From: Synechococcus sp. CC9902
GTDB taxonomy: Bacteria; Cyanobacteriota; Cyanobacteriia; PCC-6307; Cyanobiaceae
Reading direction: 5' to 3'
Assembly (NCBI RefSeq): GCF_000012505.1
Contig: NC_007513.1
Span: 1,860,001 to 1,924,000, forward strand
DNA: 64,000 nt
A program made the position numbers and the translations under genes. Each line of letters starts with the position of its first letter. Within the stretch, counting starts at the first letter, position 1. Shown piece after piece: positions 1 through 64,000 of this stretch. The notes beneath the pieces were generated by a model that saw only the letters and a program-made list of their open reading frames with translations, ran no database searches and was not told where the DNA came from.

Positions 1-756
1 GAGATCCGACTCCGTCATCGCGTGCACGCTGTGCAGCCTTCAGCAGAAGGCTGGACCGTCTCAACGGCAGGGGCTAACGCGCCATCACAGGACTGGCATG
101 CCAGCGACGTGATCTGCAGCCTGCCACCCCAATGCCTGCTGGACTTGTTACCAGCAGACGACACACCTGATCGTTACCGGCAACGGCTCACAACCCTGCC
201 GGAACCCAGTGGAGCCCTCGTGCTGTACGGCGTCGTGCAGCGAAACGCACTGCCAATCGACTGTCCAGGCCATCTTCAACGGGGCAGCGAAAAGCCTGGT
301 TCATTGTTTGTTTCGATTAGCCGAGAAGGCGATGGGCGCGCCCCCATCGGGCAAGCCACCTTGATCGCCAGCGTGTTCACACCGACGGCCGACTGGTGCG
401 AGCTCGATGAACCCGACTACCAGAACCGAAAAACACAACGGCTAAAGACGATGAAGCATGAACTCAACGCGTGGCTCGGACTCAGCGATGACGATTGGCT
501 CCATACGGAGTTGGCCACACCGCGCGGCTTCGCAGGATGGACCGGACGGCCCCGCGGAATGGTGGGTGGCCTCGGGCAGCACCCAAGCCGATTTGGACCC
601 TTTGGCCTTGCAGGCCGCACTCCCTTGCCAGGACTGTGGTTATGCGGCGACAGTCTCTACCCCGGAGAAGGCACTGCTGGTGTGACTCTCTCCGCACTGA
701 ATGCTTGCAGGCAGCTGATGGAGCATCGGGGACTTCAGTTGAGTTTCAATCGCTGA
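1..756 (+). CDS. crtD: CrtD-like FAD-dependent carotenoid desaturase/isomerase, C-terminal part
   Basis: The reading frame is open from the first base, so the N-terminus with the dinucleotide-binding fold lies outside the window. The visible 251 codons end with a GDSLYPGEGTAG motif followed by a helix, which is the C-terminal FAD-binding signature of the phytoene desaturase/CrtH/CrtD amine-oxidase superfamily. These enzymes desaturate or isomerise carotenoids at the membrane. CrtD (C-3',4' desaturase) is my best guess because I recall such a gene next to tyrA and recA in marine picocyanobacteria; CrtH-type isomerase is the alternative. Its 3' end overlaps the convergent tyrA by 11 bp. Confidence 0.7.
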   Translation, partial: EIRLRHRVHAVQPSAEGWTVSTAGANAPSQDWHASDVICSLPPQCLLDLLPADDTPDRYRQRLTTLPEPSGALVLYGVVQRNALPIDCPGHLQRGSEKPGSLFVSISREGDGRAPIGQATLIASVFTPTADWCELDEPDYQNRKTQRLKTMKHELNAWLGLSDDDWLHTELATPRGFAGWTGRPRGMVGGLGQHPSRFGPFGLAGRTPLPGLWLCGDSLYPGEGTAGVTLSALNACRQLMEHRGLQLSFNR

Positions 757-1621
757 CGCCATCTGGCGTCTCCAGGAACCCCGGCCGCAAAGCCTGGGTT
801 CTTTTCAATTCGATCTGGAGCTGAGGCCAGTTCTCCTGCAGCACAGCATCCTCAAGCTGTTCAAGACTCCATCGATACGCCGCGAGGCTCCGAAGCAACG
901 CCCCACGATTCGTCGAAGCCATCGCCACACCGAGGTCGGGATTTCCACCACCAACCCGTGTTGTGTCGGCAAATCCACTGGACGCCAAAACAAGCGCTAA
1001 GCGTCGAATCTCTGGATCACGCTCATCTCCAACGGCCCGCAACAATGCCGCACTCACCAAAACGGGCATATGGGAGATCAGAGCCACCGCCTGGTCATGT
1101 TGTGCAGCGGCAGCCGTCAACCAATGACTCCCCAGGCTGAGGGCTAGGGACTGAACCATCGCTAACGCCGATGCATCCGTTTTTGGCTCTGGAGTGGCAA
1201 TCCAAGGACGGCCTCGAAACAAACCTTTGATCCCTGCCTCGACTCCCGCCAACGCAGTTCCCGCCATTGGATGGCTGGCCACAAATCGAGGATGACGGTC
1301 TCGCCAGGCCTCCAGCACTGGCTGTTTTACCGATCCCACATCCGTAACCACCGCCTCTGCAGGCAACGCCTCAAGCAACGAGGGCTCGGGATGCAACAAA
1401 AGGGGAATCGGCAACGCCAAGATCACCAAATCACAGCCGGCCAAACAGGCGGGATCCGTACTCACATCCGACACCAAACCGCGCTCTTTCGCCCGTTCAG
1501 CCGTCACTGAACGATGGACTAATCCCTGCACATCCCAACCCTTGGCCTGCAGATCCAAGCCCAACGATCCCCCGATGAGCCCGAGTCCAACGATGCCGAC
1601 GCGTTTTGTTTCCCTCGCCAT
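746..1621 (-). CDS. tyrA: Prephenate/arogenate dehydrogenase
   Basis: This 291-residue protein belongs to the TyrA family, which oxidatively decarboxylates prephenate or arogenate in tyrosine biosynthesis. The N-terminus carries a Rossmann nucleotide-binding motif (GIVGLGLIGGSLG), followed by VTDVGSVK and a SHPMAGT segment typical of the family. Cyanobacterial members usually prefer arogenate and NADP, but this was not tested here. I chose the ATG at 1621 because the Rossmann strand begins immediately after it; the longer frame to 1705 would overlap the divergent neighbour and adds unrelated sequence. The 3' end overlaps the crtD-like gene. Confidence 0.9.
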   Translation of the reverse strand: MARETKRVGIVGLGLIGGSLGLDLQAKGWDVQGLVHRSVTAERAKERGLVSDVSTDPACLAGCDLVILALPIPLLLHPEPSLLEALPAEAVVTDVGSVKQPVLEAWRDRHPRFVASHPMAGTALAGVEAGIKGLFRGRPWIATPEPKTDASALAMVQSLALSLGSHWLTAAAAQHDQAVALISHMPVLVSAALLRAVGDERDPEIRRLALVLASSGFADTTRVGGGNPDLGVAMASTNRGALLRSLAAYRWSLEQLEDAVLQENWPQLQIELKRTQALRPGFLETPDGVSD

Positions 1622-1704
1622 CAAGCTTGTTTGCTCGTAACGCCATGTTGATCGATAGCTCGCAATGAGCCATCCAGAGCAACAACGCTGCTTATGGTTT
1701 CCCA

Positions 1705-3150
1705 ATGCTGGAAGCCCAGGCCCACCACCGGCTTAAGACACTGCTGAGGCAGGAAGAGTCCGACTGGCCACACCACCTAACGCTGAGTCGTCTCGTGGGT
1801 CGAAGTTTGCGGCGTCGCGACACCAGCCTGTTGCAACTGCCCCCAAGCAGCGGGGAACGCTGGTGGCTGGGCGTGTTGGTGCCGTTATGTCTAAACCCAG
1901 GTGCTGCAGCCATTGTCTTAACGCCAGCCCAGCGAAAATGGCTACTACAACTCGAACTTCCCCGACTCAAAGAGCAAGGATTGCAACTGCCCTGCTGGCA
2001 AGGGCCCACACCCCCACCTGGCCATCAGCTTTGGATCCTGGATACCGATGAACTGATTGAAGTTCATCAAAACAATCTTTTGGGTGAGCGGCAGTTGCTC
2101 ATTCCCGATGCAGATCAACTGAGTGATCGTTTGCGCCGAAGTCTGGCCATCCGGATTGATCACAACGATTGGGAGCGGCTACGCCAAGCCCATCCAGTGA
2201 TGGACCAGGCCCTCCTTGATCTGCATGAACGACTCAGTCGACAGGTGTTCCAAGAAGCAGCGAGGGCCGACGATTGCATCCGTCTGCAAGGCGGAGCATG
2301 CCAATCACTGCGCGATCTCCTCCACCTCATCGAGCCTTGCCCAGAGCCCTGGACGGCCCTGCTCGCAACGGATCCTGTCCAGTGGGCTGAATGGGCAGAA
2401 CTCGACCATCGGCTCCTGCAGTGGACTTGGCAGCTTGAACCTCTGGAGCCCCTGCAATTGCTCAGTGGTTTGCTCAAAAACCGACCAGTTCTAATGCTGA
2501 GCGAATCGGGGGAATGCTCTCGAATCGAACACGAACTCAGTCAAGCCAACGTCTCGATCACGGTGAAAGCCACGTTGCGGGAGCAGGAGCTGGAAGAACC
2601 CCTACCGCTCTATGCCCCTCGTCGGCAGCCTTTACCCAATACAGAGGTGTATGCCCAGCACCTGCTGGAACAAAGCCGCCGCTTAATCCTGGGCCGAACT
2701 GGCCTCACCATTGTTCTGGTCGATGACCAGCAATTACGACGACAACTCACCAGTGCCCTCGCAGCCGAGTTCGGGCGGCGCGTTGTTGAAGAATCCACAG
2801 CTCCAGAAAGCAATGGTGTGATCAGCGCCCATTGGGACTGGTGGCTGGAACACCACGAACAGGTTCCTGCCCCAGAACAGTTGATCGTGGCGCTCCTACC
2901 AATCGCAAGCCTTAGTTCACCTCTAACGGCCTCGCGGGTGGAACGGTTAAAGCGACGCGGCGAAGACTGGTTTCGCACATTGCTGTTGCCCGAAGCCCTC
3001 AGCCTGATACCCGGTGCTATCGCTCCACTCCGCAGAGCTGGCGGACGCCTGGCCGTTCTTGATGGTCGGCTCCGTGGTCGATCCTGGGGTGATCAGGTGC
3101 TGAAGCAACTGGAGCCATGGAGACCATTGCAACGACTACTCCCGGATTAA
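1705..3150 (+). CDS. Helicase-like protein (DinG/Rad3-like) with degenerate motifs
   Basis: This 481-residue soluble protein sits between tyrA and recA. I recall such proteins being annotated as Rad3/DinG-related helicases in picocyanobacteria. The expected Walker A position (about residues 46-54) reads PPSSGERWW and lacks the GK[ST] core. The expected DEAD-box position (about 135-138) reads DADQ. The C-terminal half has an ERLKRRGEDWFRTLLLPEA segment, then RRAGGRLAVLDGR, reminiscent of superfamily 2 motifs V-VI. It may therefore be a non-catalytic or strongly diverged helicase homologue. The family assignment rests on overall pattern and context, so it is tentative. The gene is divergent from tyrA. 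Confidence 0.55.
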   Translation: MLEAQAHHRLKTLLRQEESDWPHHLTLSRLVGRSLRRRDTSLLQLPPSSGERWWLGVLVPLCLNPGAAAIVLTPAQRKWLLQLELPRLKEQGLQLPCWQGPTPPPGHQLWILDTDELIEVHQNNLLGERQLLIPDADQLSDRLRRSLAIRIDHNDWERLRQAHPVMDQALLDLHERLSRQVFQEAARADDCIRLQGGACQSLRDLLHLIEPCPEPWTALLATDPVQWAEWAELDHRLLQWTWQLEPLEPLQLLSGLLKNRPVLMLSESGECSRIEHELSQANVSITVKATLREQELEEPLPLYAPRRQPLPNTEVYAQHLLEQSRRLILGRTGLTIVLVDDQQLRRQLTSALAAEFGRRVVEESTAPESNGVISAHWDWWLEHHEQVPAPEQLIVALLPIASLSSPLTASRVERLKRRGEDWFRTLLLPEALSLIPGAIAPLRRAGGRLAVLDGRLRGRSWGDQVLKQLEPWRPLQRLLPD

Positions 3151-3216
3151 GGAGGCGTCTGGATTCAGCCAACCACAGCTTCCGTCCTTAACCTCCAACC
3201 ATCACTAAAACCGTGA

Positions 3217-3465
3217 ATGGGAGAAGCTCGTCGCCGCGCTGTTCAGGGGTTACCCCCACGTCAGCCCAAAAAAAACTCGAAAACCGTGGATACCTCTCCA
3301 AGGGTGGTGCCTTGGTTGCCACTCACGAAAAATCAGACTCAACAATTCGTGGCCGTTACCACCCGGGGAGCATGGTTTGGCATCGGTGCCATGGTGCTGC
3401 TTTGGATCACGGTGCGCTTTATTGGGCCAGCGGCAGGCTGGTGGACGTTGTCAGACATGCCCTGA
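3217..3465 (+). CDS. DUF2839 family small membrane protein
   Basis: The 82-residue product begins MGEARRRAVQGLPPRQP, the N-terminal signature of the cyanobacterial DUF2839 family. A single hydrophobic segment near the C-terminus (GAWFGIGAMVLLWITVRFIG, about residues 51-70) predicts one membrane helix. Function is unknown. A 66-bp gap separates it from the helicase-like gene on the same strand, so cotranscription is possible. The ATG at 3217 gives the conserved N-terminus; an overlapping longer frame at 3213 is a shadow. Confidence 0.8.
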   Translation: MGEARRRAVQGLPPRQPKKNSKTVDTSPRVVPWLPLTKNQTQQFVAVTTRGAWFGIGAMVLLWITVRFIGPAAGWWTLSDMP

Positions 3466-3550
3466 CCACCTGCTGCACCGGAGCAGCAGCAGCCCCATCA
3501 ACCACGAATCAAAAGAAAACCTTTAGGGTTAGTCCACTTAAGACTCGGCC

Positions 3551-3895
3551 ATGTTTCCTCGGCTTGCGGAGCACTACAAGTCCGTTGTGCAGGATCTAGT
3601 CATGAGTCTGCAGGCATTAACGAAAAGCCTGAAAAGCACTGGAACTAACGCCACTTGTTATTCATGTGGCGATGGCCGAGATGGCCATGGAGCCTCCTTT
3701 GTTGCAGAGATCGGAGAGGGGCACATGGTGCGCTTCCTGGTTTCCGATTTCGGCATTAGTTGGGTTGAATCCAGAAATGGCCGGGAGCTCGTCAAGCTGG
3801 AAGGAGCAGAGGCCATCCATGAGCTCCAACGAATGGCCGACCTGGTGCAAATGAGCCAAGGCGCCGTCGCAGCACCTGTGGCTCAAACGGCTTAG
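3551..3895 (+). CDS. Small conserved hypothetical protein
   Basis: This frame encodes 114 residues, or 97 if translation starts at the ATG at 3602 (MSLQALTK). I favour the shorter form because the first 17 residues look like leader sequence, but cannot prove it. The protein is soluble, has a CYSCG pair of cysteines near residues 38-41 of the long form and a compact alpha/beta middle (VRFLVSDFGISWVE). I do not recognise a catalytic family. It ends 6 bp before the convergent recA stop, and its codon use resembles its neighbours, so it is probably real. Confidence 0.65.
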   Translation: MFPRLAEHYKSVVQDLVMSLQALTKSLKSTGTNATCYSCGDGRDGHGASFVAEIGEGHMVRFLVSDFGISWVESRNGRELVKLEGAEAIHELQRMADLVQMSQGAVAAPVAQTA

Positions 3896-3901
3896 ACGAA
3901 C

Positions 3902-5032
3902 TTAAGCAGCAGCGTTGGCTCCTTTTGTTTCGACCGGCTTGTCCGTTGCGGCCCTTGCCGCAGCTGGTTCCAAGGATTTCACCGTATTAGCGGTGACTTC
4001 AGTGCCTTCATTGAGCTTTTGACGCACCAAGGTTTCAATCGTGGTTGCAGCTTCAGGGTTCTGCTCCATCCAAACGATGGTGTTATCGCGACCTTGACCA
4101 ATGTTGTCGCCTTCATAGCTGTACCAAGCACCTTTACGAACCACCACACCTGTTTCTTCTGCAAGATCCAGCAGACAACCAACCGTGCTGATGCCACGTC
4201 CAAACAAAATGTCGAATTCGGCGATGCGGAATGGAGGCGCAACTTTATTTTTGGCCACTTTCACCTTGGCCCGAATTCCAAACTCTTCTGTGCCCTTTTT
4301 CAGCGTTTGAATTCGCCGAATATCAAGACGCACTGATGCATAGAACTTCAGGGCATTACCACCGGTCGTGGTCTCAGGATTTCCATACATCACCCCAATC
4401 TTCAAACGCAGCTGGTTCAAGAAAATCACCGTGCAACCGGACTTACCGATGTTTCCTGTGATTTTTCGCATCGCCTGACTCATCAAACGCGCCTGGGCAC
4501 CAACGGAGACATCTCCCATCTCGCCCTCGATTTCTGAGCGAGGGGTTAAGGCGGCCACAGAGTCGATCACCACAATGTCGACCGCAGCAGAACGAACAAG
4601 CTGGTCAACAATCTCCAGCGCCATCTCACCGGTATCCGGCTGGGACACCAAAAGGTTCTCAACATCCACGCCCAGGGATGCCGCGTAATGGGGATCCAGT
4701 GCATGCTCAGCGTCCACAAACGCTGCAACACCGCCACGCTTTTGAACCTCGGCAATCGCATGGAGCGTCAGCGTGGTTTTACCCGAGCTTTCAGGGCCAT
4801 AGATCTCGACCACCCGACCTTTGGGGTACCCACCACCGAGGGCTAAATCAAGGGTCAACGCGCCCGTAGAGATGGTTTCCACCCTCATGCGGGAGGCATC
4901 ACCAAGGCGCATGATTGAGCCCTTGCCAAAATTTCGCTCGATTTGACCGAGCACCAAATTCAGCGCCTTATCGCGCTCTCCGGAGGAACGAGCATCGGAA
5001 CCGGGAGCGGTGGTTTTCATGTCAGCAGGCAT
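3902..5032 (-). CDS. recA: RecA recombinase
   Basis: RecA forms filaments on single-stranded DNA, drives homologous recombination and triggers LexA self-cleavage. The 376-residue length is normal. Walker A (GPESSGKTT) is at residues 79-87, and the loop sequences and the [11 protein letters not shown] segment are typical. The C-terminal tail is Ala/Thr/Lys rich rather than strongly acidic as in E. coli. The ATG at 5032 is used; a second ATG four codons later (MKTTAPG) is possible. A LexA-box-like palindrome lies 65 bp upstream. The gene appears monocistronic, converging on the small gene at 3551. Confidence 0.98.
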
Positions 5033-5096
5033 GGAATCAATCTGAAGCTAAGGAACGAGAGACCCAATGCCACAGAAGCGCCGAATCGTCTCAGGT

Positions 5097-5110
5097 AGTA
5101 CAAACGTACG
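5097..5110 (-). promoter_or_regulatory. Putative LexA (SOS) box upstream of recA
   Basis: The minus-strand sequence CGTACGTTTGTACT has two GTAC half-sites separated by four bases. Compared with the cyanobacterial LexA consensus as I remember it (RGTAC-N3-D-GTWC-B), only the first base differs. It is 65-78 bp upstream of the recA start, a sensible operator position. Confidence 0.6.
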
Positions 5111-5118
5111 TTAACGAC

Positions 5119-5868
5119 TTATTGCCAGTGCGCTAGGGGTTTCGCAAAAGCAATCAAATCAATCAGCTGGATACGAGGTGGCAATCCAATCAGGTCAGAG
5201 GGTTTCAGATAGCCCCATCGAACCAACCAGCACTGGAGTGACTCAAGCCCCGGCGTCGTGCAAACCGTTTCCAGAGTTGCGCGCCGATCTTCGATGAAGG
5301 AATGGACGCGACGCTGGGATTGCAAACGACGCAATACTTCAGGCTTCGCCCCGGCCTCTCGTCCATCAAGGCGCCAAGGCTTCAGGGTGAGACTCTCGAG
5401 CAGTTCAGCTGTAAAAGCCTCGCTCTTTGTTGTTAAAACCGCCCAATCAACTCCCTCACCATCCAGGGATTGCAGCCGCTCCACCAAGCCTGGGAAGGGG
5501 CGATGCAGCGCCAGCCATGCAGAGCGATCACTGCGGACCGCCTCCTGTCGCGTGTGGTCGAGAACAGACTGCAACTGATCAGGCTGCCAGCCTCGGAGAT
5601 CCATCGCTCGGCGTTGCTGGCCGGCGTAATCGTTGATCCAGTGCTGGAGATCGAGCCCAGGGAGCTCAGCGGCAAGCAACACCATTTCCCAGCCGTGGTG
5701 GACCCAAGGGCGCAAGGCTCGAAACGCGTCAGGCACGACATCCGACGTCAGACCCGACCCATCGGCCCCAAGCGAACAACTGGCGTGCCAGGAGCTCCAC
5801 CAATATTCAGCCATTCCGTCGACGATGACGCCGTCGAAATCGAAAACAAGGAGAGGACGTTCCGACAT
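5119..5868 (-). CDS. HAD-superfamily hydrolase
   Basis: The 249-residue protein starts with VFDFDGVIVDGM, the HAD motif I with both catalytic aspartates. Motif II (VLTTKSE) and a motif III/IV region (AGAKPEVLRRL, then FIEDRRATLE) follow in the usual order. A cap domain lies between motifs I and II. Such enzymes dephosphorylate small metabolites; the substrate cannot be read from sequence. The ATG at 5868 places motif I at the N-terminus, whereas a longer frame would run back through the tRNA gene. The start is only 11 nt downstream of tRNA-Gln, so the two may share one transcript. Confidence 0.85.
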   Translation of the reverse strand: MSERPLLVFDFDGVIVDGMAEYWWSSWHASCSLGADGSGLTSDVVPDAFRALRPWVHHGWEMVLLAAELPGLDLQHWINDYAGQQRRAMDLRGWQPDQLQSVLDHTRQEAVRSDRSAWLALHRPFPGLVERLQSLDGEGVDWAVLTTKSEAFTAELLESLTLKPWRLDGREAGAKPEVLRRLQSQRRVHSFIEDRRATLETVCTTPGLESLQCWLVRWGYLKPSDLIGLPPRIQLIDLIAFAKPLAHWQ

Positions 5869-5879
5869 ATCGGAAAAAA

Positions 5880-5951
5880 CTGGGCCGCTAGGATTCGAAC
5901 CTAGGAATGGCGAGACCAAAACCCGCTGCCTTACCGCTTGGCGACGGCCCA
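5880..5951 (-). tRNA. trnQ: tRNA-Gln (UUG)
   Basis: The minus strand folds into a 72-nt cloverleaf. The acceptor stem is TGGGCCG with CGGCCCA, the discriminator is G, the anticodon stem is GCGGG/CTCGC with loop TTTTGGT (anticodon TTG), and the T-loop is GGTTCGAATCC. CCA is not encoded. It lies directly upstream of the HAD hydrolase gene. Confidence 0.95.
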
Positions 5952-6041
5952 TTGATACAGATGTGATGGCCTGCGCCTATCTCATCTGGGCCTACATAGT
6001 TACCCATACAACGTTGACCTTCGTCAATCCATCAATTCCAC

Positions 6042-7661
6042 TTAGGGGGGAAACACCCTGAGGCGGCAATGTTCCGCCTGCCCAAAGACATCACATCGCA
6101 AGCGATACCGGTTCACCAATTCAGCCTGCATCCCTCGCACCCGTTCCGTTCGAGGCACCAGCTCAACAGGTCGGCCTTGAGGCATCACCACCTGTTCAAT
6201 GGCCAAGCGGCATTCCTCTAACCCGGCAAGTTCATCGTCATATCCGCTCAACTCAACCCGGATAGAGCTTGGGTCTGGCGCCGAATCTCGTCGACTCAAA
6301 AGGCGCTCTAACGCACGCTCTATTTGCGGGAGGGTGTCCGCTTTGATCACCAGGATCGGCACGTGCTGATCTTTAGCTTGACGACGCAATGCAGACACGC
6401 GGCCGAGGCCTTGCCGCACGCTGAGAACCACATCAGCATCACAAAGGTCGTCGACAAGGCGAGCTGGCCAGCGATGACGTCGAATCGCCTGCTCCACCAA
6501 TTGCGGCGTAATCCCACAACACAACACCTGAAGTGCACTGGTGCGCACGGCTTCGTCGCCTGGCTGGCAATTCGGAGAATCGAGAGGCGATAACGATGGT
6601 GGTATCGGTGAGGACGCAACGGCAAGAGAAGGACGGCGTACAGGGCCCTTTAAGTCCTCTGGCTCAAACCGTCGCATCCCTCCTTCGCTCGTGAGTTCAC
6701 GCTGCTCAACTCTTGGTTGTTGTCCGCGAAGGAGCTGATCAACGGTGGCAGCCACATCGGCATGAATAGACCAACGATGGCGGCTATGCATCTCCACCGC
6801 TAACGGAAAGGTGGGTTCTGCAGCACGCTCCAGCACTGTTTTTTGCGTACGACGACGGCGGGCCTCGTCATCCCCAAGAGTGACTGACTGAATTCCCCCG
6901 ACCAAGTCGCTCAGCGTGGGGTTTTTGATCAAATTGGCCAGTGCATTGCCGTGGGCCGTCGCCACAAGCATCACGCCTCGCTCCGCAATGGTGCGAGCTG
7001 CCATCGCCTCGAGTTCTGTGCCGATCTCATCAATCACGATGACCTCAGGCATGTGGTTTTCCACTGCCTCGATCATCACCTGATGCTGCTGCTCTGGACT
7101 TGAGACCTGCATCCTTCGAGCGCGGCCGATCGCAGGATGAGGAATATCGCCATCACCAGCAATCTCATTGCTGGTGTCGATCACGACGACCCGACGCTGC
7201 ATCTCATCGGCCAGAACACGGGCAATTTCTCGCAATGCTGTGGTTTTTCCGACCCCCGGTCGTCCCATCAGCAGCAACGACTGGGCGCTGTCGAGAAGGT
7301 CTCGAACCATGGCCACCGTGCCAAACACTGCGCGTCCGACACGACAGGTCAGACCGACAACTTCTCCCTGCCGATTTCGTATGGCGCTGATCCTGTGGAG
7401 GGTCCGCTCAATTCCGGCGCGATTATCCGCACCGAACCGACCCAATTTGTCCACCACATCAGCCAGATCGTCTCGCGTGATCGCACGATCCCCTAGGGCG
7501 CTTGCACGGCCGGGATAACGCGCCTCCGGAATCCGCCCTAAATCGAGCACCACCTCCAGGAGTTGGTCATGACTCGCTTCCAAAGACAACGCAACCTGCA
7601 CCGATTGCGGCAGCAGACCGAGAAGTCGATCGAGATCATCCGTGACCCGCTGCGTACCCAT
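6042..7661 (-). CDS. Ycf45-type AAA ATPase with C-terminal R3H-like domain
   Basis: This 539-residue protein matches the Ycf45/SpoIIIAA-like ATPases of cyanobacteria and some plastids. The N-terminal third holds a conserved [11 protein letters not shown] segment. Walker A is GRPGVGKTT near residues 133-141 and Walker B is [11 protein letters not shown] proline-rich linker ([13 protein letters not shown]) leads to a second domain ending in an R3H-like single-stranded nucleic-acid-binding segment ([17 protein letters not shown]), in which the classic RxxxH is not intact. The exact role is unknown. I prefer the ATG at 7661, preceded by GAG; a GTG at 7673 is the alternative. It probably forms an operon with ldpA and ndhN upstream. 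Confidence 0.85.
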
Positions 7662-7683
7662 GAGCTCAAACACTCATTGCTTT

Positions 7684-8715
7684 TTAGCAAGGTCGATCCA
7701 TCCATGGCGTCACCAACTCGCGCGCCAACGCCACAGCCTGTTCCAAACCCTCAGGCCACTCTCTTAGCGACTGACCTCGCAATTGAGCCTCTTTCAAGAG
7801 CGGAAGAAGGAGCCGTCGTGCCACTCCACCGAAAGCAATCCCTGCGGGACGTTCATCGCCATTGAGATGGTGCAGGGTGTGGTGGTTGGTTCCACCGGCC
7901 AACTGGAGAGGGCCAGGAGGCGCGATGGAACGCATTGCCCTCCACAGCTCAACCGCAGAGCGGGCGGTCCCAGCCCCCACATCACCGCTCATCGGCCGTC
8001 CATCGAGCTGCCACAACGGGCTAAAACCGCGACGTTGCAGATGGGAATGCCGCCGCCAAAACGTTGTTGCAAGTTCATCAACTGCCATGCCATGGGCTTC
8101 CAAACCACAACTCACGGCCAGGCGCCGCAACGGGAGTGATGCCTGATCAAATATTCGCAACAACGCCTCGAAACCTTCGTCATGACCGGGAGCTGTATGG
8201 ATCTCAATGGCGTCGGGGCGGATGGAGTTCAGGAGCTCTGCAACTGCCCCCAACCCAAGGCGATGATCCCGTTCCTCAATCAGTCCATAGGGACATGCCG
8301 GCAAGCAGCGTCCGCAGCCGTAGCAAAGCAAAGGATTAACAGCTCCGCGATCACCAATGGCTTCAGCGGGACAAACCCGCTGGCAAGGGCGCTCACACTG
8401 AGGTGGACAGACTGCAGGATCGAACCAAGCCTTGCGAAAGTGGATGTCCAATCCATCGCTGAGGCTCACCATCAGCCATGGGCGCCAACCCGTTCGCGTC
8501 TCCGCCCAATCCAGACCCTGTCGGGCAGCAAGGACGACGGCTGGGTCAGCAGCCACATCCACACAATGAACTCCTGCAGTGGCGAACACCGCACACAGGT
8601 CTGCAATCGCAGGAAGGTCTTGGTTGCTGGCCCCACAAATTAATTTGACCCAACGGCCACGGACCAGCGCCTCCTCAGGGCTCAGGCGCCTAGGAGAGCT
8701 TTCATTGGCTGCCAT
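7684..8715 (-). CDS. ldpA: LdpA, light-dependent period iron-sulfur protein
   Basis: The 343-residue product contains two cysteine clusters for [4Fe-4S] centres: [14 protein letters not shown] and [14 protein letters not shown], near residues 103-145. This matches LdpA, a redox-sensing protein that adjusts circadian period to light in Synechococcus elongatus. The remainder resembles LdpA in length and in its N-terminal segment ([17 protein letters not shown]). Its start overlaps the end of ndhN by 34 bp, which suggests translational coupling. A redox-sensing role next to an NDH-1 subunit gene is sensible but inferred. Confidence 0.88.
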
Positions 8716-9143
8716 CGGAGGCTCCGCGCTCCACCCATTTCCACGATGATGCGTAAGCGGGGTTCTCGCTTACAGAGATCGCAAAGAGATAACAGCTCTG
8801 AGCGCGATAAGACCTGACCCTCGAGAATCCACAGCGCCACGGAGTCGTCTCCGTCGAGGAGATCACCAATCAGAGGAACAACCTGTTGAACCTCGCCAAC
8901 GGCTGCACCGCGTCCCACGCAGTTGTGACCGAGGTGTGGCGGGCGGATGCCGTGCTTTTGAGTCAAGAACACCTCTGGATCACCCAAGCCACGAGCCGAC
9001 GTCATTCGTGTGCGATAACCAGCCCCGCGGAGGCGACGTAACAGACGCGTCTCAGCACCTCCTTCGAGGGGAGCATGGACCGCAAGGCATCCATTGGCTT
9101 CGAGATCTCGACGGAATCCCCGACCGGTGAGAAGCAGGGGCAT
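8682..9143 (-). CDS. ndhN: NAD(P)H-quinone oxidoreductase subunit N
   Basis: NdhN is a peripheral subunit of the cyanobacterial NDH-1 complex on thylakoids, which works in cyclic electron flow, respiration and CO2 uptake. The 153-residue product begins [21 protein letters not shown], the family start, and continues with [20 protein letters not shown] chose the ATG at 9143 because of that conserved beginning; the frame to 9155 only adds MHAP. It is the first gene of a probable ndhN-ldpA-ycf45 operon and is divergent from the ribosomal protein cluster. Confidence 0.92.
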
Positions 9144-9529
9144 GGGGGCATGCATGACTAGCGGGAGTCTGGCAGCTCAACAGGCGATGTCGGAAGGACA
9201 CTCCTAGTGGTGGTGTAGGTTTGTTGTTTGTTCTGCGTTTCTGTGCCCGTCCGCTAGCCGGGCCTCCAGTTGGCAGAACAGATTCGGCGATTGCGCCGGA
9301 TCTTCAGGCCAGAGTGGTTTTCAATTTTTTTTGAAATTCCGCCGAGAAACTTTTTGAGCAATTCGTTGCCCAAACAAGTCTCAGCCTCGCTGAATCGTTC
9401 GCTAGCTCCATTCGAACTCCTCCATTTATTGGACGACGTTCGAACCACGACTGCGTTACTCCGATCAGCACTTTTGTTCTATCCGAGAAATTGGATAGTT
9501 CTTGTCCCCGCTGGCGCTTTCTCCCCCCC
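9144..9529 (+). promoter_or_regulatory. Divergent intergenic region and 5' leader of the ribosomal protein operon
   Basis: These 386 bases separate ndhN (minus) from rplC (plus) and must hold both promoters. Small hairpins are visible: CGGCG-ATTG-CGCCG near 9287-9300 and CTATCC...GGATAG at 9480-9499. A T-rich block lies near 9319-9340. No convincing gene is present; the frame at 9270-9611 runs into rplC in another phase. A long leader is common in front of autoregulated ribosomal operons, but I recognise no specific protein-binding motif. Confidence 0.4.
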
Positions 9530-10186
9530 ATGTCAATCGGCATTCTCGGGAAGAAGCTGGGCATGTCCCAGCTCTTCGACGAGCAGGGCAGAGCGGTCCC
9601 CGTCACTTTGATCGAGGCCGGTCCCTGCCGCATCACACAACTCAAAAACGATGACACCGATGGCTATGCCGCGGTGCAGATCGGTTTCGGCGAAACCCGC
9701 GAGAAATTGATCAACAAGCCTTCCAAAGGCCATCTCACCAAATCCGGCGAGGATCTTTTGCGCCACCTGCGCGAGTACCGCGTCGACAACGTCGACGGAC
9801 TTGAACTTGGTGGGTCCATCACGGTCAGCGACTTTGAAGCTGGTCAAAAAGTGGATGTAAGCGGCGACACCATGGGTCGCGGTTTTGCAGGTCTTCAGAA
9901 ACGCCACGGTTTCAGCCGCGGCCCGATGACCCACGGTTCTAAAAACCACCGGCAACCGGGCTCCATCGGTGCTGGCACAACGCCAGGGCGGATCTACCCC
10001 GGTAAGCGGATGTCTGGCCGTTATGGCGGCAAGAAAACGACGACCCGCGGTTTGACCATCTTGCGCATCGATAGCGACCGCAACTTGCTGGTTGTTAAAG
10101 GTTCCGTGCCTGGCAAACCAGGCGCACTTCTGAACATCAAGCCAGCTGTGCGTGTGGGTGCAAAACCCGCCAAAGGAGGTAAGTGA
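9530..10186 (+). CDS. rplC: 50S ribosomal protein L3
   Basis: The 218-residue product starts [18 protein letters not shown] and contains the [24 protein letters not shown] L3 loop that reaches toward the peptidyl-transferase centre (here [18 protein letters not shown]). I used the ATG at 9530; an upstream in-frame TTG would add 13 unconserved residues. It is the first gene of a long plus-strand ribosomal cluster. rpsJ, which precedes rplC in many bacteria, is not here. The TGA stop overlaps the rplD ATG. Confidence 0.97.
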
Positions 10187-10821
10187 TGGCTAGTTGTGTA
10201 GTCCGCGATTGGCAGGGGAAGGAAGCCGGCAAGGCAACCTTGGACCTGAAAGTGGCGAAAGAAGCCTCAGCAGTTGACTTGATGCACCGTGCAGTTCTGC
10301 GACAGCAGGCTCACATGCGCCAAGGCACTGCGAGCACGCTCACCCGGTCAGAAGTCCGTGGTGGTGGTCGTAAGCCTTACAAGCAGAAAGGAACAGGCCG
10401 TGCAAGGCAAGGTTCTGTTCGAACCCCTCTGCGTCCGGGCGGCGGCATCATTTTTGGACCCAAGCCTCGGAGTTACAACCTTGCGATGAATCGCAAGGAA
10501 CGTCGTTCAGCCCTGCGCACAGCGCTCATGGCTCGTATCGACGACATCACCGTTGTGAAGGACTTCGGGACATCCCTTGAAGCTCCAAAAACGCGTGAAA
10601 TCACAGAAGCCCTCGGACGCCTCGGCATCGCCGCAGACACCAAGGTGTTGATCGTTTTAACGAACCCATCCGAAATGGTTCGTCGCTCCGTCCGCAACCT
10701 GGACAAGGTCAAGCTGATTTCAGCGAATCACCTCAACGTCTTCGACCTTCTCCACGCCAATTCTTTGGTCGTGGGAGAGGACGCTCTCACAACCATCCAG
10801 GAGGTTTACGGAGATGACTGA
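10186..10821 (+). CDS. rplD: 50S ribosomal protein L4
   Basis: The 211-residue protein has the L4 extended loop ([20 protein letters not shown]), which lines the exit tunnel. A strong Shine-Dalgarno, AAAGGAGG, precedes the ATG at 10186, which overlaps the rplC stop as TGATG. In E. coli L4 represses its own operon; whether that holds here cannot be seen. Confidence 0.97.
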
Positions 10822-11116
10822 GCGTTTCCAATCCCGTCTGGCGGATGTCATCCGCCGACCACTGATCACCGAAAAGGCCACCCGTGCCCTCGAGCTGAAT
10901 CAGTACACCTTCGAGGTGGACCACCGCGCCGCTAAACCCGACATCAAAGCCGCCATCGAGCAGCTCTTTGATGTGAAGGTCACCGGCATTAGCACCATGA
11001 ACCCTCCTCGACGATCCCGTCGGATGGGCCGCTTCGCTGGCAAACGTGCCCAAGTGAAGAAGGCAGTGGTGCGCCTAGCGGAGGGCAACTCGATCCAACT
11101 CTTCCCCGAGTCCTGA
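10814..11116 (+). CDS. rplW: 50S ribosomal protein L23
   Basis: The 100-residue product starts [24 protein letters not shown], as in cyanobacterial L23. L23 sits at the exit-tunnel mouth and docks trigger factor and SRP. The ATG overlaps the last eight bases of rplD, so translation is probably coupled. The basic [21 protein letters not shown] segment binds 23S rRNA. Confidence 0.97.
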
Positions 11117-11131
11117 GGAGTCTGAATCGTC

Positions 11132-11995
11132 ATGGCAATCCGTAAATTCCGCCCCTACACCCCCGGTACACGCACCCGCGTCGTCACCGACTTCAGTGAG
11201 GTCACCGGCCGCAAGCCGGAGAAGACCCTTGTGGTGTCCAAGCACCGCAAAAAAGGCCGCAACAACCGTGGCGTCATTACTTGCCGCCACCGAGGCGGTG
11301 GTCATAAGCGGTTGTACCGCCTCGTGGATTTCCGCCGCAACAAGCACGGCGTAACCGCGAAGGTGGCTGCGATCCACTACGACCCCCATCGCAATGCGCG
11401 ATTGGCCTTGCTCTTTTACTCCGATGGTGAAAAGCGCTACATCCTCGCTCCAGCAGGAGTTCAGGTAGGTCAAACCGTTGTGTCTGGGCCAGAGGTTCCG
11501 ATCGAAAACGGCAACGCCATGCCGCTTTCATCCGTACCTCTTGGTTCGAGCGTTCACTGCGTCGAGCTTTATGCCGGTCGCGGTGGACAGATGGTTCGAA
11601 CCGCTGGAGCTAGTGCTCAGGTGATGGCCAAAGAAGGCGACTATGTCGCTCTCAAACTGCCTTCCACCGAAGTTCGGTTGGTACGGCGTGAGTGCTACGC
11701 AACCCTTGGCGAAGTGGGCAACTCTGAAGTTCGCAACACAAGCCTCGGCAAAGCTGGTCGGCGTCGTTGGCTCGGACGGCGGCCTCAAGTGCGAGGCAGT
11801 GTGATGAACCCTTGCGACCACCCTCACGGTGGTGGTGAGGGCCGAGCACCGATCGGTCGCTCCGGTCCTGTGACGCCTTGGGGCAAACCCGCCCTCGGTC
11901 TTAAGACCCGCAAGCGGAATAAACCCAGCAACCAATATGTGCTCCGGAAACGTCGCAAGACGTCCAAGCGGAGCCGTGGCGGACGCGATTCCTGA
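11132..11995 (+). CDS. rplB: 50S ribosomal protein L2
   Basis: The 287-residue protein has the L2 signatures: [20 protein letters not shown] near the N-terminus and the C-terminal [19 protein letters not shown] loop, whose histidine lies close to the peptidyl-transferase centre. Length and basic C-terminus are normal. It sits between rplW and rpsS as in most bacteria. Confidence 0.98.
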
Positions 11996-12030
11996 TGCCA
12001 ACCATCACTTTGCCGCTTGCTTAAACCGCT

Positions 12031-12306
12031 ATGGGACGTTCACTCAAAAAAGGACCGTTTATTGCTGACAGCCTGCTTCGCAAGCTTGAAAAGCAGAACG
12101 ACAACGACGACAAGTCCGTGATCAAAACCTGGTCACGTGCTTCCACAATCCTGCCGATGATGATCGGCCACACCATTGCCGTTCACAACGGCAAGTCCCA
12201 CATTCCAGTGTTTATCACTGAACAAATGGTGGGACACAAGCTGGGGGAGTTCGCTCCTACCCGCACCTTCAAGGGCCACATCAAAGACAAGAAAGGAGGC
12301 CGCTGA
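12031..12306 (+). CDS. rpsS: 30S ribosomal protein S19
   Basis: The 91-residue product begins [20 protein letters not shown] and contains [22 protein letters not shown], diagnostic for S19 in the small-subunit head. The ATG at 12031 is the only sensible start. The stop is 4 bp before the rplV start. Confidence 0.98.
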
Positions 12307-12310
12307 CGCC

Positions 12311-12676
12311 ATGACTTCGTCTACATCAACGGCTGCCACCGCTCAGGCCCACGGACGCTTCATCCGCGGCTCTGTATCGAAGGTGCGTCGTGTACTCGAC
12401 CAAATCCGAGGCCGCACTTATCGCGACGCTCTGATCATGCTCGAGTTCATGCCCTACCGATCCACCGGCCCGATCACCAAGGTGCTTCGGTCTGCGGTAG
12501 CCAATGCCGAAAACAACCTCGGTCTCGATCCAGCCTCCCTGGTGATCTCGAGTGCCAGTGCCGACATGGGTCCTTCCATGAAGCGGTACCGGCCTCGGGC
12601 CCAAGGCCGGGCCTTCCAGATCAAGAAGCAGACCTGCCACATCAGCATTGCTGTGGCAGTTCAGACCGACTCCTGA
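12311..12676 (+). CDS. rplV: 50S ribosomal protein L22
   Basis: The 121-residue protein contains [21 protein letters not shown] and the C-terminal [21 protein letters not shown] loop that reaches into the exit tunnel, where macrolide-resistance changes occur in other bacteria. The ATG at 12311 follows an AAAGGAGG Shine-Dalgarno embedded in the end of rpsS. The N-terminus has a short Ser/Thr/Ala extension typical of cyanobacteria. Confidence 0.97.
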
Positions 12677-12694
12677 CCCCCGGACTCTGACCCA

Positions 12695-13423
12695 ATGGGA
12701 CACAAAATCCACCCAACCGGTCTGCGCCTGGGGATCACCCAGGAGCACCGGTCACGCTGGTACGCCTCCAGCAAGACATATCCGTCACTTCTTCAAGAAG
12801 ACGACCGGATTCGCAAGTTCATCCACAAGAAATACGGTTCTGCCGGCATCAGCGACGTGCTGATCGCCCGCAAAGCCGATCAACTGGAAGTTGAACTCAA
12901 AACAGCACGTCCCGGTGTCCTCGTCGGACGTCAGGGCAGCGGCATCGAAGATCTTCGAGCCGGTATCCAGAAAACTGTCGGTGACAAAAGCCGCCAAGTG
13001 CGGATCAATGTTGTCGAAGTTGAACGTGTCGACGGCGACGCGTTTCTGCTGGCCGAATACATCGCCCAACAACTGGAAAAACGTGTGGCGTTTCGTCGCA
13101 CGATCCGGATGGCTGTTCAGCGCGCTCAACGCGCTGGCGTTCTCGGCCTAAAAATCCAGGTATCAGGCCGTTTGAACGGCGCTGAAATCGCCCGGACCGA
13201 GTGGACCCGTGAAGGTCGTGTCCCACTGCACACCCTGCGTGCTGACATCGATTACGCCACCAAAGTGGGTAAAACCACTTACGGCGTACTCGGGATCAAA
13301 GTTTGGGTGTTCAAGGGGGAAGTCCTGAACGAACAGTCTCAAACAATGCCGGTCGGGGCGAACCCCCGTCGGCGGGCCAGCCGTAGGCCCCAACAGTTCG
13401 AAGACCGCTCAAACGAGGGTTGA
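12695..13423 (+). CDS. rpsC: 30S ribosomal protein S3
   Basis: The 242-residue product starts [20 protein letters not shown], has a KH domain ([15 protein letters not shown]) and ends with the S3 C-terminal domain ([14 protein letters not shown]). S3 forms part of the mRNA entry channel. It lies in the conserved rplV-rpsC-rplP order. Confidence 0.98.
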
Positions 13424-13439
13424 ACCGGAGGCCTAAACC

Positions 13440-13916
13440 ATGCTGAGTCCAAAACGCGTCAAATTCCGTAAACAACAGCGAGGCCGCATGCGCGGCGTCG
13501 CCACCAGGGGCAACACGATTGCTTTTGGTGAGTTTGCACTGCAAGCCCAAGAGTGTGGCTGGATCACCTCGCGTCAAATCGAGGCCAGCCGCCGTGCCAT
13601 GACCCGCTACGTCAAACGTGGCGGCAAGATCTGGATTCGGATTTTTCCCGATAAGCCAGTCACCATGCGCGCCGCTGAAACCCGTATGGGTTCCGGCAAA
13701 GGCAACCCAGAATTCTGGGTCGCAGTGATTAAGCCAGGTCGGATTCTCTTCGAGATGGGTGGTGAAGAAATCACCCCCGAAATCGCGAAAGAAGCCATGC
13801 GCCTGGCGCAATACAAGCTGCCAGTCAAAACCAAATTCATCGCCCTCGGTGATGAGGAGAAAACAGCTGGCGCCAAAACACCGGCTGCTTCTAAAGCCGT
13901 CACCGTGGAGTCCTGA
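13440..13916 (+). CDS. rplP: 50S ribosomal protein L16
   Basis: The 158-residue protein starts [19 protein letters not shown] and has [20 protein letters not shown], typical of L16, which contacts the A-site tRNA. It is about 20 residues longer than the E. coli protein because of an Ala/Lys/Thr-rich C-terminal tail, a feature of cyanobacterial versions. The rpmC ATG follows 2 bp after the stop. Confidence 0.97.
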
Positions 13917-13918
13917 CC

Positions 13919-14128
13919 ATGGCCCGTCCCAACACCAGCGAGGTTCGCAACCTCTCCGATGCGGATATCAATGAAAAAATCGACGGTTTGCGCCGCGAAC
14001 TTTTTCAGCTCCGCTTTGAGCAGGCCACGCGCCAACTCGCTAATACTCACCGTTTCAAAGAGGCCCGCATCAAGCTGGCCCAGCTGCTGACGGTGCAGTC
14101 GGAGCGTCAACGCTCCACCGCGTCCTGA
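13919..14128 (+). CDS. rpmC: 50S ribosomal protein L29
   Basis: This 69-residue helical protein shows the L29 pattern [30 protein letters not shown]29 sits near the exit tunnel beside L23. The start follows rplP by 2 bp, so coupling is likely. Confidence 0.96.
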
Positions 14129-14143
14129 TCCCCATCTCTAACC

Positions 14144-14431
14144 ATGGCAGTTAAAGAACGGGTCGGCACCGTCGTCAGCGACAAGATGGAGAAAACAGTG
14201 GTGGTTGCGGTGGAAACCCGCTTCCCCCATCCCATCTATCAAAAGACGGTCAGCCGCACCACCCGCTACAAAGCCCACGATGAAGACAACTCCTGTCGCG
14301 TCGGAGACCGTGTTCGCATCACGGAAACCCGTCCGATGAGTCGCCAAAAACGTTGGGCGATTGCTGAAGTTCTCAGCCACAGCCCAAAAGCTGCGGCTGC
14401 TGAAGCGAAAGCAGAGGAGGCCAACCAGTGA
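14144..14431 (+). CDS. rpsQ: 30S ribosomal protein S17
   Basis: The 95-residue product starts [21 protein letters not shown] and contains [22 protein letters not shown], the S17 OB-fold signature. An Ala/Glu-rich C-terminal tail carries an internal GGAGG that serves as Shine-Dalgarno for the overlapping rplN. Confidence 0.97.
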
Positions 14432-14793
14432 TCCAACAGGAATCGTTCCTCACCGTTGCCGATAACAGCGGTGCCAAACGCATCCAGTGCATTCGTGTTC
14501 TGGGTACCAACCGTCGCTACGCCCACGTCGGCGACGTCATCGTCGCCGCTGTCAAAGATGCGATGCCCAACATGGGCGTCAAAAAATCTGATGTGGTCAA
14601 AGCTGTGGTGGTCCGCACCAAAGCAACCCTGCGTCGTGAAACCGGCAATTCAATCCGGTTTGACGACAACGCTGCGGTGATCATCAACGACGACAAAAAC
14701 CCAAAGGGCACTCGCGTCTTCGGACCTGTGGCCCGCGAACTGCGTGAGCGCAGCTTCACCAAAATCGTGTCCCTCGCTCCGGAGGTGATCTGA
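14428..14793 (+). CDS. rplN: 50S ribosomal protein L14
   Basis: The 121-residue protein begins [21 protein letters not shown] from a GTG start that overlaps the rpsQ stop by four bases (GTGA). [27 protein letters not shown] is the L14 C-terminus. The strong GAGGAGG upstream inside rpsQ supports the GTG start. Confidence 0.97.
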
Positions 14794-14795
14794 CC

Positions 14796-15152
14796 ATGGC
14801 GACAGCAACCTCCAAACCGAAGGCCGTTGAGCGCATCAAAATGCGTATCCGCAAAGGCGACACCGTTCAGGTGATTGCCGGAAAAGACAAGGGCAAAACC
14901 GGCGCAGTTCTCCGGACGCTGCCCAATGAAAATCGCGTCATCGTGGAGGGCGTCAACATGCGCACCCGTCACGAGAAACCCTCCCAGGAAGGTGAAAGCG
15001 GTCGCATTGTCACCGAGGAAGCATCACTGCATGCCTCCAACGTGATGCTCTATTCCACCGATAAAAAGGTGGCAAGCCGCGTTGAAATCGTTGTCGAAAA
15101 AGACGGCACGAAAAAGCGCAAGTTGAAGAAAACCGGTGAAGTCCTCGACTGA
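14796..15152 (+). CDS. rplX: 50S ribosomal protein L24
   Basis: The 118-residue product contains a KOW motif ([21 protein letters not shown]) and [14 protein letters not shown]24 starts large-subunit assembly. An N-terminal stretch of about 15 residues ([15 protein letters not shown]) precedes the usual L24 start. The gene begins 2 bp after rplN. Confidence 0.96.
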
Positions 15153-15193
15153 TCCCGACTTCTGACCAAGCCCAGAAGCACCTCACCCCCGTT

Positions 15194-15733
15194 ATGTCAC
15201 TCAAGAAGCGCTACCGGGAGACCATTCAGCCCAAACTGCTGAAAGATCTCTCCCTCACCAACATCCACGAAGTCCCGAAGGTGATGAAAGTCACCATTAA
15301 CCGCGGACTCGGCGAAGCTGCTACCAATGCCAAGTCTCTCGAGGCTTCGGTCAAGGAGCTTGCACAGATCACCGGCCAAAAAGTGGTTGTGACCCGTGCC
15401 AAAAAGGCAATCGCAGGTTTCAAAATTCGCCAAGGCATGCCAATTGGTTGTGCCGTCACCCTTCGCGGTGATCGGATGTACGCCTTCCTCGAGCGCCTGA
15501 TCAACCTTGCGCTGCCCCGAATTCGGGACTTCCGCGGGGTGAGTGCCAAAAGCTTTGACGGACGCGGCAACTACACCCTCGGGGTGAGGGAACAAATCAT
15601 TTTCCCTGAAATTTCCTTCGACAAGATCGATGCGATCAGAGGCATGGACATCACCATCGTGACCACTGCCCGTTCTGACGAAGAGGGCAGGGCCCTCCTC
15701 AGCGAGATGGGAATGCCATTCCAGAGCAACTGA
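15194..15733 (+). CDS. rplE: 50S ribosomal protein L5
   Basis: The 179-residue protein has the L5 segments [36 protein letters not shown] and [17 protein letters not shown]5 binds 5S rRNA and contacts the P-site tRNA. rpsN, which follows rplE in many bacteria, is absent; rpsH comes next, as is usual in cyanobacteria. Confidence 0.98.
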
Positions 15734-15752
15734 GCCCTCCCCGTCTATCCCT

Positions 15753-16154
15753 ATGGCCAACCACGATCCAATTTCAGACATGCTCACCCGCATTCGTAAT
15801 GCGAGTGAAAAGCGTCACGAGACCACCAAGGTTCCCGCTTCACGGATGACCCGCAGCATCGCGAAAGTGTTGCAGCAAGAGGGTTTCATCTCCGAAATCA
15901 ACGAAGAAGGCGAAGGCTTCAGAGCCGAATTGGTGCTCTCCCTCAAATACAGCGGTAAGCACCGTTTGCCCACCATTCGCTCCATGCAGCGTGTGAGCAA
16001 GCCAGGCCTCCGCATCTACAAGAACACTCGTGGCCTGCCCAAGGTCCTCGGAGGGCTTGGTGTCGCGATCATCTCTACCTCGAAAGGGGTGATGAGTGAC
16101 CGCGATGCTCGCCGAGAGGGCGTCGGCGGCGAAGTGCTCTGTTACGTCTACTGA
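15753..16154 (+). CDS. rpsH: 30S ribosomal protein S8
   Basis: The 133-residue product starts with [15 protein letters not shown] and ends GGEVLCYVY, both diagnostic for S8, a primary 16S rRNA binder. In E. coli S8 represses the spc operon; no equivalent site was identified here. Confidence 0.98.
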
Positions 16155-16168
16155 TCCGGAGCTGAACC

Positions 16169-16708
16169 ATGTCACGCATTGGAAAAAACCCTGTCCCCGT
16201 CCCGGACAAAGTCACTGTTTCCCTCGACGGTCTAACCGTCAAAGTGAAGGGACCAAAAGGTGAGCTCGAGCGCACTCTTCCAGAGGGCGTCAGCGTTAGC
16301 CAAGAAGCCAACACGATCGTTGTCGCACCCACGAGCACCAAACGGATCTCACGGGAACGCCACGGCCTGAGTCGCACCCTCGTCGCCAACATGATCGAAG
16401 GCGTTCACAACGGCTACAGCAAAGCCCTTGAAATTGTTGGTGTGGGCTCCCGAGCCCAGGTCAAGGGAACAACCCTCGTCGTGAGTGCTGGTTACAGCCA
16501 TCCCGTCGAGATGCCAGCGCCAGCCGGCATCACCTTCAAGGTGGAGAACAACACCAGGGTGATTGTTTCCGGGATCGATAAAGAATTGGTTGGCAACGAG
16601 GCCGCCAAGGTTCGCGCCATTCGTCCTCCCGAGCCTTACAAAGGCAAAGGCATCAAATACGAGGGCGAGCACATCCTGCGAAAGGCAGGCAAGTCCGGCA
16701 AGAAATAA
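16169..16708 (+). CDS. rplF: 50S ribosomal protein L6
   Basis: The 179-residue protein starts [17 protein letters not shown] and contains [19 protein letters not shown], the L6 signature near the C-terminus. L6 lies near the factor-binding site. Spacing to rpsH (14 bp) supports one operon. Confidence 0.98.
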
Positions 16709-16741
16709 CGCTCTTCCTGACCTTCCTCCCCTTCACATACC

Positions 16742-17110
16742 ATGTCCAAACTTTCCCGCAAACAACAGACGCAGAAGCGCCATCGGCGCCTCCGTCGTCA
16801 CATCACCGGCACATCCAACCGTCCGCGGTTGGCTGTGTTTCGCTCCAACAATCACATCTACGCCCAGCTCATCGACGACGCTGCTCAGAGCACACTCTGT
16901 TCAGCATCCACCGTTGACAAGGAACTTCGTTCTGGACTCAAAAACAACGCTGGAAGTTGTGACGCCTCCGTTGCTGTCGGTGCACTTGTCGCCAAGCGCG
17001 CGATCGCCAAGGGCATCGAGCAGGTGGTCTTCGATCGTGGTGGAAACCTCTATCACGGTCGGATTAAAGCCCTTGCCGACGCTGCCCGGGAAGCGGGCCT
17101 TCAGTTCTGA
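16742..17110 (+). CDS. rplR: 50S ribosomal protein L18
   Basis: The 122-residue product has the basic N-terminus [20 protein letters not shown], followed by [20 protein letters not shown] and [19 protein letters not shown], typical of the 5S-rRNA-binding protein L18. Confidence 0.98.
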
Positions 17111-17124
17111 TCCCTGCTTTACCC

Positions 17125-17772
17125 ATGACAGATTCTTCTCCTCAATCCAATCCCAACGCCGTACCTGGCGCAGCTGATGTACCAGCGGCGGCCCAAGGGC
17201 AGCAACAAGAGCAGCGTCGTGGCGGCGGCGGCGGCGGCCGTGGTGACCGACGTGGCGATCGTCGCGGCGGTCGTCGCGGCCAAGACCGCGATTCCGAATG
17301 GCAAGAGCGCGTCGTACAAATCCGACGGGTCTCCAAAACCGTTAAGGGCGGCAAAAAGATGAGCTTCAGAGCCATCGTTGTTGTCGGCAACGAAAAGGGA
17401 CAAGTCGGCGTTGGTGTTGGCAAAGCTGGCGACGTGATCGGTGCCGTCCGCAAGGGCGTTGCAGATGGCAAGAAGCACCTGGTGAAGGTGCCTCTGACCC
17501 GTCACAGCTCAATCCCAACCCTGTCGAATGGTCGCGATGGTGCAGCTAGCGTTTTGATTCGTCCCGCTGCCCCTGGTACTGGCGTTATTGCCGGTGGTTC
17601 CATTCGAACTGTGCTTGAACTGGCCGGCATTAAAAATGTTTTGGCCAAACGTTTAGGCAGCAAAACTCCCCTCAACAACGCAAGGGCTGCCATGGTGGCC
17701 CTATCCAGTCTTCGTACTCACAAGGAGACTGCAAAAGAACGGGGAATCTCCCTCGAGCAGATCTACTCCTGA
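17125..17772 (+). CDS. rpsE: 30S ribosomal protein S5
   Basis: The 215-residue protein is S5, with the double-stranded-RNA-binding N-domain ([20 protein letters not shown]) and the C-domain [19 protein letters not shown]. It is about 45 residues longer than E. coli S5: an Arg/Gly-rich N-terminal extension ([19 protein letters not shown]) precedes the fold. rpmD is not between rpsE and rplO, as is usual in cyanobacteria. Confidence 0.97.
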
Positions 17773-17778
17773 TTCGCG

Positions 17779-18234
17779 ATGACTCTCCGACTCGACTCCC
17801 TCAAAGCCAACAAAGGCGCTCGTCGCCGCAAATTGCGTAAGGGCCGTGGCATTGCCGCTGGTCAGGGCGCTAGCTGCGGCTTCGGTATGCGTGGCCAAAA
17901 ATCCCGCTCCGGCCGACCAACCCGTCCTGGGTTCGAAGGTGGACAGATGCCTTTGTACCGCCGGGTACCAAAGCTGAAGCACTTTCCTTTGGTTAATCCA
18001 AAGCACTTCACGGTGTTAAACGTGTCCGCCTTGAAAGATCTCAAGGACGGAGCAACCGTGAATCTGGACTCCCTCGTCAAAGACGGCATCGTGACGAGCC
18101 CCAAGCATCCCCTCAAGATGCTCGGTAACGGTGAGCTCACCGTTAAGAACCTGACGGTGCAAGCCTCGGCGTTCACAACCTCCGCCCGCACCAAGATCGA
18201 AGCGGCCGGCGGCACCTGCGAAACCCTTGACTGA
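17779..18234 (+). CDS. rplO: 50S ribosomal protein L15
   Basis: The 151-residue product has the glycine-rich N-terminal arm ([20 protein letters not shown]) and the [15 protein letters not shown] signature of L15, a late-assembly protein of the large subunit. It ends 106 bp before secY. Confidence 0.97.
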
Positions 18235-18340
18235 CTGATCGGGCTTCATTGCCTTTTCAGCTTTAGGGTCTGAGCCGTCCGCTGGACTTTGGTCCACGGG
18301 CGGCTTCGCTGCATCAGCCCAACCTTTTTCTCTTCCGGAC

Positions 18341-19660
18341 ATGCTTGTCAGTCGGGGACGCAACCCCAATGCCGCCGAAGTGATCAGCCAGCTGGTCACC
18401 AACCCTGGGTTGCGCAGTCGGGTGCTTACCACCCTTGGCCTGCTGCTTCTGGTCCGTCTTGGCATCTACATCCCCATGCCAGGGATCGATCGAGAAGCCT
18501 TCAAACAATTCATCGATCAAGGGGGCCAACTGATTGGCTTCCTCGACATTTTCACGGGTGGAGGAATCTCCACTTTGGGAATTTTCGCTCTTGGAATTCT
18601 CCCCTTCATTAATGCATCGATCATTCTTCAGCTGCTAACAGCTTCGTTGCCGCAGTTGGAAGACCTTCAAAAAAATGAAGGCGAAGCAGGACGACGCAAA
18701 ATCGCACAAATCACCCGCTATGTCGCCCTTGGCTGGGGACTCATCCAAAGCGTGGTGTTCGCAATGATTTTGCGCCAATACGCCGTAGAGGGTTTGAGCG
18801 AAGTTGTCTTCGTGGTTCAAACGGCCTTAGCCCTTGTCACCGGATCCATGGTGGTGATGTGGATTGCAGAGGTCATCACCGAAAGAGGGATTGGCCAGGG
18901 GGCTTCTTTGGTGATCTTCTTAAACATCGTTGCGACCCTTCCTCGCACCCTTGGAGCAACAATCGAAGCCGCTCAAACGGGTGACCGCGACACCGTTTTG
19001 GGAATTGTTGTTCTTGTTCTGGTGTTTCTGGCCACGATTGTCGGAATCATCTTTGTTCAAGAAGGGGCCCGTCGTATTCCGATTGTTAGTGCCAAGCGCC
19101 AAGTTGGTGGAGCTGGTGCTCTACCAACGCGTCAGAGCTACTTACCTCTCAAATTGAATGCCGGTGGGGTGATGCCAATCATTTTTGCTTCGGCATTGAT
19201 TTTCTTGCCCGTCACCGTCGCGAATCTCACCAAGAGTGAATGGCTGATTCGAGCCGCGAGCATGCTCAATCCCAGCGCATCGAATCCCTGGCCCTACGCC
19301 CTGGCTTTTTTCACCTTGATTCTGGGGTTCTCTTACTTCTACGCCTCGCTCACGGTGAACCCGGCAGACATCGCCACAAACCTCAAACGAGGCGGTGTGG
19401 CGATTCCTGGAGTTCGTCCTGGAAGCGCTACCACCAACTACCTCTCGGGAGTGCAAAACAGGCTTACTTTGCTTGGTGGTCTCTTCCTTGGCTCCGTTGC
19501 GATTATTCCTGCCGCAGTGGAACGCGCCACCAATGTGCAGACATTCCAAGGACTCGGTGCGACGTCATTACTCATCCTTGTGGGTGTTGCCATTGACACC
19601 GCAAAACAGGTTCAGACCTACGTGATATCTCAACGCTACGAAGGCCTCGTGCGCCAGTGA
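18341..19660 (+). CDS. secY: Preprotein translocase subunit SecY
   Basis: SecY forms the protein-conducting channel in plasma and thylakoid membranes. The 439-residue protein has about ten hydrophobic segments, the plug region after TM1 (GGGISTLGIFALGILPFINASI) and the cytoplasmic loop RRIPIVSAKRQVGG. The start at 18341 gives MLVSRGRNPNAAEVISQL, as in cyanobacterial SecY. The usual rplO-secY-adk order is kept. Confidence 0.98.
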   Translation: MLVSRGRNPNAAEVISQLVTNPGLRSRVLTTLGLLLLVRLGIYIPMPGIDREAFKQFIDQGGQLIGFLDIFTGGGISTLGIFALGILPFINASIILQLLTASLPQLEDLQKNEGEAGRRKIAQITRYVALGWGLIQSVVFAMILRQYAVEGLSEVVFVVQTALALVTGSMVVMWIAEVITERGIGQGASLVIFLNIVATLPRTLGATIEAAQTGDRDTVLGIVVLVLVFLATIVGIIFVQEGARRIPIVSAKRQVGGAGALPTRQSYLPLKLNAGGVMPIIFASALIFLPVTVANLTKSEWLIRAASMLNPSASNPWPYALAFFTLILGFSYFYASLTVNPADIATNLKRGGVAIPGVRPGSATTNYLSGVQNRLTLLGGLFLGSVAIIPAAVERATNVQTFQGLGATSLLILVGVAIDTAKQVQTYVISQRYEGLVRQ

Positions 19661-19706
19661 GCTCCCGCCACTGCACCTGCTGTTGTCATTCCTTTCCAAA
19701 CCCTCG

Positions 19707-20258
19707 ATGAAAAACCGCCTCCTTTTTCTCGGTCCACCTGGTGCTGGTAAAGGCACCCAGGCAGCACGCATCTGCGATTCCAATGGCATGAAACACCTGT
19801 CCACAGGTGATTTGCTGAGAAGTGAAGTCGCTGCGGGATCAGAGCTTGGCAAAGAAGCCGAAGCCGTCATGAACCGAGGAGAGCTGGTCAGCGACCAGCT
19901 GGTGCTGGCAATCGTTGAAAGTCAGATGAAAGCCCTCTCTGGTGAGGGTTGGCTCCTCGATGGTTTCCCGCGCACTGTTCCACAGGCTGAAGCACTGGAA
20001 CCTCTACTGAATGAGCTCAAGCAACCCATCGAAGCGGTTGTCCTGCTCGAGCTGGACGATGCAGTCTTGATTACGCGCATGCTGAGCCGCGGCCGTGCCG
20101 ATGACAATGAAGACGTGATCCGGAATCGCCTCGAGGTGTATCGAGACAAGACCGCTCCCCTGATCAGCTATTACCAAAACAAGGGACTGCTCATCAGCGT
20201 TCCAGCCCAGGGTTCCGTAGAGGAAATCACTGAGCGGATCTGCAAAGTTCTGGATTGA
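19707..20258 (+). CDS. adk: Adenylate kinase
   Basis: Adenylate kinase interconverts ATP, ADP and AMP. The 183-residue product has the P-loop [10 protein letters not shown] at residues 8-17, the AMP-binding segment STGDLLR, and LLDGFPRT. The lid is the short form without zinc cysteines. The ATG at 19707 puts the P-loop at the expected distance; an upstream TTG frame adds eight residues. infA, which follows adk in some cyanobacteria, is absent. Confidence 0.97.
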
Positions 20259-20304
20259 CCCGCATGGTAAGTTTGTCGTTTGGAAATTGGGAGAGCCACG
20301 CCTC

Positions 20305-20418
20305 ATGAAGGTGCGCGCTTCTGTTAAAAAAATGTGCGACAAGTGCCGGGTGATCCGTCGCCACGGTCGGGTCATGGTGATTTGCACCAACCCAAAGCAC
20401 AAGCAGCGTCAGGGCTAA
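20305..20418 (+). CDS. rpmJ: 50S ribosomal protein L36
   Basis: This 37-codon gene encodes [20 protein letters not shown] followed by a short basic tail. The CxxC...C...H pattern (CDKC, then C and H near the end) forms the L36 zinc knuckle. It lies between adk and rpsM, its usual place in this cluster. Confidence 0.97.
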
Positions 20419-20524
20419 TCCCCAACGTTCTTTTCAACAACTGATCAATCCACCGTGTTTGCTCAGTTGCCGTCCAATGCCTCCGATACACCGGAGGCCT
20501 TATGTCCCTTTCGATTGAACCTCC

Positions 20525-20890
20525 GTGGCACGGATCGCCGGCGTTGACATCCCCCGCGACAAGCGGGTTGAAGTGTCCCTCACATATATCTATGGAATTG
20601 GCCTCACAAGGGCCAAAGCCATCCTGGCCAAAGCGGGGGTTAACCCCGACATTCGGGTCAAGGATCTCGAGGATGGCGACATCCAGAAGCTCCGTGGTGC
20701 CACCGAGGCTTTCACCATCGAAGGTGATTTGCGTCGTCAAGAGGGCATGGCCCTGAAACGACTGCAAGACATCGGCTGTGTGCGAGGCCGTCGTCATCGG
20801 ATGAGTCTCCCGGTCCGCGGTCAGCGCACCCGCACGAACGCCCGTACTCGCCGCGGTGCTCGCAAGACTGTGGCTGGCAAGAAGAAGTAA
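20525..20890 (+). CDS. rpsM: 30S ribosomal protein S13
   Basis: The 121-residue product reads (V)[20 protein letters not shown] from a GTG start at 20525, the exact S13 N-terminus. It has [16 protein letters not shown] and the basic C-terminal tail [15 protein letters not shown]13 lies in the subunit head and bridges to L5. No ATG is available nearby, which supports GTG. Confidence 0.97.
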
Positions 20891-20926
20891 TTCACCTCCG
20901 TCCCTTACCTCGTCTCCTAACGGCCC

Positions 20927-21319
20927 ATGGCCAAAACTGCTAAAAAATCAGGCCCTAAGAAGGCCAAACGCAACGTCCCCAATGGTGTTGCGCATATTCA
21001 AAGCACCTTCAACAACACGATTGTGTCCATCAGCGACACCGCTGGGGAGATCATCGCTTGGTCGTCAGCCGGTGCCAGCGGTTTCAAGGGCGCTCGCAAA
21101 GGAACTCCCTTTGCCGCACAAACAGCTGCTGAAGCTGCTGCCCGCCGTGCCCTTGAACAGGGCATGCGTCAGATTGAAGTCCTGGTTCGTGGACCAGGGT
21201 CTGGCCGTGAAACAGCCATCCGTGCCCTTCAGGTCGCCGGCCTTGAGATCACGTTGATTAGAGACGTCACGCCTCTACCCCATAACGGTTGCCGCCGGCC
21301 TAAGCGCCGCCGCGTCTGA
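20927..21319 (+). CDS. rpsK: 30S ribosomal protein S11
   Basis: The 130-residue protein has the S11 segments [36 protein letters not shown] and [19 protein letters not shown]11 lies on the platform near the E site. It lies between rpsM and rpoA as usual. Confidence 0.98.
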
Positions 21320-21365
21320 ACCCACCTCGCCTTTCCGGTTCTCGTTCCCTACCTCGCTTCAGACC

Positions 21366-22304
21366 GTGCTGCAGTACCAGATCGATCGCATCGAGCATCA
21401 AATCGCCGAGGATCGCGCCCAAACAGGCGTCTTCCTGATCGGTCCACTCGAGCGTGGCCAAGCCACAACCTTGGGCAATGCTTTGCGCCGTGTCCTGATG
21501 GGCGGCCTTGAAGGCAGCGCCGTCACCGCAATTCGCATTGCCGGCGTTAACCACGAGTACGCCACAGTCCCTGGGGTTCGTGAAGACGTCCTCGACATTC
21601 TGCTGAACTGCAAAGAGCTGTCTGTTAACAGCCGTTCAGCGGAACTCGAGATTGGTCGTCTGGTGGTCGCTGGTCCTGCTGAAGTAAAGGCCAGCGATCT
21701 TCAGTTTTCATCTCAAGTTCAAGTTATCGATGGCAATCGCACCATCGCAACCGTCGCAGACGGACACAGCCTGGAATTGGAAGTTCACGTCGAGCGTGGC
21801 ATCGGCTATCGCCCAGTCGACCGACACAACGAAGACACCAGTGCCATTGATCTTCTACAGATCGATGCGGTGTTTATGCCGGTGAAGCGAGTCAATTTCA
21901 ATATTGATGAAACAGCCGTTGCAGAAGGCGGTTCAGCCCGCGAACGCCTACGGATTGAGATCAGCACCGATGGCTCCATTACTCCTGACGACGCCCTGGC
22001 TCAGACGGCCAATCAACTGCTCGAGCTCTTCCAACCTCTAGCGACCGTCACCCTCGTAGAAGAAGTGGGTGTCGAGCCGGAACCATCTGCAGAGGCACAG
22101 ATTCCTCTCGAGGAATTGAACCTCTCGGTTCGGGCTTACAACTGCCTCAAGCGTGCCCAGGTCAACTCCGTGTCTGACCTCATGGGCTTCAGCTATGAGG
22201 ATCTCCTCGAAATCAAGAACTTCGGTTCTAAATCCGCCGACGAAGTGATCGAAGCCCTCGAGCGCATCGGCATCTCTATCCCCCAAAGCCGCACCTCGGC
22301 ATAA
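21366..22304 (+). CDS. rpoA: RNA polymerase alpha subunit
   Basis: The 312-residue alpha subunit dimerises to start polymerase assembly. The N-domain includes [20 protein letters not shown]; the C-terminal domain ([22 protein letters not shown], here beginning LNLSVRA) binds UP elements and activators. The GTG at 21366 ([12 protein letters not shown]) gives the cyanobacterial N-terminus. It lies between rpsK and rplQ. Confidence 0.98.
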
Positions 22305-22350
22305 TTTGAGCCGCCTGCTCTTCCTTCATTACTTCGATTAAGACAGACCC

Positions 22351-22701
22351 ATGAGACACCAATGCCGAGTACCCCAGCTGGGTCGTCCCGCTGACCAACG
22401 CAAGGCAATGCTTCGCGCCCTGACCACCCAACTCATTCGGGAAGGTCGGGTCACCACCACCAAGGCCCGTGCGAAAGCTCTTCGCGATGAAGCTGAGCGG
22501 ATGATCACTTTGGCCAAGGACGGCAGCTTGGCGTCCCGACGTCGTGCCATTGGCTACATCTACGACAAGCAGCTGGTTCACGCCCTGTTCGACAAAGCTC
22601 CAACCCGTTACGGCGAGCGCAAAGGTGGCTACACCCGAATTACCCGGACAGTTCCCCGCCGTGGCGACAATGCCGAGATGGCCATCATCGAACTGGTATA
22701 G
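22351..22701 (+). CDS. rplQ: 50S ribosomal protein L17
   Basis: The 116-residue product begins [20 protein letters not shown] and contains [18 protein letters not shown], typical of L17. It is the last gene of the alpha-type part of the cluster and precedes truA by 26 bp. Confidence 0.97.
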
Positions 22702-22727
22702 CCCTGATCCTTGTCAGGGTCTGACTT

Positions 22728-23630
22728 TTGACCGCTGAACCCTCGTCTGCACCCCCTGAGCAGCCAATCCTCCGACGGATTGCCCTCAGCCTGCAGTACG
22801 AGGGTTCAGATTTTTGCGGGTGGCAACGGCAAAACAATGCCAGGAGTGTGCAAGCCGTTCTAGAAACAGCGATTGCTCAACTCGACCCCCTAAGACCAAT
22901 CCAGAGCTTTGCTGCTGGACGAACGGATGCGGGCGTTCATGCTGCAGCCCAAGTGGTGCATTTCGACTGTTCAGGACCCATTCCAGCCGCAAAATGGGCC
23001 CCTGCTCTGAACGGTCGACTACCAGCTTCGATCAGGGTGCGTGAATCTGTTGAGCGACCACGGGATTGGCATGCCTGCTACTCCGCTGTTTACCGGCGTT
23101 ACCGATACATCATTCACAACGGTCGGCGACCCAATTTGTTTCTGACCCCTTGGACTTGGCACCGATACCACCATCGACTCAACGAAGAGAACATGCGGGT
23201 TGCCCTTGAAGGGATGATCGGCCTCCATGATTTTGCGGCCTTTATGCGCGCTGGAAGCCGACGCCCCCACTCACGCACAACCATCCAGGACGTTCTGGTG
23301 GAACGCGAGGGTGACCTCATCCGCGTGGAAATCCAAGCCAGTGGATTTCTATATGGAATGGTGCGGCTCTTGATGGCGCAGCTCGTTGCCGTCGGCGAGC
23401 ATCGCCTCAGCGTGAAGGCCTTTGAGCAACGCTGGAGAGACCGGCGCCGAGACCAAGTGAGGGAAGCCGCGCCTGCTAGAGGACTTTGCCTGTTAAGGGC
23501 AGGGTACGCCGAGCCTATTTTCAGCGAAGCTGGCTGGTACGATTGCCAACCGTGGTTTTCTTTGGCGACGGATGATCCCCCCCCGGATCCTCCTTGTTTT
23601 GCTAAGGACGAGCAACAAGAACTCCAATGA
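22728..23630 (+). CDS. truA: tRNA pseudouridine(38-40) synthase
   Basis: TruA converts uridines 38-40 of the tRNA anticodon arm to pseudouridine. The 300-residue protein has the catalytic motif [13 protein letters not shown] with the essential aspartate, then RYRYIIHN and the [13 protein letters not shown] segment. The frame starts with a TTG at 22728; no ATG or GTG lies before the conserved [12 protein letters not shown], so TTG is likely. The C-terminal 30 residues form a Pro/Asp-rich tail. Confidence 0.95.
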
Positions 23631-23769
23631 CCATCCCCGCTCCTAGGAGAGGGTGTGTTGGGGAGTAAGCTCGATCTTTGATCCACGGTTTGGTCCAGTC
23701 ATGGACCAAACCATCCTGTACAGCTCCGCCGTCTTCGACGGGGCACCACCGAACCGGCATGCCGGCGAG
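23631..23769 (+). promoter_or_regulatory. Hairpin-rich 5' leader of rplM-rpsI
   Basis: The 139-bp gap holds a perfect hairpin: GGTTTGGTCCA at 23687-23697, loop GTCA, TGGACCAAACC at 23702-23712. Two smaller ones follow, CCGTC-TTC-GACGG near 23729-23741 and the palindrome CCGGCATGCCGG just before the rplM start. CTCCTAGGAG near 23640 is also palindromic. No T-run follows the main stem, so this looks more like a structured leader than a terminator. Autogenous control by L13 is a guess. Confidence 0.45.
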
Positions 23770-24222
23770 ATGAACAAGACCTCCCTTCCTCCAATCGATT
23801 CGATCGACCGCCAGTGGTATGTGGTGGACGCTGAGAATCAGACCCTTGGCCGCCTTGCAACCGAGGTCGCCTCAATTCTGCGCGGCAAAAACAACCCCAA
23901 CTTCACGCCTCATCTCGACACAGGAGATTTCGTGGTGGTGGTGAACGCTGAAAAAATCCAAGTCAGCGGGAAAAAGCCACAGCAGAAGCTTTACCGCCGC
24001 CATTCAGGACGTCCTGGTGGAATGAAGGTTGAAACCTTTGAATCCCTTCAGGAGCGCATCCCAGAACGGATCGTGGAAAAAGCCATTAAGGGCATGCTTC
24101 CCCACAACGCCTTGGGCCGCCAGATGTACCGCAAGCTCAAGGTCTATAAAGGCACCGAGCATCCCCATTCAGCTCAAAAGCCCCAGCCCCTTCAGCTCAA
24201 CCCCTCAGCTACCGCAAAATGA
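23770..24222 (+). CDS. rplM: 50S ribosomal protein L13
   Basis: The 150-residue product starts [20 protein letters not shown], then has [20 protein letters not shown] and [19 protein letters not shown], diagnostic for L13, an early assembly protein. I used the ATG at 23770; the longer frame to 23653 would run through the leader hairpins. The stop overlaps the rpsI start (ATGA). Confidence 0.97.
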
Positions 24223-24620
24223 GCAGTAATTCCGTCGTCTACTGGGGTACTGGTCGTCGTAAGACTTCAGTTGCTCGCGTACGTCTCGTTCCAGGCAACG
24301 GCACGATCACCATCAATGGTCGCCCGGGAGATAACTATCTCAATTACAACCCGGCTTACATCGCTGCTGTAAAAGCTCCCCTCGAAACCTTGGGACTCAG
24401 CACTGAATACGACGTTCTTGTGAACGTTCACGGTGGCGGTTTAACCGGTCAATCCGGTGCCATTAAGCAAGGTGCAGCTCGGGCTCTGTGTGAATTATCC
24501 GCAGACAACCGCAAACCGCTCAAAACCGAAGGCCACCTAAGCCGCGACCCTCGCGCCAAGGAACGCCGTAAGTACGGTCTGAAGAAAGCCCGTAAGGCCC
24601 CTCAGTTCTCCAAGCGCTGA
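24219..24620 (+). CDS. rpsI: 30S ribosomal protein S9
   Basis: The 133-residue protein has [21 protein letters not shown] and the C-terminal [16 protein letters not shown] tail whose end reaches the P-site tRNA. Its ATG overlaps the rplM stop by four bases, the standard rplM-rpsI pair. Confidence 0.98.
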
Positions 24621-24635
24621 TTTTTTTACTTTCCC

Positions 24636-24875
24636 ATGCCTAAGTCCGACATTCATCCCACCTGGTATCCCGATGCCAAGGTGATCTGCAACGGCGAAGT
24701 GGTGATGACCACTGGTGCCACCCAGCCAGAAATTCACGTTGACGTCTGGAGCGGCAACCACCCCTTCTTCACCGGGACCCAAAAAATCCTTGATACCGAA
24801 GGTCGTGTTGATCGCTTCATGAAGAAGTACGGCATGGGCAGCACCAAGGGAAAAGACGACGACGCCTCATCCTGA
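24636..24875 (+). CDS. rpmE: 50S ribosomal protein L31
   Basis: The 79-residue product starts MPKSDIHPTWYPDAKVICNG and has the NHPFFTGTQKILDTEGRVDRF signature. The CxxC zinc pair of some L31 proteins is absent, so this is the cysteine-poor (zinc-independent) form typical of cyanobacteria. It ends 15 bp before prfA. Confidence 0.97.
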   Translation: MPKSDIHPTWYPDAKVICNGEVVMTTGATQPEIHVDVWSGNHPFFTGTQKILDTEGRVDRFMKKYGMGSTKGKDDDASS

Positions 24876-24890
24876 ACCTGAGGCGGGGCC

Positions 24891-25988
24891 ATGGATGCCT
24901 CAACTCTGACCAGCCGATTACAGACGGCTACAGCCAGCTTCCGCAGCCTCGAGCGGCAGCTGGCAGATCCTGATGTCGCCAATGATCCCAAGCGACTTGA
25001 AACGATTGCTCGAGAGCGATCGAGGCTCGAGCCGCTTGTGCTCGATTTTGAGGCGCTCCAAAAATTAGAACAGGAGCAGGCCGATGCCCGGGAGCTTCTA
25101 AGGGAGAGTCGGAGCGACGCAGCAATGCAAGAACTCGCCCAAGACGAGCTCAGCGAGCTAGAGGCTCAACACACCGCATTGCTCCAACGCCTCACCCTGG
25201 CGCTGCTTCCCCGAGATCCGCGTGACGATCGAAGTGTGATGTTGGAAATTCGTGCTGGGGCGGGGGGCGATGAAGCCTGTATTTGGGCTGGAGATCTAGC
25301 CCGCATGTATGAGCGGTATGGCCAAAAACTTGGATGGTCAGTGCAACAGCTGAGCTGTACTGAAGCTGATCTCGGCGGTTATCGAGAACTGATCGTTTCT
25401 GTGAAAGGCACCAGCGTCTTCAGTCAACTGAAGTTCGAAGCCGGGGTTCATCGTGTGCAACGCGTGCCGGCAACGGAATCACAAGGTCGGGTTCACACGT
25501 CCACAGCAACGGTGGCCGTCATGCCAGAAGCCGATGCCGTTGAAGTGGAATTAGACCCCAAGGATCTCGAGATCAGTACCGCACGATCCGGCGGAGCCGG
25601 CGGACAGAACGTCAACAAAGTGGAAACAGCAGTGGATCTCCTGCATAAACCCACAGGTATTCGCGTGTTCTGTACACAGCAGCGCTCTCAGTTACAGAAC
25701 AGAGAACGTGCCTTGGAAATTCTTCGCGCCAAGTTGCTCGAACGGGAACTGGCGGCGGCGGCTGAACGCGAAAGCAGTCATCGGCGATCCCAGGTGGGTA
25801 GTGGCGATCGCTCTGAAAAAATTCGCACCTACAACTACAAAGACAACCGGACAACCGATCACCGACTAGGGCGTAATTTCTCGCTTGAACCAGTCCTTCA
25901 AGGGCAACTTGAGGATCTCATCGGAGCCTGCATCGCCGAAGAGCAACGCCAAAAACTTGAAGCACTCAGCGAAGAAACAGACGACTGA
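24891..25988 (+). CDS. prfA: Peptide chain release factor 1
   Basis: RF1 reads UAA and UAG and hydrolyses peptidyl-tRNA. The 365-residue protein contains the GGQ catalytic motif in [16 protein letters not shown] and the stop-codon anticodon-like region [13 protein letters not shown] (PAT tripeptide, diagnostic of RF1 rather than RF2). It is the last gene of the cluster and converges with the HNH gene 5 bp away. Confidence 0.97.
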
Positions 25989-25993
25989 GTTAA

Positions 25994-26494
25994 TTAGGCC
26001 CCAATGACATATTTGGCCCACTCGCCGTGATGTCCGGCATGTATTTGGCGTGTCGCTTCAAAACTCAGGCTGCTCAATGGACGACGGGGCACACGCTTCA
26101 AGGGCATCTCAGCCTCCCCAGGCGTGCGATTTCCCTTGCGGACGTTGCAACTGAGACATGCCGTTGTGATGTTGTCCCAGTCATCGGGGCCCCCTCGACT
26201 CCGCGGAATCACATGGTCGATCGACAGCGGCTCACCTGAACAGCCGCAGTACTGACAACTGTGGTTATCGCGATAGAACACATTGCGACGGGTCAGAGGA
26301 ACCTGTCGGAAAGGAACCCGGACGTATTGACGCAATCGAATCACCGTAGGGAGGTGCGTACCCCTTCGAATTTCGCGACTTTCATCCTGTTCGAGACTCT
26401 CCGCTTTTCCCTTCAGCATCATCACCATGGCTCTCCGCCAGGTCGTGATGTTGAGCGGCTCGTAGGACGCATTGAGAACGAGAACCTGGCCCAT
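25994..26494 (-). CDS. HNH endonuclease family protein
   Basis: The 166-residue product has a zinc-binding HNH domain: CQYCG, then SIDHVIPRSRGG with the catalytic histidine, WDNITTACLSCN with the second cysteine pair, and RKGNRTPGEA. The N-terminus, MGQVLVLNASYEPLNITTWRRA, is characteristic of a chromosomally conserved cyanobacterial HNH family of unknown role. The ATG at 26494 matches that start; the longer frame to 26578 overlaps the alr promoter region. It is divergent from alr with 72 bp between starts. Confidence 0.9.
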   Translation of the reverse strand: MGQVLVLNASYEPLNITTWRRAMVMMLKGKAESLEQDESREIRRGTHLPTVIRLRQYVRVPFRQVPLTRRNVFYRDNHSCQYCGCSGEPLSIDHVIPRSRGGPDDWDNITTACLSCNVRKGNRTPGEAEMPLKRVPRRPLSSLSFEATRQIHAGHHGEWAKYVIGA

Positions 26495-26566
26495 GCCAGC
26501 TCCCTGAATAAACGTCATGCTATTGGGCACACCACGTTTGTCTCGGTAGCCCCGAGCACAGTTGTC

Positions 26567-27694
26567 ATGTCGGATCAAAATCCACGCCAGCGTGCCTGGG
26601 TGGAGGTATCACCGGCAGCGATTAAGGCCAATGCGAGCGCGTTGTGCCAGCACTTGACCCCGGGTACTGAACTCATGGCCGTGGTGAAGGCCGACGGCTA
26701 CGGCCATGGGGCTGTCTCCGTGGCCAACGCAGCCCTTGATGGAGGAGCTGCCAGTCTTGGCGTCGCCACGCTGCAGGAAGGATTAGAGCTCAGACGTGCA
26801 GGCCTCAAAGCCCCAATCCTTCTCCTCAGCAATCTCTGCGACCCCGAAGACTTGCGGACCTGCCTGGAGTGGCAGCTCATGCCAACCCTCAGCAGCCTTG
26901 CTGACGCCAAGCTTTGCCATGCCCTGGCAGAAGACAGCGGTCGACGCTTCAAGGTTCAGCTCAAAATTGACACGGGCATGAGCAGGCTTGGGTGCGCACT
27001 CGACGATGGTGCAGAAACCACTCAAGCCATCCAACACCTCAAAAACTTAGAGCTGAAGGGGATTTACAGCCATCTGGCCTGCGCAGATGATCGCAGTACC
27101 ACCGTGACGCAACAGCAGCGGCAACGCTTCCAGTCCGTGATCGAGACCCTCCCCCAAAGAGGCGTTGGGCTCTGCCGTCATCTCGCCAACTCGGCGGGAA
27201 CCTTGTTGGAACCGAACTTGCATTACGACCTAGTAAGGGTGGGACTGGCCCTGTACGGCCATGCACCCGCCGATCATTTGAGGGATATCGTGCCCTTGCG
27301 ATCCGCACTATCGGTGCGCGCCAAGGTGACTCTGATCCGCGAGATCAAAGCCGGTACTGGCGTGAGCTACGGGCATCAGTACATCAGCCCCAATGCCAGA
27401 CGCCTTGCTGTCGTCGCCATCGGCTATGCCGACGGTGTTTTGCGATCCCTCAGTGGGCAGATCGATGTGCTCCATCGAGACAAACGGCTCCCACAAGTGG
27501 GCGCGATCACCATGGATCAGCTCTTGATCGATGCAACCGACGCAACCGACCTTCATCCCGGCAGCATCGTGACCCTTCTGGGACGAGATCAAAGCGTTGA
27601 AATCACCCCGCAGAGCTGGAGTGACCGCTGCCAGTCGATCCCTTGGGAAATTCTCTGCGGGTTCAAACATCGGCTGCCCCGCGTTGAGGTCTGA
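26567..27694 (+). CDS. alr: Alanine racemase
   Basis: Alr makes D-alanine for peptidoglycan with pyridoxal phosphate. The 375-residue protein has the PLP lysine in AVVKADGYGHG (Lys41), SRLGC, and the catalytic tyrosine in GVSYGHQY. The ATG at 26567 (MSDQNPRQRAWVEVSPAAI) gives the normal length; the frame stays open upstream to 26261 but that part overlaps the divergent HNH gene. Confidence 0.97.
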   Translation: MSDQNPRQRAWVEVSPAAIKANASALCQHLTPGTELMAVVKADGYGHGAVSVANAALDGGAASLGVATLQEGLELRRAGLKAPILLLSNLCDPEDLRTCLEWQLMPTLSSLADAKLCHALAEDSGRRFKVQLKIDTGMSRLGCALDDGAETTQAIQHLKNLELKGIYSHLACADDRSTTVTQQQRQRFQSVIETLPQRGVGLCRHLANSAGTLLEPNLHYDLVRVGLALYGHAPADHLRDIVPLRSALSVRAKVTLIREIKAGTGVSYGHQYISPNARRLAVVAIGYADGVLRSLSGQIDVLHRDKRLPQVGAITMDQLLIDATDATDLHPGSIVTLLGRDQSVEITPQSWSDRCQSIPWEILCGFKHRLPRVEV

Positions 27695-27732
27695 CCAATT
27701 GCCCAGCACTTGATAGGATCAACCTGCCCCCT

Positions 27733-27821
27733 GGAGAGGTGGCTGAGTGGTTGAAAGCGGCTCCCTGCTAAGGAGTTACAGGCGGCAACGCTTGTCGAGG
27801 GTTCGAATCCCTCCCTCTCCG
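27733..27821 (+). tRNA. trnS: tRNA-Ser (GCU)
   Basis: The 89-nt cloverleaf has acceptor GGAGAGG/CCTCTCC, discriminator G, anticodon stem CTCC/GGAG with loop CTGCTAA (anticodon GCT), a long variable arm as expected for serine, and T-loop GGTTCGAATCC. No CCA is encoded. It follows alr by 38 bp. Confidence 0.96.
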
Positions 27822-27875
27822 TTCCAAGAGTGATTCAAGAGGTCTAAGGACCTCCCAAGTCCTCACGCCAGTCCT

Positions 27876-28769
27876 TCAGCCCGCAAAAGCAGACAAGGCC
27901 CTCGCCAGTGCTGGGAGTAGCTGCTCGTCTTTGGCATGGTCTGGCCCTGAACTGAACGCCACAAGCAACATCGGTGGTTGATCCGGCAGCTGCCACCAGG
28001 CCGCATCGTGGCGAGCTTGACTCATCCAACCCGCCTTACTCCAGAGCGTCACTCCCTCAGGAAGGCCTTCACCCAAAAATCCATCCACCTGATTCTCCGG
28101 ATCAGCACGACGCTGATCCGGATCGAGGGAGCGCTGCAACAAAGCACGCAGGCGACGGCACGCAGGGGGAGACACCACTGCTCCTGTCATGACCGCCTCC
28201 AGCATGCGAGCAGTTCCCGCAGTCGTCAGGGCATTGCGATTGGCGTTGTCGTTTCCATAGAACGCTTTTTCGCGTCCAAAGGGCCCATCGCCCCAGGTTT
28301 TCTGGCAACAGTTCACCAGTTCCAGCTCAGGCCACACGAGAGTGTCTAGCCATTCATTCACCAAATGCCGCTGTCTCTGCCACATCAGCCAATGCTCCCC
28401 ATGGAGCATTGGCCCACTGGTGGTGCCAGTAAGTAAATCCAAGACCAAGCCAGTGGCATCGTTACTGGAATCAGCGATCATTTCCCGCAGGGCCCGTTCC
28501 AATTCATCGCTATCGGGGATGAGATCGCGCTGCAACCATTGCTCCGCCGCGACGGCGTAAAACAACTTCACCACGCTGGCGGGATAGATGGGCTTCTGAT
28601 GATTCCAAGACACACCCATTCCATCACCGGCCTCTGGATTCGCATCCGAGTAACGAATCCAGGTCAAACCCAAGCTGTTGCGGAGTCCTGGGCGACCTTC
28701 CGCGTCCAGTTCATCCAGCACGGATTCCAGGCATAAAGCCATGGCGGGATCGAAACGGTAGAACGCCAT
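27876..28769 (-). CDS. Beta-lactamase-fold serine hydrolase (class A-like)
   Basis: The 297-residue protein has the penicillin-binding/beta-lactamase motifs: SxxK in YPASVVKLF, an SxN-like SSNDATG, and a KTG-like SKAG in LWSKAGWMS. No signal peptide is evident from the chosen start (MAFYRFDPAMALC), which is unusual for a periplasmic enzyme; the longer frame to 28898 adds no obvious signal either. Activity could be as a peptidase or esterase rather than lactamase. It is divergent from an NlpC/P60 peptidase gene, suggesting a cell-wall theme (inference). Confidence 0.75.
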   Translation of the reverse strand: MAFYRFDPAMALCLESVLDELDAEGRPGLRNSLGLTWIRYSDANPEAGDGMGVSWNHQKPIYPASVVKLFYAVAAEQWLQRDLIPDSDELERALREMIADSSNDATGLVLDLLTGTTSGPMLHGEHWLMWQRQRHLVNEWLDTLVWPELELVNCCQKTWGDGPFGREKAFYGNDNANRNALTTAGTARMLEAVMTGAVVSPPACRRLRALLQRSLDPDQRRADPENQVDGFLGEGLPEGVTLWSKAGWMSQARHDAAWWQLPDQPPMLLVAFSSGPDHAKDEQLLPALARALSAFAG

Positions 28770-28786
28770 AGCAAGAGCAACTGGCC

Positions 28787-29515
28787 ATGGCGACGTTAGG
28801 CACTCTTTTGGCTCCGGACTTGCTGGCGACACAGAGCTGTTGGCGCCTGCGATCAAACGTGAATGGTTATTCCCGTGCCACCGGCCATGGATTAACAACC
28901 CAGGCCAATCAAGGCAGGAGCTTTCGCATCCTCAAGGTTGTGGGTTCACGGCTTCAGGTGATGCTTCTCGACGATGGATACCAGTGCTGGATTGATCAGG
29001 ATGCCGTCATCGGCAAGGCAGAGCTGCGAGGAGCGTGGAAACCGAGGCTGCTGACAGCAGCCGAGATTGAACGACGCATTCCAAACGTCTTGGCCTGGAG
29101 CGAGCGCGTCGAACAACAGCCCAATTCCTATCTATGGGGTGGCACAACAGAGCCAGACATGGACTGTTCAGGACTGATGCAAATGGCTTTTGCGAGCCAA
29201 AACATCTGGATTCCACGCGACGCCTATCAACAAGAGCAGTTCTGCCAGCCCATTGCCGTGACGCCTGGAGCATGCCACTTGCTTCGACCGGGAGATCTCA
29301 TTTTTTTCGGTAGCCGTCAGCGATGCACCCATGTGGGGCTCCATCTCGGCAATGGCCGCTACCGCCATAGCTCTGGGGAAGAGCATGGCCGCAATGGCAT
29401 AGGTATCGACAGCCTTCAACCCCAGGACAACCACCCAGTGGCATGCCACTACAGAGCCGAACTTCGGGGTGCTGGACGGGTTGTGCGCTGCCATGACGGC
29501 CAAGCTTTGGCTTAA
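28787..29515 (+). CDS. NlpC/P60 family peptidase with SH3-like N-domain
   Basis: The 242-residue product resembles cyanobacterial gamma-D-glutamyl-diamino-acid endopeptidases, which trim peptidoglycan peptides. The C-terminal domain has the catalytic Cys in DCSGLMQMAF, a RPGDLIFFG turn and the catalytic His in HVGLHLGNGRY. The first about 80 residues look like SH3b domains (WRLRSNVNGYSRATGHGLTTQA). There is no clear signal peptide. Only 17 bp separate its start from that of the divergent beta-lactamase-fold gene, so one start may lie further downstream. Confidence 0.82.
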   Translation: MATLGTLLAPDLLATQSCWRLRSNVNGYSRATGHGLTTQANQGRSFRILKVVGSRLQVMLLDDGYQCWIDQDAVIGKAELRGAWKPRLLTAAEIERRIPNVLAWSERVEQQPNSYLWGGTTEPDMDCSGLMQMAFASQNIWIPRDAYQQEQFCQPIAVTPGACHLLRPGDLIFFGSRQRCTHVGLHLGNGRYRHSSGEEHGRNGIGIDSLQPQDNHPVACHYRAELRGAGRVVRCHDGQALA

Positions 29516-29586
29516 AACCACCACGGATCCCCACAAAATCCAAGGAAGTCGCCGATTAAGTTGAAATCTCCAGCAAGGAAACCGGC

Positions 29587-30549
29587 ATGAGTGCACCCCT
29601 AGACCTATCGGTGGTGGTGCCCCTCTACAACGAAGAGGAAAGCCTGCCTCACCTCGTAGAGCAACTGCTGGCGGCGCTCCGTCCAAGCGGCGAACGCTTC
29701 GAACTTGTCCTGGTGAATGACGGCTCCAGTGACCGAACTGCCGAGGTGCTCGAGCGCTTAAGCCGAGACATCCCTGAGCTCGTCGGGGTGCTGCTTCGTA
29801 AAAACTACGGACAAACCGCTGCCATGGCCGCTGGCTTTGATGTGGCTCAGGGCGAAGTGATCGTGAGCCTGGACGGCGACCTTCAGAACGATCCAGCCGA
29901 CATCCCGATGCTGCTGGCCAAACTGCGTGAGGGATACGACCTCGTCAGCGGTTGGAGGCACCAACGCCAGGATGCTGCACTGCAACGCAAGCTTCCCTCC
30001 AAGATCGCCAACCGTCTGATCGGTCGTGTGACGGGGGTCCGCCTTCACGACTACGGCTGTTCACTCAAGGCCTACAAACGTGACGTGCTCTCCGACATGC
30101 GTCTCTACGGAGAACTGCACAGATTTTTGCCAGCCCTGGCCTTCATCGAGGGTGCTCGCATCACGGAAGTGAAGGTGAACCACCGGGCCCGTCAGTTCGG
30201 CAGCAGCAAGTACGGCATCGACCGCACCTTCCGCGTGCTGATGGACCTGCTCACGGTGTGGTTCATGAAGCGTTTCCTAACCCGACCGATGTACGTCTTT
30301 GGTTTCGGTGGGCTCATTGCCATCCTTTTGAGCCTCGTGGCCAGCAGCTACCTCCTGGCGGTGAAACTCATGGGGGGTGATATCGCGAACCGGCCTTTAC
30401 TCACTCTTGCTGTGGTTCTTGGGCTGGCGGGGATCCAACTGTTCTGCTTTGGGCTCCTTGGCGAACTACAAATCAGGACGTATCACGAAAGTCAGGATCG
30501 ACCGATCTATCGCATCCGTGAAACGTTGCGAGGCGGACGAGATGCCTGA
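29587..30549 (+). CDS. Family 2 glycosyltransferase (dolichol-phosphate-mannose-synthase-like)
   Basis: The 320-residue protein has a GT-A domain: VVVPLYNEEESLP, LVNDGSSDRTAE, SLDGDLQNDP (DxD metal site) and a YGCSLKAYKRDV acceptor region. Two hydrophobic segments follow (YVFGFGGLIAILLSLVASSY and PLLTLAVVLGLAGIQLFCFG), as in GtrB/Dpm1-type enzymes that charge polyprenyl phosphate with a sugar. The exact sugar is unknown. The 3' end overlaps the convergent HEAT-repeat gene by 43 bp. Confidence 0.88.
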   Translation: MSAPLDLSVVVPLYNEEESLPHLVEQLLAALRPSGERFELVLVNDGSSDRTAEVLERLSRDIPELVGVLLRKNYGQTAAMAAGFDVAQGEVIVSLDGDLQNDPADIPMLLAKLREGYDLVSGWRHQRQDAALQRKLPSKIANRLIGRVTGVRLHDYGCSLKAYKRDVLSDMRLYGELHRFLPALAFIEGARITEVKVNHRARQFGSSKYGIDRTFRVLMDLLTVWFMKRFLTRPMYVFGFGGLIAILLSLVASSYLLAVKLMGGDIANRPLLTLAVVLGLAGIQLFCFGLLGELQIRTYHESQDRPIYRIRETLRGGRDA

Positions 30550-30971
30550 ACAACCTTGCGATGTGGTGAAGAGCGGAACGGTTCGATCGCCAGAGCCGCT
30601 GCTTCCACCACCCGCGGGTCAGAGTCATGCAAGGCACGACGCAACAACGGAAGGACAGATCGATGCCCCCAACATGCGGCCTGACGCACGGCCAAAAGCC
30701 GTTCCTCTGGGCCTGCATTCATGCCAAAACGCAAGGCTTGTTGAAGGCTGATCGTCTCTTGAACGGTGACTGGAGGCGTCCAATTGGACAAATCATCGTC
30801 TTTCGTTTTTGAGCGCTGCTCGGCTTCGATGACCAATTCAAGTTGCGTGCGATTGAGCTGAGCAATGGCGCTGGCGTCAGTGCTGGACAGCATTGGCTTG
30901 ACTGGCTTCCGTTGCAGCCAAAGAAAAACCGCGAGCAAACCAACAGCACCAGGGAGGAGAACGTTCTGCAT
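30507..30971 (-). CDS. HEAT-repeat protein with N-terminal membrane anchor
   Basis: The 154-residue product has an N-terminal hydrophobic stretch (VLLPGAVGLLAVFLWL), a linker, and one or two HEAT/PBS-lyase-like helical repeats (ERLLAVRQAACWGHRSVLPLLRRALHDSDPRVVEAAALAI). Such short repeats usually mediate protein contacts. No catalytic motif is seen. It is divergent from psaI and overlaps the end of the glycosyltransferase gene. Confidence 0.7.
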   Translation of the reverse strand: MQNVLLPGAVGLLAVFLWLQRKPVKPMLSSTDASAIAQLNRTQLELVIEAEQRSKTKDDDLSNWTPPVTVQETISLQQALRFGMNAGPEERLLAVRQAACWGHRSVLPLLRRALHDSDPRVVEAAALAIEPFRSSPHRKVVQASRPPRNVSRMR

Positions 30972-31060
30972 TTGGATTGACTTTTATGTCGCCGTAACGG
31001 CTAAAGAGAGGCCGTTAGATCGGTGATCTATACAGTAAACGCGAAGCTTTTGGCCTCGAC

Positions 31061-31177
31061 ATGACTGGAGAATTCGCTGCTGCCTGGCTGCCTGCGATTT
31101 TCGTGCCCATGACCGGAATCGTTTTTCCCGCAGTGTTCATCGTCCTCGTTGGTCGCGTGATCACCGCTGCCGAGTGA
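31061..31177 (+). CDS. psaI: Photosystem I reaction centre subunit VIII
   Basis: This 38-codon gene encodes [20 protein letters not shown] then [18 protein letters not shown]: a single membrane helix with the PsaI pattern WLPxIFVP. PsaI binds near PsaL and stabilises PSI trimers. It sits 43 bp before psaL on the same strand, the expected cyanobacterial arrangement. A TAACGGC...GCCGTTA inverted repeat lies upstream at about 30993-31016. Confidence 0.95.
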
Positions 31178-31220
31178 CCGCAGGCTGCGGATCGCCCCAA
31201 ACCCTCAGCATTCGTTTTCA

Positions 31221-31712
31221 ATGACTGTGACTCCTGCTTCTGATCCCTGTGTTGGCAACCTCGCCACACCGGTTAATAGCGGCTATTTCATCAAAGGCCT
31301 GATCAACAACCTGCCCTTGTACCGCGAAGGAATTTCACCAAATTTCCGCGGCCTCGAAACAGGTGCTGCTTTTGGTTATTTGCTCTACGGCCCCTTCACA
31401 ATCTGTGGCCCGCTGCGGGCTACGGAGTTCCAAGACACCGCCGGTGTCTTGGCGGCCATTGGAGCCGTTCATATCCTCACCCTGCTGTTCCTGCTCTACA
31501 ACCAGCCCGGGAAACAGCCCCACATTCCACCCTCCGACGTCACAGTCAACAATCCCCCGTCTGATCTGTTCACCCGTACGGGTTGGGCAGACTTCACCAG
31601 CGGTTTTTGGCTAGGCGGATGCGGTGGAGCTGTCTTTGCATGGTTCCTGTGCAGCACGGTTCATGTTCAAGACTTGTTCAACATCGCTGCTGGCGTTTGG
31701 AGTGTTGGCTAA
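31221..31712 (+). CDS. psaL: Photosystem I reaction centre subunit XI
   Basis: PsaL holds together PSI trimers and binds chlorophyll. The 163-residue protein contains [40 protein letters not shown] and two to three hydrophobic helices ([30 protein letters not shown]). Length and pattern match cyanobacterial PsaL. It is followed by a strong hairpin terminator. Confidence 0.97.
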
Positions 31713-31745
31713 ACCCACACGTCTCTAAAACGATTCATCGATTCA

Positions 31746-31783
31746 CCCCCCTGAAATGCACCTGATGCTTTTCGGGGGGTTTT
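31746..31783 (+). terminator. Rho-independent terminator after psaL
   Basis: CCCCCC at 31746-31751 pairs with GGGGGG at 31774-31779, extended by GAAA/TTTC with a one-base bulge, and is followed by TTTT. It is 33 bp after the psaL stop. Confidence 0.75.
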
Positions 31784-31819
31784 CATTGCAAGGTCCTCTC
31801 CATTTCTGAATCGTCCCGG

Positions 31820-34800
31820 ATGCGGTCGATCTCTCAGCCCTTCCTTCGGCGCCCCGTTTTCACGGTGGTGTGCAGCCTGCTCATTCTTTTGGCTGGGCTG
31901 ACCTCCATGGTGGGACTTGGACTCGAGGATCTTCCTCAACTTGCGCCGACAAGGGTGAGCGTGAGTGCAAGCTTCCCAGCGGCCTCCCCAGACGTCGTTG
32001 AGCAAAGCGTTACGGCTGTCTTGGAGCAGCAGCTCAACGGTCTTGAAGGGGTTGAAAGCATCAGCTCCACCAGCCGTCAAGGCGGAGCAAGTATCAGCCT
32101 GCGGTTCAGCGCGGGGGATCCCGAACTCAATGCGATCAAGGTTCAAAACGAAGTAAACCTGGCGACACGCCGCTTACCAACAGCGGTTGGTCGGCAAGGC
32201 CTACAGGTTCGACGCTCATCGAACGACCTACTGATGATCCTCGGATTTAGTCATCCGACTGATCAATACGTACCAACATTCCTCACGGGATGGCTTGATC
32301 AATCGCTGAGAGAATCTCTCCTCACCACGCCAGGGGTAGGGGATGTCGTTGTGTTTGGTGGGAGTGAGCTGTCCTTTCGGATTTGGTTAGACCCCCAGCG
32401 ATTGGAGCAAGCGAAGCTCACCGTCACGGACGTGACTCAGGCACTCGCAGAACAAAACGTCCTCGCAGCGATTGGAAGCATTGGTGCCTCACCCGCACCA
32501 ACTGGACAACTCATCAGCCTGCCCGTTGAAGCAGAAGGACGTCTTCGCAGCCAAGACGACTTTGAGAATCTCGTCCTACGTCGATTCGACAACGGAGGAC
32601 TACTCCGACTCAAAGATGTCGGCCGGGTGGTGCTGGGACAGAAAAGCTATGGCCGCACCGCCACGAACCTCCAGGGGGAACGTTCAGTTGCCGTCGGTCT
32701 TTATCAGCGGGACGGAGCCAACGCTCTGCAGGTGAGTCGATCGATCAAGGATCAACTCCAACAATTGGAATCGAACTTTCCACCGGGCGTTGAACTGTCG
32801 CTGATCGTCGACGTGGCTGACACGGTTCAAGACAACCTCGACCGCACGCTCGGCACCTTGCGCGACGCCGTGATTCTGGTGTTGCTCGTCCTGGTGTTGT
32901 TCCTTGGACGTTGGCGGTTAGCCATGATTCCAGGGATCGCCGTTCCGGTTGCTTTGGTCGGCAGCCTGATTGTTGTCCGACTGAGCGGATCGGAGCTGAA
33001 TAGTTTGATCCTGTTCGGCCTCGTGCTGGCCACTGGCATCGTGGTCGACGACGCGATTGTCGTCACGGAAGACATCGCAAGCCGCATCGAACGTGGTGAA
33101 GCCCCGCAGCAAGCCGCAGAAAATGCCATGGCCGAGCTTGCCGGCGCAGTGGTCGCAACGTCACTCGTTCTGGCAGCCGTTTTTATTCCAGTGCTTCTCA
33201 TTCCAGGATCCGTTGGCCGGTTGTACCAACCAATCGCCTTAGCCATTAGCGGGGCCATTTTGTTCTCCACCGTCAACGCACTGTCATTCACACCAATGGC
33301 AACAGCCAGAGTTCTGGGGACATGGAGCGGAGGACTCCCAAACCCGATTCAACGCTTTAGCGCGGGTTTACAACGCGGAATGACGCGCCTGCAAACGCTG
33401 TATGAACGACTTTTAAGGCAGTGGTTGAAGCGCAGCCAACTTCTCGCTGTGCTCCTCACGATCGGCTTGATCGGCACCTCTGCAGGTTTAGCCACGATTC
33501 CGACGTCGTTCATTCCCAATGAAGATCAAGGTCAACTCCGTGGCTACTTCACGCTTCCCGAGGGAGCGAGCCTGGAACGCACGGCGAAGGTGATGGACCA
33601 AATCCGAACCATCGTTGCCAAAGATCCCCTCATCAGAACCGGCAACTTTTACGCAGGAAATTCATTTGGAGAAAGCGGCGAAGACCGTGGATCCTTCTAT
33701 CTGCGTTTAGCCCCCATCCAGGAGCGAAACCAGCCAAACCAAAGCAGTGCAGCGATTCAACGTCGCCTTTCGCGAGCGATCCGAAGCCAAATCCCGTCCG
33801 CACGTGTGATCGTGACCACCCCTCCCACCGTTCGCGGGTTTAACAGCGAATCGGGCTTGGTGGTGGAGTTGTTAGATCGCAGCGGTGGACAACTCAGTCT
33901 TCCGGAATTTGAAGCGGTCGCTCAACGATTCATCGCGACAGCGCAAGCCGGTGGTCAATTTGAAAGGATTGGCACGCGATTTGATGCGTCATCGCCACGC
34001 TGGCGACTTGAACTTGACCGCGACCAAACCGCAGCCCTTGATCTGGACTATGGGGCCACATTGCGCGAAATCGGCACCGCCATCGGGGGCCGCTACGTGA
34101 ACGACACCTATGAAGGAGGGCGTGTTCGAAGTATTTACGTTCAATTAGAAGGGGACGAACGCAATAGCCCAGCAGATCTCACAAACTTGATGGTGCGGAA
34201 TCGCCAAGGAGAGATGATTTCGGTTGCATCCATTGCTCAATTAATCCGTGAGGAAGGTGCCAACAGCATTAGCCATTACGGCCTGAATCGTGCCATTCGA
34301 ATTACTGCTGTACCGAAACGAACAATCAGCAGTGGCCAAGCCATTCAAATGCTGGAACGCACGGGCGATCAGATCGGAGGAAACAATATTGGCCTGGCGT
34401 TTACTGGCTTGGCAAAAGAGGAACAGAAAGCACGAAGTGTCACCTGGCTGCTATTCAGTTTAGGAGTGTTGGTTGTGTATCTACTACTGGCAGGACTTTA
34501 CGAGAGCTTCATTGATCCATTCATAATTTTGCTCACAGTACCGATAGCACTCATGGGGGCACTGATTGGATTAAAGCTCAGGGGGTTGCCACTTGATGTC
34601 TACGGGCAAATGGGCTTCTTGGTTCTGATTAGCTTGGCTGCAAAAAATGGTATTTTGATCGTCGAATTTGCCAATCAAAGACTTTCGCAGGGGCTCAAAT
34701 TAGGCGACGCAATCCTGAGTGCAGCGGTCAATAGAATGCGCCCAATTGTACTGACAGCCGTTACATCACTTGCTGGATTCTTACCACTATTATTTGCCAG

Positions 34801-34951
34801 TGGCACGGGCTCAGCAAGCAGAATCAGCATTGGAACAGTGGTTTTTAGCGGTTTACTTACATCGACCCTTCTATCTCTTTTTGCGATACCCGCGCTATAT
34901 CTGCATCTAAAAAAAAGAACTGGAACGCCATCTTCATCTCCTCAAGACTGA
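31820..34951 (+). CDS. RND-family efflux transporter (AcrB/MexB-like)
   Basis: The 1043-residue inner-membrane pump is built as two repeats of six helices plus large periplasmic loops. TM4 contains the proton-relay aspartates in GIVVDDAIVVTEDI, and TM10 has the conserved lysine in LAAKNGILIVEF. These place it in the hydrophobe/amphiphile efflux group, expelling drugs, lipids or metabolites by proton antiport. A membrane-fusion (HlyD-like) adaptor and an outer-membrane TolC are not next to it. Base composition turns more AT-rich over the last about 500 bp. The start at 31820 (MRSISQPFLRRPVFTVV) is typical. Confidence 0.93.
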   Translation: MRSISQPFLRRPVFTVVCSLLILLAGLTSMVGLGLEDLPQLAPTRVSVSASFPAASPDVVEQSVTAVLEQQLNGLEGVESISSTSRQGGASISLRFSAGDPELNAIKVQNEVNLATRRLPTAVGRQGLQVRRSSNDLLMILGFSHPTDQYVPTFLTGWLDQSLRESLLTTPGVGDVVVFGGSELSFRIWLDPQRLEQAKLTVTDVTQALAEQNVLAAIGSIGASPAPTGQLISLPVEAEGRLRSQDDFENLVLRRFDNGGLLRLKDVGRVVLGQKSYGRTATNLQGERSVAVGLYQRDGANALQVSRSIKDQLQQLESNFPPGVELSLIVDVADTVQDNLDRTLGTLRDAVILVLLVLVLFLGRWRLAMIPGIAVPVALVGSLIVVRLSGSELNSLILFGLVLATGIVVDDAIVVTEDIASRIERGEAPQQAAENAMAELAGAVVATSLVLAAVFIPVLLIPGSVGRLYQPIALAISGAILFSTVNALSFTPMATARVLGTWSGGLPNPIQRFSAGLQRGMTRLQTLYERLLRQWLKRSQLLAVLLTIGLIGTSAGLATIPTSFIPNEDQGQLRGYFTLPEGASLERTAKVMDQIRTIVAKDPLIRTGNFYAGNSFGESGEDRGSFYLRLAPIQERNQPNQSSAAIQRRLSRAIRSQIPSARVIVTTPPTVRGFNSESGLVVELLDRSGGQLSLPEFEAVAQRFIATAQAGGQFERIGTRFDASSPRWRLELDRDQTAALDLDYGATLREIGTAIGGRYVNDTYEGGRVRSIYVQLEGDERNSPADLTNLMVRNRQGEMISVASIAQLIREEGANSISHYGLNRAIRITAVPKRTISSGQAIQMLERTGDQIGGNNIGLAFTGLAKEEQKARSVTWLLFSLGVLVVYLLLAGLYESFIDPFIILLTVPIALMGALIGLKLRGLPLDVYGQMGFLVLISLAAKNGILIVEFANQRLSQGLKLGDAILSAAVNRMRPIVLTAVTSLAGFLPLLFASGTGSASRISIGTVVFSGLLTSTLLSLFAIPALYLHLKKRTGTPSSSPQD

Positions 34952-35261
34952 CCTACCAACGATCAACACAATGGCCTCGGCGAGACACTCCTGATCATTG
35001 ACCTTGCAGGAAAAGCGGCAACTAATCTACTCAGGTATTAAAAATCAGCTCCACCATCACTGGAGACTTTAGGAGAACAATAATATTCAACCTCAAAAAA
35101 TAATCACCTCAGCGGCCAATAGAATGCAAAAGTGCAGAGATTCGTTAATTTGATGCATAAACAAGGGTGCGAGGCGTCCGCATCAAGACTCAATCAGGCG
35201 AGCATGGTTTCAATAATGACCAGGCACATCTGAGAAATCAGCTCATCACTATGGCGATGCA
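34952..35261. other. AT-rich intergenic region between the RND gene and psaB
   Basis: This convergent gap shows no credible gene on either strand and no clear structure apart from the psaB terminator at its right end. A small RNA cannot be excluded. Confidence 0.4.
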
Positions 35262-35295
35262 AACAAAAAGCCCCGTCCGATAAATCGGACGGGGC
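35262..35295 (-). terminator. Rho-independent terminator of psaAB
   Basis: On the minus strand GCCCCGTCCGA pairs with TCGGACGGGGC around a four-base loop (stems 35285-35295 and 35270-35280), followed by CTTTTTGTTT. It lies 47 bp past the psaB stop. Confidence 0.85.
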
Positions 35296-35342
35296 AGTAA
35301 TCGAGGAACGACTCGTGAATCAGACCGTTGAACTGATATAAA

Positions 35343-37550
35343 TCAACCGAACTTGCCTGAGGTCGAGGCTATGAGGAAGGCCGCGTAGGTGAGTACGTAA
35401 CCAACCGAGAAGTGAGCAAGACCCACAACCCTTGCCTGGACAATCGAGAGAGCCACAGGCTTATCACGCCAACCCATCATGTTGGCGATAGGGCTGCGCT
35501 GATGAGCCCAAACGATGGTCTCAATCAGTTCCTGCCAATAACCTCTCCAGGAAATCAGGAACATGAAACCTGTCGCCCATACCAGGTGACCGAACAGGAA
35601 CATCCAAGACCAAACGGCCAGGTTGTTGCTGCCAAACGGGTTATACCCGTTGATCAACTGGGAGGAATTCAGCCACAGGTAGTCGCGGAACCAACCCATG
35701 AGATAGGTGCTGGATTCGTTGAACTGGGCAACGTTGCCAGACCAAATCGCAAGGTGCTTCCAATGCCAGTAGAAGGTGAGCCAACCCACCGTGTTCAAAG
35801 CCCAGAACACCGCGAGGTAGAACGCATCCCAAGCTGAGATGTCGCAGGTACCGCCACGGCCAGGGCCATCACAAGGGAAGGAATAGCCGAAATCCTTCTT
35901 GTCGGGCATCAGCTTGGAACCACGGGCATCCAACGCACCCTTCACAAGGATGAGGGTTGTGGTGTGGAGTCCAAGAGCGATGGCGTGGTGCACAAGGAAG
36001 TCACCAGGACCAATCGGCAGGAACACATCGGTGTTGCCGTTGATTGCGCCCATCCAACCGTCCATGTAAGCGGCATTGGCATTGGCAGCCGCGCCTCCAG
36101 CATTGGAGAGCAGCACATCAAAGCCATAGATCGCTTTACCCGAGGCAGCTTGAACAAACTGAGCAAACACAGGCTCCACCAGGATCTGCTTCTCAGGCGT
36201 ACCGAAGGCAACAACAACGTCGTTATGGACGTAGAGGCCCAAGGTATGGAACCCGAGGAAGAGAGACACCCAGCTCAAGTGACTAATGATCGCTTCCTTG
36301 TGCTCGAGCATCCGAGCCAGGACGTTGTCCTTATTGGCTTCGGGGTCGTAATCACGAATGAAGAAGATCGCACCGTGAGCGAAGGCACCACACATCAAAG
36401 CGATGGCGATGTACTGGTGGTGGGTGTAAAGCGCTGCCGAGGTTGTGTAGTCCTTCGCGATGAAGGCATACGACGGCATCGCATACATGTGCTGCGCCAC
36501 CAAGCTGGTCACCACGCCGAGTGAGGCGAGGGCCAAGCCCAACTGGAAGTGAAGGCTGTTGTTGATGGTGTCGTACAGGCCTTTATGGCCAGCCCCCAAA
36601 TCCCCAGGAGTGCCCTTGGGAGGATTGTGGGTTTCGAGGATCTCCTTAATGGAGTGACCAATACCGAAGTTGGTCCGGTACATGTGACCGGCAATCACGA
36701 ACAAACAACCGATCGCCAAATGGTGATGGGCAATGTCCGTGAGCCAAAGAGCCTCTGTTTGGGGGTGAAAACCACCCAAGAAGGTCAAAATCGCAGTACC
36801 AGATCCTTCTGTACTCCCGAACACCTGATTCATGGAATCGGGGTTCTGGGCGTACACGCCCCAGTTGCCGGTGAAGAAAGGGCCAAGTCCTGCGGGATGA
36901 GGCATCACGCTGAGGAAATTGTCCCAACCGACGTGCTGACCACGGGACTCAGGGATCGCCACGTGAACCAGGTGACCGGTCCAAGCGATGGAGCTGAATC
37001 CAAAGAGAACAGCGAGGTGATGGTTCAAACGCGACTCAGCGTTTTTGAACCAAGCAAGAGAAGGACGGAACTTGGGTTGCAGATGCAACCAACCAGCGAA
37101 CAGGGCCCAAGCCGACAGGATCATCATGAAGATGGATCCTTGATACAGCTCGGCATTCGTGGTCATGCCGATTGTGTAAAACCAGTGATAAAGGCCTGAG
37201 TAGGCAATGTTCACTGGGGAGGAAGCACCAGCTTGGGTAAAGGCGTCAATGGCGCCTTGACCAAAGTGGGGATCCCAAATTGCGTGAGCGATGGGGCGCA
37301 CGTGCAGAGGGTCGGCGACCCACTGCTCGAAGTTGCCCTGCCAGGCGATGTGGAACAGGTTTCCCGAAACCCACAGGCCGATGATCGCGAGATGGCCGAA
37401 ATGTGTGGAGAAGAGCTTTTGATAAAGCCGCTCCTCCGTCATTCCGTCATGGCTCTCGAAGTCGTGAGCCGTGGCGATCCCGTACCAAATACGGCGGGTT
37501 GTCGGGTCCTGGGCCAGACCCTGGCTGAACGAAGGAAATTTCGTTGCCAT
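35343..37550 (-). CDS. psaB: Photosystem I P700 apoprotein A2
   Basis: PsaB is one half of the PSI heterodimer that binds P700, the A1 and FX cofactors and most chlorophylls. The 735-residue protein starts [20 protein letters not shown] and has the FX-ligand loop [20 protein letters not shown] with both cysteines, plus eleven hydrophobic helices. It lies 21 bp after psaA, so the two are one transcript. Confidence 0.99.
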
Positions 37551-37571
37551 AGAGGGGGAGGTCAGGTGAGG

Positions 37572-39875
37572 TCAGCCGACCACAAGAATGTGGGCGTGGA
37601 AGAAAGCCCAAGTGGTCGCAATACCACCCAAGAGGTAGTGGGCAACACCCACTGCACGGCCTTGGATGATTGAAAGCGCACGGGGCTGGATGGCAGGAGC
37701 CACCTTCAACTTGTTGTGGGCCCAAACAATGGACTCAATCAACTCCTGCCAATAGCCGCGGCCACTGAACAGGAACATCAGGCTGAACGCCCAGATGAAG
37801 TGAGCACCTAGGAACATGATTCCGTAGGCACTGGTGGAGGATCCATAGCTGTTGATCACCTGCACGGCCTGAGCCCAGAGGTAATCACGCAGCCAACCAT
37901 TAATGGTGATGGCGCTCTGCGCAAAGTTTCCGTTGGTGATGTGCGCAACAGAACCATCCGCATTCACCGTCCCCCAAATATCGCTTTGCATCTTCCATGA
38001 GAAGTGGAAAATAACAATCGACAGGGAGTTGTACATCCAGAACAGGCCAAGGAACACGTGGTCCCAAGCCGACACCTGACATGTACCGCCACGGCCAGGG
38101 CCGTCGCAGGAGAAGCGGAAGCCGAGGTTCGCCTTATCTGGAATCAGACGGGAACTACGGGCATACAGAACACCCTTCAGCAGGATCAACACCGTCACGT
38201 GAATCGTGAAGGCATGGATGTGGTGCACCATGAAATCAGCGGTGCCCAATGGCATTGGAGCAGCCGCGACTTTTCCGCCGACAGCGACAACAGAACCGTT
38301 GAACACTTCACTCACGCCAGCCAAAGCGTTGGGAGCAGTGCTACCCGCCGCGGCCGCGTGTGCGTTTTGAATCCACTGAGCAAAGATCGGCTGAATTGAA
38401 ATCGCCTGATCGCTGAACATGTCCTGGGGACGCCCCAGGGCACGCATGGTGTCGTTGTGGATATAGAGGCCGAAGCTGTGGGCTCCGAGCCAGATGCACA
38501 CCCAGTTGAGGTGGCTGATGATCGCATCGCGAGCCTTGAGAACACGATCGAGCACGTTGTCGATGTGTTTCGCAGGGTCGTAATCACGAACCATGGCGAT
38601 AGCGGCGTGAGCCGCGCCACCAACAATCAAGAAGCCACCAATCCAGATGTGATGGGTGAACAAACCGATTTGAGTTGGGTAATCAACCGCCATATACGCG
38701 TAAGGAGGCATCGCGTACATGTGCTGAGCAACGATGATGCTCAACGAACCCAGCATTGCCAGGTTCACGGCCAATTGGGCATGCCAGGAAGTGGTCATGA
38801 ACTCATAGAGCCCATCGTGACCATTGGGTGCGGGGAACAGGAGGGGATCGCCCTTCTGACCTTCGTGGATCTCCTTGATGGAGTGACCAATGCCCCAGTT
38901 GGTCCGGTACATATGACCGGCAACAATGAACAAGACAGCGATCGCCACGTGGTGGTGAGCGATGTCGGTCATCCAAAGGCTTCCGGTCACAGGGTTCAAA
39001 CCACCTTTAAAGGTGAGGAAGTCCCCGTAAGCCGCCCAGTTACCTGAGAAGAAAGCGGAAATACCAGACCCAATGCCTGGATAAAGCTGTGCCAATAAGT
39101 CCTGATTAAAGAACTCATGGGGAAGAGGGATGTCTGCCGCCGAAGCGATGGTGGTGCCGTTTAAAACCAGCGGTTCGCCGGCATCAATGGCATCCATCAA
39201 CTTGGTGACGGGGAGGGACACATGAATCAAGTGTCCAGCCCATGACAGAGAGCCAAGACCCAGCAAACCTGCCAGGTGGTGGTTGAGCATGGACTCAACG
39301 TTCTGGAACCACTCCAGCTTTGGAGCTGACTTGTGGTAATGGAAAACTCCAGCGTTGAGCATGAGTCCGGCCATCACCAACGCACCGATGGCCAAAGCCA
39401 TGAGCTGGGTTTCGCTGGTGATGCCCCATCCACGCCAAACGTGGAAGAGACCTGAGGTGATCTGAATGCCGTTAAATCCGGCACCCATGTCACCGTTCAG
39501 GATTTCCTGGCCAAAGATCGGCCACACCACCTGAGCACTTGGCTTCACGTGGGTGGGATCAGCTAGCCAACCGGAATAGTTGGAGAAGCGAGCGCCGTGG
39601 AAGAAGGCGCCGCTCAGCCAGATGAAAATGACGGCCAAATGGCCGAAATGAGCTGAGAAGATTCGCCGAGAGACCTCTTGAAGGTCACTCGTATGAGCGT
39701 CGAAATCGTGAGCGTTGGCGTGAAGGTTCCAAACCCAGGTTGTGGTTTTGGGACCCTTTGCGAGGGCTCGGTCGAAATGTCCGGGCTTGCCGAACAATTC
39801 AAAGGTTGCAGGATTGTCAACCTTTTCGACCTGGCTCTTCGCGTCACTCCCACGTTCAGGTGGGCTGATGGTCAT
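37572..39875 (-). CDS. psaA: Photosystem I P700 apoprotein A1
   Basis: PsaA pairs with PsaB to form the PSI core. The 767-residue product starts [20 protein letters not shown]; the FX loop is [21 protein letters not shown] used the ATG at 39875, preceded by GAGGAA about eight bases upstream; the longer frame to 39986 reads through the structured leader. Length is slightly above the typical 750-755, which fits picocyanobacterial PsaA with extra loop residues. Confidence 0.99.
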
Positions 39876-40281
39876 CGAGTCGTTCCTCGAGGGACGGGAT
39901 CGAGGTGGTGGGCCACCCCTCCGACGAACCGAAGCTCGTCGGGGCCCCGAACACAGCTCCGCAAGGGAGCCATGGCCGGGCGTCAATGCTTTAAAGGAAG
40001 CCGAAACCCCTTTACTGCACTGAAGCTAGGGCCCCAAAAGAGGGGACCGCTGAAAAAAGCATAGGGGCGGACGATGACCATTCCGCCACATGAGTTACAA
40101 AGGTTCAATCCTGCTGTTAAGCAGTCAGCAACAGGACTCTGCAGAACCCCAACAACCAAGCAAAATCGAAAAAAAGAAGGGATTGTTTTACACAATTCAG
40201 ACCAATTAATCGGCCTGTTTAACAACAACTCTTTTCAATGGCGTCCCACCCGTCAAAATGAACTCATTGCACTGACACGCC
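39876..40281 (-). promoter_or_regulatory. psaAB promoter and leader region
   Basis: The 406-bp gap separates psaA (minus) from the secreted-protein gene at 40282 (plus). The psaA-proximal part is GC-rich and structured: CCGACGA at 39921-39927 pairs with TCGTCGG at 39936-39942, followed by the palindrome GGGGCCCC. The distal half is AT-rich and probably contains the light-responsive promoter. No exact HLR1 repeat was found. Confidence 0.4.
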
Positions 40282-41715
40282 ATGTCACGCCCGGGCCTAA
40301 TGCCATTTATGGGGTTGCTGATGGCGATGCTGCTCATCACAGGCATGCCAGTCGCAGGTTTAGCCCTGCCCACTTGGATGCTTGGAAAGGACAGTCGTCA
40401 GGAAACGCCCCTGGCAAGCCAGGTTCCATCGGGACGATTGCAAGAAGTTGCCCCCCCTGGAGCGGTGCAACAACTGCGCGAAAACCTGCAGCGTTATCAA
40501 CCGAATCTGCGTCTCATTAGCCCAACTGACGACAGCGAGATCAACGCCGACAGCATCGATCTCGTCCTGGAAGTGAAGGACTGGCCTGTGAGCCGAGATC
40601 TAGAACTCGGTCTTGGCCCCCATGTCGTCGTGCAAATTGACAATCAACCGCCACGTCAACTGGACGAACTCGATGGCAATCGTGTGCATGTGCAACTGGA
40701 CGACCTCTCCCCAGGCAGCCATCGGTTCAGCGCTTGGACGGCATATCCCTGGGGAGAAGCAGTAAAAACGCCTGGCGCCAACCTTCAAGGACGATTCCAT
40801 CTCTGGCAACGCATCGAAGGGACCCAGCCAAAAGACGACGCGCCATGGATTGTTCCCGTGACAAGTTCGGCCAGTCCAGCCCTACAACCATTGCTCTTGG
40901 ACTGGATCATTTGGAATGCTCCCCTCCAAAACCTGCGTGATGGGGACGGTCGGTGGCGATTGCGGATCAGCGTGGATGGGGACAGTTTTTTAGTGGATCA
41001 CCAAGAAGCGCTTTGGCTGAAGGGGAGTTCCTCCAGCCGTGGGAATTTGGTGCAGATGGAGCTGCTCAATGGAGTCGGAGAGCCGATCACGCCTGAATTC
41101 AACAATCAGCTCATCCATCAATCAGGCCGAAGAACGGGAACCCCACCGTGGATGAAAGCTCAACTCACGCAGGAGGAACTCACACGGCTCAGCGGAGCGC
41201 CACGCATTCCCTCCGCAGACCTGGTGCCAGAGGCAAAGGCAAAACCAGAACCAATAGAGGAGAGAGAAACAAAACCAAAAGCCCAGCCAGTTGTCACGGC
41301 AGAGAACCTGACTGAATCACCCGATGAAGGTGAGGTCACAGCTTCGCCCAAGCCCGAGGCATCGCCGGAGGCCGCACAAGTGGAAGATTCAGACAAGGGA
41401 GTCAGTGATCTCATGGGATCTGAGCCCGAACCGAAACTGAATGCTGATGCGTTGGGCGATGAACAAGACAGCACAGACGACTCGGACGACTCCACCTTCG
41501 AAGAAGCAGCTGACGATGTCAGCAAGGACAACAGTGACGACCTCGCACCCCCAGCCGAGCCAATCGCCTTGGACGACCAAGGTCCACTCCCGAAGAGCGA
41601 AAAACCATCCATGCCTGTTCCTTCAGCATCGGAAGAGCGCGTCATACCAACCAGTCGCCTGGGAGGATCAGCACGGGAGTTGCTGAATGACGACGGCAGC
41701 TTGCGCAAGCCCTGA
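40282..41715 (+). CDS. Secreted protein with acidic low-complexity C-terminus, unknown function
   Basis: The 477-residue protein begins with a hydrophobic signal or anchor (FMGLLMAMLLITGMPVAGLAL). Residues about 70-290 form a folded region rich in beta strands (RLISPTDDSEINADSIDLVLEV; LGLGPHVVVQIDNQPPRQL; LSPGSHRFSAWTAYPWGEAVK), which reads like Ig-like folds. From about 310 on it is dominated by Glu, Asp, Pro, Ser and Lys and is probably disordered. I recall homologues next to cobJ in picocyanobacteria but no function. The stop is 15 bp before the likely start of the CbiG-CobJ gene. Confidence 0.75.
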   Translation: MSRPGLMPFMGLLMAMLLITGMPVAGLALPTWMLGKDSRQETPLASQVPSGRLQEVAPPGAVQQLRENLQRYQPNLRLISPTDDSEINADSIDLVLEVKDWPVSRDLELGLGPHVVVQIDNQPPRQLDELDGNRVHVQLDDLSPGSHRFSAWTAYPWGEAVKTPGANLQGRFHLWQRIEGTQPKDDAPWIVPVTSSASPALQPLLLDWIIWNAPLQNLRDGDGRWRLRISVDGDSFLVDHQEALWLKGSSSSRGNLVQMELLNGVGEPITPEFNNQLIHQSGRRTGTPPWMKAQLTQEELTRLSGAPRIPSADLVPEAKAKPEPIEERETKPKAQPVVTAENLTESPDEGEVTASPKPEASPEAAQVEDSDKGVSDLMGSEPEPKLNADALGDEQDSTDDSDDSTFEEAADDVSKDNSDDLAPPAEPIALDDQGPLPKSEKPSMPVPSASEERVIPTSRLGGSARELLNDDGSLRKP

Positions 41716-41730
41716 ACAAATCCTGAAGCC

Positions 41731-43512
41731 CTGACTACCTCCTCAGATTTCAACTTCGCGGGTTTTGGCCTGTCCTCCAGCAGCGACGCTCTCTTACAAC
41801 GACTCGCTGATCAAGGCCTCGTCCAACGCGTCATTTCGCATGATGCCGATCTGAAGTCTGAACTTGCCCATCAATGGCAACCAGGCCAAGGAGTGCTTGT
41901 GGTGGGAGCGATCGGAGCCGTAACGCGGTTAATTGCCCCCCTGATACGAGGAAAGAGCATCGACCCTGCGGTGTTGGTGCTTGATCCCAAAGGGGACTAC
42001 GTGATCCCACTGCTTGGTAGCCATAGCAGTGGGACCGATCAACGCGCGCTGGAAATAGCCGCGAAAATAGGAGGAACGGCTGTGATCACAGGCGCTTGCT
42101 CCCACGAGCAACGCATTCCAATCGACTGTTTTGGAGAAGGCTGGGGTTGGCGCCGCAGCGGAACGGTGGAAGCTTGGCGGCAATTGATGAAAGATCAAGC
42201 CAACAAAAAGGTCTTACAGGTCAGACAAACCAGCGGTCCACAACATTGGCTGAAAACTTCTGTGCGATCCAGGGTCGATCTCGTTGAAACAGGTCATTGC
42301 GACCTTTCCATCGGCCCCCAACAACACAGCAGTTGCTCGTGGCATCCGCCGACCCTTTGGATTGGCGTGGGCTGCGAACGCAACACGAGCAAAAGCCTCA
42401 TCCATCGAGCGATCGGCCAATCCCTCAATGACGCGGGATTCGCAATCGAAGCGATTGCCGGATTAGCAACTGCGGATCGCAAGGCAGATGAGCCAGCACT
42501 ACTCGATCTTTGCCATGACTACGACTGGCCATTACGCACTTACAAGGCTGAACAATTAGCAGTCATTCCTGTTCCAACTCCGTCTGAAGCGGTGCAGAGG
42601 GAGATGGGCACAGCATCCGTGGCCGAAGCAGCGGCTCTTCTAACAGCTGGGGACAGCGGAACCCTTCATCAGAGCAAACGCATTCACCATGCGCAAGAGT
42701 CGGAGCAAGGAGCCGTCACGATTGCCATCGCGGAGAGTGCGGTGCCAATGGCCCCGCATCGCGGGGAGCTTCACCTCATTGGGAGTGGTCCTGGAGATCC
42801 GGCTTTGATGAGTGGTGATGCCACCAGCGCATTGAGACGCTGCACAGCCTGGGTGGGATACGAGCTGTATCTCAACTTGCTGGAACCCCTACGACGGCCA
42901 AATCAAATTCGATTCGATGGGCAACTCACCAAGGAGTGGGATCGATGTTCGCAAGCACTCGAACTGGCAAGCCAAGGAGCAAAAGTTGCTCTGATCTCCT
43001 CAGGAGACAGTGGGATTTACGGCATGGCAGGTCTCGCCCTCGAACTCTGGCTCCAAAAACCAGAGGCCGCTAGGCCTCATTTCCAAGTGCATCCAGGCAT
43101 TTCGGCACTGCAACTCGCGGCGGCAAAGATCGGCGCGCCACTAATGCACGACTTCTGCACGATCAGCCTCAGCGATCGACTCACGCCATGGGACGTGATT
43201 GAACGACGGATCCAAGGCGCAGGGCTAGGAGATTTCGTCATTGCTCTCTACAACCCAAGGTCGAAAGGAAGGGACTGGCAATTCGCAAGGGCAACGGAGA
43301 TCTTGCTTGAACATCGAGAACGTTCAACCCCTGTGGCGATCGCTCGGCAGCTCGGCCGAGACAACGAAGAGATTCGACTTACCACTCTTGGCGAGGTCAA
43401 CCCAGAGCAGATCGACATGCTCACAGTTGTATTGGTCGGAAACAGCAGCAGTTACAGCAAGGATGGACGAATGGTGACCCCCAGAGGATATCCAGGCGCC
43501 GAACTCAGCTAA
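41731..43512 (+). CDS. cobJ: CbiG-CobJ fusion, precorrin-3B/cobalt-precorrin C17-methyltransferase
   Basis: The protein joins three domains of the corrin pathway: CbiG N-terminal (VVGAIGAVTRLIAPLIRGKS, then DPKGDYVIPLLGSHSSG), CbiG C-terminal (LWIGVGCERNTSKSLIHRAI), and a SAM-dependent CbiH/CobJ methyltransferase (LHLIGSGPGDPALMS; ISSGDSGIYGMAGLALEL; FVIALYNPRSKGRDWQ). It contracts and methylates the tetrapyrrole ring towards (pseudo)cobalamin. The first standard start codon is the GTG at 41893, but that would cut off the beginning of the CbiG domain. The frame is open and protein-like back to 41716, and the CTG at 41731 (LTTSSDFNFAGFGL) is the likeliest real start, giving about 593 residues. 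Confidence 0.88.
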   Translation: MTTSSDFNFAGFGLSSSSDALLQRLADQGLVQRVISHDADLKSELAHQWQPGQGVLVVGAIGAVTRLIAPLIRGKSIDPAVLVLDPKGDYVIPLLGSHSSGTDQRALEIAAKIGGTAVITGACSHEQRIPIDCFGEGWGWRRSGTVEAWRQLMKDQANKKVLQVRQTSGPQHWLKTSVRSRVDLVETGHCDLSIGPQQHSSCSWHPPTLWIGVGCERNTSKSLIHRAIGQSLNDAGFAIEAIAGLATADRKADEPALLDLCHDYDWPLRTYKAEQLAVIPVPTPSEAVQREMGTASVAEAAALLTAGDSGTLHQSKRIHHAQESEQGAVTIAIAESAVPMAPHRGELHLIGSGPGDPALMSGDATSALRRCTAWVGYELYLNLLEPLRRPNQIRFDGQLTKEWDRCSQALELASQGAKVALISSGDSGIYGMAGLALELWLQKPEAARPHFQVHPGISALQLAAAKIGAPLMHDFCTISLSDRLTPWDVIERRIQGAGLGDFVIALYNPRSKGRDWQFARATEILLEHRERSTPVAIARQLGRDNEEIRLTTLGEVNPEQIDMLTVVLVGNSSSYSKDGRMVTPRGYPGAELS

Positions 43513-43626
43513 GCGGCAAAAACAATTCCAGCGAAGGAGAAGCAACAAATATCACGAGCATCTGCAAGATTTAAAAGACTAGGAAACTCAGCGAAAGCAA
43601 TGATTGAAATCAAGTATAAATAACCA

Positions 43627-43833
43627 ATGAAAATCTCAGAGCATGAACGATCTTTTGCAAGAATTAACCATTTAACAGGGATTAGAAATTGGTGCCTCAG
43701 CAGGATATCGATGCATTCTCTGGCCGGAGATCACGAGACCGCCCAGGCACTAACAAATGAGCACATGGAGCTACTTAAACAAGTCGATTCGTCACAGGTG
43801 TTATGGATAACTGGCAAGACGATTGATCTCTAG
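43627..43833 (+). CDS. Small hypothetical protein
   Basis: The 68-residue frame starts MKISEHERSFARINHLTGIR and is predicted helical, with an AGDHETAQALTNEHMELLKQ stretch. No family is recognised and no clear Shine-Dalgarno precedes it. It is the only plausible gene in the 516-bp AT-rich gap between cobJ and the Crp-family regulator; the rest of that gap (43513-43626 and 43834-44028) shows nothing I can name. Confidence 0.4.
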   Translation: MKISEHERSFARINHLTGIRNWCLSRISMHSLAGDHETAQALTNEHMELLKQVDSSQVLWITGKTIDL

Positions 43834-44028
43834 AGCTTGAGGCAAAACGAAACGACTCATATCTAACCCAGCAGAACGTCGAAACAACAATCACAAAAAG
43901 CAAAGGGAAAGCAAATCGTGATATAACCATCCAGGACGACATCAATTAGCAAAGACATTAATGGCACAAGGAAGAACAAATCCATGCTCTTATGGCACTT
44001 TGCTGCGTATCAATTGCTACAAGCGTGA

Positions 44029-44652
44029 ATGGCAATAAGCACAAACGAAAATGAACGCAAGGGGCCGCTCAAGCCATGCTCACTACAAGCAGGGCAGAGG
44101 CTCATACTCACCAAGCCAATTCACAACTGGCCAACAACAATCGTTGCCACGCAAGGAATAATCCGATTATCGACCGTTGAAAATGAAAGCCATCCAGAAA
44201 TCACAGTGGCGCTTATGTCGTCGTTAGACGACTGCAAGTTCTGCCATCCCGGCTCAGAGAATCTACAAATCGAAGCCATAACAGACTGCATCATCAAGAT
44301 CAACAATGAACAAAAAGTCCATGCTGCTAACGATGACTTTCTCCAGGAATGGATTTTTAGACTGTATACAGTAAGACATCCGATCAAGTCAGAAGATCGG
44401 CTTAAGTCTTTACTCCAGCTTTTAATTATCAGGCTTGGCAAACGAACGCCAGAAGGTTACAAGCTTCAATTTTTACTATCTCATTCTCGACTCGCAGAGA
44501 TGATTGGTACGACAAGGTCAACAGTGAGCCGGTCGCTCGGAGCACTTAAGGACAAGGGAATTATTTCAATCGATGAAATGAAAGAAGAACTCGTCGTCAG
44601 AGATTCAGAACTAATCCCGACCACAGCGACAAGAGTTACCCTTCCACTTTGA
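44029..44652 (+). CDS. Crp/Fnr-family transcription regulator
   Basis: The 207-residue protein has a reduced cupin-like sensor part and a C-terminal winged helix-turn-helix: RLAEMIGTTRSTVSRSLGALKDKGII (about residues 160-185). The cAMP-binding residues of true Crp are not recognisable. It is related in layout to the second regulator at 54093. In marine Synechococcus such proteins include NtcA and PtrA; this is not NtcA by sequence. Its position before the SLH porin suggests local control (inference). The start at 44029 lacks a clear Shine-Dalgarno. Confidence 0.82.
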   Translation: MAISTNENERKGPLKPCSLQAGQRLILTKPIHNWPTTIVATQGIIRLSTVENESHPEITVALMSSLDDCKFCHPGSENLQIEAITDCIIKINNEQKVHAANDDFLQEWIFRLYTVRHPIKSEDRLKSLLQLLIIRLGKRTPEGYKLQFLLSHSRLAEMIGTTRSTVSRSLGALKDKGIISIDEMKEELVVRDSELIPTTATRVTLPL

Positions 44653-45016
44653 ACATTTTGACTTTTTGCAACCTTTTTTTTTGCTCACCTTGCCCAGATT
44701 ATTTTTAGGATTCGTAGAGGCATTCATTCAGCCAGCAACTCCTACTGCTGTTCTCGACACCTAAGTTACAAGACCCTGGCCTTCGGATAAAAATGGGTTG
44801 CAAACAAATGAAAGAAAAGCACTTCAGGATGAATCAATCGGCACATCCATCACGGTGTCCGCGGGAATAGCGAGCCTTGGGAGCGCTAAAACGGAACCCG
44901 AAGAGCGATCAAATGAAACATTGGATTAAGGGGTTTTGTTACGTCGAATACCTTCTGAACAAATCAAAATGAATGAGCCCAAGAATTTGGGCATTTCCTG
45001 TGTGAGGAACCATTCA
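44653..45016 (+). promoter_or_regulatory. Upstream region of SLH porin 1
   Basis: This 364-bp gap begins with T-rich runs after the regulator gene (about 44659-44690), possibly a weak terminator. A GCCCAA-GAAT-TTGGGC hairpin lies at 44977-44992, and GAGGA about 8 bases before the ATG at 45017 is the likely ribosome site. The porin promoter should lie here, in contrast to porin 2, which has almost no room for one. Confidence 0.4.
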
Positions 45017-46591
45017 ATGAAGCTTTTCCAGCAAATGCTGGTGGCTCCTGCCGCCCTGGGCCTTCTGGCCTCCGGCGCCAATGCCGCCGAGCTCAACATC
45101 AACGGCGTTTCTGACTACGCGGCTTCTGCCGACCAAGTCACCAGCGTTACCCAATTCTCCGACGTTTACCCAACTGACTGGGCCTATCAGGCGCTCAGCA
45201 ACTTGGTTGAGCAGTACGGCTGCGTCGCTGGTTACCCCAACGGCACCTTCCGCGGCAACCGGGCGATGACCCGTTACGAGGCTGCAGCACTGCTGAACGC
45301 ATGTCTCGACCGCGTCACTGAAGTGACCGACGAACTGCGTCGCCTTCTCAAAGAATTCGAAACCGAACTCGCCATCCTCCGCGGACGCGTTGACGGCCTC
45401 GAAGCTCGTGTTGGCGAACTGGAAGCAACCCAGTTCTCCACCACCACCAAGCTGCAAGGCAAAGCCGATTTCTTCCTTGGCGCTGTCAAATACGAAGACC
45501 GCAATAAGTGCAACAACAAGGGCGGTGATTGCAACAGCGACGGCACCAACATGTCGTACCGCTACACACTCAACCTGAACACATCCTTCACCGGCAAGGA
45601 TCGCTTGTATACCCGTCTGCGCGCGGGCAACATGGCAAACGTCTGGACACAAACAGACTCCTACCTGGCTGACGCCAAGAAAGGGGATAACACCCTGAAA
45701 ATTGACAAGCTCTGGTATACATTCCCGATCGGTTCTGAGTTCACAGCCACCATTGGTGCGCTGGTTGAGAACTACTACATGATCGAGACACCGACTCGCT
45801 ACAAGCCCATCCTCAAAGCATTCAAGCTTGGTGGATACGGTTCTGTCTTAGGTGCAAGCACAGGCCAAGGCTTCGGTCTGCAGTGGCGTCAAGACGTTGA
45901 TCCAGGCGAAGCAGCTTTAAACATCGCTGCTAACTACGTGGCCGACGGCGGCGACGGTGCCAAGAGCGACCCTAAAGAAGGCATGTTCGGTGAAAACACC
46001 GATGCTTACTTCTTAAGCCAAGTGGGCTACGGAAATCGCCAGTGGCATGTTTCAGCACTTTATTCGCTGAAAAATGCCGGCCAGCACTGTGCCGTAGAAA
46101 ACGCCAGAGGCCGATGCATTGAAACCAGCAGCGGTGCAAAAGCTGCCATGGGTTATTCAACGCCCTTAGCTAAGGATCTTGGCCATCCGATGCACGCCAT
46201 CGGTCTTCGTGGCTATTGGCAGCCCGAAGATTCTGGCTTCATTCCCACCATCAGTGCAGGTGTCGACTTCGGTTATGCCGAAGGTGAATACCGCGGCAAT
46301 GCCGAAGCTCTGAAGGGCTGGATGGTTGGCCTCAACTGGAACGATGCATTCATCGAGGGCAACAAACTGGGACTGGGCTTCGGCTCTTACTCCAGCTACG
46401 CCACTGATGCCAAAGACGTATCGACCGGTGATGAAGCCAACTTCGCCATTGAGGGTTACTACGACTTCGCAGTCAGCGACAACATCACCATTACTCCTGC
46501 GATCTTCTGGGTTGACAACGCTTACGGCGAAGCTCAAATCAGCGGCCAGAACAAATTTGGTGGTCTTGTAAAAACCACTTTCAAATTCTAG
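45017..46591 (+). CDS. Outer-membrane porin with SLH domain (SomA-like, OprB family)
   Basis: The 524-residue precursor has a clear signal peptide (MKLFQQMLVAPAALGLLASG, cleaved near ANA-AE). One SLH domain follows (FSDVYPTDWAYQALSNLVEQ ... YPNGTFRGNRAMTRYEAAAL), then a coiled coil (LRRLLKEFETELAILRGRVD), then a beta-barrel of the cyanobacterial carbohydrate-porin type ending in phenylalanine (KTTFKF). The SLH part anchors to the cell wall. Cysteine pairs in a surface loop (NKCNNKGGDC) are unusual. The ATG at 45017 is preferred over the longer frame because it starts the signal peptide. It shares an identical 324-bp block with porin 2. Confidence 0.92.
   Translation: MKLFQQMLVAPAALGLLASGANAAELNINGVSDYAASADQVTSVTQFSDVYPTDWAYQALSNLVEQYGCVAGYPNGTFRGNRAMTRYEAAALLNACLDRVTEVTDELRRLLKEFETELAILRGRVDGLEARVGELEATQFSTTTKLQGKADFFLGAVKYEDRNKCNNKGGDCNSDGTNMSYRYTLNLNTSFTGKDRLYTRLRAGNMANVWTQTDSYLADAKKGDNTLKIDKLWYTFPIGSEFTATIGALVENYYMIETPTRYKPILKAFKLGGYGSVLGASTGQGFGLQWRQDVDPGEAALNIAANYVADGGDGAKSDPKEGMFGENTDAYFLSQVGYGNRQWHVSALYSLKNAGQHCAVENARGRCIETSSGAKAAMGYSTPLAKDLGHPMHAIGLRGYWQPEDSGFIPTISAGVDFGYAEGEYRGNAEALKGWMVGLNWNDAFIEGNKLGLGFGSYSSYATDAKDVSTGDEANFAIEGYYDFAVSDNITITPAIFWVDNAYGEAQISGQNKFGGLVKTTFKF
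45130..45453 (+). repeat. Long direct repeat, copy 1 (SLH-coiled-coil block of porin 1)
   Basis: By direct reading these 324 bases are identical to 56017-56340, same strand, offset 10,887 bp. The block encodes the SLH domain and coiled coil. Identity ends sharply on both sides, as expected after gene conversion or recombination rather than protein-level conservation alone. Confidence 0.95.
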
Positions 46592-46628
46592 TTTAACGAC
46601 TAGTTCTTGATTGATTTAACTCATAATC

Positions 46629-46653
46629 AAAGCGCCCTTTAGGGCGCTTTTTT
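46629..46653 (+). terminator. Rho-independent terminator after porin 1
   Basis: AAAGCGCCCT (46629-46638) pairs with AGGGCGCTTT (46641-46650), followed by a T-run. It is 38 bp after the porin stop. Confidence 0.85.
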
Positions 46654-46730
46654 ATTGGAAATAAGAATAACAGGGCAACGATGAGTTACAAGCAGGCAAA
46701 GAATCGCAAGCAATTAAAAAGAGCTGGCAC

Positions 46731-46756
46731 AAAAAAAGCGCCTAAAAGGCGCTTTT
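46731..46756 (-). terminator. Rho-independent terminator for the minus-strand gene at 46801
   Basis: On the minus strand AAAAGCGCC pairs with GGCGCTTTT around a five-base loop, followed by a run of T. It is 45 bp beyond that gene's stop. Its stem resembles the porin terminator on the other side of the convergent gap. Confidence 0.75.
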
Positions 46757-46800
46757 AGCATTAGTTGATTCCATAACCAGCAGAACCAACAATTAAAAAA

Positions 46801-47034
46801 CTACCAACAGTTTTCACCTTCGCCAATAGGCACACAAACATCTTCGGCCATCGCTTTTTTCTTCAAGGCCTTGGCATCTGAATCAGGGATACTCTTTTCA
46901 TCCACCGCCTGATCAGTCGACCATTCCTGGAGACCGCCAGCAGATTGCGCCTGAACAGCGATACCTGAGGTGGCAGAAGCAACAAGCAACGATGTGGCGG
47001 CTAAAAACAGAGATACAGGTGAAGTCTTTGGCAT
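46801..47034 (-). CDS. Small secreted protein, unknown function
   Basis: The 77-residue precursor has a signal peptide (SPVSLFLAATSLLVASATSG) with a likely cleavage after AQA or VQA. The short mature part is acidic/lysine-rich and ends with two cysteines (EDVCVPIGEGENCW). I used the ATG at 47034 because the signal starts there; the frame to 47109 adds an unconvincing hydrophobic stretch. It follows the PiuC-like gene on the same strand with 83 bp between. No family recognised. Confidence 0.6.
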   Translation of the reverse strand: MPKTSPVSLFLAATSLLVASATSGIAVQAQSAGGLQEWSTDQAVDEKSIPDSDAKALKKKAMAEDVCVPIGEGENCW

Positions 47035-47117
47035 GTTCAGCAGGTAAAAAACTATTATGAAAAAGGAGGGGAGACAAAAGACAACATCAGACACTTCACC
47101 AAGTAACAAAAAGCACT

Positions 47118-47786
47118 TTAGCGGCCAGAGAGGCGTCTGACGGCATTGGCATACGCTTGAAAAATTAAGTCGAGTTCATCGGATCGTCCGTGACGAGCCA
47201 ACAAACCTTTCGCCCCTGCATCTAAATTAAATAAAAGTGAGCGATCTTCAGTGGATTGAATGTAACTTTCAATCCAACCTACACAGACCAATCTCACACC
47301 ACTTGAAATAGGTTGGACACAATGCAATGATGAGCTCGGATAAAGAATAATCTGCCCAGCGGGAAGACGAATTTCTTTCGAACCCTGCAAAAGCTGAAAT
47401 GTAAGCTCCCCCCCTTCATAGTCAGAGAGATCACTGAGAAATAGGGTAAAAGAAAGATCACGACGTCCATGCTTCGAAAATGGGTTGTCCACGTGCCATC
47501 CATATCCGTCTCCAACTTCGCTTCGAGAAATCAGGATGCTATGGACCCTACGAATCAGTGCAAAGCTCTTCAAAAGAGGACTGTCAATAATTTTTTGTTC
47601 AACAATCTCAGCAATCGATCGTGCCAAAGGCAATGAGGGATCAAGTTGACGATTGTGCTTAACAAGGGCTGCATGCTCACCAGCCGTAAGCCGGCCATCA
47701 AGCCAAATCGACTCACGGTTGGTGAGTTCACTCGTCAACTGAAGCGTCTCCTCGACGCCCAAAAGCTCCGAGGTCAGAAAATCCAT
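47118..47786 (-). CDS. PiuC-type Fe(II)/2-oxoglutarate-dependent hydroxylase
   Basis: The 222-residue protein matches the PKHD-type hydroxylase family (PiuC), often found with iron-uptake genes. The iron-binding HxD is in YGWHVDNPFSKHGRRDLSFT, and the second histidine with the 2-oxoglutarate arginine is in SSSLHCVQPISSGVRLVCVGW. The ATG at 47786 (MDFLTSELLGVEE) fits the family; the longer frame to 47867 is unlikely. It is divergent from futA, 121 bp away, which supports a link to iron supply. Confidence 0.88.
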   Translation of the reverse strand: MDFLTSELLGVEETLQLTSELTNRESIWLDGRLTAGEHAALVKHNRQLDPSLPLARSIAEIVEQKIIDSPLLKSFALIRRVHSILISRSEVGDGYGWHVDNPFSKHGRRDLSFTLFLSDLSDYEGGELTFQLLQGSKEIRLPAGQIILYPSSSLHCVQPISSGVRLVCVGWIESYIQSTEDRSLLFNLDAGAKGLLARHGRSDELDLIFQAYANAVRRLSGR

Positions 47787-47907
47787 GGCGCGGAAAAAGA
47801 ACAGAACACAGCGAAACAGGCTTGTATCATTTGATCCATGAAACCGCGTAACATTCGACAGGCCCAAAGGCCATCAATCAATAGGATCTTATAAACAAAA
47901 AGCTGTA

Positions 47908-48921
47908 ATGGGTCAATCATCTTTGTTAGTTGCGTTCTTAGCAATAGGAATGCCACTAGCCAATACACTACCTGGCTTCGCGAAAGAAGTTCGCGTCTAC
48001 TCAGGTCGGCACTACAACACTGATCGCCAGGTTTTTAAAACATTTAGCGAAAACACTGGCATTAAAGTTCGCTTAATTGAAGCAACTGGCATCACACTAA
48101 TCGAAAGATTAAAACGCGAAGGAAACAACTCAAACGCAGATGTCATTTTACTCGTTGACTCTGCTCGCATTAATAATGCCGCAAAAGAAGGATTATTGGC
48201 ACCTATCCAATCCGAACAAATTAAAAAAAATGTTCCAGCAAGATATAGAGATCCAAGTAATCGATGGTTTGGGCTCACAAGGCGGGTAAGAGCAATCATT
48301 GTCAATCCAAAACTCGTTGATCCGAACAGCATCAAAACCTATGCAGATTTAGCCAAACCAAATCTGAAAGGTAAACTCTGCCTCCGAAAACGTAAAAATG
48401 TATACAACCAATCCCTTGTTGCAGATCAAATCGTCTTAAAGGGAGAAGCCAGCGCAACAAACTGGGTAAAAAGCATGGTTAGAAATGTGAATCAGCCATT
48501 TTTTGGTGGAGATACATCACTAATCAGAGCGGTTGGACAAGGCAAATGTGCTGTGGGTGTTGTTAATCACTATTACTTGGCCAGGATGCAAGCTGGCGCA
48601 AGCGGACAAAACGATCAGCAACTCACCCAGTCAATCAAGTTGATCATGCCAAACCCGGCCCATGTGAATATCAGTGCGGCCGGCATGGCAAAATCCGCCA
48701 AAAATAAAAAGGAAGCAATCGCATTGATTACATATCTAACATCGCCAAAAGGTAGTGCATCGATTGCTGGACCAACCTACGAATATCCTTTGAATGGTTT
48801 TGGAACAGCGAGCCAACTGAAGAATTTTGGTCGCTTCAATCCAGACAATGTATCGATCAGCCAACTAGGAGAAACACAAAAAAGGGCCATCCAGATCATG
48901 GCAAACAGTGGATGGCGTTAA
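47908..48921 (+). CDS. futA: Ferric iron ABC transporter substrate-binding protein (FutA/IdiA)
   Basis: The 337-residue protein has a signal peptide (LLVAFLAIGMPLANTLPGFA) and the mature start EVRVYSGRHYNTDRQVFKTF, the hallmark of FutA/IdiA proteins that bind Fe(III) through tyrosines. LRKRKNVYNQSLVADQI and NHYYLARM follow, with the paired tyrosines. In marine cyanobacteria IdiA rises under iron limitation. The permease and ATPase genes are not adjacent. Confidence 0.93.
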   Translation: MGQSSLLVAFLAIGMPLANTLPGFAKEVRVYSGRHYNTDRQVFKTFSENTGIKVRLIEATGITLIERLKREGNNSNADVILLVDSARINNAAKEGLLAPIQSEQIKKNVPARYRDPSNRWFGLTRRVRAIIVNPKLVDPNSIKTYADLAKPNLKGKLCLRKRKNVYNQSLVADQIVLKGEASATNWVKSMVRNVNQPFFGGDTSLIRAVGQGKCAVGVVNHYYLARMQAGASGQNDQQLTQSIKLIMPNPAHVNISAAGMAKSAKNKKEAIALITYLTSPKGSASIAGPTYEYPLNGFGTASQLKNFGRFNPDNVSISQLGETQKRAIQIMANSGWR

Positions 48922-48944
48922 TCTCAGAAAGTAATTAACAGTGG

Positions 48945-48970
48945 ACCATGGCGACGAGCATCGCCATGGT
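48945..48970 (+). terminator. Hairpin after futA
   Basis: ACCATGGCGA (48945-48954) pairs perfectly with TCGCCATGGT (48961-48970) around a six-base loop, 23 bp after the futA stop. Only TTCT follows, so termination may be weak. Confidence 0.55.
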
Positions 48971-48973
48971 TTC

Positions 48974-48988
48974 TGATAATGACTATCA
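48974..48988 (+). promoter_or_regulatory. Putative Fur box upstream of ferritin gene
   Basis: TGATAAT-G-ACTATCA matches the 7-1-7 Fur consensus TGATAATnATTATCA at 13 of 14 positions. It is 88 bp upstream of the ferritin ATG and just past the futA hairpin, consistent with an operator in the ferritin promoter. Confidence 0.6.
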
Positions 48989-49075
48989 ATAAACCAGGTG
49001 AAATTAACACCACATGCATGCATTAATGATGCAATCGGTTATGTTGACAAGACAAATAATTGGAAGAATTTAAAA

Positions 49076-49663
49076 ATGACGCAATCAACTGCAGCATCAA
49101 CCTCTCGTAATTCTGTTCTCGTTGGGCCTTCTGGTCGAGCTCTCGCAGAGCCCATAGCGGAGGATTTACTCAACGGGCTGCAACATCATCTCAATATGGA
49201 GCGTCAGGCCCATGCCAATTATTTTGCAGCGGCTGTCTGGTTTGCAGAGCGTGAACTGAGGGGATTTGCACGTTATTTCCGCGAAGAATCACAAAGCGAA
49301 CACGGACATGCTGCACAATTTGCTGAGTACTTAATTGCCCGTGGACAATCTGTCGATTTACAACCACTTGAGGCACCAAATCAAGTGTGGGATGCTCCAA
49401 CAAACGTATTTGCAACATCGTTTTTGATGGAAGCTGATATCACCGCCTCCCTCCATCAGCTCTATGCACTTGGCGAACATGCATCAGATGTAAGAACGAC
49501 CGTCTTCCTGGATCCCATGGTTGATCAACAAACCCAGGCTGAGAACGAGTTTGCCTATCTCCTGGGTCGGGTGCGCTTTGCAGGAGACGATAAATCGGCA
49601 TTGCTGATCATTGATAATGAGCTTTATCAAGGACAACATCAACCAGCCACACTCAAAGAATAG
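49076..49663 (+). CDS. Ferritin
   Basis: The 195-residue protein is a prokaryotic-type ferritin that oxidises Fe(II) and stores it in a 24-subunit shell. Ferroxidase ligands are visible in NMERQAHANYF (Glu42, Tyr49) and EESQSEHGHAAQFAEYL (Glu75, His78), with further acidic ligands in the C-terminal helices (QAENEFAYLLG). It resembles the ferritin described from Synechococcus CC9311 as I recall it. The ATG at 49076 is chosen because upstream sequence (to 48998) is unconserved. An N-terminal Ser/Thr tail of about 20 residues is present. Confidence 0.93.
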   Translation: MTQSTAASTSRNSVLVGPSGRALAEPIAEDLLNGLQHHLNMERQAHANYFAAAVWFAERELRGFARYFREESQSEHGHAAQFAEYLIARGQSVDLQPLEAPNQVWDAPTNVFATSFLMEADITASLHQLYALGEHASDVRTTVFLDPMVDQQTQAENEFAYLLGRVRFAGDDKSALLIIDNELYQGQHQPATLKE

Positions 49664-49687
49664 AATTGAATGCATCAATAATACATA

Positions 49688-49718
49688 AAGGCTTGCATTT
49701 AAATCGTGTAAGCCTTTT
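49688..49718 (+). terminator. Rho-independent terminator after ferritin
   Basis: AAGGCTTGCA (49688-49697) pairs with TGTAAGCCTT (49707-49716) with one G-T pair, followed by TTT. It is 24 bp after the ferritin stop. Confidence 0.75.
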
Positions 49719-49879
49719 TAATTGCAGTACAAAATTAATATTCAGAAAATGAGAATAATCAGAGAATCATTTAGCACGTCAAGATCTGACAATGAATACT
49801 CGCGCACTACTCAATACTCGCCGCTCGATACACGGTTATTTTTTATTATATATCTTGCGAATAGGTTGTTTTCAACAAG

Positions 49880-50563
49880 ATGCGTTTCTGCACTTCATTC
49901 TCAAGGATAAGAGGAAGCATATTAAAGATTAGCTTATTATCAACTCTTTTGATGGGTGCTGAGAGCAAAGCGCACCAATTCTTCGATGAAGCTAAACACG
50001 AATCAACCTACAGCTTGATCCAGGAACTACAGAAAGGGGGAAAGATCATATATATGAGACATGCAGCAACAAAGACTGACTGGGCTGATCAAGCATCTCT
50101 TGAATTATCACTGGATGATTGCTCAACACAAAGAGAGCTCAGCGCGGCGGGGAAATTACAAGCAATGAAAATCGGCGATTCACTCAGAAATCATGATGTA
50201 CCGATAGGTCGTGTCATATCAAGCGAATATTGCCGAGCGATTGATACGGCACAACTTTCATTCGGAGAACATGAAACAAACAAAGCACTTAATTTTCTTC
50301 CATGCGAGGTATGTACAGAAAGTGATAACGAGATCTATCGACAGAGACTTTTGCCCCTACTTTCCCAATCCATCGATCAAAAACAAAATCTGGTTTTAGT
50401 CGGTCATGATGACCCATTTGAAGCCATTACGGGGATCTATCCAGAGCCTATGGGCATTATCTTTATTATCGAACCAAAAGAGAAGCAGACTTTCAACATA
50501 CTGGGATCAATTCATCCAGAAGACTTGATCAAGTTTAAACCCAACAGGAGAGATGAAAAATGA
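49880..50563 (+). CDS. Secreted histidine phosphatase family protein
   Basis: The 227-residue protein has a signal-like N-terminus (ILKISLLSTLLMGAESKA) and a histidine-phosphatase domain: catalytic histidine in YMRHAATKTDW (Arg60, His61), SSEYCRAIDTA, and the second catalytic histidine in LVLVGHDDPFEAITG (His176), then EPMGIIFIIEP. Such extracytoplasmic branch-2/SixA-like phosphatases act on unknown phosphoesters. It heads a compact gene set with the next three genes and overlaps the following one by four bases. Confidence 0.85.
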   Translation: MRFCTSFSRIRGSILKISLLSTLLMGAESKAHQFFDEAKHESTYSLIQELQKGGKIIYMRHAATKTDWADQASLELSLDDCSTQRELSAAGKLQAMKIGDSLRNHDVPIGRVISSEYCRAIDTAQLSFGEHETNKALNFLPCEVCTESDNEIYRQRLLPLLSQSIDQKQNLVLVGHDDPFEAITGIYPEPMGIIFIIEPKEKQTFNILGSIHPEDLIKFKPNRRDEK

Positions 50564-50757
50564 TTCAGCCAAATACAAAGTCCAAGATCATTGACATTTA
50601 CCTGGCCTCAATAACATCCAGAAGAATTACACGCAAATCACATCAATCAGTGTTGAAACTATGCCGGTCGGCAGATAGGTCGGAGCAAAAACTCATAAAA
50701 TATCTAGAGACCAAAATAGCAAATGGGACAATTCAAGTGAAGGAAGAAGATGCCTGA
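50560..50757 (+). CDS. Small hypothetical protein, coupled to the phosphatase gene
   Basis: The 65-residue basic protein starts MIQPNTKSKIIDIYLASITS and contains RRITRKSHQSVLKLCRSADR. Its ATG overlaps the preceding stop as ATGA, which favours real, coupled translation. It is predicted helical and without membrane segments. No family is recognised. The next gene starts 96 bp later. Confidence 0.6.
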   Translation: MIQPNTKSKIIDIYLASITSRRITRKSHQSVLKLCRSADRSEQKLIKYLETKIANGTIQVKEEDA

Positions 50758-50853
50758 ATGACATCGTTAGAGGTATCATTCGAAACATCAGAATGTAGAA
50801 GGGTGTAACTACCGCTTACATGCGCGGGCATACTAATAAAAATCGCATTTATA

Positions 50854-51627
50854 ATGAGTCCATCACCGATCCTATGGATTGATTTACAGCCCACTCTTCA
50901 CTGCTTTAATCAACGCCTTGCCAAGAGACTCTCAAAAAATAGACTGGTAAAACGTTGGTCATTCCAACATGATTTAGATGAGGCATGTAGCATAGAAACA
51001 ATACATTCAATGATGCTTGAAACAATTAATGAAGGGAAGGAAAGATATCATCTAGTTGGGCATGGAATTAGCGGCGGCATAGCTCATCTATTTTCATGCA
51101 AATACCCTAAATTAGTACGCTCAGCAACTTTACTGTCAGCCGATACGGCAATAACAAACCAATGGACATCTCATTATCTAGAAATGAGAAGTCAGCTGCC
51201 ATGTAGCCGAGAGAGAATTTTGTTTCATCTCTCTTCTCAACTATTTGGGAGTGACTTGTCTAGGAAGTTTCCTATTTTCGCATCACTGCTCGCGAAGTGT
51301 TTAGATGAAGAATATATTCTTGGATCGATCGCCTCTCAAATCAAGCGAGGCAGATTCAAAGCATCGGATATCCCAACACTCGTTATCAATGGGAATGACG
51401 ACTTCGTCATCGATCGAACGACTCACACCCGATGGAGCGAACAACTTAAGCCTGGTGACCACTATCGCGCCATAGACAATGCTCGTCATTTCTTTCACCA
51501 CCAGGAAGCAAATCAAACTGCAACCATTATTGAGTCATTCCTAGACATGGTTCCCGAAGAGGAAATGATCAATAGCTTAACGATCAAAAGCGACTGCTCG
51601 CCTACAAAAATCACCAACAATGACTGA
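50854..51627 (+). CDS. Alpha/beta-hydrolase-fold protein
   Basis: The 257-residue protein has the fold order of alpha/beta hydrolases: WIDLQPTLHCFNQRLAKRL, a nucleophile elbow YHLVGHGISGGIAHLF, an acid in LVINGNDDFVID, and a histidine in NARHFFHHQEAN. The elbow reads GHGISGG instead of the usual GHSxGG, so the nucleophile is either the shifted serine or missing. The substrate is unknown. The stop overlaps the next gene by eight bases. Confidence 0.8.
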   Translation: MSPSPILWIDLQPTLHCFNQRLAKRLSKNRLVKRWSFQHDLDEACSIETIHSMMLETINEGKERYHLVGHGISGGIAHLFSCKYPKLVRSATLLSADTAITNQWTSHYLEMRSQLPCSRERILFHLSSQLFGSDLSRKFPIFASLLAKCLDEEYILGSIASQIKRGRFKASDIPTLVINGNDDFVIDRTTHTRWSEQLKPGDHYRAIDNARHFFHHQEANQTATIIESFLDMVPEEEMINSLTIKSDCSPTKITNND

Positions 51628-52579
51628 CTTCATCGACTCAGACGTACTCATTATTGGCGGAGGGCCTGCCGGATGTGCTTGCGCTCTATACACAGCAAGA
51701 TCATCAATCAAAACACAAATACTTGATAAAAACCCTGCCGTGGGTGCTTTGGCCATCACCCATCAGATCGCCAATTATCCAGGAGTAACAGGAGCTGTAT
51801 CAGGAGCAGATCTATTAAAATCAATGCGAGATCAAGCCGTAGGCTATGGAGCTAACTATCAGCAGGCTCAGGTATATGGTATCGATCTAAGCTCAGATAA
51901 AAAGATTGTATATACACCGGAGGGAACATTTCGAGGGAAAACTCTTGTTTTAGCAACGGGAGCAATGGGACGCGCATCTACACTTCCCGGTGAAAGTGAA
52001 TATCTTGGCCGAGGAGTTAGTTATTGTGCCACATGTGATGCTGCCTTCTATAAACAACAAGAGGTGGCTGTCTATGGGGCAAATCAGGAGGCAATTGATG
52101 AGGCTATGGTATTAATTAAGTTCGCATCTAAAGTACATTGGATCACGAAGAGTAAGCCTAGGCCTTCAATACAGGGCGTCGAGACGTTACTGAACTCTCC
52201 AAACATTCAGTGGTGGAAGCGTACACAACTGATGGAGATAGAGGGCGACGAGTCAGGAGTTAATCAGATCAAAATTTTAGAGGGTGGCAAACAAGAACCG
52301 CAAATATTAAAAACCAACGGAGTCTTCGTTTATTCAACTGGGTCGATGCCAATTACTGAATATTTGCAAGGGCAGATTCCCTTAAATAATGAAGGTGGAG
52401 TTCAAGTTGATGAAAACATGAAAACCAATATTGATGGTGTTTGGGCCATCGGCGATATTAGAAATACTCCATTTAAGCAAGCCGTCGTTGCCTGCTCTGA
52501 TGGATGCATTGCTGCAATGTCGATTGACAAATACTTAAACCAGCGCAAAGAGATTCGGGTGGACTGGGTTCACCGATAA
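51620..52579 (+). CDS. Thioredoxin-reductase-like flavoprotein lacking the NADPH motif
   Basis: The 319-residue protein has the FAD site GGGPAG (residues 13-18), a redox-active CATC (136-139, SYCATCDAAF), and the second FAD motif GVWAIGDIRNTP. The NADPH domain is altered: where TrxR has GGGxxA and HRRxxxR, this reads YGANQEAIDEA and ITKSKPRPS. The FAD-domain stretch GALAITHQIANYPG also differs from TrxR (GQL). These features recall cyanobacterial TrxR-like enzymes that do not use NADPH (DDOR/DTR-type, from memory). It is coupled to the hydrolase gene and converges on flavodoxin, a possible electron partner. Confidence 0.85.
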   Translation: MTDFIDSDVLIIGGGPAGCACALYTARSSIKTQILDKNPAVGALAITHQIANYPGVTGAVSGADLLKSMRDQAVGYGANYQQAQVYGIDLSSDKKIVYTPEGTFRGKTLVLATGAMGRASTLPGESEYLGRGVSYCATCDAAFYKQQEVAVYGANQEAIDEAMVLIKFASKVHWITKSKPRPSIQGVETLLNSPNIQWWKRTQLMEIEGDESGVNQIKILEGGKQEPQILKTNGVFVYSTGSMPITEYLQGQIPLNNEGGVQVDENMKTNIDGVWAIGDIRNTPFKQAVVACSDGCIAAMSIDKYLNQRKEIRVDWVHR

Positions 52580-52632
52580 AGAGCCTGTATTGACTACAAG
52601 ATCTTTATCGGCCACACAATCAAAAAAGGAGT

Positions 52633-53142
52633 CTATGCCTCACTATTAATCTGTTGAACCCAAGCCGCTAAGCGCTGATCCGATAGCTCAGATTCGTTAT
52701 CTTCATCAATCGGTAGTCCACAGAACTTACCATCTATAACACTCTTAGAGGCATCAAAAGTATAGCCAGCCGTAGGTACTTTCCCAATAAGTTTGGCTCC
52801 AGATTGAAGAAAAGCTGTATATAGTTCTTCCATGGCATCGCAGAAAAAATCTGAGTAGCCAGAGGAATCACCTAGCCCAAGAATCGCGACAGATTTGCCA
52901 GCAAAATCAAGATTTGGAATTTCTTGAGCAAGATCATCCCATGCCGTTCCAGACCTTGCTTCGTCGGCTCCCGTGTTCCATGTCGGGACGCAGCACACGA
53001 GTGCGTCAGCCGCGACAAGTTCATCAGAGGAGCCAAGATTATCAACATCTTTTGCTTCTGCACCCGGAAGAAGCTCTTTCAAACGGTCTGCGACGTCTTC
53101 GGTTTTACCAGTTGATGTCGCAAAAAAAATGGTGAAAGTCAT
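52633..53142 (-). CDS. isiB: Flavodoxin
   Basis: The 169-residue FMN protein replaces ferredoxin in photosynthetic electron transfer during iron limitation. The phosphate-binding loop is FFATSTGKTEDVA; PTWNTGADE and LGLGDSSGYSDFFCDAM hold the isoalloxazine ring. The length is typical of long-chain flavodoxin. The ATG at 53142 begins the first beta strand (MTFTIFF); the frame to 53160 adds six residues. It converges on the flavoprotein gene, 53 bp away. Confidence 0.96.
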   Translation of the reverse strand: MTFTIFFATSTGKTEDVADRLKELLPGAEAKDVDNLGSSDELVAADALVCCVPTWNTGADEARSGTAWDDLAQEIPNLDFAGKSVAILGLGDSSGYSDFFCDAMEELYTAFLQSGAKLIGKVPTAGYTFDASKSVIDGKFCGLPIDEDNESELSDQRLAAWVQQINSEA

Positions 53143-53260
53143 GACATTATTTGAACTCAATTATTCTGACGTCAGGCTCTACCACCATGTTTTTTTGTGA
53201 TGCATTTAAAAGTCATTATTACTACATACGATGCCCTCATTGTTTCAGTGTATAGGGCAC

Positions 53261-53491
53261 TCAATTGAGATTAAATCTTGGTGTATAGGGTTCCGAAAAG
53301 GCTCGCTCTATCCGGCCCCATTTCCTGACAAGCCAAGAATTACCAGGCTCCATCAGCAACTCTGCAAACTCTAAAAGAGCTTGATCGAACCCTGCTGTTC
53401 TCACCCGATTCAGCCAGCGCTGACGTTCAAGCGACGACGTCTCAATGTGATCGACAAATATTTCTACGACAATATTTTCAGTAAGGTTCAT
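53261..53491 (-). CDS. Small hypothetical protein upstream of flavodoxin
   Basis: The 76-residue frame starts MNLTENIVVEIFVDHIETSS and continues with a helical, Trp/Arg/Glu-rich part (ERQRWLNRVRTAGFDQALLE). It is soluble, with no motif I know. It lies 118 bp upstream of flavodoxin on the same strand and could share its transcript. I consider it moderately likely to be real. Confidence 0.5.
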   Translation of the reverse strand: MNLTENIVVEIFVDHIETSSLERQRWLNRVRTAGFDQALLEFAELLMEPGNSWLVRKWGRIERAFSEPYTPRFNLN

Positions 53492-53796
53492 CAGCGGAGC
53501 TGCTTAGGAACCCAACATAAATATTCGATCGACATACCGATGTTTATGATGAACATAATCTGGTATCTTTTTATTCAGACCGAACAAGTGAATTGCATCC
53601 CATTAAAATTCCACGATAATGATTACATTGGCCATTGAAAAAGCCAAGACGCTTTGACAAAATAAATAAATACAGCCCTCGTTAATCGTATGCACTATAA
53701 ATTAATGCTTGAAAATATAATTAACTGCAATGAGCCGGTTTGAATTTAAAATCTTTATTGCCACATCAAGCAATCAAGCGAGGAAGGCTTGGATTG
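53492..53796. other. AT-rich gap between two minus-strand genes
   Basis: The 305 bases show no credible gene. They should contain the promoter for the 53261-53491 gene and the end of the transcript from 54096. No clear hairpin-plus-T-run or operator was found. Confidence 0.35.
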
Positions 53797-54096
53797 TCAA
53801 TTTCTTGACATCAATAATGCATAGTTTTCATTTACTGCCCTATTTATGAGCTCTTTCATCAAACGAAGCTGACAAGATTCAGAGAATCCAAAACCCTCGA
53901 GACGACGAACAACACCTTGCATCTCTAAACAGCGTTGAAAATGTGCGTTGAGTTCAAAAGAAAATCGACGCCGAAGGCCAGCGTTATTACAGCGATCTAA
54001 TGCAACATGAACAGTGGCCAGTCTTTTCCAAAGATATTCGGCTTCCCCACACAAATCACCAAGAAGTCCCATTGTTCCATGAGTCATGGTGCTCAA
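53797..54096 (-). CDS. Hypothetical protein coupled to Crp-family regulator
   Basis: The 99-residue protein starts MSTMTHGTMGLLGDLCGEAE and is predicted all-helical (LWKRLATVHVALDRCNNAGL, FELNAHFQRCLEMQGVVRRL). Its start overlaps the regulator stop (ATGA), so the two are probably translated together and may work together. No family recognised. Confidence 0.65.
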   Translation of the reverse strand: MSTMTHGTMGLLGDLCGEAEYLWKRLATVHVALDRCNNAGLRRRFSFELNAHFQRCLEMQGVVRRLEGFGFSESCQLRLMKELINRAVNENYALLMSRN

Positions 54097-54731
54097 AAGG
54101 TCAGTGGGGATGATTCAACTAAGGCTGGCGAAAGCCTGGTTGTGAGATCGATCGACGACATTTCGACCAGATCAGACTGACGCCATTTGGAGAGCAATCG
54201 AGTCGTTGTTACACGAGTGGCACCGATGAGCTCACCAAAGCGTTCGTGGGTCAAACGAAAGGGCAATTGAAAACAATCACTTCGCCGCATCCCCAAGCGA
54301 TTCACTAAGAGAACCAACAACGCATGCAACCGCTGCTCAGCCTGGCCTAGGTGGCGAACACGCAATAGCTGCAATGTCCATTCGTTGACGGCATCCATGC
54401 CCAGCTCGTCGGCACTCACGGCATCTCGCCGAAACTTCAGAGCGGTTAAGGCTTCGACGCAAGCACCATCACTACAGAGGCGATCCGTTCGTAGACGATC
54501 CCCGGATTGCAGAAATGCCAGGGTCATCCCTTCGGTTTCCTCGCATGGGCAGTACACACGACAAACCCCTTCCATCACTTCAAGAACTGTGGCCTGCTCA
54601 CGACCAGCCGGATCCAGCAACACAGTCTGCTGGCGAGGCATCGACATCGGAGCAACCGAATCATCGGGCAAAAAACGGTAGGCAGAAGCCGTCACAACTA
54701 TTGCGATTGAGAATTGGTTGCAAGAGTACAA
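54093..54731 (-). CDS. Crp/Fnr-family transcription regulator
   Basis: The 212-residue frame has a degenerate sensor part and a winged helix-turn-helix at RFGELIGATRVTTTRLLSKWRQSDLVEM (about residues 165-192). The layout, including the helix before the HTH (LQLLRVRHLGQAEQRLHALLVLLVNRLG), parallels the regulator at 44029, so they are paralogues. A shorter start at the ATG 54647 (MSMPRQQTVLLD) is quite possible. cAMP-contact residues are not seen. A Fur-like sequence lies just upstream. Confidence 0.8.
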   Translation of the reverse strand: MYSCNQFSIAIVVTASAYRFLPDDSVAPMSMPRQQTVLLDPAGREQATVLEVMEGVCRVYCPCEETEGMTLAFLQSGDRLRTDRLCSDGACVEALTALKFRRDAVSADELGMDAVNEWTLQLLRVRHLGQAEQRLHALLVLLVNRLGMRRSDCFQLPFRLTHERFGELIGATRVTTTRLLSKWRQSDLVEMSSIDLTTRLSPALVESSPLTF

Positions 54732-55029
54732 GCGCGCTGCTGAAAATGCAAGTCATTCTCAATAAGAGGAGGGTCTTGAGATTTGTTGTGTTGAAAATGT
54801 GACAGAGGCTCGCGCAGCGACTCAAGCAAGAGTGTTTTCAACAGCTGGGCGTCGCCCTGAATTCGCAACATGGGGCCAATCGGGTTACGGAGATCGAATC
54901 AGTGTCTGCTCTCCGCAAAACAAGCCGATAACGCATCCCACATATTTATGTAATGAATGAGTGCAGAGCTTGTACCAACACTTGAGAAGCATTTATGGCA
55001 GAAGCAAGAGCTGCCCTTAATGTGTGTTT
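54732..55029. other. Divergent intergenic region upstream of the riboswitch
   Basis: This stretch holds promoter space for the Crp-family gene (minus) and the riboswitch-hupE transcript (plus). Apart from the weak Fur-like site I see no structure or gene. Confidence 0.35.
54748..54762. promoter_or_regulatory. Weak Fur-box-like sequence upstream of Crp-family regulator
   Basis: TGCAAGT-C-ATTCTCA matches the 7-1-7 Fur consensus in about 10 of 14 positions, one half-site being good (ATTCTCA against ATTATCA). It could put this regulator under iron control, but the match is near chance level. Confidence 0.25.
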
Positions 55030-55147
55030 TCTGGTTTCAGCAGTGAGCAGCTGCTGATGGAAACGGGGAAAGAGCGGTGAAAGTCCGTCGCTGTCCCGCA
55101 GCTGTGAAGCGTCTCCGCGAGGGCCGTCAGTCAGAACGCCCGCCAGA
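55030..55147 (+). ncRNA. Cobalamin (B12) riboswitch
   Basis: The sequence contains the conserved core GGGGAAAGAGCGGTGAAAGT followed by CCGTCGCTGTCCCGCAGCTGTGAAGC, and the B12-box region CAGTCAGAACGCCCGCCAGA, in the correct order and spacing. The outer stem can form from TCTGG at 55030-55034 and CCAGA at 55143-55147. It ends 24 bases before the start of a HupE-type transporter gene, which it should switch off when cobalamin is plentiful. The boundaries are approximate. Confidence 0.93.
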
Positions 55148-55171
55148 CCTTCAAACGACGAGGATCGACTT

Positions 55172-55804
55172 TTGACTTTTTCAATCCAGGGCTGCCAGCG
55201 GCCAATCAGGTGGGCTGCCCTAGGAATCATTCCGCTGCTTCTTCTCGGAAGCCCCGCCTTCGCTCACCACCCTTTCGGAATGGGTGACAGCAGCCAGCTC
55301 ACCGGATGGACCGGTCTTGTGAGCGGTATTGGCCACCCCCTCCTAGGGCCGGACCATTTGCTCTTTCTGCTGGCCATCGCCTTCATCGGCCTCAAGCGAC
55401 CAGTTGCCTGGATTTTGCCAATGCTGGCTATCGGCTTGGGCGGCAGCTTGATCTCACAGTTCGTCCCCCTGCCCGATGTCGTCGCACCCTGGGCTGAAGC
55501 TCTTGTGTCGTTAAGCCTCGTGGTGGAAGGACTCATCGCCCTTTCGGTTGCACCAGCAACCTGGCTTTTGCCATTGTTCGGACTGCATGGCTTTCTTCTG
55601 GGGAGCACCATTGTTGGGGCTGAGCCCACTCCTCTTCTGGCCTATTTCTTTGGCTTACTGATTGGCCAAGGTGTTCTGCTAACCCTTGTTTGCTCCGTAT
55701 CGCAAACCGTCATCAGTCGCCTTGGAGAACAAGGACGTCGACTCGGTGCTGGGATCTGGATTGGCATTGGAATTGCATTTGCCTGGGTGGCACTGATCGA
55801 CTAA
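55172..55804 (+). CDS. hupE: HupE/UreJ-type transporter, B12-riboswitch controlled (probable cobalt uptake)
   Basis: The 210-residue protein has a signal-like first helix (LGIIPLLLLGSPAFA) ending at AHHPFG, then about six more hydrophobic segments. GIGHPLLGPDHLLFLLAIAF is the HupE/UreJ metal-site signature (HPxxGPDH). Family members move nickel or cobalt; a B12 riboswitch upstream makes cobalt most likely. The start is a TTG at 55172 preceded by GAGGA; no ATG is available before the signal helix. Confidence 0.88.
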   Translation: MTFSIQGCQRPIRWAALGIIPLLLLGSPAFAHHPFGMGDSSQLTGWTGLVSGIGHPLLGPDHLLFLLAIAFIGLKRPVAWILPMLAIGLGGSLISQFVPLPDVVAPWAEALVSLSLVVEGLIALSVAPATWLLPLFGLHGFLLGSTIVGAEPTPLLAYFFGLLIGQGVLLTLVCSVSQTVISRLGEQGRRLGAGIWIGIGIAFAWVALID

Positions 55805-55842
55805 TAACGCCGTTATTCAGACAAACAAACTTCATGCCATCT

Positions 55843-55873
55843 CCTCCTTATCGTTCGATAAGGAGGTTTTTTT
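55843..55873 (+). terminator. Rho-independent terminator after hupE
   Basis: CCTCCTTATC (55843-55852) pairs with GATAAGGAGG (55857-55866) around GTTC, followed by seven T. It stands 39 bp after hupE and only 24 bp before the porin 2 start codon. Confidence 0.9.
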
Positions 55874-55897
55874 ATTCAACATTGTTCCAACACGGTC

Positions 55898-57454
55898 ATG
55901 GAATTCGTCCAGTCAATCCTCATAGCTTCTGCTGTCTTCGGTGGTCTGGCCTCGACGGGAGAGCCCAACCTCAACGGCGTTTCTGACGACGCGGCGCGTT
56001 CGCTTGAAAACAGCCGCGACCAAGTCACCAGCGTTACCCAATTCTCCGACGTTTACCCAACTGACTGGGCCTATCAGGCGCTCAGCAACTTGGTTGAGCA
56101 GTACGGCTGCGTCGCTGGTTACCCCAACGGCACCTTCCGCGGCAACCGGGCGATGACCCGTTACGAGGCTGCAGCACTGCTGAACGCATGTCTCGACCGC
56201 GTCACTGAAGTGACCGACGAACTGCGTCGCCTTCTCAAAGAATTCGAAACCGAACTCGCCATCCTCCGCGGACGCGTTGACGGCCTCGAAGCTCGTGTTG
56301 GCGAACTGGAAGCAACCCAGTTCTCCACCACCACCAAGCTCAAGGGTGTCGCCACCTTCGTGGTGGGTGCCAATCAATTTCGAGGCTCGGCCAATGCTCT
56401 GAAACAACACAGCAATGGAGGCTTCGGAGCTACAAGCTTGAACAACGACCTTCAACTCAATCTCGAAACGAGCTTCACCGGTGAAGACCAACTCACCAGC
56501 GTGCTGCGCGCTGGCAACTTCAATGGGGATAACAATGTTTTTAGCGGAGCCGGCCCTACAACACTCTCAACCCTGGAAACGGCATTTCAAGAGGGAGACC
56601 ACCCAAATCAGTTAACACTCGACAAACTTTTTTATTCGTTCCCTATTGGATCGCACCTGACAGTGACCGCAGGTCCACGCGTGGGTCAGGAAGACATGTT
56701 GGCGATCTGGCCAAGCTTCTACCCGAGTGATGCAATTCTCGATGTGCTCACCCTGAATGGTGCGCCGGCCGCTTACAACAAAAACCTCGGCGCTGGAGCC
56801 GGCCTCCGCTGGGATGCCCCCACTGGCTTCCGCTTTTCAGCCAATTACGTAGCAGCCAACGGATCGAGAAGCACAACAAGCGAAGGGGGGCTCGCAACAA
56901 AGGATGCAGGGAGCACTGGAACGGTACAAATCGGTTACGCGCGAGAGGAATTGACCCTTGCCGCGATTTATACCGCGATCCAAAACGGCGACGATCTCAT
57001 CACGTATGCCAGCCCATTCACCCAAACATCATTGAGTGCCACGGGCATGACCCATGCCTTCGGCCTCGGCGGAGCCTGGCAAGGACTGGACGAGCGCTGG
57101 ATCCCCTCAATCTCGGCGGGGTGGGGCATCAACGTGAGCGATACATCCCAGAACGGCGACGTTCAAACCAGTCAGTCTTGGACGGCAGGCTTGGAGTGGG
57201 ACAACATTTTTATGGATAGCACCAGCGTCGGCATCGCCGTTGGACAACCTGTCTTCGCAACCGATCTCAAGGGTCAAAACACCCCAAACGATGGTCAGTT
57301 CATCTGGGAGGCATGGCTTCAGATGAACGTGACGGATGCGATCACAGTGACGCCTGCCTTGTTTTATTTGTCACGCCCACTGGGACAAGACACTCCCAGA
57401 GGAGAAACCTTTGAACAACTCGGAGGCCTTGCTAAAATTACATTTAAATTCTAA
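55898..57454 (+). CDS. Outer-membrane porin with SLH domain, second copy (chimeric N-terminus)
   Basis: The 518-residue frame carries the same SLH domain and coiled coil as porin 1 and then a quite different beta-barrel ending in KITFKF. The first 20 residues (MEFVQSILIASAVFGGLAST) are a weak substitute for a signal peptide: no basic residue follows Met and no clear AxA site is seen. There is no Shine-Dalgarno, and the hupE terminator ends 24 bp upstream, leaving no promoter. Expression may depend on read-through or recombination. Otherwise it has no frameshift, so it is not an obvious pseudogene. Confidence 0.85.
   Translation: MEFVQSILIASAVFGGLASTGEPNLNGVSDDAARSLENSRDQVTSVTQFSDVYPTDWAYQALSNLVEQYGCVAGYPNGTFRGNRAMTRYEAAALLNACLDRVTEVTDELRRLLKEFETELAILRGRVDGLEARVGELEATQFSTTTKLKGVATFVVGANQFRGSANALKQHSNGGFGATSLNNDLQLNLETSFTGEDQLTSVLRAGNFNGDNNVFSGAGPTTLSTLETAFQEGDHPNQLTLDKLFYSFPIGSHLTVTAGPRVGQEDMLAIWPSFYPSDAILDVLTLNGAPAAYNKNLGAGAGLRWDAPTGFRFSANYVAANGSRSTTSEGGLATKDAGSTGTVQIGYAREELTLAAIYTAIQNGDDLITYASPFTQTSLSATGMTHAFGLGGAWQGLDERWIPSISAGWGINVSDTSQNGDVQTSQSWTAGLEWDNIFMDSTSVGIAVGQPVFATDLKGQNTPNDGQFIWEAWLQMNVTDAITVTPALFYLSRPLGQDTPRGETFEQLGGLAKITFKF
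56017..56340 (+). repeat. Long direct repeat, copy 2 (SLH-coiled-coil block of porin 2)
   Basis: The 324 bases are identical to 45130-45453. A further 17-bp match (TCAACGGCGTTTCTGAC) lies just upstream in both genes, separated from the block by unequal, diverged spacers. Confidence 0.95.
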
Positions 57455-57522
57455 AATATCACCATAACTTAAGCTAAGTTGAGCATCTATTTTTTTCAAA
57501 AAATTTATCACGCACCAAGCTC

Positions 57523-57810
57523 ATGATACGCCTTAGCTTTCTTCTAGGAGCAGCATTTATGACAACTCTGTTCAATGCCGGAATGCCAGGGAAAACATCG
57601 TCGGCGATGGGAAAATGCAACCCTCCTAAGGCAGTCAAAATCATGGAGATGGAATTATCTCGAAGCAAAAATCTGCAACAGGCCTTTGAACTTGTGATCA
57701 AAGAAAAGGCATTTGATGGATCAAAAGCTTGCATCACGTTCATTCGCGAAGAAGCCATGAAGTCTCGAGACTCAGCTCCGCTTATTTTTAAAAAGCTATG
57801 GCTGGAGTAA
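57523..57810 (+). CDS. Small exported protein, unknown function
   Basis: The 95-residue precursor has a signal-like N-terminus (MIRLSFLLGAAFMTTLFNAG). The mature part is lysine/glutamate-rich and helical with two cysteines (GKCNPPKAVK; SKACITFIREEA), which could form a disulfide. It follows porin 2 by 68 bp on the same strand. No family recognised. Confidence 0.6.
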   Translation: MIRLSFLLGAAFMTTLFNAGMPGKTSSAMGKCNPPKAVKIMEMELSRSKNLQQAFELVIKEKAFDGSKACITFIREEAMKSRDSAPLIFKKLWLE

Positions 57811-57906
57811 TCGACACATCAGCCTTAAACATTAAACTTTTGTCGACTACTTTTCCTCCAAAACGATCTAGAATCAATCAAGATTTAAGACCACAAAATT
57901 CTGCAG

Positions 57907-57980
57907 TCGGGATGACAGGATTCGAACCTGCGGCCCCTTCGTCCCGAACGAAGTGCGCTACCAAGCTGCGCTACATCCCG
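57907..57980 (-). tRNA. trnP: tRNA-Pro (CGG)
   Basis: The minus strand gives a 74-nt cloverleaf: acceptor CGGGATG/CATCCCG, discriminator A, anticodon stem CTTCG/CGAAG with loop TTCGGGA (anticodon CGG), and T-loop GGTTCGAATCC. CCA is not encoded. It marks the right edge of the AT-richer region, a typical landmark for genomic islands. Confidence 0.95.
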
Positions 57981-58031
57981 TCTTCACCATCTTAAGAGAC
58001 AACACCAGGTGAGCAGAGCCGTTTAGGGTCG

Positions 58032-58922
58032 GTGATAGACCCGAATTCAGCAGTGCTCAAGCCCGAGTGGTTGCGCGTTAAAGCCCCGCAGCGGGAAAGG
58101 ATCGGTGCTGTCGCAGATCTACTGCAAGACCTCAATCTGAACACGGTCTGCCAAGAGGCAAGTTGCCCGAACATCGGCGAATGTTTTGCCGGTGGAACAG
58201 CCACTTTTTTAATCATGGGTCCGGGCTGCACCCGCGCCTGCCCCTACTGCGACATCGACTTCGACAAAAGTGTTAGGGAGCTTGATCCGAGCGAACCAGA
58301 ACGCCTTGGAGAAGCTGTTGCACGCCTTGGGTTAAGCCACGTTGTAATTACATCCGTCAATCGTGACGACCTGCTCGACGGCGGTGCCTCTCAATTTGTG
58401 GCGTGTATTGAGCAGGTGAAGCAGCGGTCCCCGCTCACCACCATTGAATTACTCATCCCCGATCTTTGCGGGAACTGGGACGCACTAGCCACCGTGATGG
58501 CAGCCGCACCTCACGTACTGAATCACAATATTGAGACGGTCCCACGGATGTACAAAAAGGCAAGGCCCCAGGGCATTTATGAACGCTCCCTGGACTTACT
58601 TCAACGGGTGCGAAAGGGCTGGCCAAAGGTGTACACAAAGTCGGGGCTCATGGCGGGCTTGGGTGAAACCGATGACGAGGTGATCGGCGTCTTAAAGGAC
58701 TTACGCGACCATCAAGTCGACATTGTGACCATCGGGCAATACCTCTCACCTGGGCCCAAGCACCTAGCAGTCGATCGATTTGTCACGCCCAGCCAATTCG
58801 AGTCGTATCGCAGCATTGGGGAAGACGAGCTGGGCTTCCTCCAAGTGGTGAGCAGTCCACTCACCCGCAGCAGCTATCACGCTGGTGAGGTGCAACGGCT
58901 TATGGCCAGTCATCCCCGCTAA
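58032..58922 (+). CDS. lipA: Lipoyl synthase
   Basis: LipA inserts two sulfur atoms into octanoyl groups by radical SAM chemistry. The 296-residue protein has the auxiliary cluster motif [12 protein letters not shown] (Cys40, 45, 51) and the radical SAM motif CTRACPYC (Cys66, 70, 73). The C-terminal RSSYHAGE serine motif is present. Translation starts at GTG 58032. Its 3' end overlaps the convergent YCII gene by 23 bp. Confidence 0.97.
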
Positions 58923-59208
58923 CAGGGATCCACTCCTGAAGCTGCCACGCCACAAGACCCTCCACAATCATTGGATCCTGGCTCACCCAGGCCAGGGCAT
59001 CGGCATAGGACGAGGCTTGAAAAATCAGCATTCCTCCACCGCCAGGACGCCGCTGATCATCGACTAAAAAGCCACTGCGAATGCGTCGTCCAAGCCCGAT
59101 GTGTTGATCCAGCCAATGGCGATGCGCCTCCAAAAATGGACGCCGCTGCTCGATCGAGAGAGCAGCGGTTTCAGCCGTAAAGGTTTCTGTCTTGACGAAC
59201 CAAGCCAC
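58900..59208 (-). CDS. YCII-related domain protein
   Basis: The 102-residue protein has the YciI/DGPF fold pattern: [27 protein letters not shown] (with the conserved histidine), [20 protein letters not shown] and [18 protein letters not shown]. Such small proteins may have hydrolase or dehalogenase-like activity; the role is unknown. The GTG at 59208 is the natural start, 22 bp after the gltB stop, so it is probably cotranscribed with it. The longer frame to 59436 reads through gltB in another phase. Confidence 0.85.
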
Positions 59209-59230
59209 CCGGTGACTCCGAAGATCGTGA

Positions 59231-62200
59231 TTAGGCCGCGACGGCCTGTTTCTCGGTGAGCCCCATGGGAGCCCGTTCGCTCGGAGGCACCAGCACCTTG
59301 AAGCGGGATTTAGCAGTAGGCCAGTCCGCCAGAAGTTCGGAAGCTTTTTCACTTCCAGTGACCGCCAAATAGCGCTCCAACAAATCCTTGAGCATGGCGT
59401 CTTGCTCTCCCGTTGTGAGAGCGCAGACCTCAACAATTTCTGGATTCACGCGAGGCGTCACACCACCCGTGTCATCCAACAAAAAGGCGACGCCACCGGT
59501 CATCCCAGCACCGATATTTCGCCCTGTGCTGCCGAGTACCACGACCACACCGCCCGTCATGTATTCACAGCAGTGGTCCCCGGCACCTTCTACGACGGTT
59601 TTCGCACCGCTGTTACGCACACCGAAGCGTTCGCCAGCTCTGCCGTAGGCAAACAACTCACCTCCTGTTGCCCCGTAGAGACAGGTATTGCCAAGGATCA
59701 CCTGCTCACCAGGATTTGGGGTGCCATCACTGGGGACCAATGTGATCCGACCACTATTCATCCCTTTACCCACGTAATCGTTGGCTTCTCCTTCGAGACG
59801 CACATTCATCCCTTGAACGAGGAAGGCACCAAAACTTTGTCCGGCAGCTCCACGGAATGTGAGATCAAGCTGGCCCTTGAAACCTCGATTGCCATGGAGC
59901 TGGGCCAACTCCCCAGCCAAACGAGCACAAACACTGCGATCGGTATTGATGATTTCAGTGATGCGACTCAGATCGCTGTGGTTCTCAACGGCCTCCATCA
60001 ACTCACGATCTGCCAGAAAATCATCTTCGAGGATGGGGCCATTGCCGTGAGCCGTAGCGCTATGGGTGAGCCAAGAGCGATCTTCAGAACCGGCAATGGG
60101 AGCCAAGAGGCTGGATAGATCAACACAGCTGGTTTTCGCCAAATCAACGGCACGGGTCTGCAATAGGTCGGTTCGACCGATCAAATCCTCAAGCTTGGCC
60201 ATCCCCAAAAGGCTCAGCAGCTGGCGAACCTCTTCGGCCACAAACCAAAAGAAGTTCACCACATGCTCAGGCACTCCCTTAAAGCGTTTTCGCAGTGCTT
60301 CTTTCTGAGTCGCAACACCGACCGGGCAATTATTGGTGTGGCAAACGCGGGCCATGATGCAGCCCTCAGCAATCATCGCCACCGAACCAAAGCCAAATTC
60401 CTCGGCACCCAACATCGCTGCGATCACAACATCCCAACCCGTTTTCAGGCCCCCATCGGCCCGAAGCAGAACTCGATCACGCAATCCGTTTTCCAACAGA
60501 GAGCGATGCACTTCAGTGAGGCCAAGTTCCCAAGGGCTACCGGCGTGCTTAATCGAACTGAGGGGTGACGCTCCTGTACCGCCGTCATGGCCAGAAATCT
60601 GAATCACATCGGCGTTGGCTTTCGCCACGCCAGCGGCAATGGTGCCGATCCCTATTTCAGACACCAATTTGACGCTGACTGGAGCCTTGGGATGCACCTG
60701 GTGCAAATCATGAATGAGCTGAGCCAGGTCTTCAATTGAGTAAATGTCGTGATGGGGAGGCGGAGAGATCAAGGCCACACCCGGTTTGCTGTTGCGCAAC
60801 CAGGCGATGTAGTTATCAACCTTGGGACCTGGCAGCTGGCCCCCTTCACCCGGTTTGGCGCCTTGGGCCACCTTGATCTCTAACTGTTTGGCACTACGGA
60901 GGTATTCCGCTGTGACCCCAAACCGCCCTGACGCGATCTGCTTAATCGCCGAACTTGCGGTGTCGCCATTGCGCAACCCTCCGATGCTCGGAAACGCTGC
61001 GGACCTGCCTTCCGCATCGACATCACTCAAGACCTGGAAACGAGCTGGATCTTCACCACCTTCACCACTATTGCTCTTGCCACCGATGCGATTCATCGCC
61101 ACGGCAAGGACCTCATGGGCCTCCCGCGACAAGGCACCAAGACTCATGCCACCGGTGCAAAATCTGCTGCACAAACTTTCCACGCTTTCCACCTGATCGA
61201 GGGGACGTGGGGTTGAAGCGATCTTGAACTCCAACAAATCGCGTAACGCAGTAACTGGACGGTTCTCCAGCAGTGTTTTGTAGGTGGAAAAGTGGTCGTA
61301 TCCAGGGCCAGTTTTCACGGCAGCGTGCAGCGCCTTCGACATATCTGGACTGTTCAGGTGGAATTCACCACCCGAGCGGTACTGCACAAAACCCATAAAT
61401 TCGAGCTTGCTGCGGTTGAGCTCGGGGAAAGCCTTGGCATGCAACGACAGGGTTTCGTTGGCGAGTTCAGCAAGGGTCATCCCGGCCACACGACTGGTGG
61501 TGCCGGAAAACGCCATCTCAATCACGTCTGCACCGAGGCCGATGGCCTCAAAAATTTGTGCACCGTGATAGCTCGCTAGCAAGGAGATCCCAATCTTTGA
61601 GAGGATCTTGCGCAAGCCATTTTCCAGAGAGATGCGAACGTTCTCTTGAGCTTTGACAGCGTCAAGGGAGGGAAGTTTGCCCTGCTCAATCCGCTTTTGA
61701 GTTTTGGGATGCTCCAACCAGTGGCGGGTCGTTTCCCACGTCAGCCATGGGCATACAGCACTCGCCCCATAGCCGATCAAACAGGCCATGTGATGCGTGC
61801 TCCAACATTGAGCCGTATCGGCAACCAAAGAACATTGCAACCGCAGCTTTTGGCGCAGGAGGTGGTGATGCACCGCTCCAACGGCCAAGAGGGCGGGCAT
61901 CGCCACCGTTGTGGCACTGAGCTCTGAAGGTTGGCCATCCGCCCGAACACGGTCCGATAACACCAACACTTGTGCCCCATCGCGCACGAGCTGTTCAGCG
62001 TTTTTGCATAGATCGTTCAGAGCAGTGCCCAATCCGCCAGCACAGGCTTCAACGGCCACTTGAGTGGACAGCATCCTGACCGGAAGGCCTTGCTGAGAGA
62101 GAGCCGCTAACTCAGTTTCATTGAGCACCGGGCTATCGAGGTGAATCACTGCAGCAGCCTTGGCCTCAGGCTTCAAGGCTGGGCGACGCTCACCCAGATG

Positions 62201-63841
62201 CATTTCCAGACTCATCACCAACTTCTCGCGAAGCGGATCAATGGGCGGGTTCGTGACCTGTGCGAACCGTTGCTTGAAGTAGTCGTACAGCAAATGGGGG
62301 CGGTCAGACAGAACTGCTAGTGGGATGTCGTCCCCCATGCAGTACGTGGGCTCCTTGCCAAGGCCAGCCATGTCTTCGATCACCAGATCGAGGTCTTCGG
62401 CGGTGAAGCCCATCGCCGTCTGCAGACGCAACAGATCGAGCTCTCCCATGCAGCGCGCCTCAACCCACGGCTGCGCTGATACAGAGGAACGGTGTTGATG
62501 CAACCAATCTGCATAAGGAAAACGTTGGGCAGCGTCTTCCTTTACAGCCCAATTATCGAGAAGTTGGCCGGTTTCTAAGTCGACGGCCAACATTTGACCA
62601 GGGCCCAATCGACCTTTCTGGACGATGGTCTTGTCGGTTAAATCGACCACACCGGTTTCTGAGCCCATGATCACGAAACCATCGCTGGTGGTACACCAAC
62701 GCGCTGGTCTCAAGCCATTGCGATCCAACGTCGCTCCAACCCGTTTGCCATCGGCAAACACCAGCAGCGCAGGGCCATCCCAGGGCTCCTGAATCCCCGC
62801 ATTGAACTCATACATCGCGGTCACATCAGGACGGCGATCGAGGTCCGGCTGATTGCGGAAAGCCTCCGGCACCAACGTGATCAGGCTGTCCGTAATGGAA
62901 CGGCCACTGCGGACCATCAACTCCAACGTTGCATCGAGATTCGCCGAATCACTGAACGCCGGATTCACGACAGGGATCAGATCAGCCGATGCCTCACCCC
63001 AAACGTTGTGGAGATTGGCTTCCGATGCTTTCGCCCAATTGAGATTGCCCAGAAGGGTATTGATTTCACCGTTATGACCCAGCATTCGCATGGGCTGCGC
63101 CAACGGCCAACGAGGAAGAGTGTTTGTACTGAAGCGACGGTGGTACACCGCAAAGCTCACTTCAAAGCGCGGATCACGAAGGTCGGCGTAATAACGCTCC
63201 AACACCTCTGAACGCACCATGCCCTTGTACACAACGGTGCGGCTGCTCAGGGAGGTGACATAGAAGTCTTGAACTTGGTCGGAGCCCAACTCCTGACGCG
63301 CCCGTGCACCGACTCGCCTGCGAAGGCGAAGTAAGAGAGCTTCAAGGGCATCTCCATCATCCGCTCCATCCAATGCCCACTGCTCAATAGCGGGGGCGGT
63401 CTGCCGTGCCAACTCCCCCAAAACCGATGGGTCGATCGGCACCTCACGCCATCCCAAGGGCGACAAGCCCAAAGCTTTTGCTTCGGCATCGCAACAGGCG
63501 CGCACAGCGGCGCGGCTGGCCGGATTGGTTGGCATGAACATCATGCCAAGGCCCTTAGCAGCACTGGCTTCTGGCCAGACCGCCCTGAGGTAATTCCATG
63601 GAATGCCACACAAGATTCCGGCGCCATCGCCGGAATCACCATCGCCGCCACAGCCACCGCGATGTTCCATACACCCAAGTCCTCGCAGGGCTTGTTGCAA
63701 CACCCAATGACTGGCTTTCCCTGACAGCTGAGCAAGAAAACCAACGCCGCACGCGTCCTTCTCACCAGCCACGGCATCAGGAGCAGCGCTGTCGCTGTAT
63801 GGCCAAGCTGAGGGACGGATGGCTTCAGACATAAACATCAA
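59231..63841 (-). CDS. gltB: Ferredoxin-dependent glutamate synthase, large single subunit
   Basis: GOGAT makes two glutamates from glutamine and 2-oxoglutarate, using reduced ferredoxin. The 1536-residue precursor has a propeptide of about 30 residues before the catalytic N-terminal cysteine in KDACGVGFLAQLSG (Cys31). A glutamine amidotransferase domain, the FMN-binding synthase domain (LISPPPHHDIYSIEDL, ISGHDGGTGASPL) and the [3Fe-4S] cysteines (CIMARVCHTNNCPVGV) follow, then a C-terminal beta-helix (NSGAKTVVEGAGDHCCEYM). Length fits the ferredoxin type (glsF/gltS). The start may be 63841 or the ATG at 63832. Confidence 0.96.
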   Translation of the reverse strand: MMFMSEAIRPSAWPYSDSAAPDAVAGEKDACGVGFLAQLSGKASHWVLQQALRGLGCMEHRGGCGGDGDSGDGAGILCGIPWNYLRAVWPEASAAKGLGMMFMPTNPASRAAVRACCDAEAKALGLSPLGWREVPIDPSVLGELARQTAPAIEQWALDGADDGDALEALLLRLRRRVGARARQELGSDQVQDFYVTSLSSRTVVYKGMVRSEVLERYYADLRDPRFEVSFAVYHRRFSTNTLPRWPLAQPMRMLGHNGEINTLLGNLNWAKASEANLHNVWGEASADLIPVVNPAFSDSANLDATLELMVRSGRSITDSLITLVPEAFRNQPDLDRRPDVTAMYEFNAGIQEPWDGPALLVFADGKRVGATLDRNGLRPARWCTTSDGFVIMGSETGVVDLTDKTIVQKGRLGPGQMLAVDLETGQLLDNWAVKEDAAQRFPYADWLHQHRSSVSAQPWVEARCMGELDLLRLQTAMGFTAEDLDLVIEDMAGLGKEPTYCMGDDIPLAVLSDRPHLLYDYFKQRFAQVTNPPIDPLREKLVMSLEMHLGERRPALKPEAKAAAVIHLDSPVLNETELAALSQQGLPVRMLSTQVAVEACAGGLGTALNDLCKNAEQLVRDGAQVLVLSDRVRADGQPSELSATTVAMPALLAVGAVHHHLLRQKLRLQCSLVADTAQCWSTHHMACLIGYGASAVCPWLTWETTRHWLEHPKTQKRIEQGKLPSLDAVKAQENVRISLENGLRKILSKIGISLLASYHGAQIFEAIGLGADVIEMAFSGTTSRVAGMTLAELANETLSLHAKAFPELNRSKLEFMGFVQYRSGGEFHLNSPDMSKALHAAVKTGPGYDHFSTYKTLLENRPVTALRDLLEFKIASTPRPLDQVESVESLCSRFCTGGMSLGALSREAHEVLAVAMNRIGGKSNSGEGGEDPARFQVLSDVDAEGRSAAFPSIGGLRNGDTASSAIKQIASGRFGVTAEYLRSAKQLEIKVAQGAKPGEGGQLPGPKVDNYIAWLRNSKPGVALISPPPHHDIYSIEDLAQLIHDLHQVHPKAPVSVKLVSEIGIGTIAAGVAKANADVIQISGHDGGTGASPLSSIKHAGSPWELGLTEVHRSLLENGLRDRVLLRADGGLKTGWDVVIAAMLGAEEFGFGSVAMIAEGCIMARVCHTNNCPVGVATQKEALRKRFKGVPEHVVNFFWFVAEEVRQLLSLLGMAKLEDLIGRTDLLQTRAVDLAKTSCVDLSSLLAPIAGSEDRSWLTHSATAHGNGPILEDDFLADRELMEAVENHSDLSRITEIINTDRSVCARLAGELAQLHGNRGFKGQLDLTFRGAAGQSFGAFLVQGMNVRLEGEANDYVGKGMNSGRITLVPSDGTPNPGEQVILGNTCLYGATGGELFAYGRAGERFGVRNSGAKTVVEGAGDHCCEYMTGGVVVVLGSTGRNIGAGMTGGVAFLLDDTGGVTPRVNPEIVEVCALTTGEQDAMLKDLLERYLAVTGSEKASELLADWPTAKSRFKVLVPPSERAPMGLTEKQAVAA

Positions 63842-64000
63842 CTAGACAAATGCGTGGACTGCAACGACGTCTCCTGCAGAAACCAGCGCGTTTGACGATC
63901 CTAGGCAGGCGACATTCCGCACCCAACCACCGCATGCTCCCCATCGCTCCGCCGCCAGAGCCTCTGCCGCAAATTCGTGCCGTCGCGCCAAGGAGAGGAA
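63842..64000 (-). promoter_or_regulatory. Upstream region of gltB at the window edge
   Basis: The last 159 bases hold the gltB promoter side. I looked for an NtcA box (GTA-N8-TAC) and saw none. No gene could be assigned. Confidence 0.3.

Follow-up and report, generated by a model that had tools for sequence, protein, structure and literature searches.

Probable concerted evolution confined to the wall anchor and stalk of outer membrane porins in Synechococcus sp. CC9902 and its genus

Two porin genes of Synechococcus sp. CC9902, each combining an SLH domain with an OprB-type barrel, share an identical block of sequence and stand on either side of a set of iron and redox genes. The locus therefore raises the question of whether this repeat serves to rearrange the DNA between its copies or is kept identical by some other process. 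The window, that is, the whole stretch of 64,000 nucleotides that was analysed, was described in an earlier note as carrying two blocks that are base-for-base identical, on the same strand and 10,887 bp apart, followed by strongly different barrels. This description proved accurate: when the two copies are aligned directly on the same strand, all 324 bases match, the exact run extends no further than the limits listed in the table below, a repeat search returns the same pair with a spacing of 10,887, and the barrels of the two porins (POR1 and POR2) share 45% of their nucleotides and 32% of their residues. Along the ungapped diagonal, the bin preceding the block has 18 identical positions of 60 and the one following has 21 of 60; a single later bin (45541) reaches 33 of 60. 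Upstream of the block, an additional offset stretch of 35 nt shows 91% identity. An exact match of 324 bases is far beyond chance expectation, and an assembly artefact is unlikely because the same pattern is seen in other single-contig genomes.

Table. Features of the porin locus, in coordinates of the window
Feature	Position	Strand	Basis
CRP-like regulator, 5' of POR1	44029..44652	+	Pfam HTH_Crp_2
SLH-OprB porin 1 (POR1, class 0)	45017..46591	+	Pfam SLH 2e-10, OprB 9.9e-19; ORF
Identical block, copy A: SLH domain and predicted helical stalk, POR1 residues 39-146	45130..45453	+	
Iron/redox block between POR1 and POR2	46804..54752		Pfam; gene order in relatives
hupE/ureJ-like gene, 5' of POR2	55172..55804	+	Pfam HupE_UreJ
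SLH-OprB porin 2 (POR2, class 3), preceded by hupE	55898..57454	+	Pfam SLH 1.4e-9, OprB 3.6e-15
Identical block, copy B, POR2 residues 41-148	56017..56340	+	

The ORF of POR1 is listed from a TTG at 44936, and the ATG at 45017, from which residues are numbered here, is its presumed start. In both porins, the SLH and OprB matches score above the curated Pfam cut-offs; in POR1 the SLH match falls inside the block, spanning approximately residues 47-90, and that to OprB starts at about residue 107, already within the stalk. An AlphaFold model of the POR1 single chain (30 sequences, mean pLDDT 69, SLH part of low confidence) places helices at residues 86-124 and 129-138, where its confidence is low to moderate; the first strand of the predicted barrel, at 144-160, has a pLDDT of about 80. 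A fold search retrieved OprB, OmpM and many general porins, and residues 38-151 of POR1 match Veillonella OmpM by sequence. Given the position of the SLH match, the predicted helices and strand and the OmpM match, the block is a wall anchor of the SLH type plus a predicted helical stalk, and it ends where the predicted barrel starts. The genes between the porins encode a PiuC-like 2OG-Fe oxygenase, a FutA-like solute-binding protein, a ferritin, a histidine phosphatase, a hydrolase, an FAD oxidoreductase, a flavodoxin and a second CRP-like regulator; the Pfam scan assigned no family to the ORFs at 53264 and 53800.

The block is not limited to the two copies of the window. In the complete genome (G000; 2,234,828 bases, one contig), it occurs in four copies at 100% identity, the two further ones (G000:C1:336047 and 337806) belonging to a distant tandem pair of porins at 336 and 338 kb, and the OprB matches in this genome correspond to these four block-bearing genes, one of which is split into two matches. 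A match to the block is present in 54 of the 59 genomes searched, G000 included, and in 33 of the 34 searched within the genus, with 1 to 9 matches in each of these. Most porins of a given relative carry that genome's own version of the block, and their barrels remain orthologous.

This relationship was quantified on the porins of 20 genomes, out of the 34 that represent the genus. Of 92 porin-like ORFs, 76 of at least 440 aa were aligned, and two of these with fewer than 90 block codons were dropped, leaving 74 for trees and quartets; these length filters leave out frameshifted genes and fragments that lie at the ends of contigs. The barrels sort into ten classes, the classes 0 to 3 having 16, 13, 13 and 13 members. 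On the block tree, the genome label changes 30 times (minimum 19; mean with shuffled labels 61.0, lowest 56), whereas on the barrel tree of the same 74 porins it changes 66 times, with a shuffled mean of 60.8. In quartets composed of two genomes and two shared porin classes, with one gene used where a genome has duplicates of the same class, paralogues are closer than orthologues for the block in 256 of 271 cases, with 14 opposite and 1 tie, and for the barrel in none, all 271 grouping by class. For the classes of POR1 and POR2 themselves, 53 of 55 quartets place the paralogues closer in the block. The quartets are not independent, since the same genomes recur in many of them. That whole porins were duplicated recently and their barrels then diverged fast, a reading for which the tandem pair of G000 with its related barrels (0.74 nucleotide identity) could be cited, is extremely unlikely in view of these results: the barrel classes span the genus, and the barrel tree and the uniform grouping of barrels by class contradict it.

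The same signal is found at synonymous sites. In G000, all six pairs of paralogues are identical over the 321 block bases that form whole codons, their barrels have nucleotide identities of 0.45-0.74, and the median identity of the six pairs at four-fold sites is 1.00 in the block versus 0.35 in the barrel. Across the genus, the median identity of the block at four-fold sites is 0.894 between paralogues of different classes in one genome and 0.650 between porins of the same class in different genomes. Purifying selection and codon bias alone, acting without recombination, would also maintain similar anchors, and the anchor is indeed conserved between genomes, with a median of 6 residue differences in 107 among homogenised sets, which were preselected at 94% identity or more, a choice that favours the reading of concerted evolution. 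Such an explanation can be given next to no credence, being contradicted by synonymous sites: at third positions of the block the medians are 0.906 for different-class pairs within a genome against 0.680 for same-class pairs between genomes, and it does not account for lineage-specific substitutions common to all copies.

Substitutions of this kind are best seen between G000 and its close relative G014, the blocks of which differ at six sites, each fixed in all four copies of G000 and in all copies of G014 that have the site (five copies at five sites, four at one). The substitutions that arose after the split have therefore reached every copy. Polarised with one copy of G027 as outgroup, four of the changes fall on the G014 branch and one on the G000 branch, the sixth having no assigned branch; the POR2 copy of G014 has, in addition, three private differences and a gap inside the block. 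Over 136 pairs of genomes with homogenised sets, the median number of fixed differences is 37 (range 1-85) and that of shared polymorphic sites is 0 (maximum 5), numbers that, with sets preselected at 94% identity or more, lean towards concerted evolution.

The limits of the homogenised tracts are unequal. In 58 homogenised pairs within genomes, preselected at 95% identity, the right edge lies between -12 and +15 bases of one codon, at the junction FSTTTK|L that is present in 66 of 74 porins, and the left edge falls anywhere from -144 to +18. The right edge is sharp because homology stops at the junction of stalk and barrel, the barrels being too different to pair. Where the POR2 tract begins in G000, at its 5' edge, this genome has the common sequence, and the corresponding stretch of G014 and G027 is shorter and different, which suggests a putative conversion in G000 after its split from these two relatives. 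Paralogues are thus closer than orthologues, synonymous sites included, next to flanks of separate ancestry, and this is the pattern by which concerted evolution is recognised. The proposal of recent gene conversion made in the earlier note is strongly supported by the comparison of block and barrel trees, the quartets, the four-fold sites and the substitutions fixed by lineage. Judged from these sequence comparisons, it is very probable that recurrent gene conversion keeps the anchor and stalk of the porins nearly identical within a genome and leaves the barrels orthologous, a form of concerted evolution limited to one domain.

The same note had also proposed a porin-switching or island-excision device, in which recombination between the repeats would delete or circularise the iron block and fuse the promoter of POR1 to the barrel of POR2. 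Exact repeats in the same orientation, separated by 10.9 kb, would permit this, and the island is missing at this place in two genomes, G006 and G032, but the linkage and orientation of the genes, the remnants and the unlinked copies all speak against a device, which is very improbable. Two of the four identical copies in G000 are not linked to the island. Gene neighbours were mapped in 18 stretches from 17 genomes besides G000: a barrel of the POR1 type stands behind a CRP-like gene (33-92% identical to that of the window) in 14 of 15 cases, G007 having no match for this gene, and a barrel of the POR2 type stands behind hupE in 12 of 13 cases, the exception being the second locus of G020. In none of the 18 stretches is the pairing crossed, so that the junction of POR1 upstream sequence with a POR2 barrel is absent from the relatives mapped. 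In eight of the 18 (G001, G003, G008, G009, G019, G021, G029 and G033) the two porins are convergent, and a crossover there would therefore invert the intervening DNA and not excise it.

The remnants tell against excision as well. A deletion from block to block would remove hupE and spare the CRP gene, and G006 and G032 show the opposite, having kept hupE and POR2 and lacking the CRP gene and POR1; elsewhere in these two genomes, only a FutA relative of 44-45% identity was found, and the second regulator has no close relative. The closest relatives, G014 and G027, have the island in an order collinear with that of the window (a 14-kb piece of G027 was compared), and the POR2 gene of G027 is split into several ORFs. 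Other arrangements include a more distant porin (54-56%) without hupE at the POR2 place in G020, G023 and G026, no full porin at this place in G007, and POR1 without a nearby POR2 in G031. A Pfam scan of 20 proteins from the region, three of which match no family, revealed no recombinase family. As for any direct repeat, homologous recombination may now and then delete the island in a culture, and there is no sign that such a deletion is put to use. An import of barrel alleles with the block as a landing pad was considered and set aside: the 70% identity between the POR1 proteins of G027 and the window is a weak hint, because the other island proteins of G027 are 69 to 97% identical and the DNA left of its POR1 is divergent as well.

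Homogenisation is uneven across the porins of the genus. Among 114 within-genome pairs of different classes, identity at four-fold sites is above 0.85 in 69 and not above it in the other 45, the lower quartile of block identity among such pairs being 0.747. Pairs above 0.85 occur in 17 of the 18 genomes with more than one porin; G032 has no porin pair at or above 94%. The divergent classes 6-9 escape homogenisation, and none of the seven quartets with class 6 or 7 favours the paralogues for the block. Similarity also extends across species, with 244 of 2584 between-genome pairs above 0.85 at four-fold sites. Beyond the genus, 16 more distant genomes were searched for OprB and porins, not always all of them, were fetched from ten; the alignment took in 49 of their 54 long ORFs. 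G034 and G038 each contributed a single porin. In the eight remaining genomes, from other cyanobacterial families, identity at four-fold sites is above 0.85 in four of 125 within-genome pairs. In two of them the most similar blocks belong to very different barrels, the nucleotide identities of block and barrel being 0.975 versus 0.526 in G052 and 0.961 versus 0.556 in G053. Because of these similar blocks on different barrels, conversion of the same segment seems to take place outside the genus, but sporadically; in the present sample, homogenisation that is nearly complete characterises this genus. As for a phage source of the block, two records of one phage match it at 72%, and no close match was found.

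The mechanism may be pictured as follows. The block is the wall anchor and predicted helical stalk of a family of paralogous porins, with four genes in G000, and recurrent non-reciprocal recombination between the copies very probably renders this segment identical, or nearly so, in each genome. The barrels differ too much for recombination and retain their own orthologous identities. Homology runs out where the stalk meets the barrel, which sets the right-hand limit of a converted tract; the left-hand limit varies within the leader. Homologous recombination of the RecA type is the presumed enzymology, and purifying selection on the anchor may keep the copies similar enough for conversion to continue.

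Homogenised and divergent segments within paralogous outer membrane proteins are known from the bab and hom genes of Helicobacter pylori, which encode adhesins and exchange sequence between loci. In contrast to these, no exchange of barrels between loci is seen here, and the homogenised part is the periplasmic wall anchor. Concerted evolution of prokaryotic paralogues is itself established, including psbA and psbD in cyanobacteria (PMC6053082), where, as in the porins, paralogues of one genome are closer than orthologues recurrently across species; in the porins, however, only a 324-bp domain is homogenised and the remainder of each gene is orthologous. The words porin, Synechococcus and Prochlorococcus are absent from the main text of PMC6053082. 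The architecture resembles that of OmpM of Veillonella, an SLH domain, a triple coiled-coil stalk and a trimeric barrel (PDB 8bym/8bys/8byt; PMC10628300), a porin that tethers the outer membrane and of which V. parvula has four paralogues (PMC10628300). The likeness extends to the combination of SLH and barrel and to the number of four paralogues; for the porins of the window, the stalk is predicted from sequence and a single-chain model, and a trimeric coiled coil would be putative. PMC10628300 is concerned with tethering and uptake, and stalk homogenisation does not figure in the portion of its text covered here. SomA/SomB and the iron-uptake porins of cyanobacteria are related proteins (PMC3170327, PMC9723758); in Synechococcus genomes, several OprB-like porins respond to iron (PMC9723758), and a raised dN/dS has been described at the N-terminus of one porin gene (PMC3170327). 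The term "gene conversion" does not occur in PMC3170327 and is absent from the part of PMC9723758 consulted. No report of gene conversion in cyanobacterial SLH porins was recognised among titles and abstract openings of the mostly open literature.

For practical work, the identity of the copies means that short reads or probes placed in the block cannot distinguish the porins of one strain, and that trees built on whole porin sequences mix two histories. It may also be asked why the anchor would be kept common. One speculative and rather doubtful answer is that stalk and anchor form a single module per genome because the porins must share it, either for assembly into mixed trimers or for binding to the same strain-specific wall polymer. 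If so, a new variant in one copy would be tolerated only after its spread to all copies, the signature would be homogenisation of stalks throughout the genus next to barrels that diversify freely, and classes 6-9, whose stalks have diverged, would be porins with a separate assembly; mixed porin trimers are predicted if identical stalks are selected. An apparent recombination device thereby becomes what is very probably a clean natural case of concerted evolution limited to one domain, in the outer membrane porins of a marine phototroph.

The position of the iron/redox block varies across the genus: in six of those mapped, including that of the window, it has psaA/psaB on one side and lipA on the other; in eight it lies elsewhere, with the porins convergent; and it is missing from two genomes of the genus, G006 and G032.

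In one of the two closest relatives, G027 (stretch L078), the first porin (POR1) is 70% identical to its counterpart in the window, which places it near the bottom of the range for the island proteins of that genome (69-97%), and in a barrel tree its barrel appears to stand apart from those of the window and of the other closest relative, G014. Some porins of the relatives G023, G003, G032 and G027 (stretches L048, L067, L069 and L078) are split into several reading frames, which reflects either gene decay or sequencing errors.

The leader of the second porin (POR2) starts with MEFVQ and lacks an early basic residue, which is atypical of signal peptides. Its counterpart in G014 resembles it, and the one in G027 has two arginines.

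A gene annotated as porin is also carried by the cyanophage S-SRM01, whose host is a reservoir Synechococcus, and its SLH/stalk block is 72% identical to that of the window.

Coordinates of the features discussed
Feature	Record	Position	Position in L237 (phage stretch)
Iron/redox block	window	44029-57454	
POR2 leader	window	55898-56016	
S-SRM01 porin gene	MW015081.1	184931-186391	2908-4368
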